Source: Anadara kagoshimensis (lineage: Eukaryota > Mollusca > Bivalvia > Arcoida > Arcidae). Taken from it: DNA of 64,000 nt. Location of the stretch: contig CM037869.1 in NCBI GenBank assembly GCA_021292105.1, forward strand, positions 44,476,990 through 44,540,989, given 5' to 3'. The notes beneath the pieces were generated by a model that was given only the letters and a program-made list of their open reading frames with translations, was not told the origin of the DNA and did no database searches. Positions 1 through 64,000 of this stretch are shown piece by piece; position 1 is the first letter of the stretch; each line of letters begins with the position of its first letter. Position numbers and translations under genes: made by a program.

Positions 1-339
1 AGTGCTACAAAATGTAAATAAGTTTAGTAATATTAGCAACAAAAATGATCAAGAACTGTCAGCACATTCAATCTACAAAATACGGTTTTGCAAAATTATG
101 TTTTTACGTCTCTGTACATCATATGCAATTCAATATAAATCTTGGACATCTAAAGCTACATTGCAAAAAATGTTATCTGTGTCAGGAAATGGGAGGGATT
201 TGGATATGGGGGATATGGGATTAAGTAGATAGTTTTAATATCTACCGAATTTTTAACTCATGGCATTCCGATTTCTTTGGCAGCTTTTAAATACCCTTGT
301 GAATACATTATTTTATCAACCACACGTTTATTGAATATA

Positions 340-690
340 AATCATTACCAAATTACATATTATACCAGTTTTAATTTTACAGCACTAGACGGCCGTTTCG
401 GAATACAATTCCTCATCAGTAGTGCTTGGACCAAAATTATGAAACCAAAATTATTTTGAAGATGTGGAAAAGCTACCCAAAGGACCAAAATATATTTTAC
501 CAAATTAAGCTAAGGAAATACTTTGCATGAGGGAGTATACCTTAGTTTTTGAGAAATTTCAAATTTTAACTTGCAGGAAATTTAGACAATTATAGTATAT
601 TTCTGACAATAATACGAAATTATTGCCTACTGAGTTGGTGATATCCTCGGGGCACCAGCCACCAGCAGAGATATCGGCTCAAAAACAGGC
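340..690 (-). mobile_element. R3 repeat copy 1 (hammerhead-bearing)
   Basis: Shares long similarity with 46330-46790 (opposite orientation) and 19990-20235: the ribozyme, the stretch after it (TGTAAAATTAAAACTGGTAT-like) and, on the other side, an AATTTTGGTTTCATAA-like and TATACTCCCTCATG-like region ending near the ccgaggatatc box at 642-658. No reverse transcriptase frame remains. Best guess is the end of a Penelope-like or retrozyme element. Confidence 0.65.
381..426 (-). ncRNA. Hammerhead ribozyme, complete minimal core (in repeat R3)
   Basis: On the minus strand, in order: stem I strand AGCACTA (426-420), core CTGATGAG (419-412), stem II GAAT-TGT-ATTC (411-401), core CGAAAC (400-395), tiny stem III loop GGCC (394-391), cleavage triplet GTC (390-388), stem I strand TAGTGCT (387-381). 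All invariant hammerhead nucleotides are present, stem I is a perfect 7 bp and stem II is 5 bp counting the flanking G-C. Predicted cleavage lies between 388 and 387. The very short stem III is the form known from Penelope-like elements and retrozymes, which act as dimers or concatemers. Confidence 0.85.
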
Positions 691-800
691 ACTTAATCAC
701 AAGGAAAACACCAAATCGTTAAGCGACTAAGTAAGGTAAACCGTAACCTATAGAACGAAAAGAAATGGATTTTCCTCTGATCCTCTTTATCCTTATGGCA

Positions 801-1008
801 ATTGACGTTTCGCCGACTACGCCTACAATGTTCCGAAACTGGCCGCTATCACCGTACCAAAGCAGCGTCAAGGCAACTAATGACGTACTTGTGTCAGTGA
901 CGTCACTAAACGGCACAATTCTGTTCGAGTTTTCATTCTTTTTGGGTCTAATTCAAGCATGTCGGGCCTTTGAAGGAACATTGTGAGCGTGGCCGGCGAT
1001 ACGTCAAT
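801..1008. mobile_element. TIR MITE, GCCGGC family, copy 1
   Basis: 208 bp with inverted termini: left attgacgtttcgccgac, right ggccggcgatacgtcaat. Same family as 31039-31253. Open frames over it on both strands are shadows of the element. Confidence 0.7.
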
Positions 1009-1216
1009 TTTACGTCTGCTGTGTTTAAATTATGACGCATTTTAACTTAACGAGTTAATCAAAGGACGAAGTTTGTATATGCTTTCTAAATCGGAATTCG
1101 TGTTTGCTGAAAAAAGTAAAAATCCCCATATTTAAATTTTAAATAGGTAAATTATAAAATTCTTTTTATATCATTTAACTAATTAGTAGAAAATTTGAAC
1201 ATAAAATTCCTATTTA

Positions 1217-1431
1217 CAGGACAGACCTATCGGAAGTATAACACTAACTAACAAAAACAAGTCGAGGCTTGGTTGTCGAGTGGCCAAGATATGGATATCA
1301 ATTGGCAAATAAGCTGCTTAATAAGAGCAACAGTTGTCAAGATATACCTAACGGAGGACCGAGATTTGTTGTTGTTTTGATGCCATTTCGTTAACTTGGT
1401 GTTAAACTTTGGACATGTCTGTGTTGTATTT
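1217..1431 (+). mobile_element. R1 foldback MITE
   Basis: Starts acaggacagacctatcgg and ends ttaaactttggacatgtctg. R1 consensus: left end acagacctgtcgaaagttt, then aacactgagctaacgaa; interior gtcgaagctcggctgtcgag and ccgagatatggatagctagt; right end the inverse of the left. Forward orientation means the interior motifs read on the plus strand. Confidence 0.75.
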
Positions 1432-3640
1432 GTAAGGCCTTCAATTAAATAAGCTTTCCATAAAAATTATCACTGCTCACATATGCGCTTTCAATATATA
1501 TGCTTGCACCTGAATAGTGTAGTTTTTAAAAGTAAAAATAAATTTATTAATTATAAATAAAGTATATTCAGAAATTTAAGGCCGTCAATTGAATAAGCTT
1601 CCCTTGAAAAGATCACTACTCACATTCGCTTGATTTCCTTTTAAGGCAATTAAGTAAGTTTATTTATATCTACCAGGCTCTGGAAAAACTAGTTTCTATT
1701 GGATACTTTTTACATTTTTAAATTTGTGTCATACATATTAAATGCATTATGGGCATACATAATTAGATTTTAAATAATTTCTGTTATAAAATGCAAAATG
1801 AATGGAGCAAGGATATAATATTATGCATGAAGAGTGTAAGTTTCAAAAGTAATAGATATCACTTTAAAGTATATTTAGAAATTTAATACCGCTTTTGAAG
1901 TGAAAAACATGTAATAAATCGTTATAACACAGACACGGAAGTTATCTATCTTAACTTAGTATTATTTTCCTTTTGATCGAACAGTTTTCAATTATATCCA
2001 ACAAGATTTACCTTTGTAGTATATTAAATTCTTACATGTTCGTGTTGTTTGCACTTTCCTTAATATCTTTGCTGGATCTTTTACTTCTCCTCAAAAGAAA
2101 GTTGGGGATTTATATTGTGTATTCCATTCCTTCTGCCATCATTTGCCCGTCCATTTTCTCGAAAACTATGTAAAAGATCTACATATAAAACTTCGCAAGA
2201 GTAATCTTCAGATGTAGTAGATGTGCAATGGGCAAATTTGTATTATGATGATCACATTATTATGAAAACATCTCAGATGTGGTTCGTCTGGGTCATACTA
2301 GTTTGACATGGCATTTCATTTCAGTTTTAACTTGTTCAGTATATAAACATTGTAGGATCCGTGGATATACTATTGCAAAGCAACAATTATTCTATTTTCA
2401 TTTTTGCTCCATCTATCAAACATTTTAGTGTTTGGTGATATTTCTTTGATCAAGCATTTTCCATCAGTTTTTTATTTTTGTTTTAAGTATACAGTGTGGA
2501 GCAAGTCAAATGTTTCGATGTGAATTTTCTTCCAGATCAAACTTCATGTCCATATAATGCCCAAAACGAAAGGAATGCATGTCTTTTTTATGCCGTATAG
2601 AACGTCCATTGTATACAGCTTTCACAGGAGCTCTTTCCGCTGGGCCTTAACGGGTACAGTTCCCCGGGTCCAACGAATAAAGCTTTCTGGGGCTCTATCC
2701 GACGACAGGTAGCAGTACTGAAAGTGATGCATCGCCTTTACGTATAGAGCTTCCTAACTCTTAAAGATCTAAAATTGACCGGTCCAGTCTGATTTGTAAC
2801 AACGGCGTCTGTCATATCGCATACGGCTGGAACCTGACAGATGTTGGACGAAAAAATGCAAACTAAGAGACTAAAATTGTTCAAAGGCAATAATCTAAAC
2901 AGGGACAATCCATTTTCCACCAAACTTGCCTACAAGGTGGACCCTATAATGATGATCACTTTTCAATATATTGTTATCATCTATCATCGACATTTTTTTC
3001 AAAAAAAGTCAAAAACAGCAAAAGCATAACTTTATATTGTCCCTTGAAGGGCAAAAATCTTCTTACCCTGATAGCTGTACACGGCATAACAGTACGCTTT
3101 TAAACACACCATGCTATATTGATAGAAAATCAAACAGTAACAATAAGTTTTTATTACTTTTCTTATTGTTTCCATTTTCGCAGATTTTTTTTAATTAAGC
3201 GTGTCTTACGTAATTACAGCATCCATTCATCTTTTGTTCATCTGTTTCACGCCATCTGTCGCTCCATGTTATCCGATCAGCATCTGTTGTCATGACAACT
3301 TTCTGTTTATAAACATTGCTCTGCTTCTAAGGTACGTAATTGTATAATAGCGAATGGTACATAAGTATTAGAATGTTTTCATTATAGCATGGTTTGTCGA
3401 CATTTAATGGAATATTTATTTAACCTCGCTTTGCCGACATTTAGTAGAATTCTTTAATATATATATACCACGGTTTAGTCGACATTAATATAATGCTTTT
3501 TAATATTAGCTTAGTTGTTCAGGTTTACAGTGCGAGCATTGTTCGTCACATAAATCATTAAATATCAAGGACATTGATTTAAACAACTTCTTTTATAACA
3601 GTTTTTGACTAATTTGTTAGCATTTGCGTAATTGCTTACT
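1432..3640. other. Intergenic, AT-rich
   Basis: No coding exon or known repeat that I can support. A less AT-rich patch at 2570-2840 has short open frames on both strands without splice support. Two gtttgtcgacattta-like boxes recur at about 3390, 3430 and 3477. Confidence 0.4.
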
Positions 3641-3691
3641 TGCATAGTTAAACTTGCTTTTCTTTACTCGTAAATATCTGTATGTATATGC

Positions 3692-3722
<31 letters not shown>
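3692..3722 (+). repeat. GA microsatellite
   Basis: About fifteen GA units with one slip. Confidence 0.9.
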
Positions 3723-4118
3723 TATAATCTTGATTTTGTTATAATATTCGAATTGCATGACTAGTGAGATATTCCGTTTGCATCTCTGATCTGGCAAGTA
3801 TTTGTCATAATTTTTATTAATCAAATATCCGGATTTGGAACGCATTGGTAGATTCGTATTAACAAAATCAGTGCCGTTCTATCGTCGACTACTTCAAATT
3901 TAAAACTTTTTCAAACACAAACAACATCATGACAAACATAACAATATTAGCAAAAACCTAGGTTTTATGGAAAAAAAAATAGCCTAGAATCTCTTACTGT
4001 AATGGGCAAGAATATCTAGATCCTTTGTACACCATAAACCAAATTCTCTGAAAGAGTATTGAACCAGTTTATATAATGGTTCAAATTGTCTGAAATTGAC
4101 AATGGTGATGATACTTAC

Positions 4119-4167
4119 ATTTAGGTCGATGATTTTCTTTTTGAGCTGTAAATTTCTCGGTAAAAAT
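4119..4167 (-). CDS. Gene C candidate exon 2
   Basis: 49 nt between acceptor atattttcag (4168) and donor AAAT|gtaagt (4118). It continues exon 1 in phase 0 with IFTEKFTAQKENHRPK, a helix-compatible charged stretch that would prolong the stalk, and leaves in phase 1. I could not find a convincing following exon before the left edge. Confidence 0.38.
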
Positions 4168-4622
4168 CTGAAAATATAATAAATTACCCGTGAATGCATG
4201 CCTTTTATAACAATTCAAAAATATTGACGTCATTGATAACCTTATTTGGTGACGTCTGTATGCAGAAACAATTCACATTCAACGCTGCATTATGGAAACG
4301 CTCAAATAATCAAATGCACTGTCGTAGATGTTATTGTGTCATATGATATGAATGATTATTCAAAAAGTTTTATAGGACAATTTTCTTGTTTATTTCGTTA
4401 ATTGGGCAACAAATGGGAATGTATTATACACTTTAAAGGGGCATCAGTGGGCAAATGGTCTAAAGCATCTCTGATTGTGGTTTGATATCTACTCGGACAG
4501 GGCTTGTAAGAGTGTCCTTGGCGACGGACGATGGTTTTCTTCGGAGACTTAGGTTGGCCGATTGACTCCACAATCCTTGATACGTGAACCTTAATCGGGA
4601 CGTAAAACACCATTTCCCCACT

Positions 4623-4727
4623 CAGTCACTACCCGCATTCAATTCTTGGGTCAGATCCGGTCGGGGTTCGAACCCACGACTTCCCACTTACGGAGCAAGC
4701 ATGAACTGAGCCACCACAGTGGTACCA
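4623..4727 (-). mobile_element. SINE head, joined tail to tail with another
   Basis: Minus strand ccactgtggtggctcagttc (A box) and gtgggttcgaaccccgacc (B box). Just left (4480-4623) a plus-strand piece ends gggacgtaaaacacc, so two SINEs meet at their 3' sides. Confidence 0.65.
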
Positions 4728-5052
4728 TACGATGATCAATTAATACATGCACCTTGGAAGTGTCAGAATTCGATATAAGAGCATAAACAATGCACGTTTC
4801 TAAATAATATGTAGACAAAAAAATAAAAACACACTATATATATATATATATATAAATGAATGTACTGGTTAATACTAGAGGTCTATTTTGTTAAGGTCGA
4901 GTTTTAAAGGGTACCTGTGCAATTTATAACATTTTAAATTCAGTGCTCCCAATTTTTGCACTAGTCTTATTAATATATCTCGTGATTCGTTTTGTTTATC
5001 TTTTTGTCGACCTACATCCGGGCATTCTCGTGTTTATAAACACAGGTGTAAT

Positions 5053-5200
5053 TTACAATACAGACTTGTCGAAAGTTTAACACCGACCTAACGAAGATCG
5101 GCTGCTGAGGTGTTGAGGGATGCATAGCTTTTTGTCGAAAAGGTACAAAGAGATAGGCAACATCTGCCGAGAAAACGAGGGGTCGAGATAATCACCAGAT
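5053..5200 (+). mobile_element. R1 partial copy, left end
   Basis: Begins acaatacagacttgtcgaaa and retains the first half (taacgaagatcggctgctgag, then agctttttgtcgaaaaggt). The right terminus is missing. Confidence 0.6.
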
Positions 5201-5786
5201 ATAGCACTAGTCAGTTCGAATCCCGAAATGTTTATTTAAATTTAATATTTTTATTATCATTTTCATTTTTTGGACAATATATTTTTCGTTTCTTAATATT
5301 TTGTGCAATGAATCATTGCATATTGGGTTGTAGTGATGAGGGGCTATGGTCGGTTACCAAGTTTATGTACTACTAGTATATATATATCAACACAAAAAAG
5401 TAATGAAGTAGTATGCAGTTCATGTAAGCGAGGATCCGAACAAAGACCTCTGTGTTACTACTGTGGAGCCACTGAATTTGAAAAAAATATCTCGGTTATA
5501 TAGAGAATATGTGTTTATAAACACAAGACTCCTGGTCTTATCGATCGTTGTTGACCTACTTCTCGATGTTGAAAACAAACATGATTGTTCTTGACCGATA
5601 AATGCGGTAAGCAAATAAGTTATTTTTAGCGTTCTGATTGTACGATCGAAAGAAAGAGTGTTTACAGCATGCTTACTATTTATATATTATGTTTAGATGA
5701 ATACATTGTAATCAGACCGTAACATTAAAAAGTATACTATAAAATCATTTTTATATGTTTTGTGCAGCCAAGCATAACAAACTTAC

Positions 5787-5978
5787 CTCTTCCAATCGAT
5801 TTTGTAATGCTTCTGTGCGACAATCACAATGCTGACCAAAGCATAGCTTCTCACAAGGTTGTTTTCCCTGGTCTGTCCTGCTCGACATGGTCCATAACAA
5901 TGCAAGAACTATGATTAGAACTATTATGTCCGAAAAAAACACAGCAATCGAGACAATACGTGCAATGTTCCTAGCCAT
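5787..5978 (-). CDS. Gene C exon 1: N-terminus of a type II membrane protein
   Basis: ATG at 5978; 64 codons to donor GAAGAG|gtaagt at 5786. The peptide starts MARNIARIVSIAVFFSDII, continues as an uninterrupted hydrophobic helix to about residue 31 (VLIIVLALLW), then TMSSRTDQGKQPC, a four-Cys patch (C-x3-C-x5-C-x-C) and a helical EALQNRLEE end. Short cytoplasmic head, one membrane helix and Cys/coiled-coil stalk are the layout of a type II membrane protein (as in TNF-like, C-type lectin or C1q-like ligands), but the C-terminal domain is not seen, so the family is open. Splice site and composition argue for real coding sequence. Confidence 0.5.
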
Positions 5979-6513
5979 ATTGTAAGTTCAATGCTACAAT
6001 AAAAATACGTTAAACTTTTCAGGGTATTTTTCCATTGTAAAATTGCATATGGTTTTGTTCTTTCCTTGCAGATCCGCCATACATTCTTTGCATTCACTTG
6101 AACCTAAACTGTTATGCATGTTTCATTAATTATTGTTGTTTAACTTGCATATGTTAACACATGCAGACGAATACTGATCTGTTTTAACCTAGATAGTTGA
6201 TAATAAACACAGGTAGAGTAAGTGAGGTCATATTTAAACTATTTATAGCTTGCTTTGCAATTGGGTGATATTACATGTTCTGCCCGGCAAATTTAAAATC
6301 ACTATGAGTATCCACGTCCAATCAGGTTGGGTAATAAGAATAAAACAAAATATGATCCCCTGATAAAACTTCTTTTTGTACACTTGTACTTTTTTAAATA
6401 ATCTTTCACAGAAATGTTCAAAATGGGTAGATTTCGTCATTTTCGTTTGTTTTCAGTTGATATTGGGGGGTAGAAATGGAAGTCTTTCCCTAAGCCCAAA
6501 GATGAGTATTGCA

Positions 6514-6545
6514 CACACACACACACACACACAACACACACACAC
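6514..6545 (+). repeat. CA microsatellite
   Basis: About fifteen CA units with one interruption. Confidence 0.9.
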
Positions 6546-6554
6546 TGTAATTTA

Positions 6555-6768
6555 TACTGGCGTTATGTGCTTTCTTTGTAGCTTCTGCAGTGTACCGATA
6601 TGCACTATTAAATTAAGGCATGTGTTTAAAATTACCTTTCTATGGGCGAACAAATATAGTAGGGCATGTATATGGATATTCATGTCATTTGCAGTTACAG
6701 GTTTAATAACGTTAACATCGTGTACTTCGTCAATAGGAATAATTTATTGGGCACACCAAACAAAATAA
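6555..6768 (+). CDS. Candidate C-terminal exon of a membrane protein
   Basis: After a pyrimidine-rich acceptor ending gtag (6581) the frame reads FCSVPICTIKLRHVFKITFL, then WANKYSRACIWIFMSFAVTG and LITLTSCTSSIGIIYWAHQT-K before TAA, followed by AATAAA-type repeats. The composition resembles two membrane helices with a short tail. No partner exon was found and a CA microsatellite lies just upstream in the same open frame, so this may be chance. Confidence 0.2.
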
Positions 6769-6901
6769 ATAAATAAATATTAACAAATAAATAAATGGAA
6801 TAAATAAATACAGTTTAAGATATTTGTTATACTGTCATTCATGTTATTTAAACCTGTCTATAAGGGCCACCCGAGAGAACCAGTAAAAGTGGCCTTTATT
6901 T

Positions 6902-7310
6902 AACCATTTAACTGTCTAGAAATGGCGTTTATAGTGCTATAACTTCCATTGCCGTGCAAAGCAAACCGAATAACGCGCGCTAGTGCGTTATGACTAGTTT
7001 GCTTTGCACGGCAATGGAAGTTATAGCACTATAAACGCCATTTCTAGACAGTTCAATGGTTATATTTACATTTCGCATTTTTCGCATTTTTGAAAATCTT
7101 ATTTTTGTTTTTGAATCCTGAAATAAATTTAAAACACTGTCGTGTACGACATGCAATTTCATTTCCTGGAACAGCCTATCAATGACGTCACGGGCATAGG
7201 TGTCAGCAAGAAATGAGTAACGTCACATTAGCACCTATAACTTCATTTGGTCTAAAACAGAGTTTAATACAATCAAACACAATAAATGTAAATATAGACA
7301 GGTGGCATTT
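6902..7310 (-). mobile_element. R5 foldback element, copy 1
   Basis: One end is a near-perfect inverted repeat (arms about 6902-6966 and 6996-7061, each holding ctgtctagaaatggcg and tgccgtgcaaagcaaa). The body codes on the minus strand for a peptide also readable in the two other R5 copies. It splits an R2 MITE. Confidence 0.7.
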
Positions 7311-7351
7311 ACATACAGGTTCAAATAACATGAATATGAACAATTAGGAGA

Positions 7352-7731
7352 GGGCGCGGTGGCCTAATGGATACGACGTCAGTCTTCAAATCCAGGGTCT
7401 CTCACCGCTGTGAGTTCGAGTCCCGCTCGGACCACATGTGGGAAAGCGAATTTTCCTTACCGTTGGCCTTTACTGATTAACCTGGTATCAGTATAATGGA
7501 CTGGGGGAGTGGTACGCTTGTCTGCGGCGTACTGACTCTGTGAGCTAGCACTTTAAAGTCGCCCTGAGTGCATGCTAGTACAAGGCAGACCATACAACAC
7601 ACTCGCACTTCACATGCATACACAAAAATTGTTCATAGATTAATCCATAGAGATTAATTAAATAGTTCTCGTCGCGAATAGCTGAAAAATTGCTGATGCG
7701 ACGTTAAGCAACATTCAACCAACCAACCATA
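7352..7731 (+). mobile_element. tRNA-derived SINE with perfect target-site duplication
   Basis: Head gcgcggtggcctaatggata (A box) and gtgagttcgagtcccgctc (B box); body gcggcgtactgactctgtga; tail gaaaaattgctgatgcgacg then taagcaac and (aacc)n. Flanked by aacaattaggaga at 7339-7351 and 7732-7744. Confidence 0.85.
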
Positions 7732-7785
7732 AACAATTAGGAGACAATGCTACTGGCCTTTATAAGCAGGTTGCCTTTCAGGCAG

Positions 7786-8929
7786 GTTGGGCTGTAGTTG
7801 AAAGGCAAATGTCTTCATTTCCATTATTTGCAAAATGATGGCGAGTAGTTAAAGTATAAACAAAAATGAATTACACTCAGTTATTTGTCTATAAAACAAT
7901 TACTATTGAATTTTTTTTATTTTTTCTTGATAAAATGCATTTATAATCAATCGGCCTAATATGCACTTTAGGTTTTTGTAGTGTATATTTTTAATAACCC
8001 AGCTAAACGGATTTCTGCAATTATGGACAATTAACAAAGTCTATTTACTCCGCCTTTTTAGCATGCAAGGCACAATGATATGCCATTACCTTTTTTAATC
8101 ATTGAGCCTGTTTATTATGCAAGGAGGGCTAATTAACCGTGTGTTGTGTCCTGTGTAAAGGCAAAACCAAATTATATTCTGCTTATGTTTTTCTACCACA
8201 ATGCCTTCTGAATGTATTTGCGATAGAATTCAGATTGACTCACATGGCATGGGTGAATGGCTTTAAGTATGTACTAGTACCTTAAATTTACGTTTTCATT
8301 AATTTTCAGAAATATGTACAGTTGTGTTATACCTAACAGTGATACTACCCTTAGCTTAATTGAGCAATGGATTAACAAATGTCAGTGATACGTTTGTGTT
8401 CTTAAAATTAACTACGCAAACATTTTTAAAAAATAAACATGTGTAAATTTCACTTCAAATGCAAGTAATTTTGCAATTAACTTGACAATTGTTGGATCAT
8501 TGTAACCTCTCTATAACCATATACACATGTGTTTATTTTCCCTTGGCCAAATTGTGTTGTCATCAAACTGCTGTCCAGTCTTTAAGTCAATCATCTGTGA
8601 CACCTTTTACACTTTGAATGGAACCCATAGTAAAAATGGTTGGGTTTGTCATAAGGGGTGGAGTCAAAAACTTTTTTTTTCAGGTTGAGCATTTTTGACA
8701 AAAATTTATATTATACAGAGGCAAAGTCCAAAGCGATGAAAAACTCAAACCATCATGGTATATTAGGCCGGGTAATGTTATATACATTGCCAAATTTCTG
8801 TTTCACATCTTCACCATTTTTTGAGAAAAATCCATAAAACTGAGTGTAACCCCTTTCTGATTATACTTTAGTTAATGACCGTTGGAGTAGAAATACATAG
8901 GTCATATTCGAACTTCAATGAACCTATAA
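7786..8929. other. Intergenic, nothing recognised
   Basis: AT-rich; no splice-supported frame, SINE or TIR element seen. Confidence 0.4.
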
Positions 8930-8930
8930 A

Positions 8931-8973
<43 letters not shown>
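8930..8973 (+). repeat. C run and TC microsatellite
   Basis: About ten C followed by sixteen TC units. Confidence 0.9.
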
Positions 8974-8976
<3 letters not shown>

Positions 8977-9261
8977 TAATATCACAAGATAACTAAAATT
9001 AACATACTAAACAGTGCATACCTGTTGACATGTCTGCACTTTCATCATTGGTGGCGTGATTTAATCTTGTCTGAGGAGGATCATATTGATAATGTTTCTG
9101 GTTCAAACAAACAAATATCATCTATCACAGTGTCATATACTATTTTGTTTTATTAAATTTAATCAAAAACTACATTTATATTTTTTTAAAAAGGGCAGAT
9201 GACAAAAGCATACCACTTAAAAATTGACAAAATACACACAATTTTAATAATTTCATAAATG

Positions 9262-9405
9262 ACACAAAACATGGGGAAATCCATATCATATGCCATATCT
9301 GACCGAGATATCCCATATCAGACCGAGGACTTTAGCCCGAGGTTTGACATTGGTTGAGGTCTTATATGACATATGATATGGATTTCACCATGTTTTATTC
9401 TGTTT
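9262..9405. mobile_element. Foldback element
   Basis: Arms aaacatggggaaatccatat and catatgatatggatttcacc with gaccgagatatcccatatca in the loop half. Confidence 0.65.
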
Positions 9406-9888
9406 ATCATAAACTTTAAATTTTCACCATTTAAAACAAATACGTGCATTAAATACAGACATTTATCAAGAATATAACACAAACTTCAACTTGTCGGTAA
9501 TTAGACTATTTACACTGTTTTTAATGTATTCCTCCAAATAATTCCATTCGCATAATATTCCTTCTCGGACGACCTTTATAAGACGTAATTATAAGGCTGA
9601 CATCGGAGAATCTGTAATTGATATAGTGATTAGATCTATTTGTTCTGTATCGATATCAGACCGGTAATACGGCTTTTCCGACCGGGCGCGTGTCTTCGGT
9701 GATATGGATGACGTCGTTTTAGCCGTATCATGGCATGCAGATTGAAACTACGTATTTATTACAAAGTATACAATGATAAAGAGAATTAGTTTCCCTCAGT
9801 CTACTAAAAGTTTCATCGTTTTAGTTGATAGCATCCATATGCGCTAATGTCCATTTTAAAGCGCAAATAGACTATGTGGTATCAACAT

Positions 9889-10265
9889 GGATACAGTACA
9901 GATATGTCGAAAATTAAACACTGTACTGACGAAAAGAGGAACTAAAGCTTAGCTGTCAATTGACCGATACACAGAAAGCTAATGACCTAAAAGAAAGCTA
10001 TTGAGAAATAGACAGCAGCTGTTGTCATATACAATAAAATCTCGATTCATTGCCACCATTTGTTCAGTCAAATGTTGGCGTTATAAAGGGGTTTGGCGAT
10101 AAATCGGGGGAGGCAGATAAAGAAAATCATAAACAAATTGGGTTTTTGAACTTCAAAATAGTGTGGCAATAAACGAGGTGGCAAAGTTATCGAGGGGCAT
10201 TATAACGAGGTTTTACTGTAGCTACCTTTGGACCGAGATGAGCTGTCGACTCGGCACTTACTTGT
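9889..10265 (+). mobile_element. R1 copy interrupted by another MITE
   Basis: Left half at 9889-10030 (gtacagatatgtcgaaaatt); right part resumes at 10222 (accgagatgagctgtcgact). In between lies the 190-bp element at 10029-10220. Confidence 0.6.
10029..10220. mobile_element. TIR MITE inserted in R1
   Basis: Inverted ends tacaataaaatctcgatt and taacgaggttttactgta. Interior holds further inverted gttataaaggggttt-like and gcattataacgagg-like sequence. Confidence 0.6.
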
Positions 10266-11004
10266 TAACCAATTTGTATAAAATTTTCAACATGTGTTTA
10301 TCAAAAAAGCGTCAACTGGTAATGCATGTACACACATTAAGATTATTTTCATTATCATTACAACTACCAAAGTATAATTCATATTCATCTTTTTTTATAT
10401 TGAATATAATTAAAGCTTCGAATTATCTATATTCTACAATAGCGCTTTAGACAGCTCGGCCACCGAACTGAGGCTTCGTTCAGATAATAGAACCTTGCTT
10501 GTTAAGTTCCATCTTCATTTAGGTGGTTTGTTTTTGAATGACGTACAAATGTAGTAAAGCGGAGTTCCACAAGAAAAAGAAAAAAACCACATACCTTAAC
10601 AAGTGGCTTGAACTACAAAACATCCTTATACTTTATAGCTGCATACACTGTACATGCTGTGTTCCGTAAGTTGGTGCCATTCAGACCATCCTAAATTTGG
10701 CATATTTTACTGATAATGAATATACTAGTTGCATTTGAAATAAGCGTCCGTCCAAACTTTTTAACCGTCAGTCAAATCCGACTAAAATCTGTATTTCTAT
10801 ATTTTAAAACCATATTGACTAGCCAATGCTAACAACTACATCAAAAATGATATGAATAAAAATGCATTCTCATTATATCTTAAAAATATATATTACTAGT
10901 ATATTGAATACATTTGTTAATTATTGACTGTATTCATAAAAAAGACAAGCATTATAGTTCTGGCGAAAGATTAAAAGCAAGCCAAAGAATTAAATCAATG
11001 ACAA

Positions 11005-11158
11005 ATCAACAGCTCCTTCTGAAGCATTTCGGCAGCTGGAATTTATATTATACATTGGTAGCTGTTCGGTAACCAGTTTTCCCTGTCTCGGCAGCTGTGG
11101 GTCGATTCTTTTTCGTTAGCTCCGAGTGTTAAACTTTTGACAGGTCTGTACCGTTATT
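11005..11158 (-). mobile_element. R1 partial copy, right end
   Basis: Ends gttaaacttttgacaggtctg; interior tcggcagctgtgggtcgatt. Reverse orientation, left terminus missing. Confidence 0.6.
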
Positions 11159-11431
11159 AGTGATTATCTTATTTTGAAGTTAATCTTTATTTAACATTCG
11201 CCCCATGTGAACTTCTTTAAATACGATTATCATAACTGATAAACTTTTATGGATTAATAAACAATATATTCAAATGCATCGTGCTATTTTTAAACGCATA
11301 TATTCAAATTAATAATATACCCGATATACGCGTGACCTTTATAAAACAATAGTTCATGATTGACGTCAGTTATAACGTCATGTACACAATGTATGCAAAA
11401 ATATTTACAATCAGAAATCAACATGTGATTG

Positions 11432-11576
11432 TACAGTACATAGTTCGAAAGTTTAACACCGAGATAAAATAAAGGGGCCAGAGGTCGACTGCCGAATAGC
11501 AGAGATAGCTAGTGCGCAAATGATGCAGGACTATATATAGGTAACAGCTGCTCCTCGCAAGAAAAACTAAAATGAA
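11432..11576 (+). mobile_element. R1 partial copy, left half
   Basis: Starts gtacagtacatagttcgaaa, with gtcgactgccgaatagcaga and gatagctagtg downstream; right end absent. Confidence 0.6.
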
Positions 11577-11648
11577 CGGAAATAAACTGAGGGAGTGGCC
11601 GATAGATAGTGTACAAATACGCTATAAATTATACAGCACAATACTCGT

Positions 11649-11832
11649 ACAGTCCAACCTGGCTTAAAAGCCACCTGCATATAAGAGCCACTTGGTTTTA
11701 AAAGCCAGTAGAATATTGTATCCCAATTGTTTTTAATTCATCTTATTTGAACCTGTATATAAAGGCCACTTGCCCATAAAGGCCACTTTTACTGGTTACC
11801 TTGTGTGACCTTATAGTCAGGTTTGACTGTAC
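11649..11832 (+). mobile_element. R2 TIR MITE
   Basis: Ends acagtccaacctggctt and gtcaggtttgactgta. Interior repeats gccacctgcatataagagcc and cataaaggccacttttactgg. An R1 copy is fused directly to its right end. Confidence 0.75.
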
Positions 11833-11950
11833 AGACCTATCGAAAGTTAACACTGAGCAAACAAAAAGGAATCGCAACTCCGCTGCCGAATGACCTAGAT
11901 GCGAATAGCTAGTGACAATAAGATGAAGGGCTTCAGGTAACAACTACCTG
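11829..11950 (+). mobile_element. R1 partial copy abutting R2
   Basis: Starts tgtacagacctatcgaaagt at the last bases of the R2 copy; forward orientation; right end missing. Confidence 0.55.
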
Positions 11951-11974
11951 TAATCAAAAACAAACATATTAATC

Positions 11975-12115
11975 CATGTCCGAATCACAATCCAGAAGCA
12001 AAGTAAAAACAGACAAGTTCTGCAAGACACGTGAACTTCCACCAGAGAAGTGGGGCCGGGTGCTCCGGAAGGCTAAATACCCCCTATTTAGCTAGCTATA
12101 CCCGCCACGTGTGTA
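11975..12115 (+). mobile_element. R4 dispersed repeat
   Basis: Contains gtccgaatcacaatccagaa, acgtgaacttccaccaga and ggggccgggtgctccggaag, shared with copies near 16.1, 19.7, 29.6, 45.7 and 57.2 kb. The last motif is also the core of the 29.7-30.5 kb tandem array. Confidence 0.6.
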
Positions 12116-12298
12116 ATCATAATTGTGTGAAAGGAACATGGAACTATTGGACGTCAAATATATCCAAGGCAATCCTGGACACAGAGACATCAAACTTATC
12201 AACAATACTGTGATGACGGCCATAAAACTTTGTAAAGCATATATTAAGAAGTAATATATTTAATTGCATCGAGTTGTTTTTGAATACATAAATCAACG

Positions 12299-13250
12299 AT
12301 GGACCGAGATGAGCTCCCGATTTGGCGCAGATTCGTTAACTTTATGTTAACTTTGATCGGCCTACGTTCGGCTGCCAAATGGCCGAGTTGTAGACAGCTA
12401 GTGAACAAAAACGATAAAAACCTATCAAAGTTTGATATTGAGCTTAAAAATGAACCGCAGTTCGGCTATCGAGCTATCGATATGTTGATAGGTAGTGAAC
12501 GAATACAGTATAGACCTGCCAAAAGTTTACATCGAGCTAACGAAAAAAGCGCCGAATCTTGTCTGACGAGTGATCAAGATCTGGGTAGCTATTTCTCGAA
12601 TAAGAAAGACCTAGCCTGTCGAAAGTTTACATCGAGCGAACGAAAAAAGAGCCGAAGCTCGTCTGTCGAGTGATAGAGATCTGGGTAGCTATTTCTCGAA
12701 TTAGAAAGACATGTCGAAAGTTTACATCGAGCTAACGAAAAAAGAGCCGAAGCTCGTTTGTCGAGTGATCGAGATCTGGGTAGCTATTTCTCGAATTAGA
12801 AAGACATGTCGAAAGTTTACATCGAGCTAACGAAAAAAGAGCCGAAGCTCGTCTATCGAGTGATAGAGATCTGGGTAGCTATTTCTCGAATAAAAAGACC
12901 TGTCAAAAGTTTACATCGAGGTAACGAAAAAAGAGCCGAAGCTCGTCTGTCGAACGATCGAGATCTGGGTAGTTATTTTTCGAATTAGAAAGACATGTCG
13001 AAAGTTTACATCGAACTAACGAAAAAAGAGCCGAAGCTCGTCTGTCGAGCGATCGAGATCTGGGTAGCTATTTTTCGAATTAGAAAGACATGTCGAAAGT
13101 TTACATCGAGCTAACGAAAAAAAGGAACTGAAGCTCGTCTACCTAGTTGTCGACGTTTGTGTATTTAAAGCTCGAATAAGAAAGACATGTCAAAAGTTTA
13201 CATCGAGATACCAAGAAAGAAGCCGAAATTTGACTGCCAGCTGGTCAAGA
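12299..13250 (+). repeat. Tandem array built from R1
   Basis: About eight units of roughly 93-103 bp from 12510 to 13250; starts of the shared box gtcgaaagtttacatcgagc (some copies caaaag) at about 12520, 12613, 12714, 12807, 12902, 12997, 13091 and 13187. Each unit also has gccgaagctcgtctgtcgag and gatctgggtagctattt. The box is the R1 terminal motif. The 124-codon frame over 12299-12673 and a 60-codon frame downstream are products of this array. 12299-12500 is a related, diverged R1 piece. Confidence 0.85.
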
Positions 13251-13364
13251 AATGGATACCTAGTGATCGAAAATCTACCGAGAGATAAATAGCACTGAGC
13301 TTACAAAAAGCACCCAGGGCTCGGCTACCGAGTTTTCGAAATATTGCATGATAGTTGATGTATA

Positions 13365-13480
13365 TACAGTACAGATCTGTCGAAAGTCAGCTAACAAATG
13401 AAGTCGAAGTTTAATTACCGAGTGGTCGAGATATGGATAGCTGCTAGTGATCGAAAAGGTGCCGAGTGAAAAACAGCATT
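13365..13480 (+). mobile_element. R1 partial copy
   Basis: Begins acagtacagatctgtcgaaa, with accgagtggtcgagatatgg; lies right after the R1-derived array. Confidence 0.6.
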
Positions 13481-13749
13481 TACATGTATCTTAAAGAATT
13501 GTAAGAAATATGGTATAAAATTGTTACATAGAAATCAGTCAATGAAAAATTGCAAAGGTTTCGTATTTTTTCAAACATGAGTTCGTGTAATTGGGAATCT
13601 TTTCCTGGTATTTACAGACTTAAATCGGAACAGCTTGTGGAAACTTCATAGTTTTTAGGGTTTAAAGAATACATTTTGCAATCGGACCTATTTCTCCGCA
13701 TATGAAGTCTCCTATGAACAATAGATGTTTGGCACCCTTATTTTTTAAG

Positions 13750-13925
13750 TACAGTCCAATCTGCCTTAAAGGCCACCTCCATATAAGGACCGCCTGCTTA
13801 TAAAGGCCAGTAGAATTGTATCCCATTTGCTTTTTAGTCATATTATTTGAATCTGTATATTAAGGCCACCTGCCCATAAAGGTCACTTTTGCCGGTTCCC
13901 TTGGGTGGCCTTTATAGATCTAGAC
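13750..13925 (+). mobile_element. R2 MITE, right end truncated
   Basis: Left end tacagtccaatctgcctta, interior taaggccacctgcccataa; the right end stops at ggcctttatagatc. Confidence 0.65.
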
Positions 13926-14102
13926 ATGCAAATAATTATTATATGTTCTTGATCTATTAACGGCAGTGACGTGATGACAAATAATGGAACCATCTTTATC
14001 AAAACGGTATGCGATGGCATATCATTTTATTGACGTCAACAAATGGCAAAGGTTGATACGTATTACTTATGAATATTAAAAACCACGATCTGTACTTATC
14101 GA

Positions 14103-14207
14103 GGCACAGCATAGACCTCTCGAAAGTTTACCATTGAGCAACCAAAGAGGAGTCGAAGCTTGGCCGAGAAATGGATTGCAAGTGACCGAAAAGGTATCGA
14201 GATCACG
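14103..14207 (+). mobile_element. R1 partial copy
   Basis: Starts cacagcatagacctctcgaa; retains ggagtcgaagcttggccg and gaccgaaaaggtatcgaga; followed by a G-rich tract. Confidence 0.55.
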
Positions 14208-14212
14208 CTGAC

Positions 14213-14254
14213 CGGGGGCGGGGTGGGGGGTGGGGGTGGGGTTGGGGGAGGGGC
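14213..14254 (+). repeat. G-rich tract, G-quadruplex potential
   Basis: More than four runs of three or more G separated by one or two bases on the plus strand. Confidence 0.6.
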
Positions 14255-14290
14255 TAACCTTGCGTTGGGTCTGTAATGTTATGTTTGAGC

Positions 14291-14566
14291 ATGAAACCTG
14301 GGTTTAACCATATAACCCGAAGTCAACAATATTTTTGTTAATTGTAATATAATTTATTCTATTAGTACCCATACAGTGTAACACTAATACAGAACGAATT
14401 GAAAAATAATACCATTGGCACACCATGCATGAAACCTGGGTTTAACCATATAACCCGAAGTCAACAATATTTTTGTTAATTGTAATATAATTTATTCTAT
14501 TAGTACCCATACAGTGTAACACTAATACAGAACGAATTGAAAAATAATACCATTGGCACACCATGC
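14291..14566 (+). repeat. Perfect 138-bp tandem duplication
   Basis: Units 14291-14428 and 14429-14566 appear identical by eye (each from atgaaacctgggtttaacc to gcacaccatgc). A duplication without differences is recent, or an assembly artefact. Confidence 0.85.
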
Positions 14567-14639
14567 ATATCAAACTTAAAGTTTAATAATAGATCTTTTG
14601 AAATTCTTACTGTGATCCTACTTTTTGAAACCTCATAAT

Positions 14640-14860
14640 AATAATATTACCAAAGTGCTTGAAGCCGTAGCCGCGTGTAAAAGCTGTGGTTTCGATGCCG
14701 GTCGATTGCAAATGATAAATGGGTGTTCATTGCCTGTGGCTACTGGGACACTCGGGTTCAGTATAGTAGGCTGTGCCATTGAGGACAAGAATACGTTGAA
14801 TAATGGTGTTTAACATCCCAGTCAAGAATGTTTCACTTATATCGAGACGTGAGGACAAGA
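14640..14860 (+). mobile_element. SINE fragment with 3' tail
   Basis: A degenerate head (aagctgtggtttcgatgccg) and, from 14803, gtgtttaacatcccagtcaa followed by tcacttatatcgagac, which is the inverse of the common SINE tail. Confidence 0.45.
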
Positions 14861-15209
14861 GAATTAGCATTCTTTATGTCACTTTGACTTAATGTACATT
14901 GTTACTAAGCTGATCAGAAACACTTGCACAAACTCAACCACTACATGAACATGTACATGGATTTAGATTATACCTTGATAATAAAGGTATTTCGTCATGA
15001 ATGGCTGAAAATTGTTGATGTAACGTTAATCAGTATTTAACTAAACAACCATTTATTCTTCCCATAAAAACTCTAAAATATTATAAATGCCATCTTATAC
15101 TTTGAGATTCTTTCAAACAATTGCCATATGCCATTTTTGAATGTTTTTATGACAAATTTAAGAAAAAATTGTATATTTACAGATCTATAACATGGCTGAT
15201 CACGCACGC

Positions 15210-15235
15210 GCGTGTGTGTGTGTGTGTGTGTGTGT
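15210..15235 (+). repeat. CG/GT microsatellite
   Basis: acgcgcg followed by about ten GT units. Confidence 0.9.
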
Positions 15236-15244
15236 ATTCCTACG

Positions 15245-15470
15245 AGTTCCTATGTTATTTATATGCCCCAAAAAACTAGTTTGAGGGGTATAAAGGAATC
15301 ATCATGTCTGTCTGTCTGTCCTTTTAAGATCGTGCTCGGGTCATATCTTATTAATGCTTTGGACGACTCCCATAAAACTTCACATGAATAATCTTCATGG
15401 TCCAACGGTGTCTCATGACCTTGAACCAAGGTCACATTGAAAAGGTCAATGTCTCAGGAAAACTTTAGGG
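15245..15470 (-). repeat. Dispersed 'ttggacgact' repeat
   Basis: Shares ttggacgactcccataaaac, acatgaataatcttcatgg and gaccttgaaccaaggtca with 21290-21540, 61905-62150 and 62655-62880 (opposite orientation); tgtctgtctgtc marks one end. Confidence 0.65.
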
Positions 15471-16129
15471 CGGTATGCATTTGGCTCTTAAGTGACAGTT
15501 CAAATTGTATTTCCCTTCTTTCGTGTATTTAATATTGTTGCTGCTGATTCTTCAGGAATTCATGTGTTCGTGTCTGTGTATGTGTGTGTGTCTATTTCTT
15601 ACCTCTATTGATCTCTAAATGCCAATCAATACAATTATGTTATGCAATCTCCCAAATAACGATAAAATAATGAACCATAAGCTATTTTTAACTTTGGCTA
15701 AGATGTTTCACATGCAACGGCAACGTTTAAATGTTATGCCATATATGATTTCTTATCTTCCATGTCTTCGGAGAATTATGTTATTTTTCTATTCATTAAT
15801 AAACTTTTCACCCCAATTTTTAATCAAAATGTATAAATTCTCTATTCATTAGCAAATCATTCACACCAATTTTTAACAACAATGTATGAATAATTTTATG
15901 AAAACAATTTCAGCGAAAATTCTTATGTTATATCATGATTTCTCTACTATGTGTTCGTATAACTTTAAAATATTATTTCTATTTATTGTCAAGTTCTTTG
16001 CCCCGAGTTTTAGGAATAATGTAGGATTTAATTTATGAAAAATATTTACTTTCCTGTTGGACATTATCACAAAGCCTAAGCCTAAATGTATATTTTTGTT
16101 CTAAATTCCTTTCATTCTAGGTTTTAAAT
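15471..16129. other. Intergenic, nothing recognised
   Basis: AT-rich with a TGTG-rich patch at 15570-15595; a 77-codon open frame has no supporting signal. Confidence 0.4.
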
Positions 16130-16290
16130 TCACACTTGTTGGGTGTGGCTAACTTAAAAGTTAAGAGGTAATTGCCCTACCGGAGCACTCAGTCGCACTT
16201 CCAAGGTGAAAATTCACGTGTTCAAACTTTATTTGCCACTTCCCAAATTTTACTCTGCTTTGTGATTACGATTTTCAAATGGATTGGTAT
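16130..16290 (-). mobile_element. R4 dispersed repeat
   Basis: Contains accggagcactcagtcgcac, aattcacgtgttcaaac and a tgattacgattttcaaatgg stretch that align with the R4 copy at 45655-45830. Confidence 0.5.
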
Positions 16291-16536
16291 GTTGTTTTTG
16301 TTTTGTTTTGTTTGTTTTTTTTTAATTAAATTCTGATTTTCCTATGAACAATATTCTATTTAAGAAAAGAAGAACCTTTTTACAATGTCAGTGCACATCA
16401 AATTTTAAACTTCCTTCGGGAAATTAACTTTTTAGTATAATAAATATAATTGTTTTATTATATATAATCTACCTTGTCTGTGATATAACGGTTTTTTTTA
16501 TCAGTTTATCAATAGTTTTATTAACATTATTGATAC

Positions 16537-16677
16537 TAAAGTCCAACCTGTCTTAAAGGCTACCTCTATATAAGGGCCATAGGCCAGAAGAATTGTACCC
16601 CATTTGTTCTTTATTCATATATAAAAGCCACTTATACTGGTTCCCTTGGATGGCCTTTATAGACAGGTTTGACTGTA
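16537..16677 (+). mobile_element. R2 MITE, internally deleted
   Basis: Ends aaagtccaacctgtctta and gacaggtttgactgta; about 140 bp, lacking part of the interior. Confidence 0.65.
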
Positions 16678-17078
16678 TTGTATCTTTTATATTTTCTAGT
16701 CGCAAATTGCTGCAATAATGCTGATGCGGCATTAAACAAAATTTCACTCGCTCACTCTATTTAAGAAAACGAGTACTGTATTCAATAGTAGATGTGGATG
16801 GCTTCTTTATATTAGGTACAAATCTTGACTTTGAGAGGATTTATAAACACAGCCACATGAACAACAGCATGTCAAAAAGTAGGAGAAAGTATAAGTGTGT
16901 TTGTCAAACGTGTTCGTTAATATGCTTTTCATATTTATTCACTATGTTTAATGCTTAAAAAATTCCCAAACAAATATTGAAAATTACTTGAATATCATCT
17001 TATTTTTACTTTTGAGTTATGGTTTATTTTTCTATCAATTGGTGTAATACTAGTTGACACCCTAATCTATATAAAATT

Positions 17079-17273
17079 ACAGTACTGATCTGTTGAAAGT
17101 TTAACACTGTGATAACAAAAAGGAATCAAAGCACATATTCCGAGTGGCTGAAATTAGATAGCTTGTGGCCAAAATAAACTTCCAAGAGACACACAGCGGC
17201 TGTGAAGTGATATGGGCTGTCTATTACACATCAGTTCATTAACATAGTGTTTAACTTTAGACAGGTCTGTACT
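17079..17273 (+). mobile_element. R1 foldback MITE
   Basis: Both ends present: ttacagtactgatctgttga and taactttagacaggtctgta. Confidence 0.75.
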
Positions 17274-17324
17274 GTATATATATATATATTAAAAAAACAT
17301 GTTTCACCGTTGTGTACGGTTCTT

Positions 17325-17396
17325 CTTGTTACATATAAATGAATGTTATAAAAAAAGATTTTATTTTATACCATTCATTTATATGTAACAAAAGAA
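17325..17396. mobile_element. Short foldback element
   Basis: Arms cttgttacatataaatgaat and attcatttatatgtaacaaa around a gttataaaaaaag-like loop. Confidence 0.65.
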
Positions 17397-17512
17397 ACAA
17401 ATTACAAATAATAAATTCAGTTATGTTTTAGAAAACATTTAACTTATTTTTAAGTATTTCGATATATAAATTTACCTCACACAAAGGATAAACTTTATCG
17501 ACATATTTGGAA

Positions 17513-17513
<1 letters not shown>

Positions 17514-17551
<38 letters not shown>
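17514..17551 (+). repeat. AT/GT microsatellite
   Basis: An (AT)n run followed by (GT)n; it generates the His-Thr/Ile-Tyr tail of an open frame on the other strand that is not a gene. Confidence 0.9.
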
Positions 17552-18024
17552 CATCGGTACATATAAAATTAAAACACAGTTTTTAAGGCAAACTGAACAC
17601 TTAGCAAAAATTACAAACATGCAAAGGGCGTTTTGTGCGACCCAGTTGTTCGAAGCTTGATTAGTTTGGAAAAATGATCGGTTGTTAAACTGGAGCCAGT
17701 GATATAAACCTGTATATTCAAATTTATATTTGGAATTTTTATATTGACTTAATTGTTCTATCTCCAAAATTATCCTACATATATTTGATGTCTGATAGTT
17801 TAAATTTCTTTCAATTACAAATTTTGATTGCATGTAGGTGAACACGAGGTGTTCATTGGGCCTCGCTTCTTCACTTCTCTGGTAGAAAAACCTCGCATGT
17901 TTTTCACGTAATCTGTCAAATTGCAGTTTCAGTTTTCAGGCGATAGTGATATTAATGTGGACATGTATTATATATTATGCCAATATAAAATATTTCTTTT
18001 CAAGACAAGAGTTATTTAAATAAG

Positions 18025-18030
18025 TTTAAT
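18025..18030 (-). promoter_or_regulatory. Possible polyadenylation signal of gene A
   Basis: ATTAAA on the minus strand about 35 nt after the stop codon of gene A. ATTAAA is the common variant of AATAAA. A perfect AATAAA is not seen in the same short stretch, so this is tentative. Confidence 0.35.
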
Positions 18031-18063
18031 AACATCTAAAATATAAAAAAGACAACAACAATA

Positions 18064-19448
18064 TTAAAATATCACAACAAATTCACGAGTAAATTTAACA
18101 TTAACTAAAGGATCTGTCACTGTGACTGTCACAATGTCTTTAACGGAAGCTGCAGCACCTGCGACATGTAGTACACAACAATTACATGACGTAACACCAT
18201 AACACGTTGCATAATTTGTGTACTTATCACTTCCTACAATTTTCATGTCTACTTCCGTTACTTTTGATGCGCATGAATAATAAACTTTAACTTCGTAACG
18301 TTGAAGTGGTTTTGGATCCTCGGGTGTGATAGAAAAACTAGTTATTGTCGGATTCGGTCGTGGATCTCTCAAGATTATTTCTTTGTGATATTTCTTATTT
18401 GGAGGCGGAATTATTTCTAAATAGTCATAATCAACAACATAACCATTTGGAAATACTGCAAATGGTGAAAATAAAATGGATCCAGGTATATAGGAATCGT
18501 CTATAAGTTTAACATTATTTGAACATGTTTCGGTAGTTTGTGATTTTAAAGCATGCGAAATTGTTGTACAAAACGATAATACGGTATTAAAGGAATTCTC
18601 ACAAGTTTGTATGACGTCATCAATTTGTGTAGATGACACGCTTTTTACAAAACTAAATGCTTTTCTTATAGATAAACAAAACTTAACTTTATCACAGGAA
18701 AACTTTGTTAAGATTTTTCTACAAGTCCTCTCAACTGTTTCATTGAAACTATCACAAGATGTTTGCACTAGAACTTTGTCATTTTTCACATCATTAGTTG
18801 GAATCTGAATATGAAACAACCCTGGCGTTTTTGTAGATTTTGCCATAAATTCGGCAATCCCCGAATCCTCTTGATTTAACTTGCTTTTCACATGAGCATA
18901 TACATTGGCTGTTTGAACTGGCGAACCACACCTTGTTATTTTTACTGGAACGAAGTATTTGGATTTCTTTGGTAATTGTTTACCTAATGGTTTGGTCACG
19001 TGTTCTCTAGTGGATCTGATTTGACGGTTGCTATGGGAACACATACTCATCCCTGCTAGAAGATGACTTTTGTATAAATTCCAATCTTCCTGTGAAGGAA
19101 ATAGTTCATCCAAGGACGCACACGTGTCAACTTCAATATTCACCTGACCTTGGCCTTCGCTCGTGATGGCTGTCACGTGAACATTACACTTGTCTTTCCA
19201 ATCAAATGTAATATATTCTCCTTTTTGAGAGGAAACAGATTTGATTTTACGTTTTCCATTTAGAAATATGGTCATATTGTTCATATTTTCGTCACGTAAT
19301 CGAAATGTATCCAATGAGCGTATTGTGCCGTCATGGCGTTTCCGGCCATGGACTGTTACAATTTCTCCAGTAGGGAGACGCATTTCCGTTATCCTGGAGT
19401 CACCCGGGTTAACAAACAATTGGTATGTTGGGGCGTTCGTACTGGTAC
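18064..19448 (-). CDS. Gene A terminal coding exon
   Basis: Acceptor tttgtag at 19449; the exon completes an AGT (Ser) codon and runs open for 460 further residues to TAA at 18066-18064. It opens with a T/S/N linker, a beta-rich segment with a basic GRKRHDG turn, a central Cys-rich stretch (pattern RTCRKI..SCDKVKFC.. and later ENSFNTVLSFC), a PPPNKKYHKE turn, and a C-terminal domain with Cys cluster YGVTSCNCC, ending EFVVIF. No transmembrane helix or GPI signal is evident at the end. The open frame is by far the longest in the window. An ATG a few codons upstream in the intron is a shadow start. Confidence 0.9.
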
Positions 19449-22400
19449 CTACAAAGGACAAAAAACACTAATAAGACACTTACTTAACAAAAATCGATTG
19501 GTTTTAAATTCAATCATTCTATTTCGCTTATCACGGCCCTCAAAAAAATTACGGCCGTCATCACTATTAATATTGCTGTCAAGCAAAATGTCTCTGTATC
19601 CAAAATTACTCTGGATATAATGGACGCCCAGTAGTTCCATGCTTCTTTCATACTCAATTTTGATTTCACTCGTGGCGGGTGTAGGTAGCTAGACAGGAAA
19701 CTTACGCTTCCGGAGCATCCGGCCTCATTTCCCTAGTTTGCCAGTTTTCCAAGTCAAACTGTACTTTTGGGGATTGTGGTTTGTACAGGACTGAAATGTT
19801 TCTCTTTTTTATTTATCTAGGTTGCCAGTTAAAATATTGAGGAAACCGAAATTTTTGTATAAAATCCATCAACTTTTGGCAAGTGAAATGGCCAACTTTT
19901 GTAACTCTATGATCTAGGCGTTGAAAAGCAAAGCGACCTGTGAGTCAAGGCTAAACACTATTGTTGTATTTTAACGTTTTTATTGAATTTTCTGAATGTA
20001 ATATTAAATTACATATTATACAAGTCTTAATTATACAGCACTGGACGGCCGTTTCGGAATACAGTTCCCCGCCAGTAGTGCTTACACAAAAATTATGAAA
20101 ACAAAATTGTTTTCAAGATGTTGAAAAGATCTCAAAGGGGCAAAATATATGTTACAAAATTTATCTAAGAAAATACTTTGTAAGAGTATACCTTAGTTTT
20201 TTTTAGGAATTTAAAATTTTAACTAGCTACAAAATATGGCACTATTTTGCCACCAAATCTGGAAGAACATTGAAAGAAGTTTGATATACATGACAGGCAA
20301 TGCAAGAAACAAGTGATAAATCAACATAATTTCATAGGTATGTTAATGTACATCCACTTACTACAATTTCCTTTGAGTCCTCTGAAACAGGTACACTCGT
20401 TTCCAGGGCCACATACGCCATTTCCATGACAACACGACTTGCAACCTAAAATGTAATCAAACTTAGTTTATATTTCTCCAGTAAAAACTGCCTTTATGAT
20501 TAAATATTTGTTGTAACATTTACAAGCTTTGTCAGTATTTCATTTATTTTGTTACATTTTAAAACTTCCTTCTTTTCTGCATTTTAGGTCTGGGAAATTT
20601 TAAATTACAGTTTTTCATATGTACATGAACAATGTATGACTCCGGAAAATTAAGTTCTAAAATAAACACCCAACTACATAATGGCATGCTTGTAATCGCT
20701 AGGATCATCATTGTTCAAATGTGTTATATTGTGAACAAAATCTAAAAGTTTTGTATTGGATAGTGATTGAAATCACTGCATCCAACTGAAATAATTTCTT
20801 TCATTATAAATCCTACCGACACAATTAAATAAATGATACAGAAAACTGGAATGAATGATAATAAAACTAACAACAACAATAGAAAAACCAAAAAAAAAAA
20901 AAAAATAAATAATAAATAAGCAAAATTTAAAATGAGAGAGAAATTTGAGATCATACTGTCTCATCTCAGAGAGGTTAACTATTTGAATGGTCTCATTTTC
21001 GCTCTTGTTTCTTAACCATATTTAATAAAAGGGAAATGTATAGTGAAGAATAATGAACTAATTATAAAAATTGTCTTCTAACTTCGAATAACACCATTCT
21101 AAATTCTAATATCCACAAATTTTAATAATAGTTTCGTGTCCATTTCAAAGTAATGAAATGTACCAAACAAGTTCATGTCAGACCGTTTTTACACACAGAA
21201 ACAGAAGCTCGAAATCAAAACTAGAACATCTCTTGAGAACCAAACACCCCCCACCCACCCCCCAGCCCCAATATCTACAACAGTTTAATTTTTCCGCGAC
21301 CTTTCCTATATGACCTTGGTTTAAGGTCATAACACACCTTTGTATCATGAAGATTATTCATGTGAAGTTTAATGACAGTCGTCCAAAGCAATCATGAGAT
21401 ATGGCCTGGACACGATTTGCCATGGACAGACAGACGTACATGTACGTACGTACGTACGGACGGACGGACAGACATACATACAAGGTGATTCCTATATACA
21501 TGTACTATAGTCAAACTAGGTTGCGTGGGTTTAATCAATTTAAACTTTATTATGAAGAGTCTGAGAGGCGGTCAGCCTATATACACGTAGCTAACATAAC
21601 TGGAGGGTCACAAAATCATGACAGGTAACAAACATTTTTACCTACCTTTTTCTAGATACGCATTATTTGATGACGTTTTACAAGATGGTGTTATTTTGGT
21701 ATATTGTAACATATCTCGGTCGACTGTGATGTTTCCATTTTCCATATACAATTCCATGCCATGTAATGTTATATTCCTTAAAAAGATAAAGCGCAATAAC
21801 TCTGATTACCTTATTACAAAATAAAACAGTTAAAGGGCAAAAACTCTGATTGACTTATTACAACATAAAAAGTTAAAAGGGAGATAACTCTGATTGGCTT
21901 AATACAATATATTCAGAACCTTGCTAAAAATGTACGTCGAAGCAATACGAATGTCAGTAGTCGTCTCCGGGCACTCAGTTTTCCTCTACCGACACGGTCT
22001 AACCGTAGATTGAAGTAATGGAGTTTAAGGTTCCAGTAAAGATATTGAGGGGGTCAGTTTAGGAGAAAACCTCAGTACCCAGACAAACCTACAGATCTTC
22101 GTCAAGCGAAATTCTTAACTTTCTCATACCAAGATTTGTCTGAATAGGATTCGAACCTAGGCAGTTAGAGGCGCTGTGATCCACTGCCACAAACGTTAGA
22201 CCACTTGGTCACCGAGCCCCATCCCCTTCATATACATGTATGAAAAAGAATCGCAACCAGGAAACCACTGCGGTAGATCAGTTGGTAGAGTGCTAGCTCC
22301 GTAAGTGGGGGGTCGTGGGTTCGAACCCCGACCGAGTCTGATCCAAGACTTGAAAGTGGGTAGTGGTTGTTCTTTCGCCAAGCACTGGGCATTACGAAAT

Positions 22401-25400
22401 GAAAGTCACGATTCTTTCGGATTGGAACTTAAAATTAACGAGGTTCTGTGTCACGGTAGGCTTGGCACGCTAAAGAACCCTGCTGTATAATGCCATCAGC
22501 GCAACGCACAGGCAAATTTCCCGCACCTTCGCTTATAGCTGGCGGTGTCTCGATATAAGTGAAATATTCTTGACTGGGACGTTAAACTGCATTACTCAAC
22601 TCTACTCGTATCTAGGGTGTAAATGTAATTACTCCATCCTTACACATGTGGACTTTTATAGACACATTTGACTGCATATAATGAGAATGCAATAAATTTT
22701 TAAATATTATAAATACATGTTAGTGAAAATAGCTACTTATGTATACATATCAACTTAGAAACATGCGTTTTAATTTGCAATTTCGTTTGATATAGATCTT
22801 TTAAAACATTATTTTTGTAACTTAACGATAACGTTGTAATAATAGGGCGAATAGAAATAAAAAAAATTAAAAATAAATACTTTTAGTGAAAAAAGCTACT
22901 TATGTATACATATCAACAAAGAAACATGCGTTTTAATTTGCAATTTCGTATGATATAGATCTTTTAAAACATTATATTTGTAACTTAATGATACATAATA
23001 GGGCGAAAAGAAATAGAAAATAAAAAACAAAAATCCTTTTAAAATATTTTGATAAGATCTCTGAAAACACGCATGAAATAGATACAGTACAGACCTGTCG
23101 AAAGTTTAACACTAAACTAACTAAAAGGGAGTCGAAACTCGGCTTGTCGAGTTTTCAAAATATGGAAAGCTAGTGGTAAAAAAAGTTGTCGAGATAGATA
23201 GCAACTGTCAAGAAACTAACGAGTTGAGTTAATGAGTTGAGTAATGGTGTTTAACGTCCCAGTCAAGAATATTTCACTTATATCGATACCTCGACAGTTA
23301 TAGGTAAAGTTGCAGAAACTTTGCCTATGCGTTGCCTACCGTGACACAGATCCGGACCTCGTTTATTTTGAGTCCCTATCCGAAAGAACCGTGACTTTCA
23401 TTTCGTAATGCTAAGTGCTTGGCGAAAAAAACAATCACTAATAACTTTTATGTCTTGGGTCAGACCCGGTGGGGTTTCGAACCCACGACCTTCAACTTAC
23501 CGCGCGAGCACTCTAGCAACTTAGCTACCGCAGTGGTCGAAAAACTAACGAGATATAGGTAACGAGTGATCGACATGAGCTGCCGAATCGGCAATATTTC
23601 GTCGGTTTAGTGTTAAACTTTCGACAGGCCTGTACTGAAAATCTACACTTTAGCTATTAATAATATTTTATTTTCCAGATGTACGTTTTTATCACTTTTC
23701 TGGATAATTTAGCAAGTAAAAAGTCGTAATTTACAAGGAAAAGAGAAATCATATTAAATTTATGACTCTGAAAAAAGATATAATTTATTTAACTGCATAT
23801 TTTCATTTAATATATTTTTATTTATTGGGAACATCCATTAACGCCGGTACCAAACCGTGATCGTGAACAAGATCATTATCTTTAAAAGTAAAATATAATA
23901 TTCGATAAAATCGTGAAAGCCCGGGGTCTGGGTTGTACTTTTAAAAGCTATACAAGCCTCGGTGGGCGTGTGGTCTAAGGCGTTGGCTTAAGGATAAAAA
24001 TACCGTACCAAATTAATGCTCTGTTCAAGAAAGTTCCTGGACTGAGAGTGTCTTTGATATAATGAGTAATTGGGCGAGAAACAGCATTTCATGCACGCTA
24101 TTAATCACAATTTTTTTCGAGGAGTTAGTGAAAATTCACAAAGCGATAGGTAATACGTTAAATTAATAAAATGCGGAAACATCTTTAATTAATAATTTTT
24201 CTTTAAAAATAATTAGATGTCATTTGAAAAATGCAAAGAGTGTTCCTGTGAAGTGTCATAAAAATCTGCTCAGTAGTTTTTGAGCAAAGTGGGAGAAATA
24301 AATGTTTGTTGAACTTGAGAAATGTAATAAACACTAGATATGTCCAGGGCTCTCGCTGGGTCATTTTTGGGGCAGATATTCTGACCCATTCACAATTCCA
24401 AATCTCATGGTTTTTTCATAATCATTTTACTAACTTTCACAATTTTGGAAATTTCAGCTTTAAAACCAATATATTTGGAGTTTTCTTTTTCACAATTTTG
24501 GCCATTATGATGTTGTTTTTTTTCACAATTCACATTCACATAAGAGTGAGAAAGAGACCGGTATATGTACTCATTTTTCATGGAGTGACAAACTTCGAAA
24601 TCATCGGCGGGGGACATAATTAGATTAAAATTAAAGTTCATACCTGGGACACTCTACAATAATGTCACATCGTGTACTTTGTATAAAACTGGCATCCACC
24701 AATAAAATCATTGGGAAAACCAGGAGCATGTAGAGCAGCGCCACCTTCCAGCCATGAGTTAAAATAATAATCCACAAAGTGAAAAAGAAACTGCCCACGG
24801 TTGTTACGGCCCGGCTTGTATTCAGTGGTGATGGTGACGAGACGGTTGTCTCCACTATTTTCTTTAGAATTTGCAGATGGAGATTTTCCAGTGTAAAATT
24901 TGTCACGATTTTAAGTGGATTTTGAGACTGGGTGTCCTGTGTGGATACTTGTATATAAACGTTGAAGGCTGATGTGTTGCCCCATCTGATTTCTAGGTTG
25001 CCCTAAAAAGATATTAAAAATTAATATTATAGTATTTTGTGTAAATATTGTAGAAAATATTTTTACCCTTATGATTAAATGTTTATCAAATCTAATTTAA
25101 ATGTACATATGTGTCAAGTGGTTATTTTTATAAATAAAATAAAATAAAATAAATATTTTTAAAAAAATATATAATTTGAATTTAATTTCTACTGAATACT
25201 TATGCACCACCATCTACAAGTAATATATTCTATTTTAAAAATTTGAAAAAAAAAAAATCATTTGTCACAGCAATGGTTGAAATGTCTGCCATTTTCAGAC
25301 TTTTTTTCAGTAAAAATTTAAATTTTAGTGGAGGGTACAAATGGAGGTCTTTCCGAAAATAAGTACCTGGTCGATAATGCAATTGAGAAATGATTTTAAA

Positions 25401-25424
25401 AAATTAACGTCCCTGGGTGGGCTC

Positions 25425-25468
<44 letters not shown>

Positions 25469-26124
25469 TGCGCCACAGAGACCCATGTCCCATGGCAAAG
25501 TTAATAATGTCAAAGAACGTTGTACAGGTAAGTAATCAGACCTATTACAGGTAAGTAATGACTTAACCTAAGTAACGGCTTAATGTCATCATTTATTTAG
25601 GTTTCACAAATAAAATATTTTAATGTTGTATAATAGTATTGACAATTTAACACATTTCTTTCAGCTTTTTTAAGAAATGCATTTATTTATTGTTTTAGGT
25701 GTCTCATAAGCCATTTATGACTGGGTGTTAATATTTTGTGTATAGGCAAACAACTTTGACCTGTCCGTTTGACCTTTCGTTTAAATATTCATTATGGAAG
25801 AGTAAATTTCAGTAATAGGAATCAAGCGTGTATATTTCGTTTATATGTTGTGAACACTAATCATAAACGTTAACAATGTGTTTATGTATTAACTGCGAAT
25901 CCTACCGCTACCCATGTATTGGGTGGACCCTCCCTTTATGAATATTCGCAATGAAAGGTCAAACGGACAGGTCAGTGTTGTTTTGCCTATACAATTTATT
26001 TGATGAATGTATGCTTTTTTTCTAATCCATTGGTATATTGTCATGTGAAACAATAAAACAGTATTATGACCCACGAGACACTAAATAAACAAGTAAATTC
26101 AGTGAATTGGGATTCCACGCCAGC

Positions 26125-26155
<31 letters not shown>

Positions 26156-27574
26156 GTGATTTGCACCCATGTTCAATAGCTCCCCAGGAGGATGAACAAA
26201 CCAACTCGGTTTAACGATATGCGCATCTCCTTTAGATGTTGATGCTTTGCACCAAGCTTATAAGGTGTCATGAAATAGCGCTTCATAGTTTTGGATAATT
26301 TGCGCAGACAAGAATTTAGGAAGGACGGAAACTTAAATTTAATACCCCCACTTTCTTCTTAAACAGTAGTGTTTTTAGAAAAAGGAAGACGGTGTATAAA
26401 TAAACCCAGTAGAGAGACACGATGACCCTAGCTAATCTTTAATCCTGTAAATTCCAAAACAGGGATTTATACTTAGGAAAAATGACAGACAAGTCAAACA
26501 AAGGCGTTTTTGAAATATGTATTGACATAGTTTTTAAGGACAATATCCCCACTTTGATCATTATTCAGCTATCAACAGAATACAGAGATTTGTGAATAAC
26601 ATTAAAATATTTTGTCTGTAATATACGGTACAGACCTGCCGAAATATTAACACTAAGCTAAGAAATTTTTTTGATCGGAAGCTTATCTCAACTCCCTCGT
26701 CAGAGCTATATATCTTGACAGCTTATAGACAACTCTTGTGACAGCTTAATGACAGCTGCTATCCGAGTAGCTGCCATAAGTTTTTTCGACCACTAGTTAT
26801 CCATATTTCGGTCACTCAGCAGTCGAAATTTAGCTCCTTTTTCGGTAGCTCAGTGTTAAAATTTCGACCGGCCTGTTCTGTATTTGCATTTCAATATTTG
26901 ATGATTAAATATCAAAGCGAAAAATATTCTTTATACATTAATGAGCATTAAAGAAGAAACGTATTTTTTCGGGGGGTCATGAAATGCAAATTCCAATGGT
27001 GACCTTGAGGATCTTTTGAATTTTAAATATTATCTGTTGATCGGTATATATGTAATTGATAAAATAGTGAACAATTGAAAACCACAGAATGCATAAAAGT
27101 TGGTTCTTAAAAATTGAAGTCTGTGTACGAGGCGAGTAGGGTGGGGGTTGGGCGGTGGTGGGGTGGTCACGGGGCGTTGTTTTAAATATTTGTCTACTAA
27201 CTACAATGGAGTAAAGTGGCATAATTGTGTTTCACGCCCCAGATTCTTCAGTGCACTTATATCGAGGCGACCAGTTCTGGTAATACAGAGAAAACTTGAG
27301 TGTCCGATGAAAACCACTGCAAGTTCCCTCTACGATTCCAGAAATTGCCACTTACAAATACATGTAAGTGAAAGAAAGTTAAGTGAAGCTTAATCTCCGG
27401 GATTCATTCCGCTCAAATTTTACAAAAAATATGACAACTTACCGGGATTTCCGATGTAACGTTGACGCTTATTTTGTCTGGATTGTAGTCTGTGAATTCA
27501 AATATCTCCTCTCTTGTAAACACTGCATCTGTGTGGACATTTTGTATTAGTATCAAATACAATATGAAATACAT
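18064..27574 (-). CDS. Gene A: signal peptide + EGF-like protein, five coding exons
   Basis: Assembled by eye as exons 27574-27443, 25002-24644, 21776-21646, 20445-20362 and 19448-18064; lengths 132, 359, 131, 84 and 1385 sum to 2091 nt, an exact 697 codons including TAA. All introns are GT/AG and the phases (0, 2, 1, 1) match on both sides of each junction. The product has an N-terminal signal peptide (residues 1-17), six or more N-X-S/T sites, two hydrophobic stretches (about 113-125 and 129-146), a compact EGF-like module (about 208-235), then a 460-residue C-terminal region with scattered Cys. Seen: frame, splice sites, motifs. Known: EGF plus signal peptide implies secretory pathway. Inference: extracellular or membrane-attached protein; whether the hydrophobic stretches are transmembrane or buried beta strands is unclear. 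I do not recognise the family. A tag directly preceded by a pyrimidine tract sits just before the ATG, so a 5' UTR exon probably lies further right. Confidence 0.8.
19672..19800 (-). mobile_element. R4 dispersed repeat
   Basis: Contains cttccggagcatccggcctc and ttgccagttttccaagtc, aligning with other R4 copies; inside the last intron of gene A. Confidence 0.5.
19990..20235 (-). mobile_element. R3 repeat copy 2
   Basis: Shorter, more diverged relative of 340-690 in the same orientation, within the last intron of gene A (between 20361 and 19449). Contains the decayed ribozyme at 20037-20082. Confidence 0.6.
20037..20082 (-). pseudogene. Decayed hammerhead ribozyme (R3 copy 2)
   Basis: Aligns base for base with the 381-426 ribozyme, but the core reads CTGGCGGG instead of CTGATGAG, so A6 and A9 are changed, and stem I has an A-C mismatch next to the cleavage site. 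Stem II (GAAC-TGT-ATTC), CGAAAC and GTC are kept. Expected inactive. Confidence 0.75.
20362..20445 (-). CDS. Gene A coding exon 4: EGF-like module
   Basis: An 84-nt exon between acceptor attttag (20446) and donor gtaagt (20361). It codes GCKSCCHGNGVCGPGNECTC followed by FRGLKGNC: spacing C-x2-CC-x5-C-x5-C-x-C-x7-C, with the G-x-C-x-C-x-G pattern typical of EGF/laminin-type EGF modules. A single exon holding one EGF module with symmetrical phase 1-1 boundaries is the classic shuffled-exon arrangement, so the module can be skipped without a frameshift. Confidence 0.85.
21290..21540 (+). repeat. Dispersed 'ttggacgact' repeat
   Basis: ccttggtttaaggtcataac, atgaagattattcatgtgaa, gtcgtccaaagcaatcatg, then cagacagacg and a tacgtacg run. 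Same family as 15245-15470. Confidence 0.6.
21646..21776 (-). CDS. Gene A coding exon 3
   Basis: Acceptor ttttaag at 21777 and donor AAAG|gtaggt at 21645. Joins exon 2 by completing an AGG (Arg) codon. Codes about 43 residues with N-I-T sequons at both ends of a GMELYMENG segment, one Cys and a Ser/Asn-rich linker leading into the EGF-like exon. Ends in phase 1. Confidence 0.75.
21955..22216 (-). mobile_element. tRNA-derived SINE, second head type
   Basis: The minus strand begins ggggctcggtgaccaagtgg (A-box-like, tggtctaacg), then gcctaggttcgaatccta (B-box-like). The body includes gagaaaacctcagtaccca, shared in part with 60600-60770. Confidence 0.6.
22262..22600 (+). mobile_element. tRNA-derived SINE, full-length type
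   Basis: Head gcggtagatcagttggtaga (A box) and gtgggttcgaaccccgacc (B box); middle ttctttcgccaagcactgg and gtgtcacggtaggcttggca; tail gtctcgatataagtgaaata then gactgggacgttaaac. The tail is of the kind conserved across molluscan SINEs. Confidence 0.8.
22714..23030 (+). repeat. Diverged ~162-bp tandem duplication
   Basis: Two copies of ttagtgaaaatagctactta, gcgttttaatttgcaatttc and gatatagatcttttaaaac, separated by about 162 bp, with small indels. Confidence 0.75.
23084..23640 (+). mobile_element. R1 MITE split by a SINE
   Basis: R1 left end gatacagtacagacctgtcg at 23084 and right end taaactttcgacaggcctgt at about 23615-23635; a SINE lies between two copies of the target. Confidence 0.8.
23224..23541 (-). 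mobile_element. SINE inside R1, with target-site duplication
   Basis: Minus-orientation SINE (head at the right: ccactgcggtagctaagttg; tail at the left: gtgtttaacgtcccagtcaa) flanked by aaactaacgag at 23213-23223 and 23542-23552. The 11-bp duplication is copied from R1 sequence, proving order of insertion. Confidence 0.8.
24644..25002 (-). CDS. Gene A coding exon 2
   Basis: Acceptor ctttttag at 25003; donor CAG|gtatga at 24643. The 119 residues include sequons at N-T-S, N-F-T and N-T-S, a hydrophobic span (FFFTLWIIIL, then ALLYMLLVFPMILLV) and a Cys pair CDIIVEC near the end. The two hydrophobic runs are separated only by a THGW-K stretch, so they could be a hairpin of membrane segments or strands of a buried beta sandwich. 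Ends in phase 2. Confidence 0.75.
25397..25407 (-). terminator. Pol III T-run terminator of the tRNA-Asn gene
   Basis: On the minus strand the tRNA 3' end is followed by ttaatttttt. A run of four or more T is the normal Pol III stop. Confidence 0.6.
25408..25482 (-). tRNA. tRNA-Asn-GTT: tRNA-Asn (anticodon GTT)
   Basis: Reads GTCTCTGTGG at the 5' end and ..CAGGGACG at the 3' end, with complementary acceptor arms, a CTGTTAA anticodon loop (anticodon GTT at 25447-25445), T loop GGTTCGAGCC (B box) and D arm GGCGCAAATCGGTTAGCGC (A box region). It closely matches the usual metazoan tRNA-Asn, from memory of that sequence, except for one extra A in the D loop, which lengthens the gene to 75 nt. A TTTTTT run follows within 10 nt on the minus strand, consistent with Pol III termination. 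It lies in intron 1 of gene A, same strand. The arms are undecayed and no SINE body is attached, so it looks like a genuine gene rather than a SINE head. Confidence 0.88.
25741..25991. mobile_element. TIR MITE with ~50-bp arms
   Basis: Left tataggcaaacaactttgac then ctgtccgtttgacctttcg; right the inverse, ending ttttgcctata. In intron 1 of gene A. Confidence 0.8.
26126..26156 (+). repeat. Poly-T tract
   Basis: About 30 T; could be the A-tail of a minus-strand retroposed sequence in gene A intron 1. Confidence 0.8.
26628..26883 (-). mobile_element. R1 foldback MITE
   Basis: Full-length: acggtacagacctgccgaaa to atttcgaccggcctgttctg, with ccatatttcggtcactcagc in reverse orientation. Confidence 0.75.
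27139..27176 (+). repeat. G-rich tract
   Basis: Several GGG or longer runs with short spacers, in intron 1 of gene A. Confidence 0.5.
27443..27574 (-). CDS. Gene A coding exon 1 (signal peptide)
   Basis: Starts at ATG 27574-27572 and codes for 44 residues: a hydrophobic leader (MYFILYLILIQNV then HTDA) followed by an acidic segment with an N-V-T sequon. It ends at codon CCG in phase 0 before gtaagt (donor at 27442). The bases before the ATG read like a 3' splice site (pyrimidines then cag), so the ATG is probably the first codon of an internal exon. A frame-open extension upstream runs into a GA/GT microsatellite and is not coding. Confidence 0.75.
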
Positions 27575-27616
27575 CTGAAATAGATAAAACTTCGAAATTA
27601 AAGTTATGATTCCTAG

Positions 27617-27618
<2 letters not shown>

Positions 27619-27658
<40 letters not shown>

Positions 27659-27680
27659 TGTGTGTGTGTGTGTGTGTGTT
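27619..27680 (+). repeat. GA/GT microsatellite
   Basis: (GA)n then (GT)n just upstream of gene A coding exon 1, within about 50-110 bp of its acceptor. Confidence 0.9.
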
Positions 27681-28435
27681 CCTTTTAAATAACCCCTTCT
27701 TCCATACAAATTAAATTTTATTTGAAAATTTTAGCAGTATTGTCACAAACGTATCAAAATGGTTTGAATCGGTAAATTTGAAGCTTTATTATTATTATTA
27801 TTATTTTCATGATTTAAATTTAACTGAAGGGTATAAATAAAAGTATTTTTATGGTGATAAAAAGACTAAATATAACTTTTATTAACCATGGATAACGAAT
27901 AAAAAAAATATATTACATGTACATGTATCTCAAAGAGCTCATGATTAATATATGTATATTTCAAATTTTTAATTATGAGAAAATATCTAAATTGAAACAA
28001 ATTTACCATGCATGACATGGATAAACGTACCTTTTTCTGCAGTTTAGCTCCATTTAATGCATCGAAATTACAAATAATTCATTTTTCAAAAAAGGAGGAT
28101 TAAAGAACGCACCATTTAAAAAAATCCTTTTGGAAAAAAATCCCACAATCACAATTAAGTTGTCACTAACACCTTCGTTATTAGCTACATGAAACACATC
28201 CAAGAGTACTAATTGTTCAGGAATTTAAAAAATGTACACATTAAAAAAATCAAACCGTTTATCCTTCTTTAGTGGTTCTCTTTAAATGAATTTTGACCTT
28301 TTAAAACCTGGGTTCTTATACAGCTGATTTGTGTCACATTTAAGTAGGATACGTTCATTAAAATAGCTTGATCACGTTCCTTACCGTAAACATGACCAAC
28401 CAAGCTAGACCTATAAAAAGGTTGAACAGGCGTAC

Positions 28436-28670
28436 GGTACAGACCTGTCGAAAGTTTAAACACTGAGATAATTATAAATCGAATATGTCCCGAGTCGGCA
28501 GCTCATATCTGCCCCTTTGTAAGCTATATCTCGACAGCTTTACGGCAGTTGATATCTATCTCTTTCGATCATTATCTAACCATATATAGCTGTCACTTCC
28601 GACGGCCGAGTTCGACTTCGTTTAGTTAGCTCAGTGTTAAACTTTCGACAGATCCGTATTGTACTGTACA
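28436..28670 (-). mobile_element. R1 foldback MITE
   Basis: Full-length: acggtacagacctgtcgaaa to ttaaactttcgacagatccg. Confidence 0.75.
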
Positions 28671-29139
28671 CACACAGATTTTACAATACCTTCAAGATAA
28701 TTTTTCTTGAGCATGTGAAAATTAATTTCCCAGACAGTGAAAATAAATCTGATGAAATAAATTTCATGAATAATGTTAAATGTTACTAATTATAGCGATT
28801 TGTCAGGTGTAAAAATGACACGTGTGAAATTTACAAAAAATGTTTTTCACTTTGTTCATTCGATGTGTTTAGTTAAGACCAATTAGAGCCAATTTATGCT
28901 TTTGATTATTTTAAAATAAAAATGTGCAACACGTGTTAATTTGAATTTTTAATGAAAATTTTATGGCAATTACAAAATGATCAGTCACTTTGTTTTTTAC
29001 AGAAAGCAATTTGTGGCTGCGAAGCATGTATTTTAATTTGAAAATACCTAAAGTAACTAAGAACAGGTGTGAACAAGAAAACACAAACACTGTGTAATTT
29101 ATAATAAAAATTGAACGGACGTCGTTTTAATAAGATTAA
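28671..29139. other. Nothing recognised right of gene A
   Basis: AT-rich; could hold a 5' UTR exon or promoter of gene A, but no signal distinguishes one. Confidence 0.35.
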
Positions 29140-29215
29140 TTTAATGCGGTTTTACGTCCCAGTCAAAAATATTTCACTTATATCAAGACGTAGCCAAATA
29201 TATATGAAGTGACAG
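29140..29215 (-). mobile_element. SINE tail fragment
   Basis: tttacgtcccagtcaaaaat then ttcacttatatcaagacg: the inverse of the common SINE tail, without the head. Confidence 0.5.
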
Positions 29216-29639
29216 AAATTTTGTTGTGTGCTCATGGCAATGTAGGGAGAGGTTCTTTGTTTCCTATTCTCTGTAAGTTATGAATAAAAAATATCCCAGC
29301 AGCATTAAGTTAGAACTTAAAATATATATTGTATTACCCCCTGCTAGTGGACGGATTACTACACACCGCCAATTTGTACCACTTGCCTTTAAGAGAGATC
29401 ATTAAAGGGATGCTGTCACATTTTCGTGTTTACGTTGCTTAAAGAGTGCAATGGAGTTGTATGCCCGAATCAAGATTTCTTCACTTATATCGAGACAACA
29501 AGTTCTGTCTAAAGCGTGCAGTGAAGTTGTATGCTTCAGTCAAAATGATTTCACTTATATCGAGGCGACAAATTCAGTCTAAAGAGAAAACAGTTTGATA
29601 TTTCTGAAATGTCATGTGTACTGAACTTTTGAATTTTTA

Positions 29640-30545
29640 TGCCCGAATCACAATCCAGAAGCAACATAAAAGCTTGGAAACTGACAAGTTAGGTTAAGCA
29701 TGTGAAATGCCCCCCCCCCCCACCCCCACCCCCCCCCCCCCAGGGAAGTGAGGCCGGGTGCTCCGGAAGGGTAAAAATCTTGCTACACGGTACAGGTCTG
29801 TGTGATTCTAAAGTAGCACATGAAAGAACAACTTCCATGAGGGAAGTGAGACCGGATGCTCCGGATGGGTAAAGAATCTTGCTACACGGTACAGGTCTGT
29901 GTAATTCTAAAGTAGCACATGAAAGAACAACTTCCATGAGGGAAGTGAGACCGGATGCTCCGGATGGGTAAAAAATCTTGCTACACGGTACAGGTCTGTG
30001 TACTAGTAATTCTAAAGTAGCACATGAAAGAACAACTTTCACTAGGGAGGTGAGGCTGGGTGTTCCGGAAGGGTAAGAAAATCTTGCTAAACAGTGCAGG
30101 TCTGTTTAATTCAAAACTAGCACATGAAAGAACAAATTCCACCAATGAGTGAGGCCGGGTGTTCCAGAAGGTTAAAAAAATCTTGCTACACGGTACATGT
30201 CTGTGTTATTCTAAAGTAGCACATGAAAAGAACAAATTCCACCAGGGAAGTGAGGCCGGGTTCTCCGGAAGGGTAAAAAATCTTGCTACACGGTACAGGT
30301 CTGTGTAATTCAAAACTAGCACATGAAAGAACAACTTCCACCAATGAGTGAGGCCAGGTTCTACTGAAGGATAAAAAAATTCTTGCGACACAGTACAGGT
30401 CTGTATAATTCAAAAATACACATAAAAGAACAACTTCCACAAGGGAAGTGAGGCCGGGTTCTCCGGAAGGGTAAAAAATCTTGCTACGCGGTACAGGTCT
30501 GTGTAATTCAAAACTATCACATTAAAGAACAACAATACAAATCGT
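29640..30545 (+). repeat. R4 head followed by ~100-bp tandem array
   Basis: R4-like sequence (gcccgaatcacaatccagaa) at 29640-29700, a C-rich run, then about eight units of 97-105 bp whose shared box (ggaagtgaggccgggtgctc and variants) recurs at about 29744, 29842, 29941, 30046, 30147, 30246, 30347 and 30444. Each unit also carries cttgctacacggtacaggtc and aaagtagcacatgaaagaac. The open frames here on the minus strand are repeat translations. Confidence 0.85.
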
Positions 30546-30744
30546 TACCATGACAAATGTACTTATATTCAGGTGGTAAGTGTTTTAGTTATATATTGTT
30601 TAAGATGTCTTACATCATTTACGGTACATTAGTTCACAATCTAGGGGAAAATCATTGGTAATATATATAAACTAAATATTTATGTAAATCTTATGTAAAT
30701 TGCATAGACGAGTGAACAACAAAAGATAATGACAACGAATCCGA

Positions 30745-31020
30745 ATCTCTGTAAGAGTGCTCGCTCCGTAAGTTGGAGGTCGTAGGTTCGAACCATTACC
30801 GGGTCTTACCAAATTCTTTCGCCAAGCACTCGGCATTACGGTTCTTTCAGACGGGAAATTAAAATAATCGAGGTCCCGTGTCACGGTAGTCTAAACCCTA
30901 CTGTATAATGCCATCAGCGCAACACACAGGCAACATTTCTGCACCTTTGCTGTAAGATGGCGACGTATCGATATAAGTAAAGTATCCTTGAATGGGACGT
31001 TAAACACCATTACTCAGCCC
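30745..31020 (+). mobile_element. tRNA-derived SINE, slightly truncated head
   Basis: gtaagttggaggtcgtaggt and ttcgaaccattaccgggtc (B box); tail gaatgggacgttaaacacc. Confidence 0.7.
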
Positions 31021-31038
31021 AACTCAAATCTCAGTCCT

Positions 31039-31253
31039 GTCATGTAATTGACGTATCGCCGGCCACGCCCACAATGTACCGACACTGGCCGGCATTACGG
31101 TACCAAAGCAGCGTCACGGCTACTTATGATGTTTTAGTGTCAGTGACGTCATTAAACCGCACAATTCAGGTCGAGTTTTCATTCTTTTGCGTGTAATTCA
31201 AGCATGTCGACCCTTTGTCGGAACATAGGGGGCGTAGCCGGCGATCCGTCAAT
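31039..31253. mobile_element. TIR MITE, GCCGGC family, copy 2
   Basis: Inverted termini attgacgtatcgccggcc and ggcgatccgtcaat, about 30 bp long. The interior matches 801-1008 (ccaaagcagcgtca, gtgtcagtgacgtca, attcaagcatgtcg). Confidence 0.75.
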
Positions 31254-31689
31254 TTGACGTAACGTCGCATACTGTTTCATGTAAGTATGATCTCAAGATT
31301 GGATTGTTCATCTGTTTCGATATGTGTAAAAGACTCAAATTTGATCTAAAACACTAATATCCCCATTCCTTTACAGATTTAATGCATGTTTTTAGTTTTT
31401 ACTCAAAACAATAACTTAATTATAAGGCGAAAACACATGGCATAGTTGCCCAGACAAAACGGCAAATGGTGCTTCTTTCTGGCAAACGCCATCGGAAACT
31501 CATTTATATACTATTTTAAAGTGTGATTTTCAAATTACATATGCTGTTTAACTACTTGATTTTTGTATTGTTTCACCGATATTAATTTATTTATTTTATT
31601 GATAGAAATTTTATGCATGATTTATGAAAGGAGAAAAAAATTAATATAAACCTAACTTTAACCCTGATGTATATATTTGTTTCTCTTTT

Positions 31690-31740
31690 ATGTATTTATT
31701 ATTTATTTATTTATTTATTTATTTCATTTATTTATTTTTT
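31690..31740 (+). repeat. TTTA microsatellite
   Basis: About twelve TTTA units with one interruption. Confidence 0.85.
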
Positions 31741-31935
31741 ATTTGATGCATTCCTTTTTTGACAAAAAAGATTTAAAACACAATTAATTATATACTGCCA
31801 GCAGGTTGTCTCGAAGTTTGAAATTCAGTAAGCACATAATGGATTGATCTAATTTATCTTCGTTGCATAAAACATATTATAAATACTTTGTCACATAAAT
31901 TTACATTTGATTAATCAACCACCGTGACATCAATA

Positions 31936-32145
31936 CAGGCCTGTCGAAATTTTAACACCAAAATATCGAATTGGTTCCGAATATACAGCTTATTCTGTCC
32001 TTCGTTATACTACAACATTTTGGAAGCACCTTTTCGGTCACTTGCTATCCATACCTCGGCCACTCGACATCCGAGCTTGCTTCGTTTTCATTTAAAATTT
32101 CGTCAGCTCAAGTTTCAAACATTCGACAGGTTGATACTGTATTTG
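31936..32145 (-). mobile_element. R1 foldback MITE
   Basis: Ends aatacaggcctgtcgaaatt and aacattcgacaggttgatac. Confidence 0.65.
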
Positions 32146-32896
32146 GCGTATATCGAAACTATTGTTCTTCACCTAAAAATGTCAAGTATTTGTGGTTTTG
32201 CTTTTTGTAAATTATGATAAATATTACAAATATCTAAACTTATTAATTTGATTAATTATAAATTAATGCAAAAATGTTGGTATATATATTAACATTGTAT
32301 GTTGACACACAAACATTAATTATGCAACTTCAGTGGTGTATGTTAATTAACCTTGAATGATTTTTTTGGAATTTTATATGTTTATAATTGTTACACATTA
32401 AAATTTAAATTTAAATTATCTTGAAAATGAAAAAAATATATATAGAAGTTATTCAATTTTCAAGTTTAGCTGTTTTAAGTTAAGTAAATGGTTGTGAACC
32501 CGAGGACTGATTAAATTAAACAAAGAATTTAGATTCAACTTACATTCAACCATACATATATTATCACGAGGGAGGAATGCTACATTTTTTCCCCGTCATA
32601 TTTTTTGATGATTCATTTTTCTCTCGTTAATTGATTTTTATTTGTTTGCAACTTTTATATTCATAAATTTATTCGTTTTTATAAATGATTATTTGGTGTT
32701 TTTTTTTAATTTAATTTAGACCAATATTGCTATGATTATTTAATTTTTCATCAATTTATCATTTTCTGTCATTTTTGCTTTTCTTTCAATTTCATTTATT
32801 TAAAATTTATTCATTTGTTTATTTAAATTGTTTTCGTTTACTTCCTTATTGAATGAATTGCATGAAAAATAAGACAATTTTAAATTCCTCGATGAC
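32146..32896. other. Intergenic, very AT-rich
   Basis: Long A/T runs; no gene or element recognised. Confidence 0.4.
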
Positions 32897-33410
32897 AGTT
32901 TCATATTCACACATGTCAATTTCATATTCACACATGTCAATTTCATATTCACACATGCCAATTTCATATTCACACATGCCAATTTCATATTCACACATGC
33001 TAATTTCATATTCCTACAGATGTCAGTTTCATATTCGATTCCTCGATATCAGTTGCATATTTATTGATGTCAATTTCATTGTCAGTGTCATGGCCAGTTT
33101 CATAATGTTATCAATGTCAATTCATAGGTGTCCGTTTCATATTCATCGATGTCAGTTTATCTTTAATTTATATTTATTTCATATTCATAGTTGTCAATTT
33201 CATATCGTTATCGATGTTACATATTACTCAATGTCAGTTTCATATTCAGCTCTGTCATTTTCATATTTACCGATATCAGTTTCTTTGTCAGTGCCATGAT
33301 ATCAGTTTTATGTCGTTACCAATGTCAATTTCAAATCAATCAATGTCAATTTCAAATCAATCAATTTCAATTTCATATCGTTTTCATTGTCATCCCCATG
33401 TTTTAGCGAT
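32897..33410 (+). repeat. 21-bp tandem repeat and degenerate continuation
   Basis: Unit gtcaatttcatattcacacat, five or six good copies from about 32897 to 33017, then decaying gtcaatttcat / gtcagtttcat repeats to 33410. The open frame reading MSISYSH repeats is a by-product; 21 bp keeps all frames open. Confidence 0.85.
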
Positions 33411-33463
33411 GTAAATCGATGTTAATTTAATTTTCTCATCGTCATCAATACTAGTTTCATATC

Positions 33464-33520
33464 GTCATATATCACTTTTTGAATTTAATCATAAAATAAA
33501 TTCAAAAAGTGGTATATGAC
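33464..33520. mobile_element. Foldback element, ~57 bp
   Basis: Arms gtcatatatcactttttgaa and ttcaaaaagtggtatatgac around atcataaaat-like loop; relative of 60793-60905. Confidence 0.7.
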
Positions 33521-33529
33521 AATATCATT

Positions 33530-34300
33530 ATCGATGCATGTAAAAAGTAACAATTTTCTTTGTTTTATTCCATTTAAAATCTACATACACTCTGTATACA
33601 TGGTATACTTACATTCATAATAGATCAATTATCTTCATCCAGACTGTCATAGATATAGACACTCGACTTTCTACAAGTATATTAAAGCAGACACAAGTGT
33701 TAAAATGAAATCATTTACCTACAAGTATGTATATTGCAAGAGATCATTTACCTGAAATGTAAATTACAAGATTTTAAAATCCGATAGCATTTAAAATCTA
33801 CTTTAAAAACAGCAATATTAAATTCCTAACAAATGAAATGAAGATATCAACATACTCCATTAGTTATTTTTATGACGATATATCGATGTATCAATCACGT
33901 GTGCACGTGCCTGGTGATATATCATAAATTTAAATACACGTCTCTGCCTCACCTTAGAATTTCCAATAATGCAGTTTTTATAACCTCGAGCAGTTAAAAC
34001 GAAATCTTACTACAGGCAGGTGATCTTTTATGAGCAATTTTCACGTCAATAGGAACATGGCTCGATATCTTGTTAGTATATAAATATTTTACATTGGTTT
34101 GACTAGCGTACAAATTTTTCATTTCATTTTCTGTTTGAACGTTACTTTAACACTTTGGTGTTTTATTGCTTGGTCTGAATACTTTACAATTTCCGAACAA
34201 TATCCGAATGGAATTCCTTTGACATGCTATATAGCTCGTTACACACAATATAAATATATTTCTACTATTTTTAACAACATGAATCAAACCAGTATCCTAA
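33530..34300. other. Intergenic, nothing recognised
   Basis: AT-rich with local atttacct..agtatgtatattgcaaga near-repeats; no exon supported. Confidence 0.35.
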
Positions 34301-34302
34301 AC

Positions 34303-34515
34303 TACAGGCCTGTCGAAAGTTTGACACTCAGCTTTCAATCTTATGCCGAATCGACAGTCACTATCCACCCGTAATTAGCCATATTTCAGCAGTTGCTTTA
34401 TAACTATTTGCAGTTTCTCGGTAATTATCTATCCATACCTCAGCCACTCTGTAGCCGAACTAATTAGGCTAGCTTTCTGTAGTTCAGTGTTAAACTTTAG
34501 ACAGGTCTGTACTCT
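34303..34515 (-). mobile_element. R1 foldback MITE
   Basis: Left ctacaggcctgtcgaaagtt and right taaactttagacaggtctgt. Confidence 0.7.
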
Positions 34516-34821
34516 ACATACCGGGAAATATCGTTTGTGTGAGAATGGACTGTTTAATTTGTAAATAGTTAAATAAAAAAGGTGTAGGCGATAGTCGTAG
34601 AGTCATGTACATTTTAACCCTCAGGGCAAAACTCTTGTTAGACTTTTAACATTAGCAAACACAGTAATAAAATTATGTGTTAAAATGTTATCAATTTTTT
34701 TTATCTTATCGGTATAAACTGTAATTAGTTGATACCTTGGTAAATTTAACTTCAAATGGACAAATTAACTCATCTAATTGCCGGTAACGGCGATAACAAG
34801 AAAATTACACCTCAGAACTAT

Positions 34822-35085
34822 AGTACTGACATGTCGAAAATTTAACCGTGAGTAGGCTAATTACGAATTTATAAGTGCCGAAACGACAGCTCATCGCGGC
34901 TCGGTCTTACCTCATCGCGGCTCGGTCTTACCTATATATCGGAAGCTGCGAATCATCTCATGACGCGCAGTTTTTCTGACACTAGCTGTACATATCTCGG
35001 CCGTTCGGCAGCTGAGCTTCTATTCTTTTTGGTTAGCATTATACATGTATCAAACTTTCAGCAGGCCAATACTGTAGTTAGTAGA
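34822..35085 (-). mobile_element. R1 MITE, diverged
   Basis: Starts atagtactgacatgtcgaaa; internal direct repeat of catcgcggctcggtcttacc; right end tcaaactttcagcaggccaa. Confidence 0.6.
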
Positions 35086-35114
35086 AATTTTTGTATTTTG
35101 AGAAAAAAAAATAC

Positions 35115-35365
35115 ACTGTACAGACCTGTCAAAAGTTTAACGCTGAGATAACGAGTAGAAGAAAAGTCGAAGCTTGGCTGTTGCTTGATCGAGGTATGGC
35201 GAGCTCGAGCCAGTAGCCGTCCGAAACGCTGCTGAGAGATGACAGGTGCACGATGCTGAGAGATGACACATGTACCAAAACGCTGTCCATATGTAGCAAA
35301 TGAAAATCCAATCCGGCAATAATTTGTAAGCTTAGTGTTAAACTTCCGTCAAGTCTGAACTGTAG
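35115..35365 (+). mobile_element. R1 MITE
   Basis: Starts tgtacagacctgtcaaaagt, ends ttaaacttccgtcaagtctg; includes a doubled gctgagagatgaca box. Confidence 0.65.
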
Positions 35366-35887
35366 CTTAAAAGGTAATATATCTACCTGTATAGTGCGCC
35401 GCTTAGTGTTAAACAAAGGCCCCGAAATCTTTTGAAAACATAATTAAAAGATTTGTATCAGCATGTAACGATTCCTCAAATTCCGAAAATTTAAAAAATA
35501 ACAATTTTCACAGTTTTTGCTGTTGTTACATATTTTCCTTGATGTCTTGTGAGAAAATCAGTTACCGTCGCTAAGATTACAAGATATTTAAGATGTTAAA
35601 AAGAAGGTTGTTTAACCTGTCATTACACTGCTGTCACGCGTTTCGTCTTATCTCGGAATGCCTCGGCTATTAATAGTAGCCGAAATCAAAACAGATATTT
35701 GTGGGAGGTGTTGGGAGTTCCGCAAATGGAAATAGCATAGATTGCAAAGTTCAAAGGAATATTTGTTGCATTATGGGGCATAAATAGCTAAAGTATTATA
35801 TGTCCCTGCTAGTATCACGAGCGTCGGACCGACGGGGATCGATCCGAAATAGTACTGCAATGTGTTACTAGTAACTGAGCCACCATA

Positions 35888-35992
35888 CATGTGTCATGTG
35901 CCACTTTTGATTTTTTATCAAAGCACATGACAATTTATGTGCTACCTTTGAATGTATTATTTCATAAAAATTCACAGTAGCACATGACACGT
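35888..35992. mobile_element. Foldback element
   Basis: Arms atgtgtcatgtgccac and gtagcacatgacacgtat; further gtgcca/agcacatgac symmetry inside. Confidence 0.6.
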
Positions 35993-36159
35993 ATATCTAG
36001 TGACCCGCCTATATATTGGTTTAGCCCTGCAAGAGTCAAATGAGTTAGATGTCGATGACGGTTCTGTGATTTGCCGTTCAAAGAACTAATTTCTTGTATC
36101 AAGAGCGTTAAACCCGATTGGAATTGAATCTGAAGTCGATTGAGCCATTAAACGCTTCC

Positions 36160-36560
36160 TTAATGTAGTAAGAGTAAGAGTTCATGGTTCGAACCCTTGT
36201 CGGTTCTGATCAAGACTTGGAAATAGGTAGTGAATGTTCTCAAGTTCGCCAAGCACTCGGCGTTAAGAAATGAACGTTATGGCGTGCGCGAAGAAAACTA
36301 CCGAACGCGAAGTTTGGCAGGCGAATTGGCGAACGTTCTTTCACTAGTATCTGCCCGAGCCGGGATTCAAACTTGGACAAGGAAAGTCGCTATAACTTGA
36401 TCTGTAGCACGAGGTTTAGACTATTCGGCCACGAATTCGACGGAGGTCAAGCGAGCTAACAAACTTCAAACGCTAGACATCTCAGTCTCGAGTGAGATTC
36501 GAACCTAGGCAGTGATATTTGGACTACTTAGAAATGATTGCAAGTGACATGTGCTGATTT
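36160..36560. mobile_element. SINE fragments
   Basis: A plus-strand head (gttcatggttcgaacccttg, ttcgccaagcactcggcgtt) runs into two minus-strand B-box-like pieces (gagccgggattcaaacttgg and gagattcgaacctaggcag). A mosaic, none complete. Confidence 0.45.
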
Positions 36561-37179
36561 TTGAACGCATTATTTTAATTTAAAAAAAGTCAAAATCAGC
36601 ACAAGATACAAGGTCCCGTCATCCCCTCAGAAAACTGACCTAAATCATGAATTCCAAAGCGCTTTTTTGACCGTGTAATGACGGGATTTTTAGAGTTATC
36701 GTTCGTGAAATTAGAATAAAAGTAATAAAAGCAATTAAATAAAGACTGATACAACTAAACAACAATGTGTAAATTATATCTATCAGATATTAAGAAATTG
36801 GAGGGATAAAAGAAATCGGTATTTAATTGCCCTATCACATTACCGTGTTACCGTTAACTTAGGCATGTTTTCAATTATAATATCAATGACATAGCTTGTT
36901 TACGGTTTTTTTTGACCACCCAGGATCTTAAAACATTTCCCACCTTTCTCTAATACAATATGGTTACAACATTCACTCAAATAAAACTATATAGTTAAGG
37001 TCACTTGACATACTTTACATACTTTTTATCAATAGGACATAGATTTGTCAGTTGATAGATTGCTGCTGTTTCGAACTCCGTATGTTTGAGGTTCGAACTC
37101 AAGCCTGGATTGACCAATACTGAAGTTCTTTGTTCGAACCTGACCTCCCACATACGGGGTCTTTTGTCTTCGCCACTTC

Positions 37180-37400
37180 TTTTGTTCTTTGACCAAGCAA
37201 TCGACATATGCAAATGTAAGTCTCGATTTTCTTCATAAGCGACAGTAGAAGACTATCCTCCTGTCACGATATGCGCGAAAAAATGCACACTGTCCCGAGA
37301 GCGCGTCAAAGACAAAAATTCCTGTCAATTCACCTATATCTGGTGGAATCTCGATATAAATTAAACATTTATTGACTGGGACGTAAAACCCCATTCAATC
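37180..37400 (+). mobile_element. SINE 3' part
   Basis: Tail ggaatctcgatataaattaa then tgactgggacgtaaaacccc; a doubled tRNA-like ttcgaac region lies at 37070-37150. Confidence 0.55.
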
Positions 37401-37552
37401 CATCATTAAATTTGTCTTCTGTTGTTTTATGCATTATTTTTTTTTTTTTTCATTTTGTAACATTTAATAAATTGTATATCCATAAAAGCTTATAATTAAT
37501 TTCACGTTTTGAATGATTTAATAATTTTGAAACTCTTCTGTAAATTTAAAAG

Positions 37553-37700
37553 TACAGATACAGGCCTGTCGAAAGTTTAATACTCGTCAAGCAAACGAGT
37601 CGAAAATGGGCTGACGAGATAGCTAACGAGGGGACGAGTTGTGCTGCCGATTTTAAACTCATTCGTTCAATCTGGGTTAACCTATCGACGGGCAACGAAA
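37553..37700 (+). mobile_element. R1 partial copy
   Basis: Left end tacaggcctgtcgaaagttt, interior taacgaggggacgagttgtg; weak right end near 37680 (acctatcgacgggca). Confidence 0.55.
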
Positions 37701-38109
37701 AAGATTCGAGACTGGACTGCGCGTCGAGTTTCAATGTAAAAATAAGTCTTCACTTCAACAACGGAACTACGATGGACTGCCGAGTATGAATGTTAGGATA
37801 TTTCAAGTGTATCTAGGAGCCTTAATTACATATTTTAACTCCGACCTCACTTACCTGGAATTCAACACCTGTACAGTCAGAGATGAAAGAAACAATTCCA
37901 ATATAACTACTTTCAACTTTTATTGTGTAAATATTTGGTATTACTTTGTGTATGAGTCTTTCTATGTCATTAAGGTCTACCATTTATCACCGATGTGTCG
38001 CGAAAACAAACAAATTAATTTGTATCACCTTAAGTTATAGAAAATTTAATTCAGGATCGTTGTTAAAAAGAAATACAGTAATTGGTTGTTGAATTTTTCA
38101 AATTAGTCT

Positions 38110-38250
38110 TAGTACACCATAGTTTTTGTAAATATTTGTAAATATTTCTTCTGACGTTTCGGTCGGACATTCAATGTTGATTTGTAAATATAGACTTTTC
38201 ATGTATTATTCATTAGATTTGTATTCAATACAAAAACTATGAAATGGACA
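38110..38250. mobile_element. Foldback element
   Basis: Arms catagtttttgtaaat and tacaaaaactatg at the ends of a 140-bp stretch. Confidence 0.5.
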
Positions 38251-38330
38251 TTTCAAGGCGGAGGCGTTTAGTTTTATAATTATTGTTACAATAAAACTGA
38301 GTCATTTCAAAATTTCACACTTACATATGT

Positions 38331-39160
38331 ATACAGTACAGACCTGTCGAAAGTTCAAGTTCAAGTTCGAAATATTTTATTTAAGCGTCATAAATAACAG
38401 CTAAAATATACATCTAAAAAACTACTACATAATTGCTATATAAAGCTTTTGCATCCAGCCTAAAAGACTTATAAGACACAAACATCATCTATACTATTTA
38501 TAAAACACATCAATTGAAAAAAAAATGTTTTACAATATGTTTAAAAAACAACATCTTCTATTACTCATATGTAAGATACATTTTGCTAAAAAAGGTTGAA
38601 TATTTATATCAGTCATTAAAACAATAAATTTGTCTTCCTCACTCAATTCATTAAAATCTGTATAAAAAGTATTCATTTTGCTGTACTAAACATCGAGCTA
38701 TCGAATCAGTACGGAATATATAGGTAGTCTATTCTAAGCTATAACTTGCCATCTATTGGCAGCTTTCCTGGTTTTTATTAAATTGTGCACATTTAAAATA
38801 ATTTGTGTAAATTTAAAATAAATTGCGTAAGTTTTAAATAAATTGTGAAATTTGTATTTAGGAAATTATTAAATTTAAAATCACTTGAAAATAGTGATTC
38901 AGAACATATATAACTAAATTTTAAATAAATTATATTGGTAATTTTTTAAGAAAATATAGGTACAATAAATAAAGCTCGTAAAATTCTGAAATAAAGTATA
39001 GTATATATAAGCAATGTTGGACTATCAGGAATTATGAAATATCAGGACTAACAGGAATTAATACACCAGCTATCCATACTTCGGTGACTCGGTGTCCGAG
39101 GTTTCGACTTCTTTTCGTCAGCTAAATGTTAAACTTTCGACAGTTCTGTACTGTATACAT
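38331..39160 (-). mobile_element. R1 MITE broken by insertions
   Basis: Left end atacagtacagacctgtcga stops at 38352; R1 interior resumes at about 38690 (aacatcgagctatcgaatca), breaks again at 38775, and the right end lies at 39060-39155 (taaactttcgacagttctgt). The first insert (38353-38690) starts with caagttcaagttcgaaatat and is AT-rich; the second holds repeated aaattgtgtaaatttaaaat-like units. Confidence 0.6.
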
Positions 39161-39338
39161 ATACAACACACATGTCATGATGTATACAATGTAAATTTCG
39201 GAACATTAAATGTATGTTACACACCGGATACAAAAATAATACAATATTGAAAGGACTGGGGCCTACTGACTGACGTTAGGGTTATCGACACTTGGTCGAC
39301 ACGGACATTTGATCGAAATAACCGCTACGGTACATTTT

Positions 39339-39412
39339 GGCCTATAACAAAATCGGCCTATGACAATATCGGGCATTATCGACCCATAACAAAATCGGCC
39401 TATAAAAAATAG
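39339..39412 (+). repeat. Short 'cctataacaaaatcgg' repeats
   Basis: Three to four copies of ggcctataacaaaatcgg with drift. Confidence 0.6.
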
Positions 39413-39709
39413 ATGTTATGGGTTGAAATGTCCCGGAGTCGAAATAACAATGATGTGTCGGCAAACACACATCGTCGAAAACACATATCTGTCGATAAGA
39501 TCGTCAAAAATGAGACGTTTAAATTTGGTATCAGAAATTTTGTATAATATTTCAAATAAAAATTAGAATTTATTTTACCCAATAATTGATACTACTGTCA
39601 AAAGTTAGAATGCTATTTAAAATGTGTCATTAAAAACATTGCGGCATGTAATTCATGTCTGAGGTTTTTTTATAATTCAATCATTCAAGAATTTATCATA
39701 AGTAGTTCA

Positions 39710-40600
39710 ATATTTTTCTACACACCGTGCATATATAATAGCTAGATTTAAATTAAACTCATCACACTCTCCCCCACTCATTATGTATAATGCCCTCCAT
39801 CCCATATAATAAATCTTAGCTTTAAAAGTTCCACTCTTTATACCGCCGACAGATTTTATAATTCAAACATTCATAAACTGCATCGTAATGCATGATTACA
39901 ATAATCAAACAAAAGACAAAAGATACCACACTCTCCCCCACTCATCATACATCGTCCTCCGTCCACACAAGGGATCTTAGCTTAATTACCGTTAAAAGTA
40001 GCACTATAATATTTAACATTGTTGTAATTAAAAATAATTTTCCTACATATTGTGCATAAGAATTAAACAAAAGAGAAAAGATACCACACTCTTCCCCACT
40101 GATCATTCTTTGTGCCCTGTCCGGCATATACCAAATCTTACCATTAAAAGTCTTACTCTTTAATATTCTTATAAACAAAAATATTATTTTCTTCACATCG
40201 TGCATAAGAATCGAACAAAAGACACCACACTCTTCCCCACTCATCATTCTTTGTGTCCCGTCCAGCATACAAGAAATGTTACACATAAAAGTCGTACTTT
40301 AATATTCTTATAAATAAAAGTATTTTTTCTACACATCGTGCATAAGAATCTAACAAAAGACACCACACCACACTCCCCCCCCCCACTCATAATTCTTTGT
40401 CCTCCGTACATATCAATCTTATTTTAAAAGTCGCATATTTAACATTTTTTATAATCAAAAATAATTTTTGATGTCAGAAAAATTTTCATATCGAGCATAA
40501 TTATCAAACAAAAGACACCACACCACACTCTCCCCTACTATTCATTCATTGTCCCCCTTTCATACAAAAAATCTTACCGTTAAAAGTTGTTCTCTTTATA
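39710..40600 (-). repeat. Long-period tandem array (about 130-165 bp)
   Basis: Five to six copies of a block with ccacactctcccccactcat, a tcctccgtcc-like box, atcttac..ttaaaagt and ctacac..gtgcataagaat. Open frames across it are repeat products. Confidence 0.75.
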
Positions 40601-40859
40601 CCACCAACAGTTTTTCCTCTCTCTATTTAAAAGTCTATAAATCCTTTTAAAGTCCTGCTTAAAAAGATTAGTCAATATTTTTTTTCCAATATTCGATTTT
40701 CCGTCTTTATATCGAATTGATAGAATATTCAACATTAACACACTAAGGACTATCTCACTCGTGTGACATGTATTGATTAGGTATAGAAACCCACCTGAAC
40801 TTGTTATGTACGATGACAATTGTAAACACCGTTTATTCCTCCCCCTTTTCACCTAGCGA

Positions 40860-43470
40860 ACAATAAAAAGACAGAGATAATGAAAAAAGTGCACATCAAA
40901 GGACTCGTTAACACATACCGGTATTTTGTAATTTATTACAAGGTCTAGTTTTACTATGGTTCGTTTATCCCGTGAAAAATAAAAGTGCAATAAATTACCT
41001 GTAATCAAGATGTACAGATCTCGCAAGATGACGCGAGATCAAATCCGGATAAATTAATGTATCTTGTTCAATAGAAAAGTGTGAATGATTTTTTAAATTA
41101 ACACCTTTTGATTGTAAATTATTCCGGTAGATAAAAGGAAGGTGGGTTTATCTCTTAATCAAAATCTGTACCTGTCCACAGCTTTAGGGGTGTTGGGCCC
41201 TTTCAGGTCGATTATTTCCCCTTGGGGTCCCTTGTTTTACAACGTTATGAGTCAATTATTAATTACCTAGGTGTTACGTAACAATGTGTGAACAAAGGGA
41301 AAGAAAAAAAGAACATACAGAAAATAAAAAAGTTTGGTTTATGCTGTTCAAAACTTTTCAAAACATATTTTGAATACATTTCAATTAATCAGTATGCTCT
41401 CGTAGGATGTTTTAATAAATATAAAATCATAAATTGCAGCTCAGAAATAGTGTAAATAGCAATGTATGCACTGTAAAAAATCCCAACGCTTAACATGTTT
41501 AAGGCATGTTTAATATTTAACCACTAGTGTATGACTTTTTAACAGGCATGCTTAAATACTTAACACGTAACGTTTAAAAATTGCGTTTTTATAAACAGTA
41601 AGATTGAAATAAACAGTAGTGATGAAGTTAATTAAACACCGGCGTTTAATATGAAAGCTACTGTATTGCATTTGATTTTTAATCGTACATGTGTGTTGTA
41701 AACGCTATTTCAAACTTCATAATATCGATAATGTTATAAAAAAATGTTGCACAAATTTTATTTTTAAGTATGAATATTTTATTATAACGTTTGGAATAAT
41801 TACACATCTTTACGGAATGTATTTTCCGTTGAAACAGCAGTTTCGTGAAGTCGATATTGTCCTTGGGCAATTTATGAATACTCAAATATTGTATTTGGCC
41901 AAGTGATCTTTAAAGCTCTTAACAAGATGCGACAAACTCAATTTAGATAAAACAAATTAAACACGCGTGTTTAATTTAACACACAGATAAATGACAGATA
42001 TAAACACTCGTTCTTAAACACATGTGTTTAAGCGCAACAAAAATGTTGAGGCGGGAAAATCGATCACGTGGTGTTTTCTGCGCGTTCCAAGTACATCCTC
42101 GGTCGCCATTTTAGAAACAGGCTGTGTGTACAGAAAGAGAAGAATTTTAGATGGTAATTCGGGGTTTTCAACTAAACATTTAAATTATTTTCAAAGATAA
42201 TCAAGATGTATGTTTTTGCATTCTATTGGGGTGAGATTTAAACTTACAAAGTTACAGCAGTCTTGGTTCTTTTATCACAGGCACTCGTTTGATGTGGGCC
42301 AGGTTATGTTTTTGCACCTTTGCAGTTTTTTCTTCATCTTCGGTTGAAAGAGCTTCGTATACGGAAGGGGGTTCGAGTCCCGGATGGACCTGGCGAAGAT
42401 TTTTAAAAAGGTAGTGACTGTTTTATCGCTAAACACTCGGTATTTGGAACTCAACGCTACATTGTCCTTCAGAATCGATACCTCGTGACACGGTAGATCT
42501 AGACTTGACGTGGTATGTTAAAGAATCCTCCATCCACATTGTTCTGAGAATAAGCAAAGTAAAAAATATGCCACTTCGCCTGTAACGGGTGCCGTCTCCA
42601 TCATAAGTGAAAAATTCTTAACTAGGCAAAATATCCCATTCAATCAATCAATAAATCAATCAATCAATCAGTCGATTCGTTTTGATATCGGTGACGTCTT
42701 ACATCGATTTATTTCTTACCTAAAACTGAGTATGTGCCGTTGTTAAAATATCCAGAAGTTAGCTTTGATTTGTCTTCTTAATAATAAACCAGCCTAATCC
42801 ACTAAATGTACTTTTGAAACAAAAAAATGTGTTATAAATATTTTTCTTTGCGTTTTGAAAACAACTAAATTTCAGTCACTATATGCACCTTTGGAATAAT
42901 GTCTTTTGATGTGAAGTTTTAAATTAGCTCGATGAATCGTGCTCCTCTTGAAATTACTGATTCAATGTATAAGTATGGATATATTTTTTGCGAAAAATGA
43001 AAAACTGTTTATTGTTTTTGTACATGTGCCATATTTTCATTTCATTATGTAACACACAGTGTTACTTGGCACTTTTTCGTGTATCAAGCTTGTTAAGAAA
43101 TGAATGCACGAAGGCAGGTGTGACATCCGTGACAGGAATTTATTTTTACCTGAGATTACAAACGGATTAATTACATATTATGTCATATAAGAGTTAAAGT
43201 CGAAAAACGGATTAATTGTACTTCAAAAGAATTTCATTTGAAGATTATTATTTTTTTAGAAAATCGACATTGGTACTTGTCTTAGTTTATTCAGTTGGTC
43301 ATTTTGAGGGGATTATCCTAATCCAAATATTTTTGAAAGAATGTTAAGCAGTCAATCCGGAATGATTTTGACCAAAAAAAAAAATTAATAATTATAAAGG
43401 AATTATTTCATTGTAATATGTAAGTAATGATTAGTACTTAACGAAAGAAGAGTCACTACAAACTTTCAAG
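40860..43470. other. Intergenic with palindromic boxes
   Basis: Apart from the SINE at 42335-42670, the notable content is three ttaaacac..gtgtttaa palindromes (41631, 41954, 42013) and a short minus-strand frame with a good start context at 42109. No exon chain found. Confidence 0.4.
42335..42670 (+). mobile_element. tRNA-derived SINE
   Basis: Head with ggttcgagtcccggatgga (B box); ctgttttatcgctaaacact; tail region aaaattcttaactaggcaaa then a (caatcaat)n 3' repeat. Confidence 0.65.
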
Positions 43471-43477
43471 GTCACAC

Positions 43478-43555
43478 CCGATCGGGGTTCGAACCCACAA
43501 CATTTTACTTACGGAACGATCACTATATACCAGCTGAGCTACCACAGTGGTTTTA
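43478..43555 (-). mobile_element. SINE head fragment
   Basis: Minus strand: ccactgtggtagctcagctg (A box) and gtgggttcgaaccccgatc (B box). Confidence 0.65.
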
Positions 43556-43704
43556 ACTTGCACGTAAAACATGTCGATCGCTCTCGGTTTTGTTCTACGT
43601 AAATTATTAATCTGAATTTTATTTATTGGTGAATTTATTTAATTAATATTTTTACCATCAGCATTAAAAATGAATGGATAGAGTATTAATGTTTTTTACC
43701 TCAA

Positions 43705-43900
43705 TGGGGTATTTCACTTATATCGAGACTGTCAATTCAGGTATAATGAGAGAAACTACGGTAAGGTGTCGGCAGAAAACACCGACCTTCGAAAACGAAA
43801 CTGATCAACTTTCTCACACTAGGATTTGCATTGCCTGAATGAGATTTGTACCTGTAAATCCAAGAAAGGCACCGTGCCCTGATAGAATGACAAATTGCGA
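43705..43900 (-). mobile_element. SINE fragment, second head type
   Basis: Tail inverse ttcacttatatcgagactg and decayed B-box region gagatttgtacctgtaaat. Confidence 0.45.
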
Positions 43901-44489
43901 CTTCAAAAATCACCATAGCATTTAACCAACATAATGAGCATTACACTGATTTTAGAACCGTTTACTTATTTAGCCAGCCGATGGTTTATGGTTTTCTCCA
44001 GGCCCTCCGATCACTAAGTTAACATATAAGGGTCGAATGGCTAGCTCATCTAAATGTGTTATCTTTCTTTCGGCAGATATTCAAACCCGTCGGTAACCTG
44101 GCAAGCGATTGAGCGTCGAGCTCAGTGTATACATGTATCTTACAAATTTGACAGATCTGTACTGTATTTATATATACAGCCCATCGGATCGACAAGACGA
44201 ACGTCTTCAAACAATGTTAACAGACAATAAATAAGATGTATGGATTACGTAATTAGTTGAGTTTGGTCAGTTTTGGCCCACTAACTTACTTTCAGCTGGA
44301 CCTTCTTTTTTTAACATACCGACCCATGTCTAAATCAATATCTCGAAAGCAAAGTAAAAACTTTGAAAATAGTGTTGGCTCGGTACGATAGGTCTGCTAT
44401 GTTTATCTGCGTCATTGTGAGCAACTATGCTCTGAACATCGCCATTACGAAACAGATCAGAAATACTGACTCGGGGGCCCGGGTAGAAT

Positions 44490-45120
44490 GTCCTCTTTGA
44501 GAGCTATCTAGAGATCGTGAGTTCTTACCATTGCTGGATATTACTTAGAACTTGAGAAAATTGAGACACTGCTTACTCGACTGTGCTCGGCATTAAGAGG
44601 GTAGATTATCGACTGGTTCACACCGCGTTACTATAATATGATTGAGTGAGTGTTAAATATCTCAGTGCGTCGTACTGACCCAGCTGTGAGCAAGCACCTT
44701 TGAGTCACAATGAGTACGCGTTAGTACATGTACAAGACACAAAAAACGCCCACATCATAATGAATACTAGGGCCCGGTTTCACAATAACTCCTTAGCCAA
44801 GACGTTCCTTAACTAAAATCTTGCAAAATTTCAATTTCTTATAGTTTGGCTAATTTTTAAGATACAATGTATTAAGTGAAGGTGTCATTTTTAAGATCAC
44901 TTCTACATTAAGCGATTGGCATTTAGTGTTGAAAAAATATTCACCAGTAGTTCTAAAGAGATGAACAAAATTAGCTGAATTTAAGTTAAGGAAAATCTTA
45001 GCTAAGGAATTATTGTGGAACCGGGGCCTGATTTTATCTAAATCCTTAGATGTTAATACACTTGCTCTGGTGATGAACAGCTGAAAAAGTGCTAATGTGA
45101 CGTTAAACTATATTAACACA
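44490..45120 (+). mobile_element. Decayed SINE split by a MITE
   Basis: gagtgttaaatatctcagtg, gtcgtactgacccagctgtg and ggtgatgaacagctgaaaaa then taatgtgacgttaaac at 45068-45107 are the parts of the 7352-7731 type of SINE; a 259-bp MITE lies between body and tail. Confidence 0.5.
44770..45028. mobile_element. TIR MITE, 'cccggtttcacaataa' family
   Basis: Inverted termini gggcccggtttcacaataac and tattgtggaaccggggcc, followed inward by ccttagccaaga / tcttagctaagg. A half copy is at 62580-62650. Confidence 0.8.
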
Positions 45121-45271
45121 CGCACCACATGCGCATAGTGTTTAGATGGATGATTAATAAGAAAAATGGTCACTTCGAAAATAGCTGACAAAATGCTGAC
45201 ACGAGGTGAAACACCAAATCAACTTATAATATAACAATACATATACAAAGCGGGACTTTCAGAAGTTTGTA

Positions 45272-45595
45272 CCACTGTGGTAGCTCCATTAGTAAAGTTC
45301 TTACTCCGTAAGTAGGAGATCGTGGGTTCGAATTCCAACCGGGTCATACCCAAGGTTTGAAAGTTGGTAATGACTGATCTTTCGCCAAGCAAATTAACGT
45401 CACGGTTCTTTTGGATGGAAACTTGAAATAAACGAGTTCTGGTGTCATGATAGGCGTGGCACGATAAACAACGCTGCTATATAACGCCATCAGCGCATCG
45501 TACAGGCAAAATTTCTGCACCTTCGTCTACAGCTGGCGACGTCTCGATATAAGTTAAATATTCTTGACTGGGACGTTAAACACCATTAATCAACT
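45272..45595 (+). mobile_element. tRNA-derived SINE, full-length type
   Basis: Head ccactgtggtagctccatta, B box gtgggttcgaattccaacc; tail cttgactgggacgttaaaca. Its 3' end abuts an R1 fragment. Confidence 0.78.
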
Positions 45596-45596
45596 C

Positions 45597-45930
45597 TTTC
45601 GAAAGTTTAACACTAAGTTAACGTGTTGGCCCTGACTGATCATCTCGACCCTACGTTGCCTAAACTCGGTGGCTTACTCTCTATCTAAACAGGAGGTACC
45701 TACCCTTCCGGAGCACCTGGTCTCACTTCCCTGGTGGAAGTTCACGTGTCTAACCTAACTTGTCAGTTCCAAAGTTTTTACTTTGCTTCTGTGTTGTGAT
45801 TCGGACACGGATTAGTATGTTTGTTTTTGATTTGTAACCACTAACTATCCATGTCTCAGCCACTCCTCAGTTACTGATGTTTCGACTCATTTTTGGTAAT
45901 TCAGTTTTAAAGGTTAGGAACTTGTGTTCT
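45597..45930. mobile_element. R1 remnant split by R4
   Basis: ttcgaaagtttaacactaag at 45597; R4 sequence (tacccttccggagcacctgg, gtggaagttcacgtgtctaa) at about 45690-45830; R1 resumes ccactaactatccatgtctc at 45838. Confidence 0.55.
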
Positions 45931-45964
45931 GTACATGTATTTGTTATAAAACACTGCAAGAAAT

Positions 45965-46790
45965 TATTTAGCCATTGAACAGTCTAGAAAGCGCGTTTAC
46001 AGTACTATTAGTTCCATTTCCGTGCAAAGCAAACTGGATAACGAACATCAGCGCGTGTAATTAGTTTGCGTTTGCTTTGCACGGCAATGGAAGTTATAAA
46101 GCATTATAAAAGTTCAATGCTTATGTTTACATTTCTCATTTTTGAAAATCTTATTTTGGTTTCTAAATCCTGAAATAAATTTAAAACGTTGTCTTGTACA
46201 ACATGTATTTCCAATCGTTGGAACAGCCATTCTTTGACGTCATGACAAAAGCAGGAAAGGAGTGACGTCACTTTAACAAATGTTAATATAGTCCTATAAT
46301 TACATTTGGTCTCAAACAGAGTCTCAAATTTTATCGGTATCTCTGCTGGTGGCTGGTGCCCCGAGGATATCACAAACTCGTGATCAGTATGCAACAATCG
46401 TGTATTATTTTCAGAAATATTCTATTGTCTTAATTTGCTGCTAGTTAAATTTTTTAAATTCCTCAAAAACTAGGGTATACTCCCTCATGAAAAATATTTC
46501 CTTAGCTGATTTTGGTAAAATCTATTTTGGTCCTTTGGTTTTTTTTCAACATCTTTGAAAAAAGTTTTGGTTTCATAATTTTGGTTCAAGCACAAGCTCC
46601 GAAACAGCGCCCATCTCCTAGATATATAGCTCCGTATGTCGCGAGGTAGTCATAGTTGGCCGCAGTTCGGAGCTCGGTTTAAACACTACTGATGAGGAAT
46701 TGTATCCCGAAACTGCCGCCTAGTGCTGTAAAATTAAAACTGGTATAATATGTAATCATAAAATATCACAAATGTAAATATTCAAATATA
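45965..46790 (+). mobile_element. R3/R5 composite repeat copy 3
   Basis: The right part (46330-46790) matches R3 including a decayed ribozyme; the left part (45970-46330) matches the R5 foldback element at 6902-7310 and 49967-50290. About 90 bp (46595-46681) with no equivalent in copy 1 are inserted just 5' of the ribozyme. Confidence 0.6.
46682..46727 (+). pseudogene. Decayed hammerhead ribozyme (R3 copy 3)
   Basis: Core CTGATGAG and CGAAAC intact, but the cleavage triplet is GCC rather than GTC, which breaks the A15.1-U16.1 pair, stem II has one mismatch (GAAT / ATCC) and stem I one (AACACTA / TAGTGCT). Expected inactive or very weak. Confidence 0.75.
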
Positions 46791-48042
46791 TTTTATTACT
46801 GACGGAATGCGTTAATGATCTACACCATGACTTAAACGTTTGAGCAAATATAAGATATAAGGAAAGGGAGATAACTCTCATAACTCGCAACCACCTGGTA
46901 GAGAATTTTATTCCTAAATAAATATAATTACTCATGCATCTTTGTCTATTCTGTTGGTTAGAAATTACTAATGCATGTGTTCCAAACGAAGAAAATACTA
47001 TTGAATTATTCCAAAACTAAGATTACCCTGGTGAAAGAATTCATTGTTGCAACTTATCTATTCATTTTTTTGGCACATGATAAAGTCATACAAATTTTTG
47101 AAGACATAGATCTATGTATTCAGACTCATTTTTGAAATTTATTTCACTTAAAATGAGTTCAACTCATAAATTTAAGAAATTACTAGTATCATTTTTATTG
47201 GTAATTATATTAAACTGCATTGTTTTACATTTTCCAATAGAGTTCACATAGTTCCCAAAAATTACGAATGGAGTGCTTTCAAAAACTTCAAAACATGAAC
47301 ATGTACAGTGCCTCATATATACTAGTATGTACAGAACGTTTATCACTCAATTCCAATTTGTTGACAATTCGAATCATTCCATAAACTAAGAAGGGGTGCT
47401 TGCAATGTGTCACCGGTTAAAATGATTGTTGTGATTTAAATGTTTTTTTTAAATAAATGGTGCAAATTTTGGACCAATAGAAAAAATAAAATTTAAAGAT
47501 TAAAGGTGCGACCATGATAAATTTCTAAGCGGTTTTCATTGATTCTAGGACTTTTCAAGAATGTAGATATAGATAGGTACATGATGCATTTTCGGTAGAA
47601 AATTATTTTAGTTTCTATATTAACCTATTACTAATGAAGATATCTGTTTTTAATTAAAAGAAAGTCATGGCAACCGCAATACAACTTGTCATATATCTAT
47701 GTCAATATTAACATCTACATGTATATGTGAAGCGTTATTTATGTTTTTTTACTCACGGATTGCAATAAGAAAGCACTCTTTTCTAGCGCTATTAGTTTTA
47801 CCGTCAACAAAATGAATTAATCTACCTGTACATTTATTTCTCACTAATTAAAATTAAATATTTTTTGTTAATTGAAGATGGAAAGAGATAAAGCTGCTTA
47901 TATCATCAATAAAGAATCTAAAAGGATTACCTCCCTTTTGTTAACAAAAGAAACGATACCAGCAGTAATAAAAAAAATTCTAAAAGGATGATCTCCCTTT
48001 CTTCGTCTTGACATGTGACAAATTTCCCCATATTACATTGGT
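46791..48042. other. Intergenic, nothing recognised
   Basis: AT-rich; two gatctccctttt/ctaaaaggat near-repeats at 47920-48000; no exon supported. Confidence 0.4.
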
Positions 48043-48742
48043 TGTCTACAGTACAGACCTGTCGAAAGTTTAACAATAAAGTAAGGAATTAGTGTCGTTT
48101 ATCTCTGCCCCTCGTTAGCTATATTTCCACAGATTTTTTGGCAGCTGTTATCTATCTCTCGAAAGTTTATCCTTCAATAACTATCAATATCTCGGCCACT
48201 CGGTTGTCGAGCTGTCACTGCTTTTTATTAGCTACTGTCAGAGTTTGTGACAGTGGAGTTAACGCTTTTTTCCATAGAAAATCAAATAAATTTGAATAAC
48301 AATTGATATTATTTATTTTTTCACTTACTTAATATTACCTAGTCGTAACAGAAAACCTGTATGCGTATCCGCAATTGTCATGAAGTATGTCTGTATAAAG
48401 GGAAATGTTGGCACTATGAGGATTTCACATGGTGAAAATGACGGTGATTACACCGGAAGTGATGTACTTGGTGATTTTTACGTCATATGCGCAACATGGT
48501 CCGCCATTTGCCTAATTTTTCAACATGTTAAATCCCCAAAGCGCCAACATTTTGCTCTGTGCACTGAGAAATATTCTAAGCTTATCACAGATGCGCATAC
48601 AAATTTCCTGGTACAAGTAAGTGAAAAATATCAATCTTTATTCAAATGTATTTGATTTTCTATGGAAATAAAGAGTATTTCACTGTCACAAACAGAGTGG
48701 TTCCTACAGTAAATGTTAAACATTCGATAGGTCTGTGTTGTA
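48043..48742 (-). mobile_element. R1 MITE split by a TIR element
   Basis: Left end ctacagtacagacctgtcga at 48049; right end taaacattcgataggtctgt at about 48716-48735. A 450-bp insertion separates them. Confidence 0.7.
48243..48700. mobile_element. TIR element inside R1
   Basis: Long inverted ends: gtttgtgacagtg and tccatagaaaatcaaat at the left, their inverse at 48650-48694. Flanked by ctactgt / ctacagt. A 91-codon frame inside has no recognised domain. Confidence 0.65.
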
Positions 48743-48910
48743 TTTGTCATTTTATCTTTGGCACACAAAATAATGAGCGTTGTTTATATATATTAATTAA
48801 ATATGACAAAAATAAAATCTAAAAACAAAATCATAAACTTACAGCGAATGCTAGATGTACAATACAAGTCATTATGCATTGAATAATTACTGACTTAATA
48901 ATAATACAAT

Positions 48911-49093
48911 TACAGTGGAACCTGCCTTAAAGGTCACCTCTATATAAGGGTCACCTGCTTACAAAGGACAGTATAGTTGTATCCCAATTGTTCTTTATGC
49001 ATATTATTTGAACCTATAAATACAGGCCACCTGCCCATAAGGGCCAATTTCACTGGTTCCCTTGGATGGCCTTTATAGACAGGTTTGACTGTA
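48911..49093 (+). mobile_element. R2 TIR MITE
   Basis: Ends tacagtggaacctgcctta and gacaggtttgactgta; full-length. Confidence 0.75.
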
Positions 49094-49199
49094 CATTTAT
49101 TTTCACCCATTAAAATACTATAAAAGCAATATCTTTATCTTACTTTTCCAAAATTGTATTACAATGCTTGCGGCAAGACACTTAAACTTTTTCCTATCA

Positions 49200-49445
49200 T
49201 TCAACCATGATTTGCCTAAATATAAAATTTTAAGGTCTGGTTTTCTGGATTCATGTCCATTCAGACATGATTTGCCTAAGTATGAAAGTTTAAGGTCTGG
49301 TTTTCCGGATTCATGTCCATTCAGACACGATTTGCCTAAATATGAAATTTTAAGGTCTTGGTTTTCCGGATTCATGTCCATTCATGATCAAACATGACTT
49401 GCCTGAATATAAAATTTTAAGTTCTGGTTTTCCGGATTCATGTTG
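49200..49445 (+). repeat. ~60-bp tandem array
   Basis: Four units with gatttgcctaaatat, aaattttaaggtctggtttt and ccggattcatgtccattcag. Confidence 0.85.
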
Positions 49446-49496
49446 GTAAAATTTAATAATGATATGATTCACAAGCAAGCTTATAATTACATTACA

Positions 49497-49935
49497 AAGA
49501 TGTCGAAAGTTTAACATTGAGTTAACATAAAGGAGTCTAATAACGGCAGTCAAGTGGCCAGTATATTGTAAGCTAGTGACGTAAAATCCGCCGAGGAATA
49601 GTAGCTGCTGAATAGGAGCTATAGTACAGACCCGTCGAAAGTTTAACTCTAAGTTTACGAATAAGTTCCGAATTGGAAGCTCATTTCTGTTAGCAATATC
49701 CCAGCAGCTTCTTGACAGCTGTTATCTATCTCTCGGTAGCTTTTCGTTTACTAGATATCCATGTTTCGATCACTCGGCATCCTATATTCGACTCTTTTTT
49801 CGTTAGCTCAGTGTTAAACTTTCGACAAGACTGTTTACTACATGTGCCACATCTTCAAGTTAACTAGACAGCCGATACATTGGCAGACAAGTTTCGCTTT
49901 CGTTAACCTTTTAACATGTCTGTAATGTATTTGCT
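49497..49935. mobile_element. Cluster of R1 pieces
   Basis: A forward left half at 49497-49620, a full reverse copy at 49622-49836 (agacccgtcgaaagtttaac to taaactttcgacaagactg), and a right-end scrap at 49885-49930 (taaccttttaacatgtctgt). Confidence 0.7.
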
Positions 49936-49966
49936 AATAGGATCATATAACATATATAGTACTATA

Positions 49967-50290
49967 TTTACATTTATGGTGTTTGATTGTATTAAACTCT
50001 GTTTTAGACCAAATGACGTTATAGGACTATTATTACATTTGCTAATGTGACGTCACTCATTTCTTGCTGAAATCTATGCCCGTGACGTCAATGATAGGCT
50101 GTTCCAGGAATTGGAATTGCATGTCGTACACGACAGTGTTTTAAATTTATTTCAGGATTCAAAAACAAAAATAAGATTTTCAAAAAAAACGAAATGTAAA
50201 TATAACCATTGAACTGTCTAGAAATGGCGTTTATAGTGCTAGGAAGTTATAGCACTATAAACGCCATTTCTAGACAGTTTAATGGTTAAG
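49967..50290 (+). mobile_element. R5 foldback element, copy 2
   Basis: Opposite orientation to 6902-7310. The inverted repeat at its right end (about 50203-50288, shared box ctgtctagaaatggcg) has almost no spacer. The body keeps the shared peptide frame (ELHVVHDSVLNLFQDSKTK at about 50118-50174). Confidence 0.7.
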
Positions 50291-50492
50291 TAAACGTATT
50301 TAATTTCGCGTGTATTTATTTTCGTGGTTAAGGAAATTTAGACATATCCGCGTGGTTAAAATTTCGCACTTTTGAAATATGCACTATAAAACAAAAAGCA
50401 TAATATAATTTTCGTTGGGTATTAATTTTCGCGGAAAACAACCGGGAAATAAGCGAAAATTAGTATACCGCGACAATAAATACGTTTACAAT
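50291..50492. mobile_element. TIR MITE, 'aaacgtatttattttcgcg' family, copy 1
   Basis: Ends taaacgtatttaatttcgcg and gcgacaataaatacgttta; interior ttttcgcggaaaacaacc. It abuts the R5 copy. Relatives at 52425-52615 and, more diverged, 55825-56065. Confidence 0.75.
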
Positions 50493-51100
50493 ATATTATA
50501 TAAAACAAAAGATTCCTTTTATTTTGCATCTAACGAATTGCATTGAATACGGCATAGAAAAATCTACCCAACAAAACTTTTTCTATGAAAGACTCGTTTT
50601 TTAGCCATACAACAAACACTTGAGGAATGCAAATTATAATATGATATATTTTTATAAAACAGGTTCGACGCTGCAACGGGAGATTTATACGAATTATCTC
50701 CTTTTAACATTAATATATCAATTATCTCTTTTCATTTATAGATTGCTCCGCAACAGCTTTAATAAACTCACCGAGAATAAAAACAACAGAATATATATCT
50801 ATGTCCAATGATGAAATATGGGCCACACACACCATTTTATTGTCTCCTTTTGCTATGTTTTTATTCCTGGTAACTAAAATCGCCATTGGCTACTCATTTT
50901 TGTGAAATTCTTTCAAAAATTAACCTTTTTTTTTTACAAATTTGAGAAAAAATACTTAAAAAGTAATATATTTTCACAAAACTTGGAAATTTGGCTACTA
51001 ATAATTTTAAAATTGTGGAAACATAGCTTTTACTATTAAATGACGCTGCGACAGTATTGGACCTACATGTAGAATATCTAAGACTAAAAACAGATTATAT
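50493..51100. other. Between R5/MITE cluster and gene B 3' end
   Basis: AT-rich, nothing recognised. The polyadenylation signal of gene B lies at the right edge. Confidence 0.4.
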
Positions 51101-51101
51101 A

Positions 51102-51107
51102 TTTATT
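51102..51107 (-). promoter_or_regulatory. Polyadenylation signal of gene B
   Basis: A canonical AATAAA on the minus strand 18 nt after the stop codon. That would make the 3' UTR very short. Confidence 0.55.
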
Positions 51108-51125
51108 AACAATATCTAGTATGTA

Positions 51126-51961
51126 TTATTCATTGTCTTGTTTCGGAACTTTTTCTTCTATAGACACTTTAATACTGTGGTCCATTGTTTCTGAGTCTTC
51201 TTTGCTAGTATCCTCCATTTGTATATTGTCATTGTCATGTGTGTGATTTTCTTCTGTTTCTTTTTCTGAAGACGCAGATTGTTCTTGGCTTTCTGAGTAT
51301 TCTTCAGGTTTCATATTAGTGTCTATATTTGAAGAAACGCCTTCCTCAGTTGGAGGTTTCATATTAGAGTCTAAATTTGAAGAATCGTCTTTTTCAGTCA
51401 GGAAAAAGGTCACTCCATTTTTCTGAACTTCCTGAGTTGTAGCACTTTTTTGTTCCGATTCTCCACCGTTTTCAACATTATTTTCTGTGTTTTGTATATC
51501 CTCTGTATCGCCATTGTCTTTATTTTCCAATGAACTATCACTGTCTTTTGGAGTTATATCTTTTTCAGACGGAATATTTATTACTTGTTTATCAGATATA
51601 TCCTTCCGCGTTTGAACCTCGTTTTCATTTTCTACTTCCGGTTTTTGATTGTCAGTTTCATTTGTATTCATTGGATTGACTTCTTCCAAACTTTCCTTGA
51701 TATGACCATTAGTATCAGTTTCATGATTGAATGAATCGTGTTTTACAGATAACGAAATAGGATGTTCTTCTTGTTCGCCATTTATTGACAAGCCACCTAC
51801 CGGCGTAGGAGGTGGTTGGTTAACCAATGACGTTTCATCGACTGGGTCACGTGCTGAATTATGCGTGAGCCGTGGCACGGATATACCCTTCACTCTTGGC
51901 AACTTGGACTCCGAAAGAGACAACGACTTGCTTCCCTTTATAGTAACGACGACCCGGCTTC
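51126..51961 (-). CDS. Gene B terminal exon with acidic tail
   Basis: Acceptor cttttag at 51962; open for 278 residues to TAA at 51128-51126. It begins GSRVVVTIKGSKSLSLSESK, then a PPPTPVGG turn, then about 200 residues dominated by E, D, N, S, T, Q and K with two near-repeats (SSNLDSNMKPPTEEG and SSNIDTNMKPEEYSE). The composition predicts disorder. The exon ends KVSIEEKVPKQDNE. Confidence 0.85.
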
Positions 51962-54900
51962 CTAAAAGAAGTAAACACCCAAATTTCAGGTTAGTTTTCA
52001 ATATTTCAAAATAAAAAAAATAACAAATATTATAAATTCTGACATCAAACGCACAATATCTCATGGAACAAATTACAATTAATATTTTTTTTTAATTTTC
52101 ATAAAATCATATTAACAATAAACTAAAAATATTACACCAATAAATAAAACACGTAATTTGAAATTGACACAAATTTCTTATTGAAAATATATATTGTATA
52201 ATATACACAGCTTGCAAATAAATATTTTGATATATAGATTTATCTACACTACACTACACTACAATACAAATAATTATAAAAGAAAAACAGAAAATTATAT
52301 TTAAAAACAGTAGGAAATTCAGATATTCAGTACAAAAGCATGTCGAAAATTTAACACTAAGCTAACATATTAGTATCGAATCGACAGTTTATCTCGGCCC
52401 TTTATTGGCTATACTATAAACGTATTTATTTTCGCGATGTACTAATTTTCGCTTATTTCGCCGTCGTTTGTTTTGCGCGAAAATTAATACCAAGCGAAAA
52501 TTATATTATGTTTATTGTGCTATATAATGCATATTTCAAATAACACGTCGCGAATTTCTTAAATTTCCTATACTGCGAAAATAAATACACACGAAATTAA
52601 ATACGTTTACGGTATGTTGAAAGCCTTTCGGGACAGATGTTATTTATTTCTCGGCCACTAGTTATCCATATCTCGGCCGATCGGCTGACAAGCTTCGACT
52701 CCTTTTCGCATCGAGGCTGACGAGAAATAGGAAGCTTGACAATATACAGACAACGAGGAGCCGAGATGAGTTGCCGAGTCTGCACTAATTCGTTGACTTA
52801 GTGTTAAATTTTGGACATGTCTGTACTGAAGCATGCAAAAGAAATAAAGAAAAATATATAAAAAGCACAGCGACACCTGTTGGCCATCTAATGCATCAGA
52901 CAATGCAACTACAGTACTACAACTACACTACAAGTTACAAGTAAAAGCAAGTTACAAAGCTACAATACAGACCCGTCAAAAGTTTAACAATGAGCTACCG
53001 AATAAATGCCAAATCGATAGCTTTTTATGCGGCCACTTGCTATCTGTATCTCGGTCGCTCATCAGTCGAGCTCCTCTTCGATAGCTAATTGTCTAACTTT
53101 CGACAGGTCTGTACCGTTCTTTACAATGAAGCAAAATTAAAGTTTTTAAAACTTTATAAATATTATGGTATTTACAAAATTAAAAATTAAATTGCAATTT
53201 ACACTGATAAAAATAATTTAAAACTAGCACTAAACATGCATATATTGGTATACTCATTCACACTTTAATATAAAGCATTTATTAATTGTGTCTATTGTGA
53301 ATAACAGCATTATAATTCTACTGCAGAAATGCACTAAATCGCATACTGTTATCAAAAAAACCTTTGTGGAAAGAAATTTAAAAGACAACATTTTTGCCAC
53401 TGTTGGGGCTCGAACACACACCCTTCGACAGCAACTATATTTAAGAAAGAAATTTAAACAAGCATTTTCATATAAAATGTACATGCATGTTCGAATTTCT
53501 GATATTTAGACACTTTTGACATCTTTATGATACAAATAAGGCCCACATGAAAAATTGAATTGTGCTTAAGCAATTACATTATTAACATTTCAAATACAGT
53601 TCATGCCTGTCAAAAGTTTAACGGTAAGCTAACAGATCAGTGCCGATTGTGGAGGTCATCTCCGCCCCTCATCTGGAATATCTTAATCAACTGCTTTCTA
53701 TCGGCAGCCAATCTACGGCTCCGTTTCGTTAGCTCAATGTTAAACTTTTGACAGGTCTATAGTGTATTTTTTCTATAAATCAGTGTATCGATAAGAATTC
53801 AACAGGTTATTTTAGTAAATAATGTTAATTCACATTAGACACAAAACGAGTTAATTGCAAAAATACATGTATATGAAAAATATATAAATAAAAAACAACA
53901 ACAGCATAACCCCTTCTCTACAAATTGCCTTGTGCAATTGTTTTGTTGATATTATCAACATATACATTTGTATATTAGCCAAAGCAAGCGAAAACCAAGT
54001 TGGATATGTTTAAATAAAGTTTGGAAATTTGAAAATTAAACAGAATTTCACAAATTTTGTTGTATAGAAGCTTTCAAAGGAATGTATATCAAATTAAAGG
54101 TACGTGCATGGGAAAAGAGCTTTTAAAGGGGTTAAGCATTCCACCACCACGGTATTAGAAATAAATGGATATAAATAAATAAATAAAAAGAATTCCATAA
54201 CAATAAATTCATCCAAGGAATAATTTAAATGTCGGGGGTATTTAAGTTAATTTAATCGTTAAGAATTTAATCGGAAATGTTATTAAAAACGTTTTGGATA
54301 AATTGAATTGGTAAATTATTGACTACAAAAATATAGCCATGTTATTAGGTTTACTATTTTATGAGTTTTAGAGATCTTTTTATGCTTAATGGTGTTAAAA
54401 TCGACTCCCTGGAACAGTGTTAGAATGTGATCGGAGTAAATTTGAAATTTAATTGTGATGTGAAACCCAGACTTAAGAAGTCATTCATTTCGTTTATATT
54501 CCAGTCATGATTCTTTGTTCACGGATGGTCGAGACTGGCGTGGCCGAAAAAATCCACAAAAAGCGAACTGACTGACGGTCTAAAATTAGAATCTGTCCCG
54601 GTGTAATTCGAACCTAGAGGTTTGGAGGTGCTGGTACTCATAAGTGCGCCTAGACTCCCTAAACCGCCAATGCCCTGGTGAAAATCTAGATGTCTGATTG
54701 TCCCAAATATATTTAGAGATGTGCATATATATGCTATATTTGCAGTAGAATAATATGTACTAGCAAGAGTAGAAACCAATGCTTTAGAAGAGATGAATAA
54801 GTACAGTACAGACCTGTCAAAAGTTTAACACTAAGCTAAGAATTTAGTGCCGAATCGACAGCCGCCGTGACCCGTCGATATCTATATCTCGAGAGCTGAT

Positions 54901-57900
54901 ATCTATATGTCAACAGCTTTTAGATCGGTCACACGCTCTCCACACGGCTGCCGACCCCGGACACTTTTCCGTTAAACTTTTGACGGGCCTGTACTATATT
55001 GCTACTTATCTCAGTACGCTACAGGAATATACAGTATTTTGTCTAGCTAGCCTAATGCGATCACTACTGATGTTAGAAAATTAGAAGCATATCTACCTCG
55101 GACATTTAAATCATCTGGGAGTATGATTAGTTCTTCAAATAAAGGCACATTACAGTTAGATACATGTAAATGGCTATTTGCGTTATTCTCACTTTCGTTT
55201 TGGGTTATGTTACAGGTTGTAGTGGCATCGCCCCATGCGCTTTTAGGACGACCACTAGGTGGCGCTGTTGAGATTAGTAACCTTTTTCCTGGCGCCGTTG
55301 CGGGACGTTTCAGGTGTAGAGGCAGGGATAATTCGTCCGTATCAGATCTTGGTGAATCTATACAATAAATATACAGAATTAAACGAGGTTCAATAAGTGT
55401 AGTCAATATCCAATTTGCAGTTTTATGAAGTTCAATAAGTGTAGTCAATTTCCAATTTGAAAATTTAACAAGGCCAATAAGTGTAGTCAATTTCCAATTT
55501 GAAAATTCATCAAGTTCAATAAGTGTAGTCCGTTTGTAATTTGAAAATAAAAGAAAGGTTTCAATGATTGAATGTAGTTTTTCATTCAGGCTTGTGATAT
55601 TTCACATATATCGAGGCGCCACCTGCTATATGTTCAGTGGCGCAAAAGGAGCTTAAGATTTGGCCTTTCGATGTCGAGGTTTCTTGTGTTACCAGAATAC
55701 ATGTTAAATGTCAACAAACGGGGAGTCAATTTGTATTGGTAGAAAAACTTTAATTTGCTGTAATGTTATCAGTAACTTAAATATTACTAAAAATGGTGAA
55801 CTTAGAACTACTGTTAAGCAACATGTTTTCGCGAATTTAAAATAAAAACAAATTCGCGGTAATTAATTTTCGAGCAAAGACTAGTCTTGTGGAAAACATA
55901 TTTTCCGCGGAAATAAAATGTCGGAAAATAGACTATAGCCTTAAAGAAAATATGTTTAAAACTGTGAATTTCCAAGCTATTATTGCAATTTATTTTCGCG
56001 ATGTTTTTTTTCTCGCGAAATTCGCGACAGTAGAACCACACGCAAAAATAGGTTGGTTTACAGTATTTGAAACAGACTTTGTAACTTTGAGATTTGGTTT
56101 ATCTCAAAAAGAGTTATTTAACAAACTATCTACATGTTTACCTCTATATGTCTTTCGATAGTTTACCTTTATAAAATAAAATAAACAATATTGAAAACCA
56201 AGGGTGAGCAATAATTTTAAAAATGAACACATCTTCAAATTAAAAACATGTATGTTGACCAATCTTTTTGATGACCCTGAAAGTTATGATAACCATAAAG
56301 GACAAAGTTTGATACCAGGTGGCGCTGCCGGAACTTCACCGCCATCTTTAATCCTGGTTGTCGGATTTCCGGTCATGAAACACGCATGCGGGTTGTTTCT
56401 TGGCATATACACTCCATAAACAGAAAGACTTTTTGCATCCAAATAATGAGCTCTGAAAGTAATTATAAATGAAGACGGTCAGTAAGCGACAACAATAAAC
56501 ATTTTAAAATGAGAACAGTGGTGACAAATTACTATTGTAAATGATGTTATTTTTGTGACAATTTATATTCGCGAATCACTTGTATGATCAAGATTTACTC
56601 GCGAAAAGATGAGTATTGACTAGCAATATGAATTTAAGATGAATACTTTTAATATGCGAAAAAATTGAATTCGCGAGTGAAAGAGAAGTGAATAAAACCC
56701 GATTTACAATATCAGTTAAATGTAGTTGTCTTTTTAAAGAAATTCGCAACTTGAACTCTAAAACTCCATTACGGAGTCATGAAAAGGTTGAATCTGTACC
56801 TCTCTCAATTATTTATTGTGTTTTACATCGGTCTGCTCATAATTGTTTTCATAATCAGTTATACCAGGACGGTCAGATCTTGCAACTGGAGGGTAACCGG
56901 TATGCGCGGGAAAACTACCAACCTCCATCAAGCAGACTGTCATTTTTTACACTAGAATCTCCCCTTGTAGGCACTACATTTTGTATTATTGAATGTTTCA
57001 AAATATTGAAAAAAGTATATTCATATTAAACATTTACACACTTACCGATTATAGCGGGCTCCTGTTAAAAACGAGTGTCTAGATTCACCAGGGTTTGCCA
57101 CATTTAAGGTCCTGCAAGAATAAAAATACACAGCAAACTATACATTTTGCCAAATTATCTTTTGTAAACAAATTAAATAAACCAAGCAAAAAGGTTGTGG
57201 TTGAGGTATTTATAAACATACATACAGTGAACAATGTCCAAATCACAATTCGGAAGCATTACAAACTTTGAAAATGACAAGTTAGGTTAAACACGTGGAC
57301 TTCCACAAGGGAAGTGAGGCCGGGTGCTCAGGGAATTCGAAGGGAAAGCACCTGCTGCTCAACTAGGTACACACGCCACTGTGACATCAAAATTGAGTCA
57401 AATATAATAAAATTAAGAGATCATATAAATAACAATTTAAATTGTACATGTTACAGCTGGACAAAGTGGTAATTGTTTTGTAAACTTGAAAAATGGACCA
57501 ATTAGTTAAACTGAGACAACACCAGTTTATTATTATCAGGCTTGTTGTATAAAATTTTATTAATAAATTCAATATTGCATAATAACTCGATGTAATGGAA
57601 TCCACTATGAACAAGAAAAACTTACTCTCTTGAACTGTACATAGTTGACGGACTTTCCATCCCTGAAAATGAAAACAAAAATCCGTCATTACATTTATAA
57701 AGTTGTTGGACATAGACTTTTTTCATTTTGGAGCGAAATTAAAAATTCTACGGAGTGTGTGGACATTTGGAAATACGATTTTGAGCGGAGAAGAACATTG
57801 AACATTAGGTAACCTTCTTATAACGAGGCTACAATATTTGGAAAACGGGGTTTTAGTAATAATGTAAGTAGTTTACGAAAAAAAGTACTATTGGTCTCAT

Positions 57901-60900
57901 AATAAATTCTGTGATTGTGGTTACTGTTTAAGGAGGTTTTTCAAAACACACGTATACTATTTCGATGCATATATATATACAATACATAATGTTATATGTC
58001 AGATTGTAAAAAGTATATGGGTCATTCTCAAAAAATGTAGAAATTCATGTCACCAGCAATAAACATGCAGATATGTTTTAAATTTTATCAATTTAAAGGC
58101 TAAAATAGTTTGTACAGGTTCGGAACTGTAAAATGTTCTTAAAATATTTGATAAATAGTTATACTTTATAAAATTATGTAATCATTTGAGGTGTGATTCT
58201 GTTACTTTGTTACTGTCTTTCTACACAAGTTTTTTGTTTGTCATCAAAATACTTTATTTAATTGTTGATTTATAAATCAAATTTGGGTTTTGGCCATTAG
58301 ATAATCACGTATACTGACTAAATATGACGAATTATTCAGTTTAATATGTCAACGAATGATATTTTTCTTAGATAATTAGTGTGTACAATGCTGCACAGTC
58401 CTTGGTGTTACCAAACACTAAAAGTGCATATATACGAGTTACTGCTCTTTGCATATAAAAGATGGTATTATATATGCTCCCTAGTCTGCAGACATCATGT
58501 ATTCAGCATCTGGACAAAAATCAAACATCAGTAAAAACATAATTAGTAAAAATTGATAAAGATTAGTTTACATTTAACAGTAGATTTATTTTAAGTCTGT
58601 AGTGTTACCGTTGTGTATACAATACCAAGAAAGAAATAAGAAAAATACACCTTTCTAAAGTTTTGGCAACGTTCAAAGTTCAGATGTAGCATGTGTTTAT
58701 GCTGAAGGAGGCATTATTTTTTAAACTATGCGTTAATATCTGAAAATATGTCCATTGTGTAACTGTCCTTGGTATTACTGAAGAAATTGGTTATTCCAGA
58801 GACAAATTTAGTGTTACCACAGACCTTAAAACTAATTAAGTGGATTTTTTTTGTAATTTTGTCCAAAATATTGAAAACAAATGTTTGAAAGACATTGGCA
58901 CACCTTTAGTTGTACAATTATGGTGAAAGAAAATATTAGATGACCGGTTATCATACTGTTATTCTATTCTGGTTACACCAATGACTGGATACGGTAACAC
59001 CAGGGACTTTTATTTTATATATTGTTCCTATGCCTAGTAGAAATTAGCAAACAATAACTATGTATATTTTGAGCAATAGCAACTGACCAATCCTTTAGTT
59101 ATAATTCGTCGAACTACAGAAATAATTATCTATTTACGTATGATGAGAATTTTTAGATACACCAAAGACAAAAATGTAACACCAGGGACTTTATATTAAT
59201 TATAATTTTAATACTATATGCACTGTCAGAAATACGTAAATTTCCTTTATTTTGACTGATCTTTTGAATGTAAATAAGGTTCTTGGATTGGTCTTTTGCT
59301 GTAAAAGTAATAAATGATTTGTATATTCCTGAATTTTGAAATGTTAGTTACACCAGTGACACAATTAGTAACACCATGGACTACTGGTATATATTTTGAA
59401 TTGTTTTATGTAATACATACAATCTGAGTTATATCACGGTGGCTATCACATATTCCAGATTCATATATGGGTCTTCGCTTACCATCATACCATGAACAAT
59501 TGATTTTGCGCTATGTTATCAGAGATATCATATTGAAAATGAAGTAACACCAGAGACAAACAAGTAAAGCCACCGAGTTGTTCACAGATAAGATATAATA
59601 AGAAAGAGAAAGAATGTCGTAGATTTACGACAGAGTAAAACAGATCCTTAGGGTGGACCTAAAAAGCGAAAACAAATAAAACCACAGTAAGTACGCAGAC
59701 AGTAGGACACACAGTAGATATTCAGACAGACACATCGTTGCGAAGGGGCATTCAATGTTTAAGACAGATGCACTGAAAATAGACCTACTACAGAATTTGA
59801 TACAAAATTAGGAGAATTTGTACAGACCGATGGCCACAACAGATGCGATGAAATATGTGGCTACACGAGACCAAAGGACATATTTAGACAGACCAAACAG
59901 TAGTTGAACAGACTGACCTTTTAGTAGACTCTATGTCAGATATAGCAGGCGACACTATAATAGACTTGGTGACAGATAAAGCTGCAGATAAACAGATAGA
60001 TTACCCTTTAGCACAACTCAGATATAGTTCCAGATAGACAGACAGATAACCCTATAGCAGACCCAGTGACAGATATAGTTACAGATAGACAGACAGTTGA
60101 CCCTATAGCAGACTCAGTGTCAGATGTAGCTACAGATAGACAGACAGATGACCCTATAGCAAAGTCAGTGACATATATCGCTACAGATAGACAGGCAGAT
60201 GACCATATAAAACTGAGTGACAGATATAGTCACGGATAAACAACATATTTCTCTATAACAAACTCAGTGACAGATATAGCTACCGGTACAGATATATTTT
60301 CCCTATAGCAGACTCAGTGACAGATATAGCTACAAATAGACAGATTTTCCTATATAAGACTCATTGACAGATATAGCTACTGCGAAACAGACAGATGAAA
60401 GCAGACTCATTGGCAGATATAGATACCGAGAAACACAGATGACCCTAAAGCAGACCCATTGACAGATATAGCTACCGAGAAGCAGACATAACCCAACAGC
60501 AGGTTTGTTGATTGATATAGCTGCTGATACTTTCGTTAAATCCTACTGTGATTGTTGATGTTTGCTACATTTTGAAATTTCACAGTCAAGATTCTTTCAA
60601 ATAATACCGAGGCGGTCAGTTTCTGGAGGAAACCAGAGTGCCTGGAGAAAACCATTGACATCCGGCATGAGAACTGACAAATTTGATCACACTAGGGTCA
60701 GTCCGAGTTGGATTCAAACCTGTGAGATATGAAGCACTGTGATCTGTGAGCGTGCACTTTAAGTGTACTTTAGCATTTTTATTTGGTAGATCTGCCATAT
60801 ACCACTTTTTTAATTTAATCATAAAATACACTCAAAAAGTGGTATATGACAGTATCATATACCACTTGTTGAATGTATTTTATGATTAAAAAAGTGGTAT

Positions 60901-63105
60901 ATGACAGATCAACTGTCTTTGGTGTTGTCTGTGGTGTTACCAATATATAAAATGACACCAAATGGTACAAATTTAACAAGGAAATATTATATTTCAATCG
61001 TTTATTTATTTATTTTAATTTACTAGGTAAATCGCGAGTTTTAAGATAAAATAAAAGATCATCAAATCAAAATACTACAATATTGTCCCTTGTGTTACAA
61101 AGGTGTCTCTGGTGTTAACAAAACAATTGGTAAACATTGGATAATCTTGAGGAATGTAAATTTTTCTATTCAAATATCTGTTCAAACTCCATTTTTGAGA
61201 GATAGAATATAATGTAAGATGTATTGTCTTACTTTTGTTTCCCAACACGCATTGAAATTTCAGTATTTTAAATGGCTGTCTTTGGTGTTATTCTTTTTGT
61301 CTTTGGTATAACTTCTAAATGTCTGTGGTGTTGCCATGGTCTATTCATTCATTAATTTGCACAATGTAAATAAATTTTGTTAACTTATAATTAATTATGA
61401 ATTACGTATTAAGTACTTTTCTATGAACCAGTAAAGAACGCGTGCCACAAAAAAGGCAGTAACTTATTATAAAATTCCGTTCTTGCATTTTTTTTAGTTT
61501 ATCATTTCGAGATTTTAAGATTGTTATTTAAGTGTTAAAATGAAAAATACAGTCTCAAATTTTAAATGATATGTCAGCTAGTTTGTTATTCATGTATAGA
61601 AATAGGTTTTATATTTAAAATCTACTTAAATATAGATATTTTCAAAAACATAAATGATGGTTACTCCAGAGGACATTATGAAGCACAATTTTAAATTCAA
61701 TTTGATATTCTGTCAAAAAGAACCAATGTCTTGTGTGCATATTTCTCAGAATGAAATTTTATGTTTCAAATATTGATTTCCAACCAATGAAATGACGGGA
61801 TTCAATTATTTTTTTATCGTTATTTTGGTTTGTGGAATTTCTACATTTTTTGAGAATGACCCATATATTAAATGAGTAAAATCTAGCACTGTCTCTTGAG
61901 AAAGAAATACCTCCGTCCCAACATCTATAAGGGTTTAAAGTATTCCAGCGACCTTAACCTCAAGTTTCCGGTAGGACCTTGGTTCAAGGTCATGACACAC
62001 TTTTTAACCATGAAAATTATTCTTGTAAACTTTTATGACAGTCGTCCAAAGCAGTTATGAGATATGGCCCAGGCACGATTTTACATGGACAGACAGACAT
62101 ATACCCCTGTCAAACTAATTTGCGTGGGTATATCTACATGTAGTGTGAGGAGGTATAAATATTAAAATATAAAAATCGAAAAATTGAAAATTGGGCACTC
62201 ACTAAAATTATTGACAGAAGAATACGTACGTTTTATTGATTCCCGTCTGGCTTCATAAGCGTTTACCGGAGTGGAATTACTTCTCTGCCTAGCTCGCAGT
62301 AATCTGAAATATCAAAATGAAATTGATAACAATAAATGGATTTTTATGACAATTTTATTTTCCTAAACTCTAGATCTAGGACAATTTTATTGGCTTGCTG
62401 CAATATTGAATATTTAATATCATTCAGTACAGAAATAACGAAAGTTTAATACTGAGGTAACGAATACGTGCCGAAGCGACAGCCCATTTCGGCCCATTGT
62501 TAACTACATGTATATCGTTTCGACAGGTGCTATAAATTATATATCTCTCAGAGGCAGCTTTTCGGTCACAAGCTATTCGTGTCCCAGTTTCACAATCAGT
62601 CCTTAGCTAACATTTTCTAAACATTAATCTTGCAAACTTTCAAATTTTTAAATAAATGTTTTCCTGCGACCTTGACATTTTTTATATGACCTTGGTTCAG
62701 GGTCATGACAAACCTTTTGACCATGAAGATTATTCATATGAGGTTTTATGACAATCGTCCAAAGCAATTATGAGATATGGCCCGGGCACGATTTTACAAG
62801 GACAGACAGACAGACATAAATAGTGATTCCTGTATCCTTCCCTCAAACAAGTTTTCGGGGGTGGGGGGGGGGTATAATCAGGTTTTCAGTGCTTAAGTGT
62901 CAATGACTTACGTTGTTCTGGTCGGTCGTCCATATCTGATGTCATATCCGTTTTCTACAGAGTTCCTTGTATCAGTCGTTGTCAGATACTGGTGTGTACT
63001 GTTAGGTCGGTAGTATGAAGCTTCACTACGTCTGGTTAGTGGTGCTGATCGCCTTCCTGAGAGCCGTCCCACATTTTCTAGATGCATATCTTCATGATTT
63101 GACTG
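51126..63105 (-). CDS. Gene B: Ser/Arg-rich protein with acidic tail, seven visible coding exons, 5' incomplete
   Basis: Exons 63105-62912, 62303-62230, 57662-57626, 57111-57046, 56452-56316, 55357-55097 and 51961-51126 (194, 74, 37, 66, 137, 261, 836 nt) sum to 1605 nt, 534 codons plus TAA. Every intron is GT/AG and phases 2, 1, 2, 2, 1, 1 close exactly. The frame enters open at 63105, so earlier exons lie to the right. The product is low in hydrophobic residues and has no membrane segment in the visible part. It is rich in S, T, R, P and N; a middle part has a few hydrophobic or Cys positions (YLDAKSLSVYGVYMPR; LFEELIILPDDL), and the last 200 residues are extremely E/D/N/S/T-rich. Inference: intracellular, largely disordered scaffold or tail region. 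I do not recognise the family and assign no function. Confidence 0.8.
52326..52825 (-). mobile_element. R1 MITE split by a TIR MITE
   Basis: Left end ttcagtacaaaagcatgtcg; right end gttaaattttggacatgtct; the interior motif duplicates on the right side (both ccatatctcggccgatcggc and gccgagatgagttgccgag). Confidence 0.7.
52425..52615. mobile_element. TIR MITE, 'aaacgtatttattttcgcg' family, copy 2 (nested)
   Basis: Ends ataaacgtatttattttcgc and gaaattaaatacgtttacgg; sits inside the R1 copy in the last intron of gene B. Confidence 0.75.
52966..53117 (-). mobile_element. R1 foldback MITE, short
   Basis: Ends atacagacccgtcaaaagtt and aactttcgacaggtctgtac; about 150 bp. Confidence 0.7.
53595..53765 (-). 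mobile_element. R1 foldback MITE, short
   Basis: Ends tacagttcatgcctgtcaaa and ttaaacttttgacaggtcta. Confidence 0.7.
53766..54480. other. Gene B last intron, nothing recognised
   Basis: AT-rich intron sequence with short aaataaat repeats. Confidence 0.4.
54500..54690 (-). mobile_element. SINE fragment, second head type
   Basis: B-box-like gtgtaattcgaacctagagg and aagtgcgcctagactccc; body ccacaaaaagcgaactgact. Confidence 0.45.
54802..54998 (-). mobile_element. R1 foldback MITE
   Basis: Ends agtacagtacagacctgtca and gttaaacttttgacgggcct. Confidence 0.75.
55097..55357 (-). CDS. Gene B exon
   Basis: 261 nt, acceptor ttgtatag (55358), donor CCGAG|gtagat (55096). Codes SPRSDTDELSLPLHLKRPAT, a Pro/Lys-rich stretch, several N-X-S/T sequences, then a leucine/acidic motif LFEELIILPDDLNVR. 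Phase 1 at both ends, so skippable in frame. A frame-open extension to its 5' side (to 55490) is a run of short intronic repeats and is not coding. Confidence 0.77.
55375..55545 (-). repeat. Short tandem repeat beside gene B exon
   Basis: Four to five drifting copies of gttcaataagtgtagtcaat followed by ttccaatttgaaaa, beginning less than 20 bp from the exon acceptor at 55358. Confidence 0.75.
55825..56065. mobile_element. TIR MITE, 'ttttcgcg' family, diverged copy
   Basis: ttcgcgaatttaaaataaaa at the left and tctcgcgaaattcgcgacag at the right, with ttttccgcggaaataaaatg between; intron of gene B. Open frames here are incidental. Confidence 0.5.
56316..56452 (-). CDS. Gene B exon
   Basis: 137 nt, acceptor ctttcag (56453), donor CACCTG|gtatca (56315). 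Codes AHYLDAKSLSVYGVYMPRNN, then PHACFMTGNPTTRIKDGG and EVPAAPP. This is the most protein-like, least repetitive part of the visible product and the best probe for homology. The other frames contain stops. Confidence 0.75.
57046..57111 (-). CDS. Gene B exon
   Basis: 66 nt, acceptor cttgcag (57112), donor AATCG|gtaagt (57045). Codes TLNVANPGESRHSFLTGARY then N-R. Because entry and exit phases are both 2, the exon could be skipped in frame. Confidence 0.72.
57225..57385 (+). mobile_element. R4 dispersed repeat
   Basis: gtccaaatcacaattcggaa, aaacacgtggacttccacaa and ggaagtgaggccgggtgctc, then tacacacgccactgtgac; intron of gene B. Confidence 0.6.
57626..57662 (-). CDS. Gene B microexon
   Basis: A 37-nt exon between acceptor ttttcag (57663) and donor AGAGA|gtaagt (57625), coding R-MESPSTMYSSRE. 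Too short to stand alone; support comes from the phase 1 entry and phase 2 exit that link the neighbours exactly, and from strong splice sites on both sides. Confidence 0.65.
59900..60510 (+). repeat. 51-bp tandem array
   Basis: Units start gatagacagacagatgaccc at about 60033, 60084, 60135 and 60186, then decay on both sides; each also has ctatagcagactcagtgaca and gatatagctaca. The period is 51 bp by direct counting. Confidence 0.85.
60595..60775 (-). mobile_element. SINE fragment, second head type
   Basis: gagttggattcaaacctgtg (decayed B box) and ggtcagtttctggaggaaac shared with 21955-22216. Confidence 0.5.
60793..60905. mobile_element. Double foldback element
   Basis: Two adjacent hairpins, each of accactttttt and aaaagtggtatatgacag type, the second an inverted copy of the first. 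Confidence 0.7.
61905..62150 (+). repeat. Dispersed 'ttggacgact' repeat
   Basis: ccttggttcaaggtcatgac, gtcgtccaaagcagttatga, gcacgattttacatggacag, then gacagaca. Confidence 0.6.
62230..62303 (-). CDS. Gene B exon (second visible)
   Basis: Acceptor tatttcag at 62304 and donor AAAAC|gtacgt at 62229. Codes LLRARQRSNSTPVNAYEARR then ESIK; enters in phase 2 and leaves in phase 1. Basic, helix-prone at its ends. The next intron carries the 3.85-kb TIR element. Confidence 0.75.
62425..62580 (-). mobile_element. R1 partial copy
   Basis: Left end ttcagtacagaaataacgaa and interior agcttttcggtcacaagcta; the right end is replaced by a half copy of the cccggtttcacaataa MITE. Confidence 0.55.
62655..62880 (+). 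repeat. Dispersed 'ttggacgact' repeat
   Basis: atgaagattattcatatgag, gtccaaagcaattatgagat, gggcacgattttacaaggac, cagacagacag and a G run at the end; only about 30 bp from a gene B exon. Confidence 0.65.
62912..63105 (-). CDS. Gene B exon (first visible)
   Basis: Acceptor ttaatag at 63106 and donor AAC|gtaagt at 62911. 64 residues, including RRSAPLTRRSEASYYRPNST and an NGYDIRYGRPTRT stretch, basic and Ser/Thr-rich, suggesting phosphorylatable sites. The acceptor is a TAG-CAG tandem: use of the second AG would drop one Gln without changing frame. Confidence 0.75.
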
Positions 63106-63144
63106 CTATTAAAAGAGAAACAAAATGTGTTATATTAAAAAAAT

Positions 63145-63318
63145 CCAGTCTATAAAAGCCATCAAAGAGAATCAGTGAAAGCGGCATTGATAGGCAAATG
63201 GCCTTTATAAAGGTTCAAATAATATGAATAAAGAACAATATTAATTGCGATACAATTCTACTCTTATAAGCAGATAGTCCTCATATACAGGTGGTCTTTA
63301 AGGCAGGTTGGACTGTAT
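63145..63318 (-). mobile_element. R2 TIR MITE
   Basis: Reverse copy: ccagtctataaaagccatc to taaggcaggttggactgta. Confidence 0.7.
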
Positions 63319-63424
63319 ATATTATCCCGGCTAAACGTCTAGTTATTGGTATAATATTCTGAGTTAACTAATGTGTGTTTCTCGTTGGATTTGTCCCTCG
63401 ACGTAAAATATATAGGTATGAAAG

Positions 63425-63700
63425 TTCGGGGTTGATTTGACCATGACTTGAGAAAAGTGATGACTGTGCTGTCGTCAAGCACTCGACAGTTAGATATGAA
63501 AGTCACTGGGTCCTGTCACGGTAGTCTTGGTACGCTAAAGAACTTGCCCTGTCTATTTCCCTGAGCGCACTGCAAAGCAAATATTTCTGACACTCTACAG
63601 ATAGTGGCGTTTCGATATAAATTGTTAGGGTTTTTTTTTTTTTTTTTTTTTTGATTTTTTTTAAATAAAAAAAAATTTTAACGGGGACATAAAACACTTT
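63425..63700 (+). mobile_element. SINE body fragment with poly-T
   Basis: gctgtcgtcaagcactcgac, ggtagtcttggtacgctaaa and ggcgtttcgatataaattg, interrupted by a long T run at 63628-63654 before acggggacataaaacac. Confidence 0.55.
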
Positions 63701-64000
63701 TATATCATTCATTTTGTAATCGTGGTTGAGGCCCAGCAATTTTAACCACACCACTGGGTATCATTTTGTTATTGAGGACAGCTACAGGTACACGTTGACA
63801 TATATTTTTCTTAAAATATGTTTGTACAATGCACGTATAAAATGTGTTTTTGATATGGTTGCTATACCGGGAATGTTTTTACGCCTTGTTGTTAACTAAA
63901 AATCTAATTAAAAACATGTTAATTACAAAATCAAACTCGCCCTATAAAAATAGTTTTGGCCTGAACCAAAACTGCTAATATTGATTCTGCGTATATCACA

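Follow-up and report, generated by a model that had tools for sequence, protein, structure and literature searches.

A high-copy hammerhead element of Anadara kagoshimensis with a fixed 3' end and homogeneous tandem arrays: a probable non-LTR retrozyme

The non-LTR retrozymes of animals are described as having type I hammerhead ribozymes, units of about 170-400 nt (about 150-450 bp as a class criterion) arranged as tandem dimers to multimers, and abundant circular RNAs; Mytilus galloprovincialis carries about 5000 hammerhead copies in repeats of 350-390 bp (PMC7229834). Circular templates and multimeric cDNA have been proposed to explain their mobility, and no shared motif that points to a partner was found (PMC7761336, PMC7229834). 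The LTR retrozymes of plants are also non-coding and hammerhead-bearing, with circular RNA as the proposed intermediate (PMC4918200); their ribozyme is of type III and they possess LTRs, a PBS and a PPT (PMC7229834). A further system of interest is Poseidon, a Penelope-like element of Anolis carolinensis, for which reverse transcription in vitro starts inside the RNA, downstream of the hammerhead, at ATT-type cuts. Two adjacent start sites are reported, the internal start explains the 'tail' of genomic copies, and ribozyme mutants still inserted in vitro (PMC11167929).

We examined a stretch of 64,000 nucleotides from Anadara kagoshimensis (hereafter the window), near the beginning of which lies a copy of a repeat with a 339-nt unit. 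This element resembles the metazoan non-LTR retrozymes (PMC7229834) in its type I hammerhead with a complete core, which here has a sub-gathering Rfam score, in its units, which are non-coding, rich in AT and a few hundred bp long (GC below 50%; 0.342 for the 339-nt unit), and in its occurrence at high copy as one to many tandem units with no LTRs seen. It differs in its unit of 339 bp and in a fixed 3' end, a feature undescribed in the available text of PMC7229834. Target duplications, which exceed 4 bp in the known elements when present, are represented here by an excess of short ones, one case of about 42 nt and many loci with none. With the plant LTR retrozymes it shares the hammerhead, the non-coding unit and a proposed circular RNA intermediate, but it has the type I ribozyme and no LTRs seen. 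The likeness to Poseidon (PMC11167929), which is one of described features, consists of a hammerhead upstream of the genomic 3' end, a putative internal start downstream of the ribozyme, an AT-rich (ATT) target, and partial tandems with 5' truncation (the latter also in PMC3846280). Unlike Poseidon, the element has no ORF, a unit of just 339 nt and arrays of many laps, and about 37 nt separate the cut from its apparent start downstream, compared with about 85-92 nt for the commonest Poseidon start (from +26 and +111 to +118, PMC11167929). Placed by these described features, the element is best regarded as a new family of metazoan non-LTR retrozymes, one for which the evidence on mechanism is unusually clear.

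The ribozyme is located on the minus strand at 381-426, where a sequence-only reading of the window had placed a hammerhead with all invariant core bases; base-by-base reading and the genomic copies both confirm it. Stem I pairs 426-420 with 387-381 (7/7 pairs) and is followed by the core CTGATGA (419-413), by stem II (412-408 with 404-400, five pairs closed by the loop TGT), by GAA at 399-397, and by A15.1 at 396, T16.1 at 389 and C17 at 388. The perfect 7-bp stem I and the TGT loop of that reading were therefore both found, and its short stem III of about two pairs corresponds to two to three pairs within the palindrome ACGGCCGT. Since C17 falls at 388, cleavage is predicted between 388 and 387, the same position as was proposed from the letters of the sequence.

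When 350-460 was scanned alone, the Rfam model RF00163 (Hammerhead_1) matched 382-425 on the minus strand over the complete model, with 28.1 bits and an E value of 1.7e-5. The sequence-only reading had offered a covariance-model search as a check and the lack of a hit above threshold as a refutation; as the score is below the gathering score of 34, that refuting condition formally holds, but the evidence from copies outweighs it. No hammerhead reached the gathering score anywhere in the 64-kb window, and a scan of 1-2000 with E values up to 10 listed none, a shorter stretch being needed for the match. The identical 46 nt in another locus (L020) scored just 17.9 bits in a 901-nt scan, again below 34, so the Rfam score varies with the stretch that is scanned. 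Rescaled to the 64-kb window and one family, by arithmetic that ignores filters, the E value is about 2e-6, and a search for the 46-nt motif string with up to three mismatches gave a single hit in the window and no hits in 100 shuffles. Folding energies were weak indicators, with a z-score of -1.63 for the motif (16 of 200 shuffles folded equally well) and a predicted energy of the circle that was not unusual (16 of 100 shuffles were equally low). In the full unit, whether linear or circular, the minimum-energy fold swaps stem III for other pairs, and forcing the hammerhead costs +4.5 kcal/mol. A whole-genome Hammerhead_1 search with E values up to 0.001 yielded no match among the 73 scored of 112,716 candidates, although copies exist, and is therefore uninformative.

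We accept the hammerhead as real mainly because of its genomic copies. The window and 91 fetched loci contained 182 hits that cover the motif, representing 76 distinct sequences; each array unit is counted in this figure, and a few loci are duplicated or contain the window copies. The motif was identical to that of the window in 78 of the 182 hits, and the core and all stem pairs were intact in 111. No compensatory double changes were observed in the stems among the 182 hits, variation being one-sided or pair-breaking.

The DNA around the hammerhead, previously described as otherwise unannotatable, proved to be the element itself. Alignment to the unit, whose position 1 is the first base 3' of the cut site, places copy A (locus L048) at 350-681 on the minus strand; it is 332 nt long, or 0.98 of a unit, runs from unit position 46 round to 38, and differs from the family majority at one position. 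Its 3' tail (unit 1-38), which begins at the cut site and stops at the fixed 3' end defined by the array ends and the 37-nt genome string described below, occupies 350-387 on the minus strand. Its 5' part, at 640-681 on the same strand, is near-identical in copy C and contains a potential hairpin GATATC ... GATATC that is paired in the predicted fold. No stop-to-stop frame of at least 110 aa was listed over 350-681, frames at the window edge being unlisted. Comparison of the window with itself identified two older copies, copy B at 20004-20246 on the minus strand (5'-truncated, unit 136-40, 82.7% identity) and copy C at 46335-46756 on the plus strand (84% to copy A over the body). Both are predicted to be inactive, the core having been altered to CTGGCGG in copy B and position 16.1 to C in the copy C ribozyme (46682-46727). 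A scan of 46660-46760 gave no Hammerhead_1 match with E values up to 1, and its sole match was Hammerhead_3 at 17.6 bits against a gathering score of 48.5. Copy C is also split at the foot of stem I by about 88 nt of inserted sequence (46593-46680, plus strand, from the alignment with limits set by eye), whose inverted ends are imperfect. As a single unit with one hammerhead, copy A cannot alone release a unit by double cleavage; unlike it, multi-unit loci elsewhere in the genome could.

Several other features were recorded in the window. A repeat about 215 bp long, with inverted ends of 35 nt, is present at 800-1015, close to copy A, and at 31046-31260; its two copies are 84% identical, and it looks like a small inverted-repeat DNA transposon. 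Tandem arrays occur at 12522-13227 (period about 95 nt), with weak matches of about 72-86% to parts of 1220-1420, and at 29740-30533 (period about 99 nt). There is a tRNA gene at 25408-25482 on the minus strand (64.2 bits) and an ORF of 467 codons at 18064-19467, also on the minus strand, with no Pfam or PDB match. No convincing family was obtained for the ORFs of the window, of which 10 of 17 were scanned with one sub-threshold Pfam match, and one was compared with the PDB with no match.

The genome that contains the window comprises 1,115 Mb in 36 contigs. Nineteen of these are chromosome-sized (18 at 38-76 Mb, and contig C17 at no less than 58 Mb), compared with the 14 chromosomes of Mytilus. 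A search with copy A returned 807 candidates, and the 40 that were scored gave at least 106 matches in 40 loci, many of them 339 nt apart; searches with copy B and with the body of copy C returned 4,348 and 5,460 first-look candidates, respectively (40 scored in each). The repeat unit is 339 nt, arranged head-to-tail with one hammerhead per unit. The genome contains 2,228 exact occurrences of the 37-nt string between the cut site and the 3' terminus of the element and 6,691 of its last 18 nt, with no occurrence of either reversed control. Viral contigs gave no matches for two element strings, and there was no sign of a second hammerhead family with a C-G second pair in stem II (two genome matches versus one for the reversed control).

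Three samples of loci were oriented and aligned to a tandem reference. The first consisted of 40 loci (L009-L048) picked by similarity to a near-full unit, a choice that excludes short copies; 20 of the 40 have more than 1.5 units, the longest has 11.5, and 37 remain when L023, L033 and L043, which look like duplicates of other loci, are set aside. The second consisted of 30 loci found with the old copy B, copy B itself included. The third was drawn from the first 100 tail sites on contig 1, one site in five being taken, which gave 20 loci chosen by the 3' motif. In 18 of them the site lies within, or terminates, a copy that includes element body; it is internal in L088, L100 and L107, while L090 has 38 nt of the element and L095 the tail string only. 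The catalytic core was not clearly more conserved than the rest of the element in 24 old pieces, where substitutions amounted to 0.120 in the core, 0.113 in the whole ribozyme, 0.127 in the tail, 0.139-0.162 in the body, 0.203 in the 5' hairpin region and 0.250 at unit 39-45. The earlier suggestion of an active or recently active circular-RNA or retroelement lineage, made with reference to retrozymes and Penelope-like elements, is upheld in that this is a young, high-copy element with tandem 339-nt ribozyme units, with presumed circular RNA and self-cleavage.

In all 40 loci of the first sample, the main array ended at unit 36-44, most often at 37, directly after GGTATAATATGTAAT(T); endings past unit 38 look mostly like chance agreement with the flank. 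Over the three samples, both ends could be seen in 87 of 90 loci (L088 and L107 extend to the edge of the fetched sequence, and L095 gave no hit), and 79 of the 87 ended at unit 36-45, with a mode of 37 in 31 loci, an agreement that is partly built in for the contig-1 loci because they were chosen by the 3' motif. The eight others ended at unit 19, 24, 30, 47, 48, 106, 297 and 297. Every array unit carries the 3' motif, yet only the last unit ends there. The 5' ends were spread over unit 1-337, and copies ranged in length from 0.95 to 11.5 units in the first sample and from 0.11 to 11.5 over all three. Since copies that end at unit 37 reach upstream past unit 1, their template must have been joined across the cut site, and since a ribozyme-cut linear RNA would span unit 1-339, the fixed end at 37 does not coincide with the terminus of such an RNA.

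The distribution of 5' ends was assessed in the 75 unique loci that share the 3' end. Eight of them (L009, L028, L038, L045, L046, L047, L058 and L059, about 1.1 or 2.1 units long) begin at unit 1-12 compared with 2.7 expected (p 0.005), and 19 begin within or just after the hammerhead compared with 10.8 expected (p 0.009), both intervals having been chosen afterwards. The excess at unit 1-12 suggests that some templates were ribozyme-cut circles or linear RNAs starting at the cut, and an excess so near the cut site complicates a pure circle model.

Variation within arrays was tallied in the 37 loci at sites covered by at least two units, with positions 36-44 omitted. Substitutions were present in all units in 39 cases, in one unit in 83 and at intermediate frequency in one; for deletions the corresponding counts were 2, 26 and 2. 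Eight substitution variants found in three or more loci gave 22 variant-by-array cases in all units and three mixed cases (two variants, three units each), where some of the variants are linked and the 25 cases are thus not all independent. When units were dealt out randomly, site by site, in 1000 permutations, the means were 2.4 all-unit and 58.7 mixed cases, and the fewest mixed was 45. Divergence was 0.33% within and 1.87% between arrays (15 loci with at least two full units). These all-or-none variants and the low divergence within arrays indicate that each array mostly descends from one unit, which fits a prediction of rolling reverse transcription of a single circle. In addition, the array at L015 interrupts an old copy of the same retrozyme family, which supports its insertion as a unit.

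All-or-one variation could also arise from uncleaved linear multimers of homogeneous arrays. According to this explanation, what is copied is a linear multimer, transcribed from an array already present and cleaved partly or not at all; the ribozyme would be weak or have an incidental role, and the 3' end would result from internal initiation, which would suffice to fix it. The slight surplus of copies beginning at unit 1-12 fits RNAs that start at one cut and are joined at the next, the hammerhead differs from the minimum-energy fold, and the insertion of Poseidon ribozyme mutants (PMC11167929) cautions against assuming that cleavage is required. Nevertheless, we consider this explanation unlikely, as it requires pre-existing arrays as well as intact hammerheads that were left uncut. 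Moreover, no two independent arrays share more than one mixed variant, single ones being shared (e.g., at positions 95, 96, 102, 160 and 339), and some variants that are fixed throughout one array recur in a single unit of a different array (positions 33, 153 and 165), as expected if one unit circularises; recurrent mutation is possible under both explanations.

Template jumping, in which ribozyme-cut linear RNAs of unit length are copied successively into head-to-tail arrays, would likewise produce tandem units joined at the cut site. However, copying should then start from unit 339, the 3' terminus of the cut molecule, where none of the 40 arrays ends, and neighbouring units should mix lineage variants, which was the case in 3 of 25 variant-by-array cases. 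We therefore judge it very improbable. Even less weight can be given to ordinary satellite DNA formed by unequal crossing-over around a fossil ribozyme: tandem units are present and homogeneous within arrays, but the short arrays and single copies are dispersed among unrelated flanks and share a 3' end, their 5' ends being scattered, and only one substitution and two deletions are at intermediate frequency within arrays. Chance resemblance to a hammerhead is equally hard to credit, since the sub-threshold Rfam score and the modest z-score are set against a core and stems intact in most motif-covering hits, a cut site at a constant distance from the common 3' end, and the low rescaled E value.

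Other identities for the element were also considered. A satellite was rejected because long arrays without common insertion ends would be expected, whereas the copies are dispersed with one common 3' end, and a SINE because the 3' ends have no common repeat tail. No tRNA-, 5S- or 7SL-like head was matched by Rfam in 1-2000, which is a weak test as the identical scan missed the hammerhead. The retrozyme is not itself a Penelope-like element, its 339-nt unit having no RT or GIY-YIG ORF.

Insertion sites were compared with permuted flanks. At offset 1, target duplications of 4 nt or more were present in 21 of 75 unique loci, compared with a permuted mean of 9.7 and a maximum of 16; six of the 16 offset/length combinations exceeded the maximum of 200 permutations and 10 did not. 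L024 is exceptional, with duplicated flanks of about 42 nt that differ by one mismatch and greatly exceed those at other insertions, and many loci are without any target duplication. The 3' ends have no common A-rich or simple-repeat tail and pass directly into unrelated flank; many LINE-driven copies have a tail of this kind. In most loci the ATT target motif is inseparable from the next letters of the element itself.

The same genome contains at least 50 GIY-YIG matches (150 of 248 candidates scored). Among three Penelope-like ORFs tested against Pfam, two contained both RVT_1 and GIY-YIG, and the third GIY-YIG alone. Nine Penelope-like loci, which cover 10 of the 50 matches and of which six are about 3 kb each, were scanned for hammerheads; none was convincing, with weak patterns in L084 and L087, and the same scanner recovered the ribozyme from 39 of the 40 retrozyme loci. 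Similarly, no hammerhead match with E values up to 5 was found in L079-L081, and with E values up to 0.01 the sharing between the retrozyme unit and the nine loci was limited to one old copy of the retrozyme, in L081. L079 (1739-2376/5223-5851) and L081 (1-975/1977-2951) also contain long inverted repeats with 96-99% complementarity, and L080 has direct repeats about 2.7 kb apart. The apparent internal start and the short target duplications are reminiscent of Penelope-like elements, and by analogy with Poseidon a Penelope-like element is a plausible mobilising partner.

The genomic copies demonstrate a fixed apparent start and a single-unit origin of arrays, and from these two features we infer an RNA circle as the template. 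In the cycle that we propose, multi-unit copies would be transcribed, and hammerheads would cut between the units, perhaps aided by pairing of two palindromic stem III loops, before ligation into a circle of about 339 nt. A trans-acting reverse transcriptase would then start about 37 nt downstream of the cut and ligation junction, at an AT-rich nick, and make from less than one to more than 11 laps round the circle before it stops, with some copies stopping near the cut site. Insertion would occur with short, sometimes no, target duplications, a step supported by the flanks, and the available evidence suggests that the machinery would most likely come from a Penelope-like element. We hold it to be likely that the element is a metazoan non-LTR retrozyme, non-coding and non-autonomous, with a 339-nt unit and with arrays made by copying of an RNA circle. 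More tentatively, at somewhat less than an even chance, animal retrozymes may be circular-RNA 'SINEs' of Penelope-like elements, in which the ribozyme makes the circle, the enzyme starts about 37 nt past the junction, and each array is one multi-lap event of target-primed copying.

In the literature searched, which comprised mostly titles and abstract openings and covered subscription papers thinly, no animal retrozyme arrays were found described with a fixed 3' end, and template and partner are treated there as a model. Relative to that literature, a fixed site of initiation and the descent of arrays from a single unit would be new for animal retrozymes. The genome holds thousands of copies, many of them recent, with one end string, and the loci examined have one apparent start point, different stops and homogeneous laps. 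The circle model thereby becomes testable, with a defined initiation site, and a fixed 3' end near the hammerhead cut site together with all-or-none variants may provide a genomic signature to look for in other animals.
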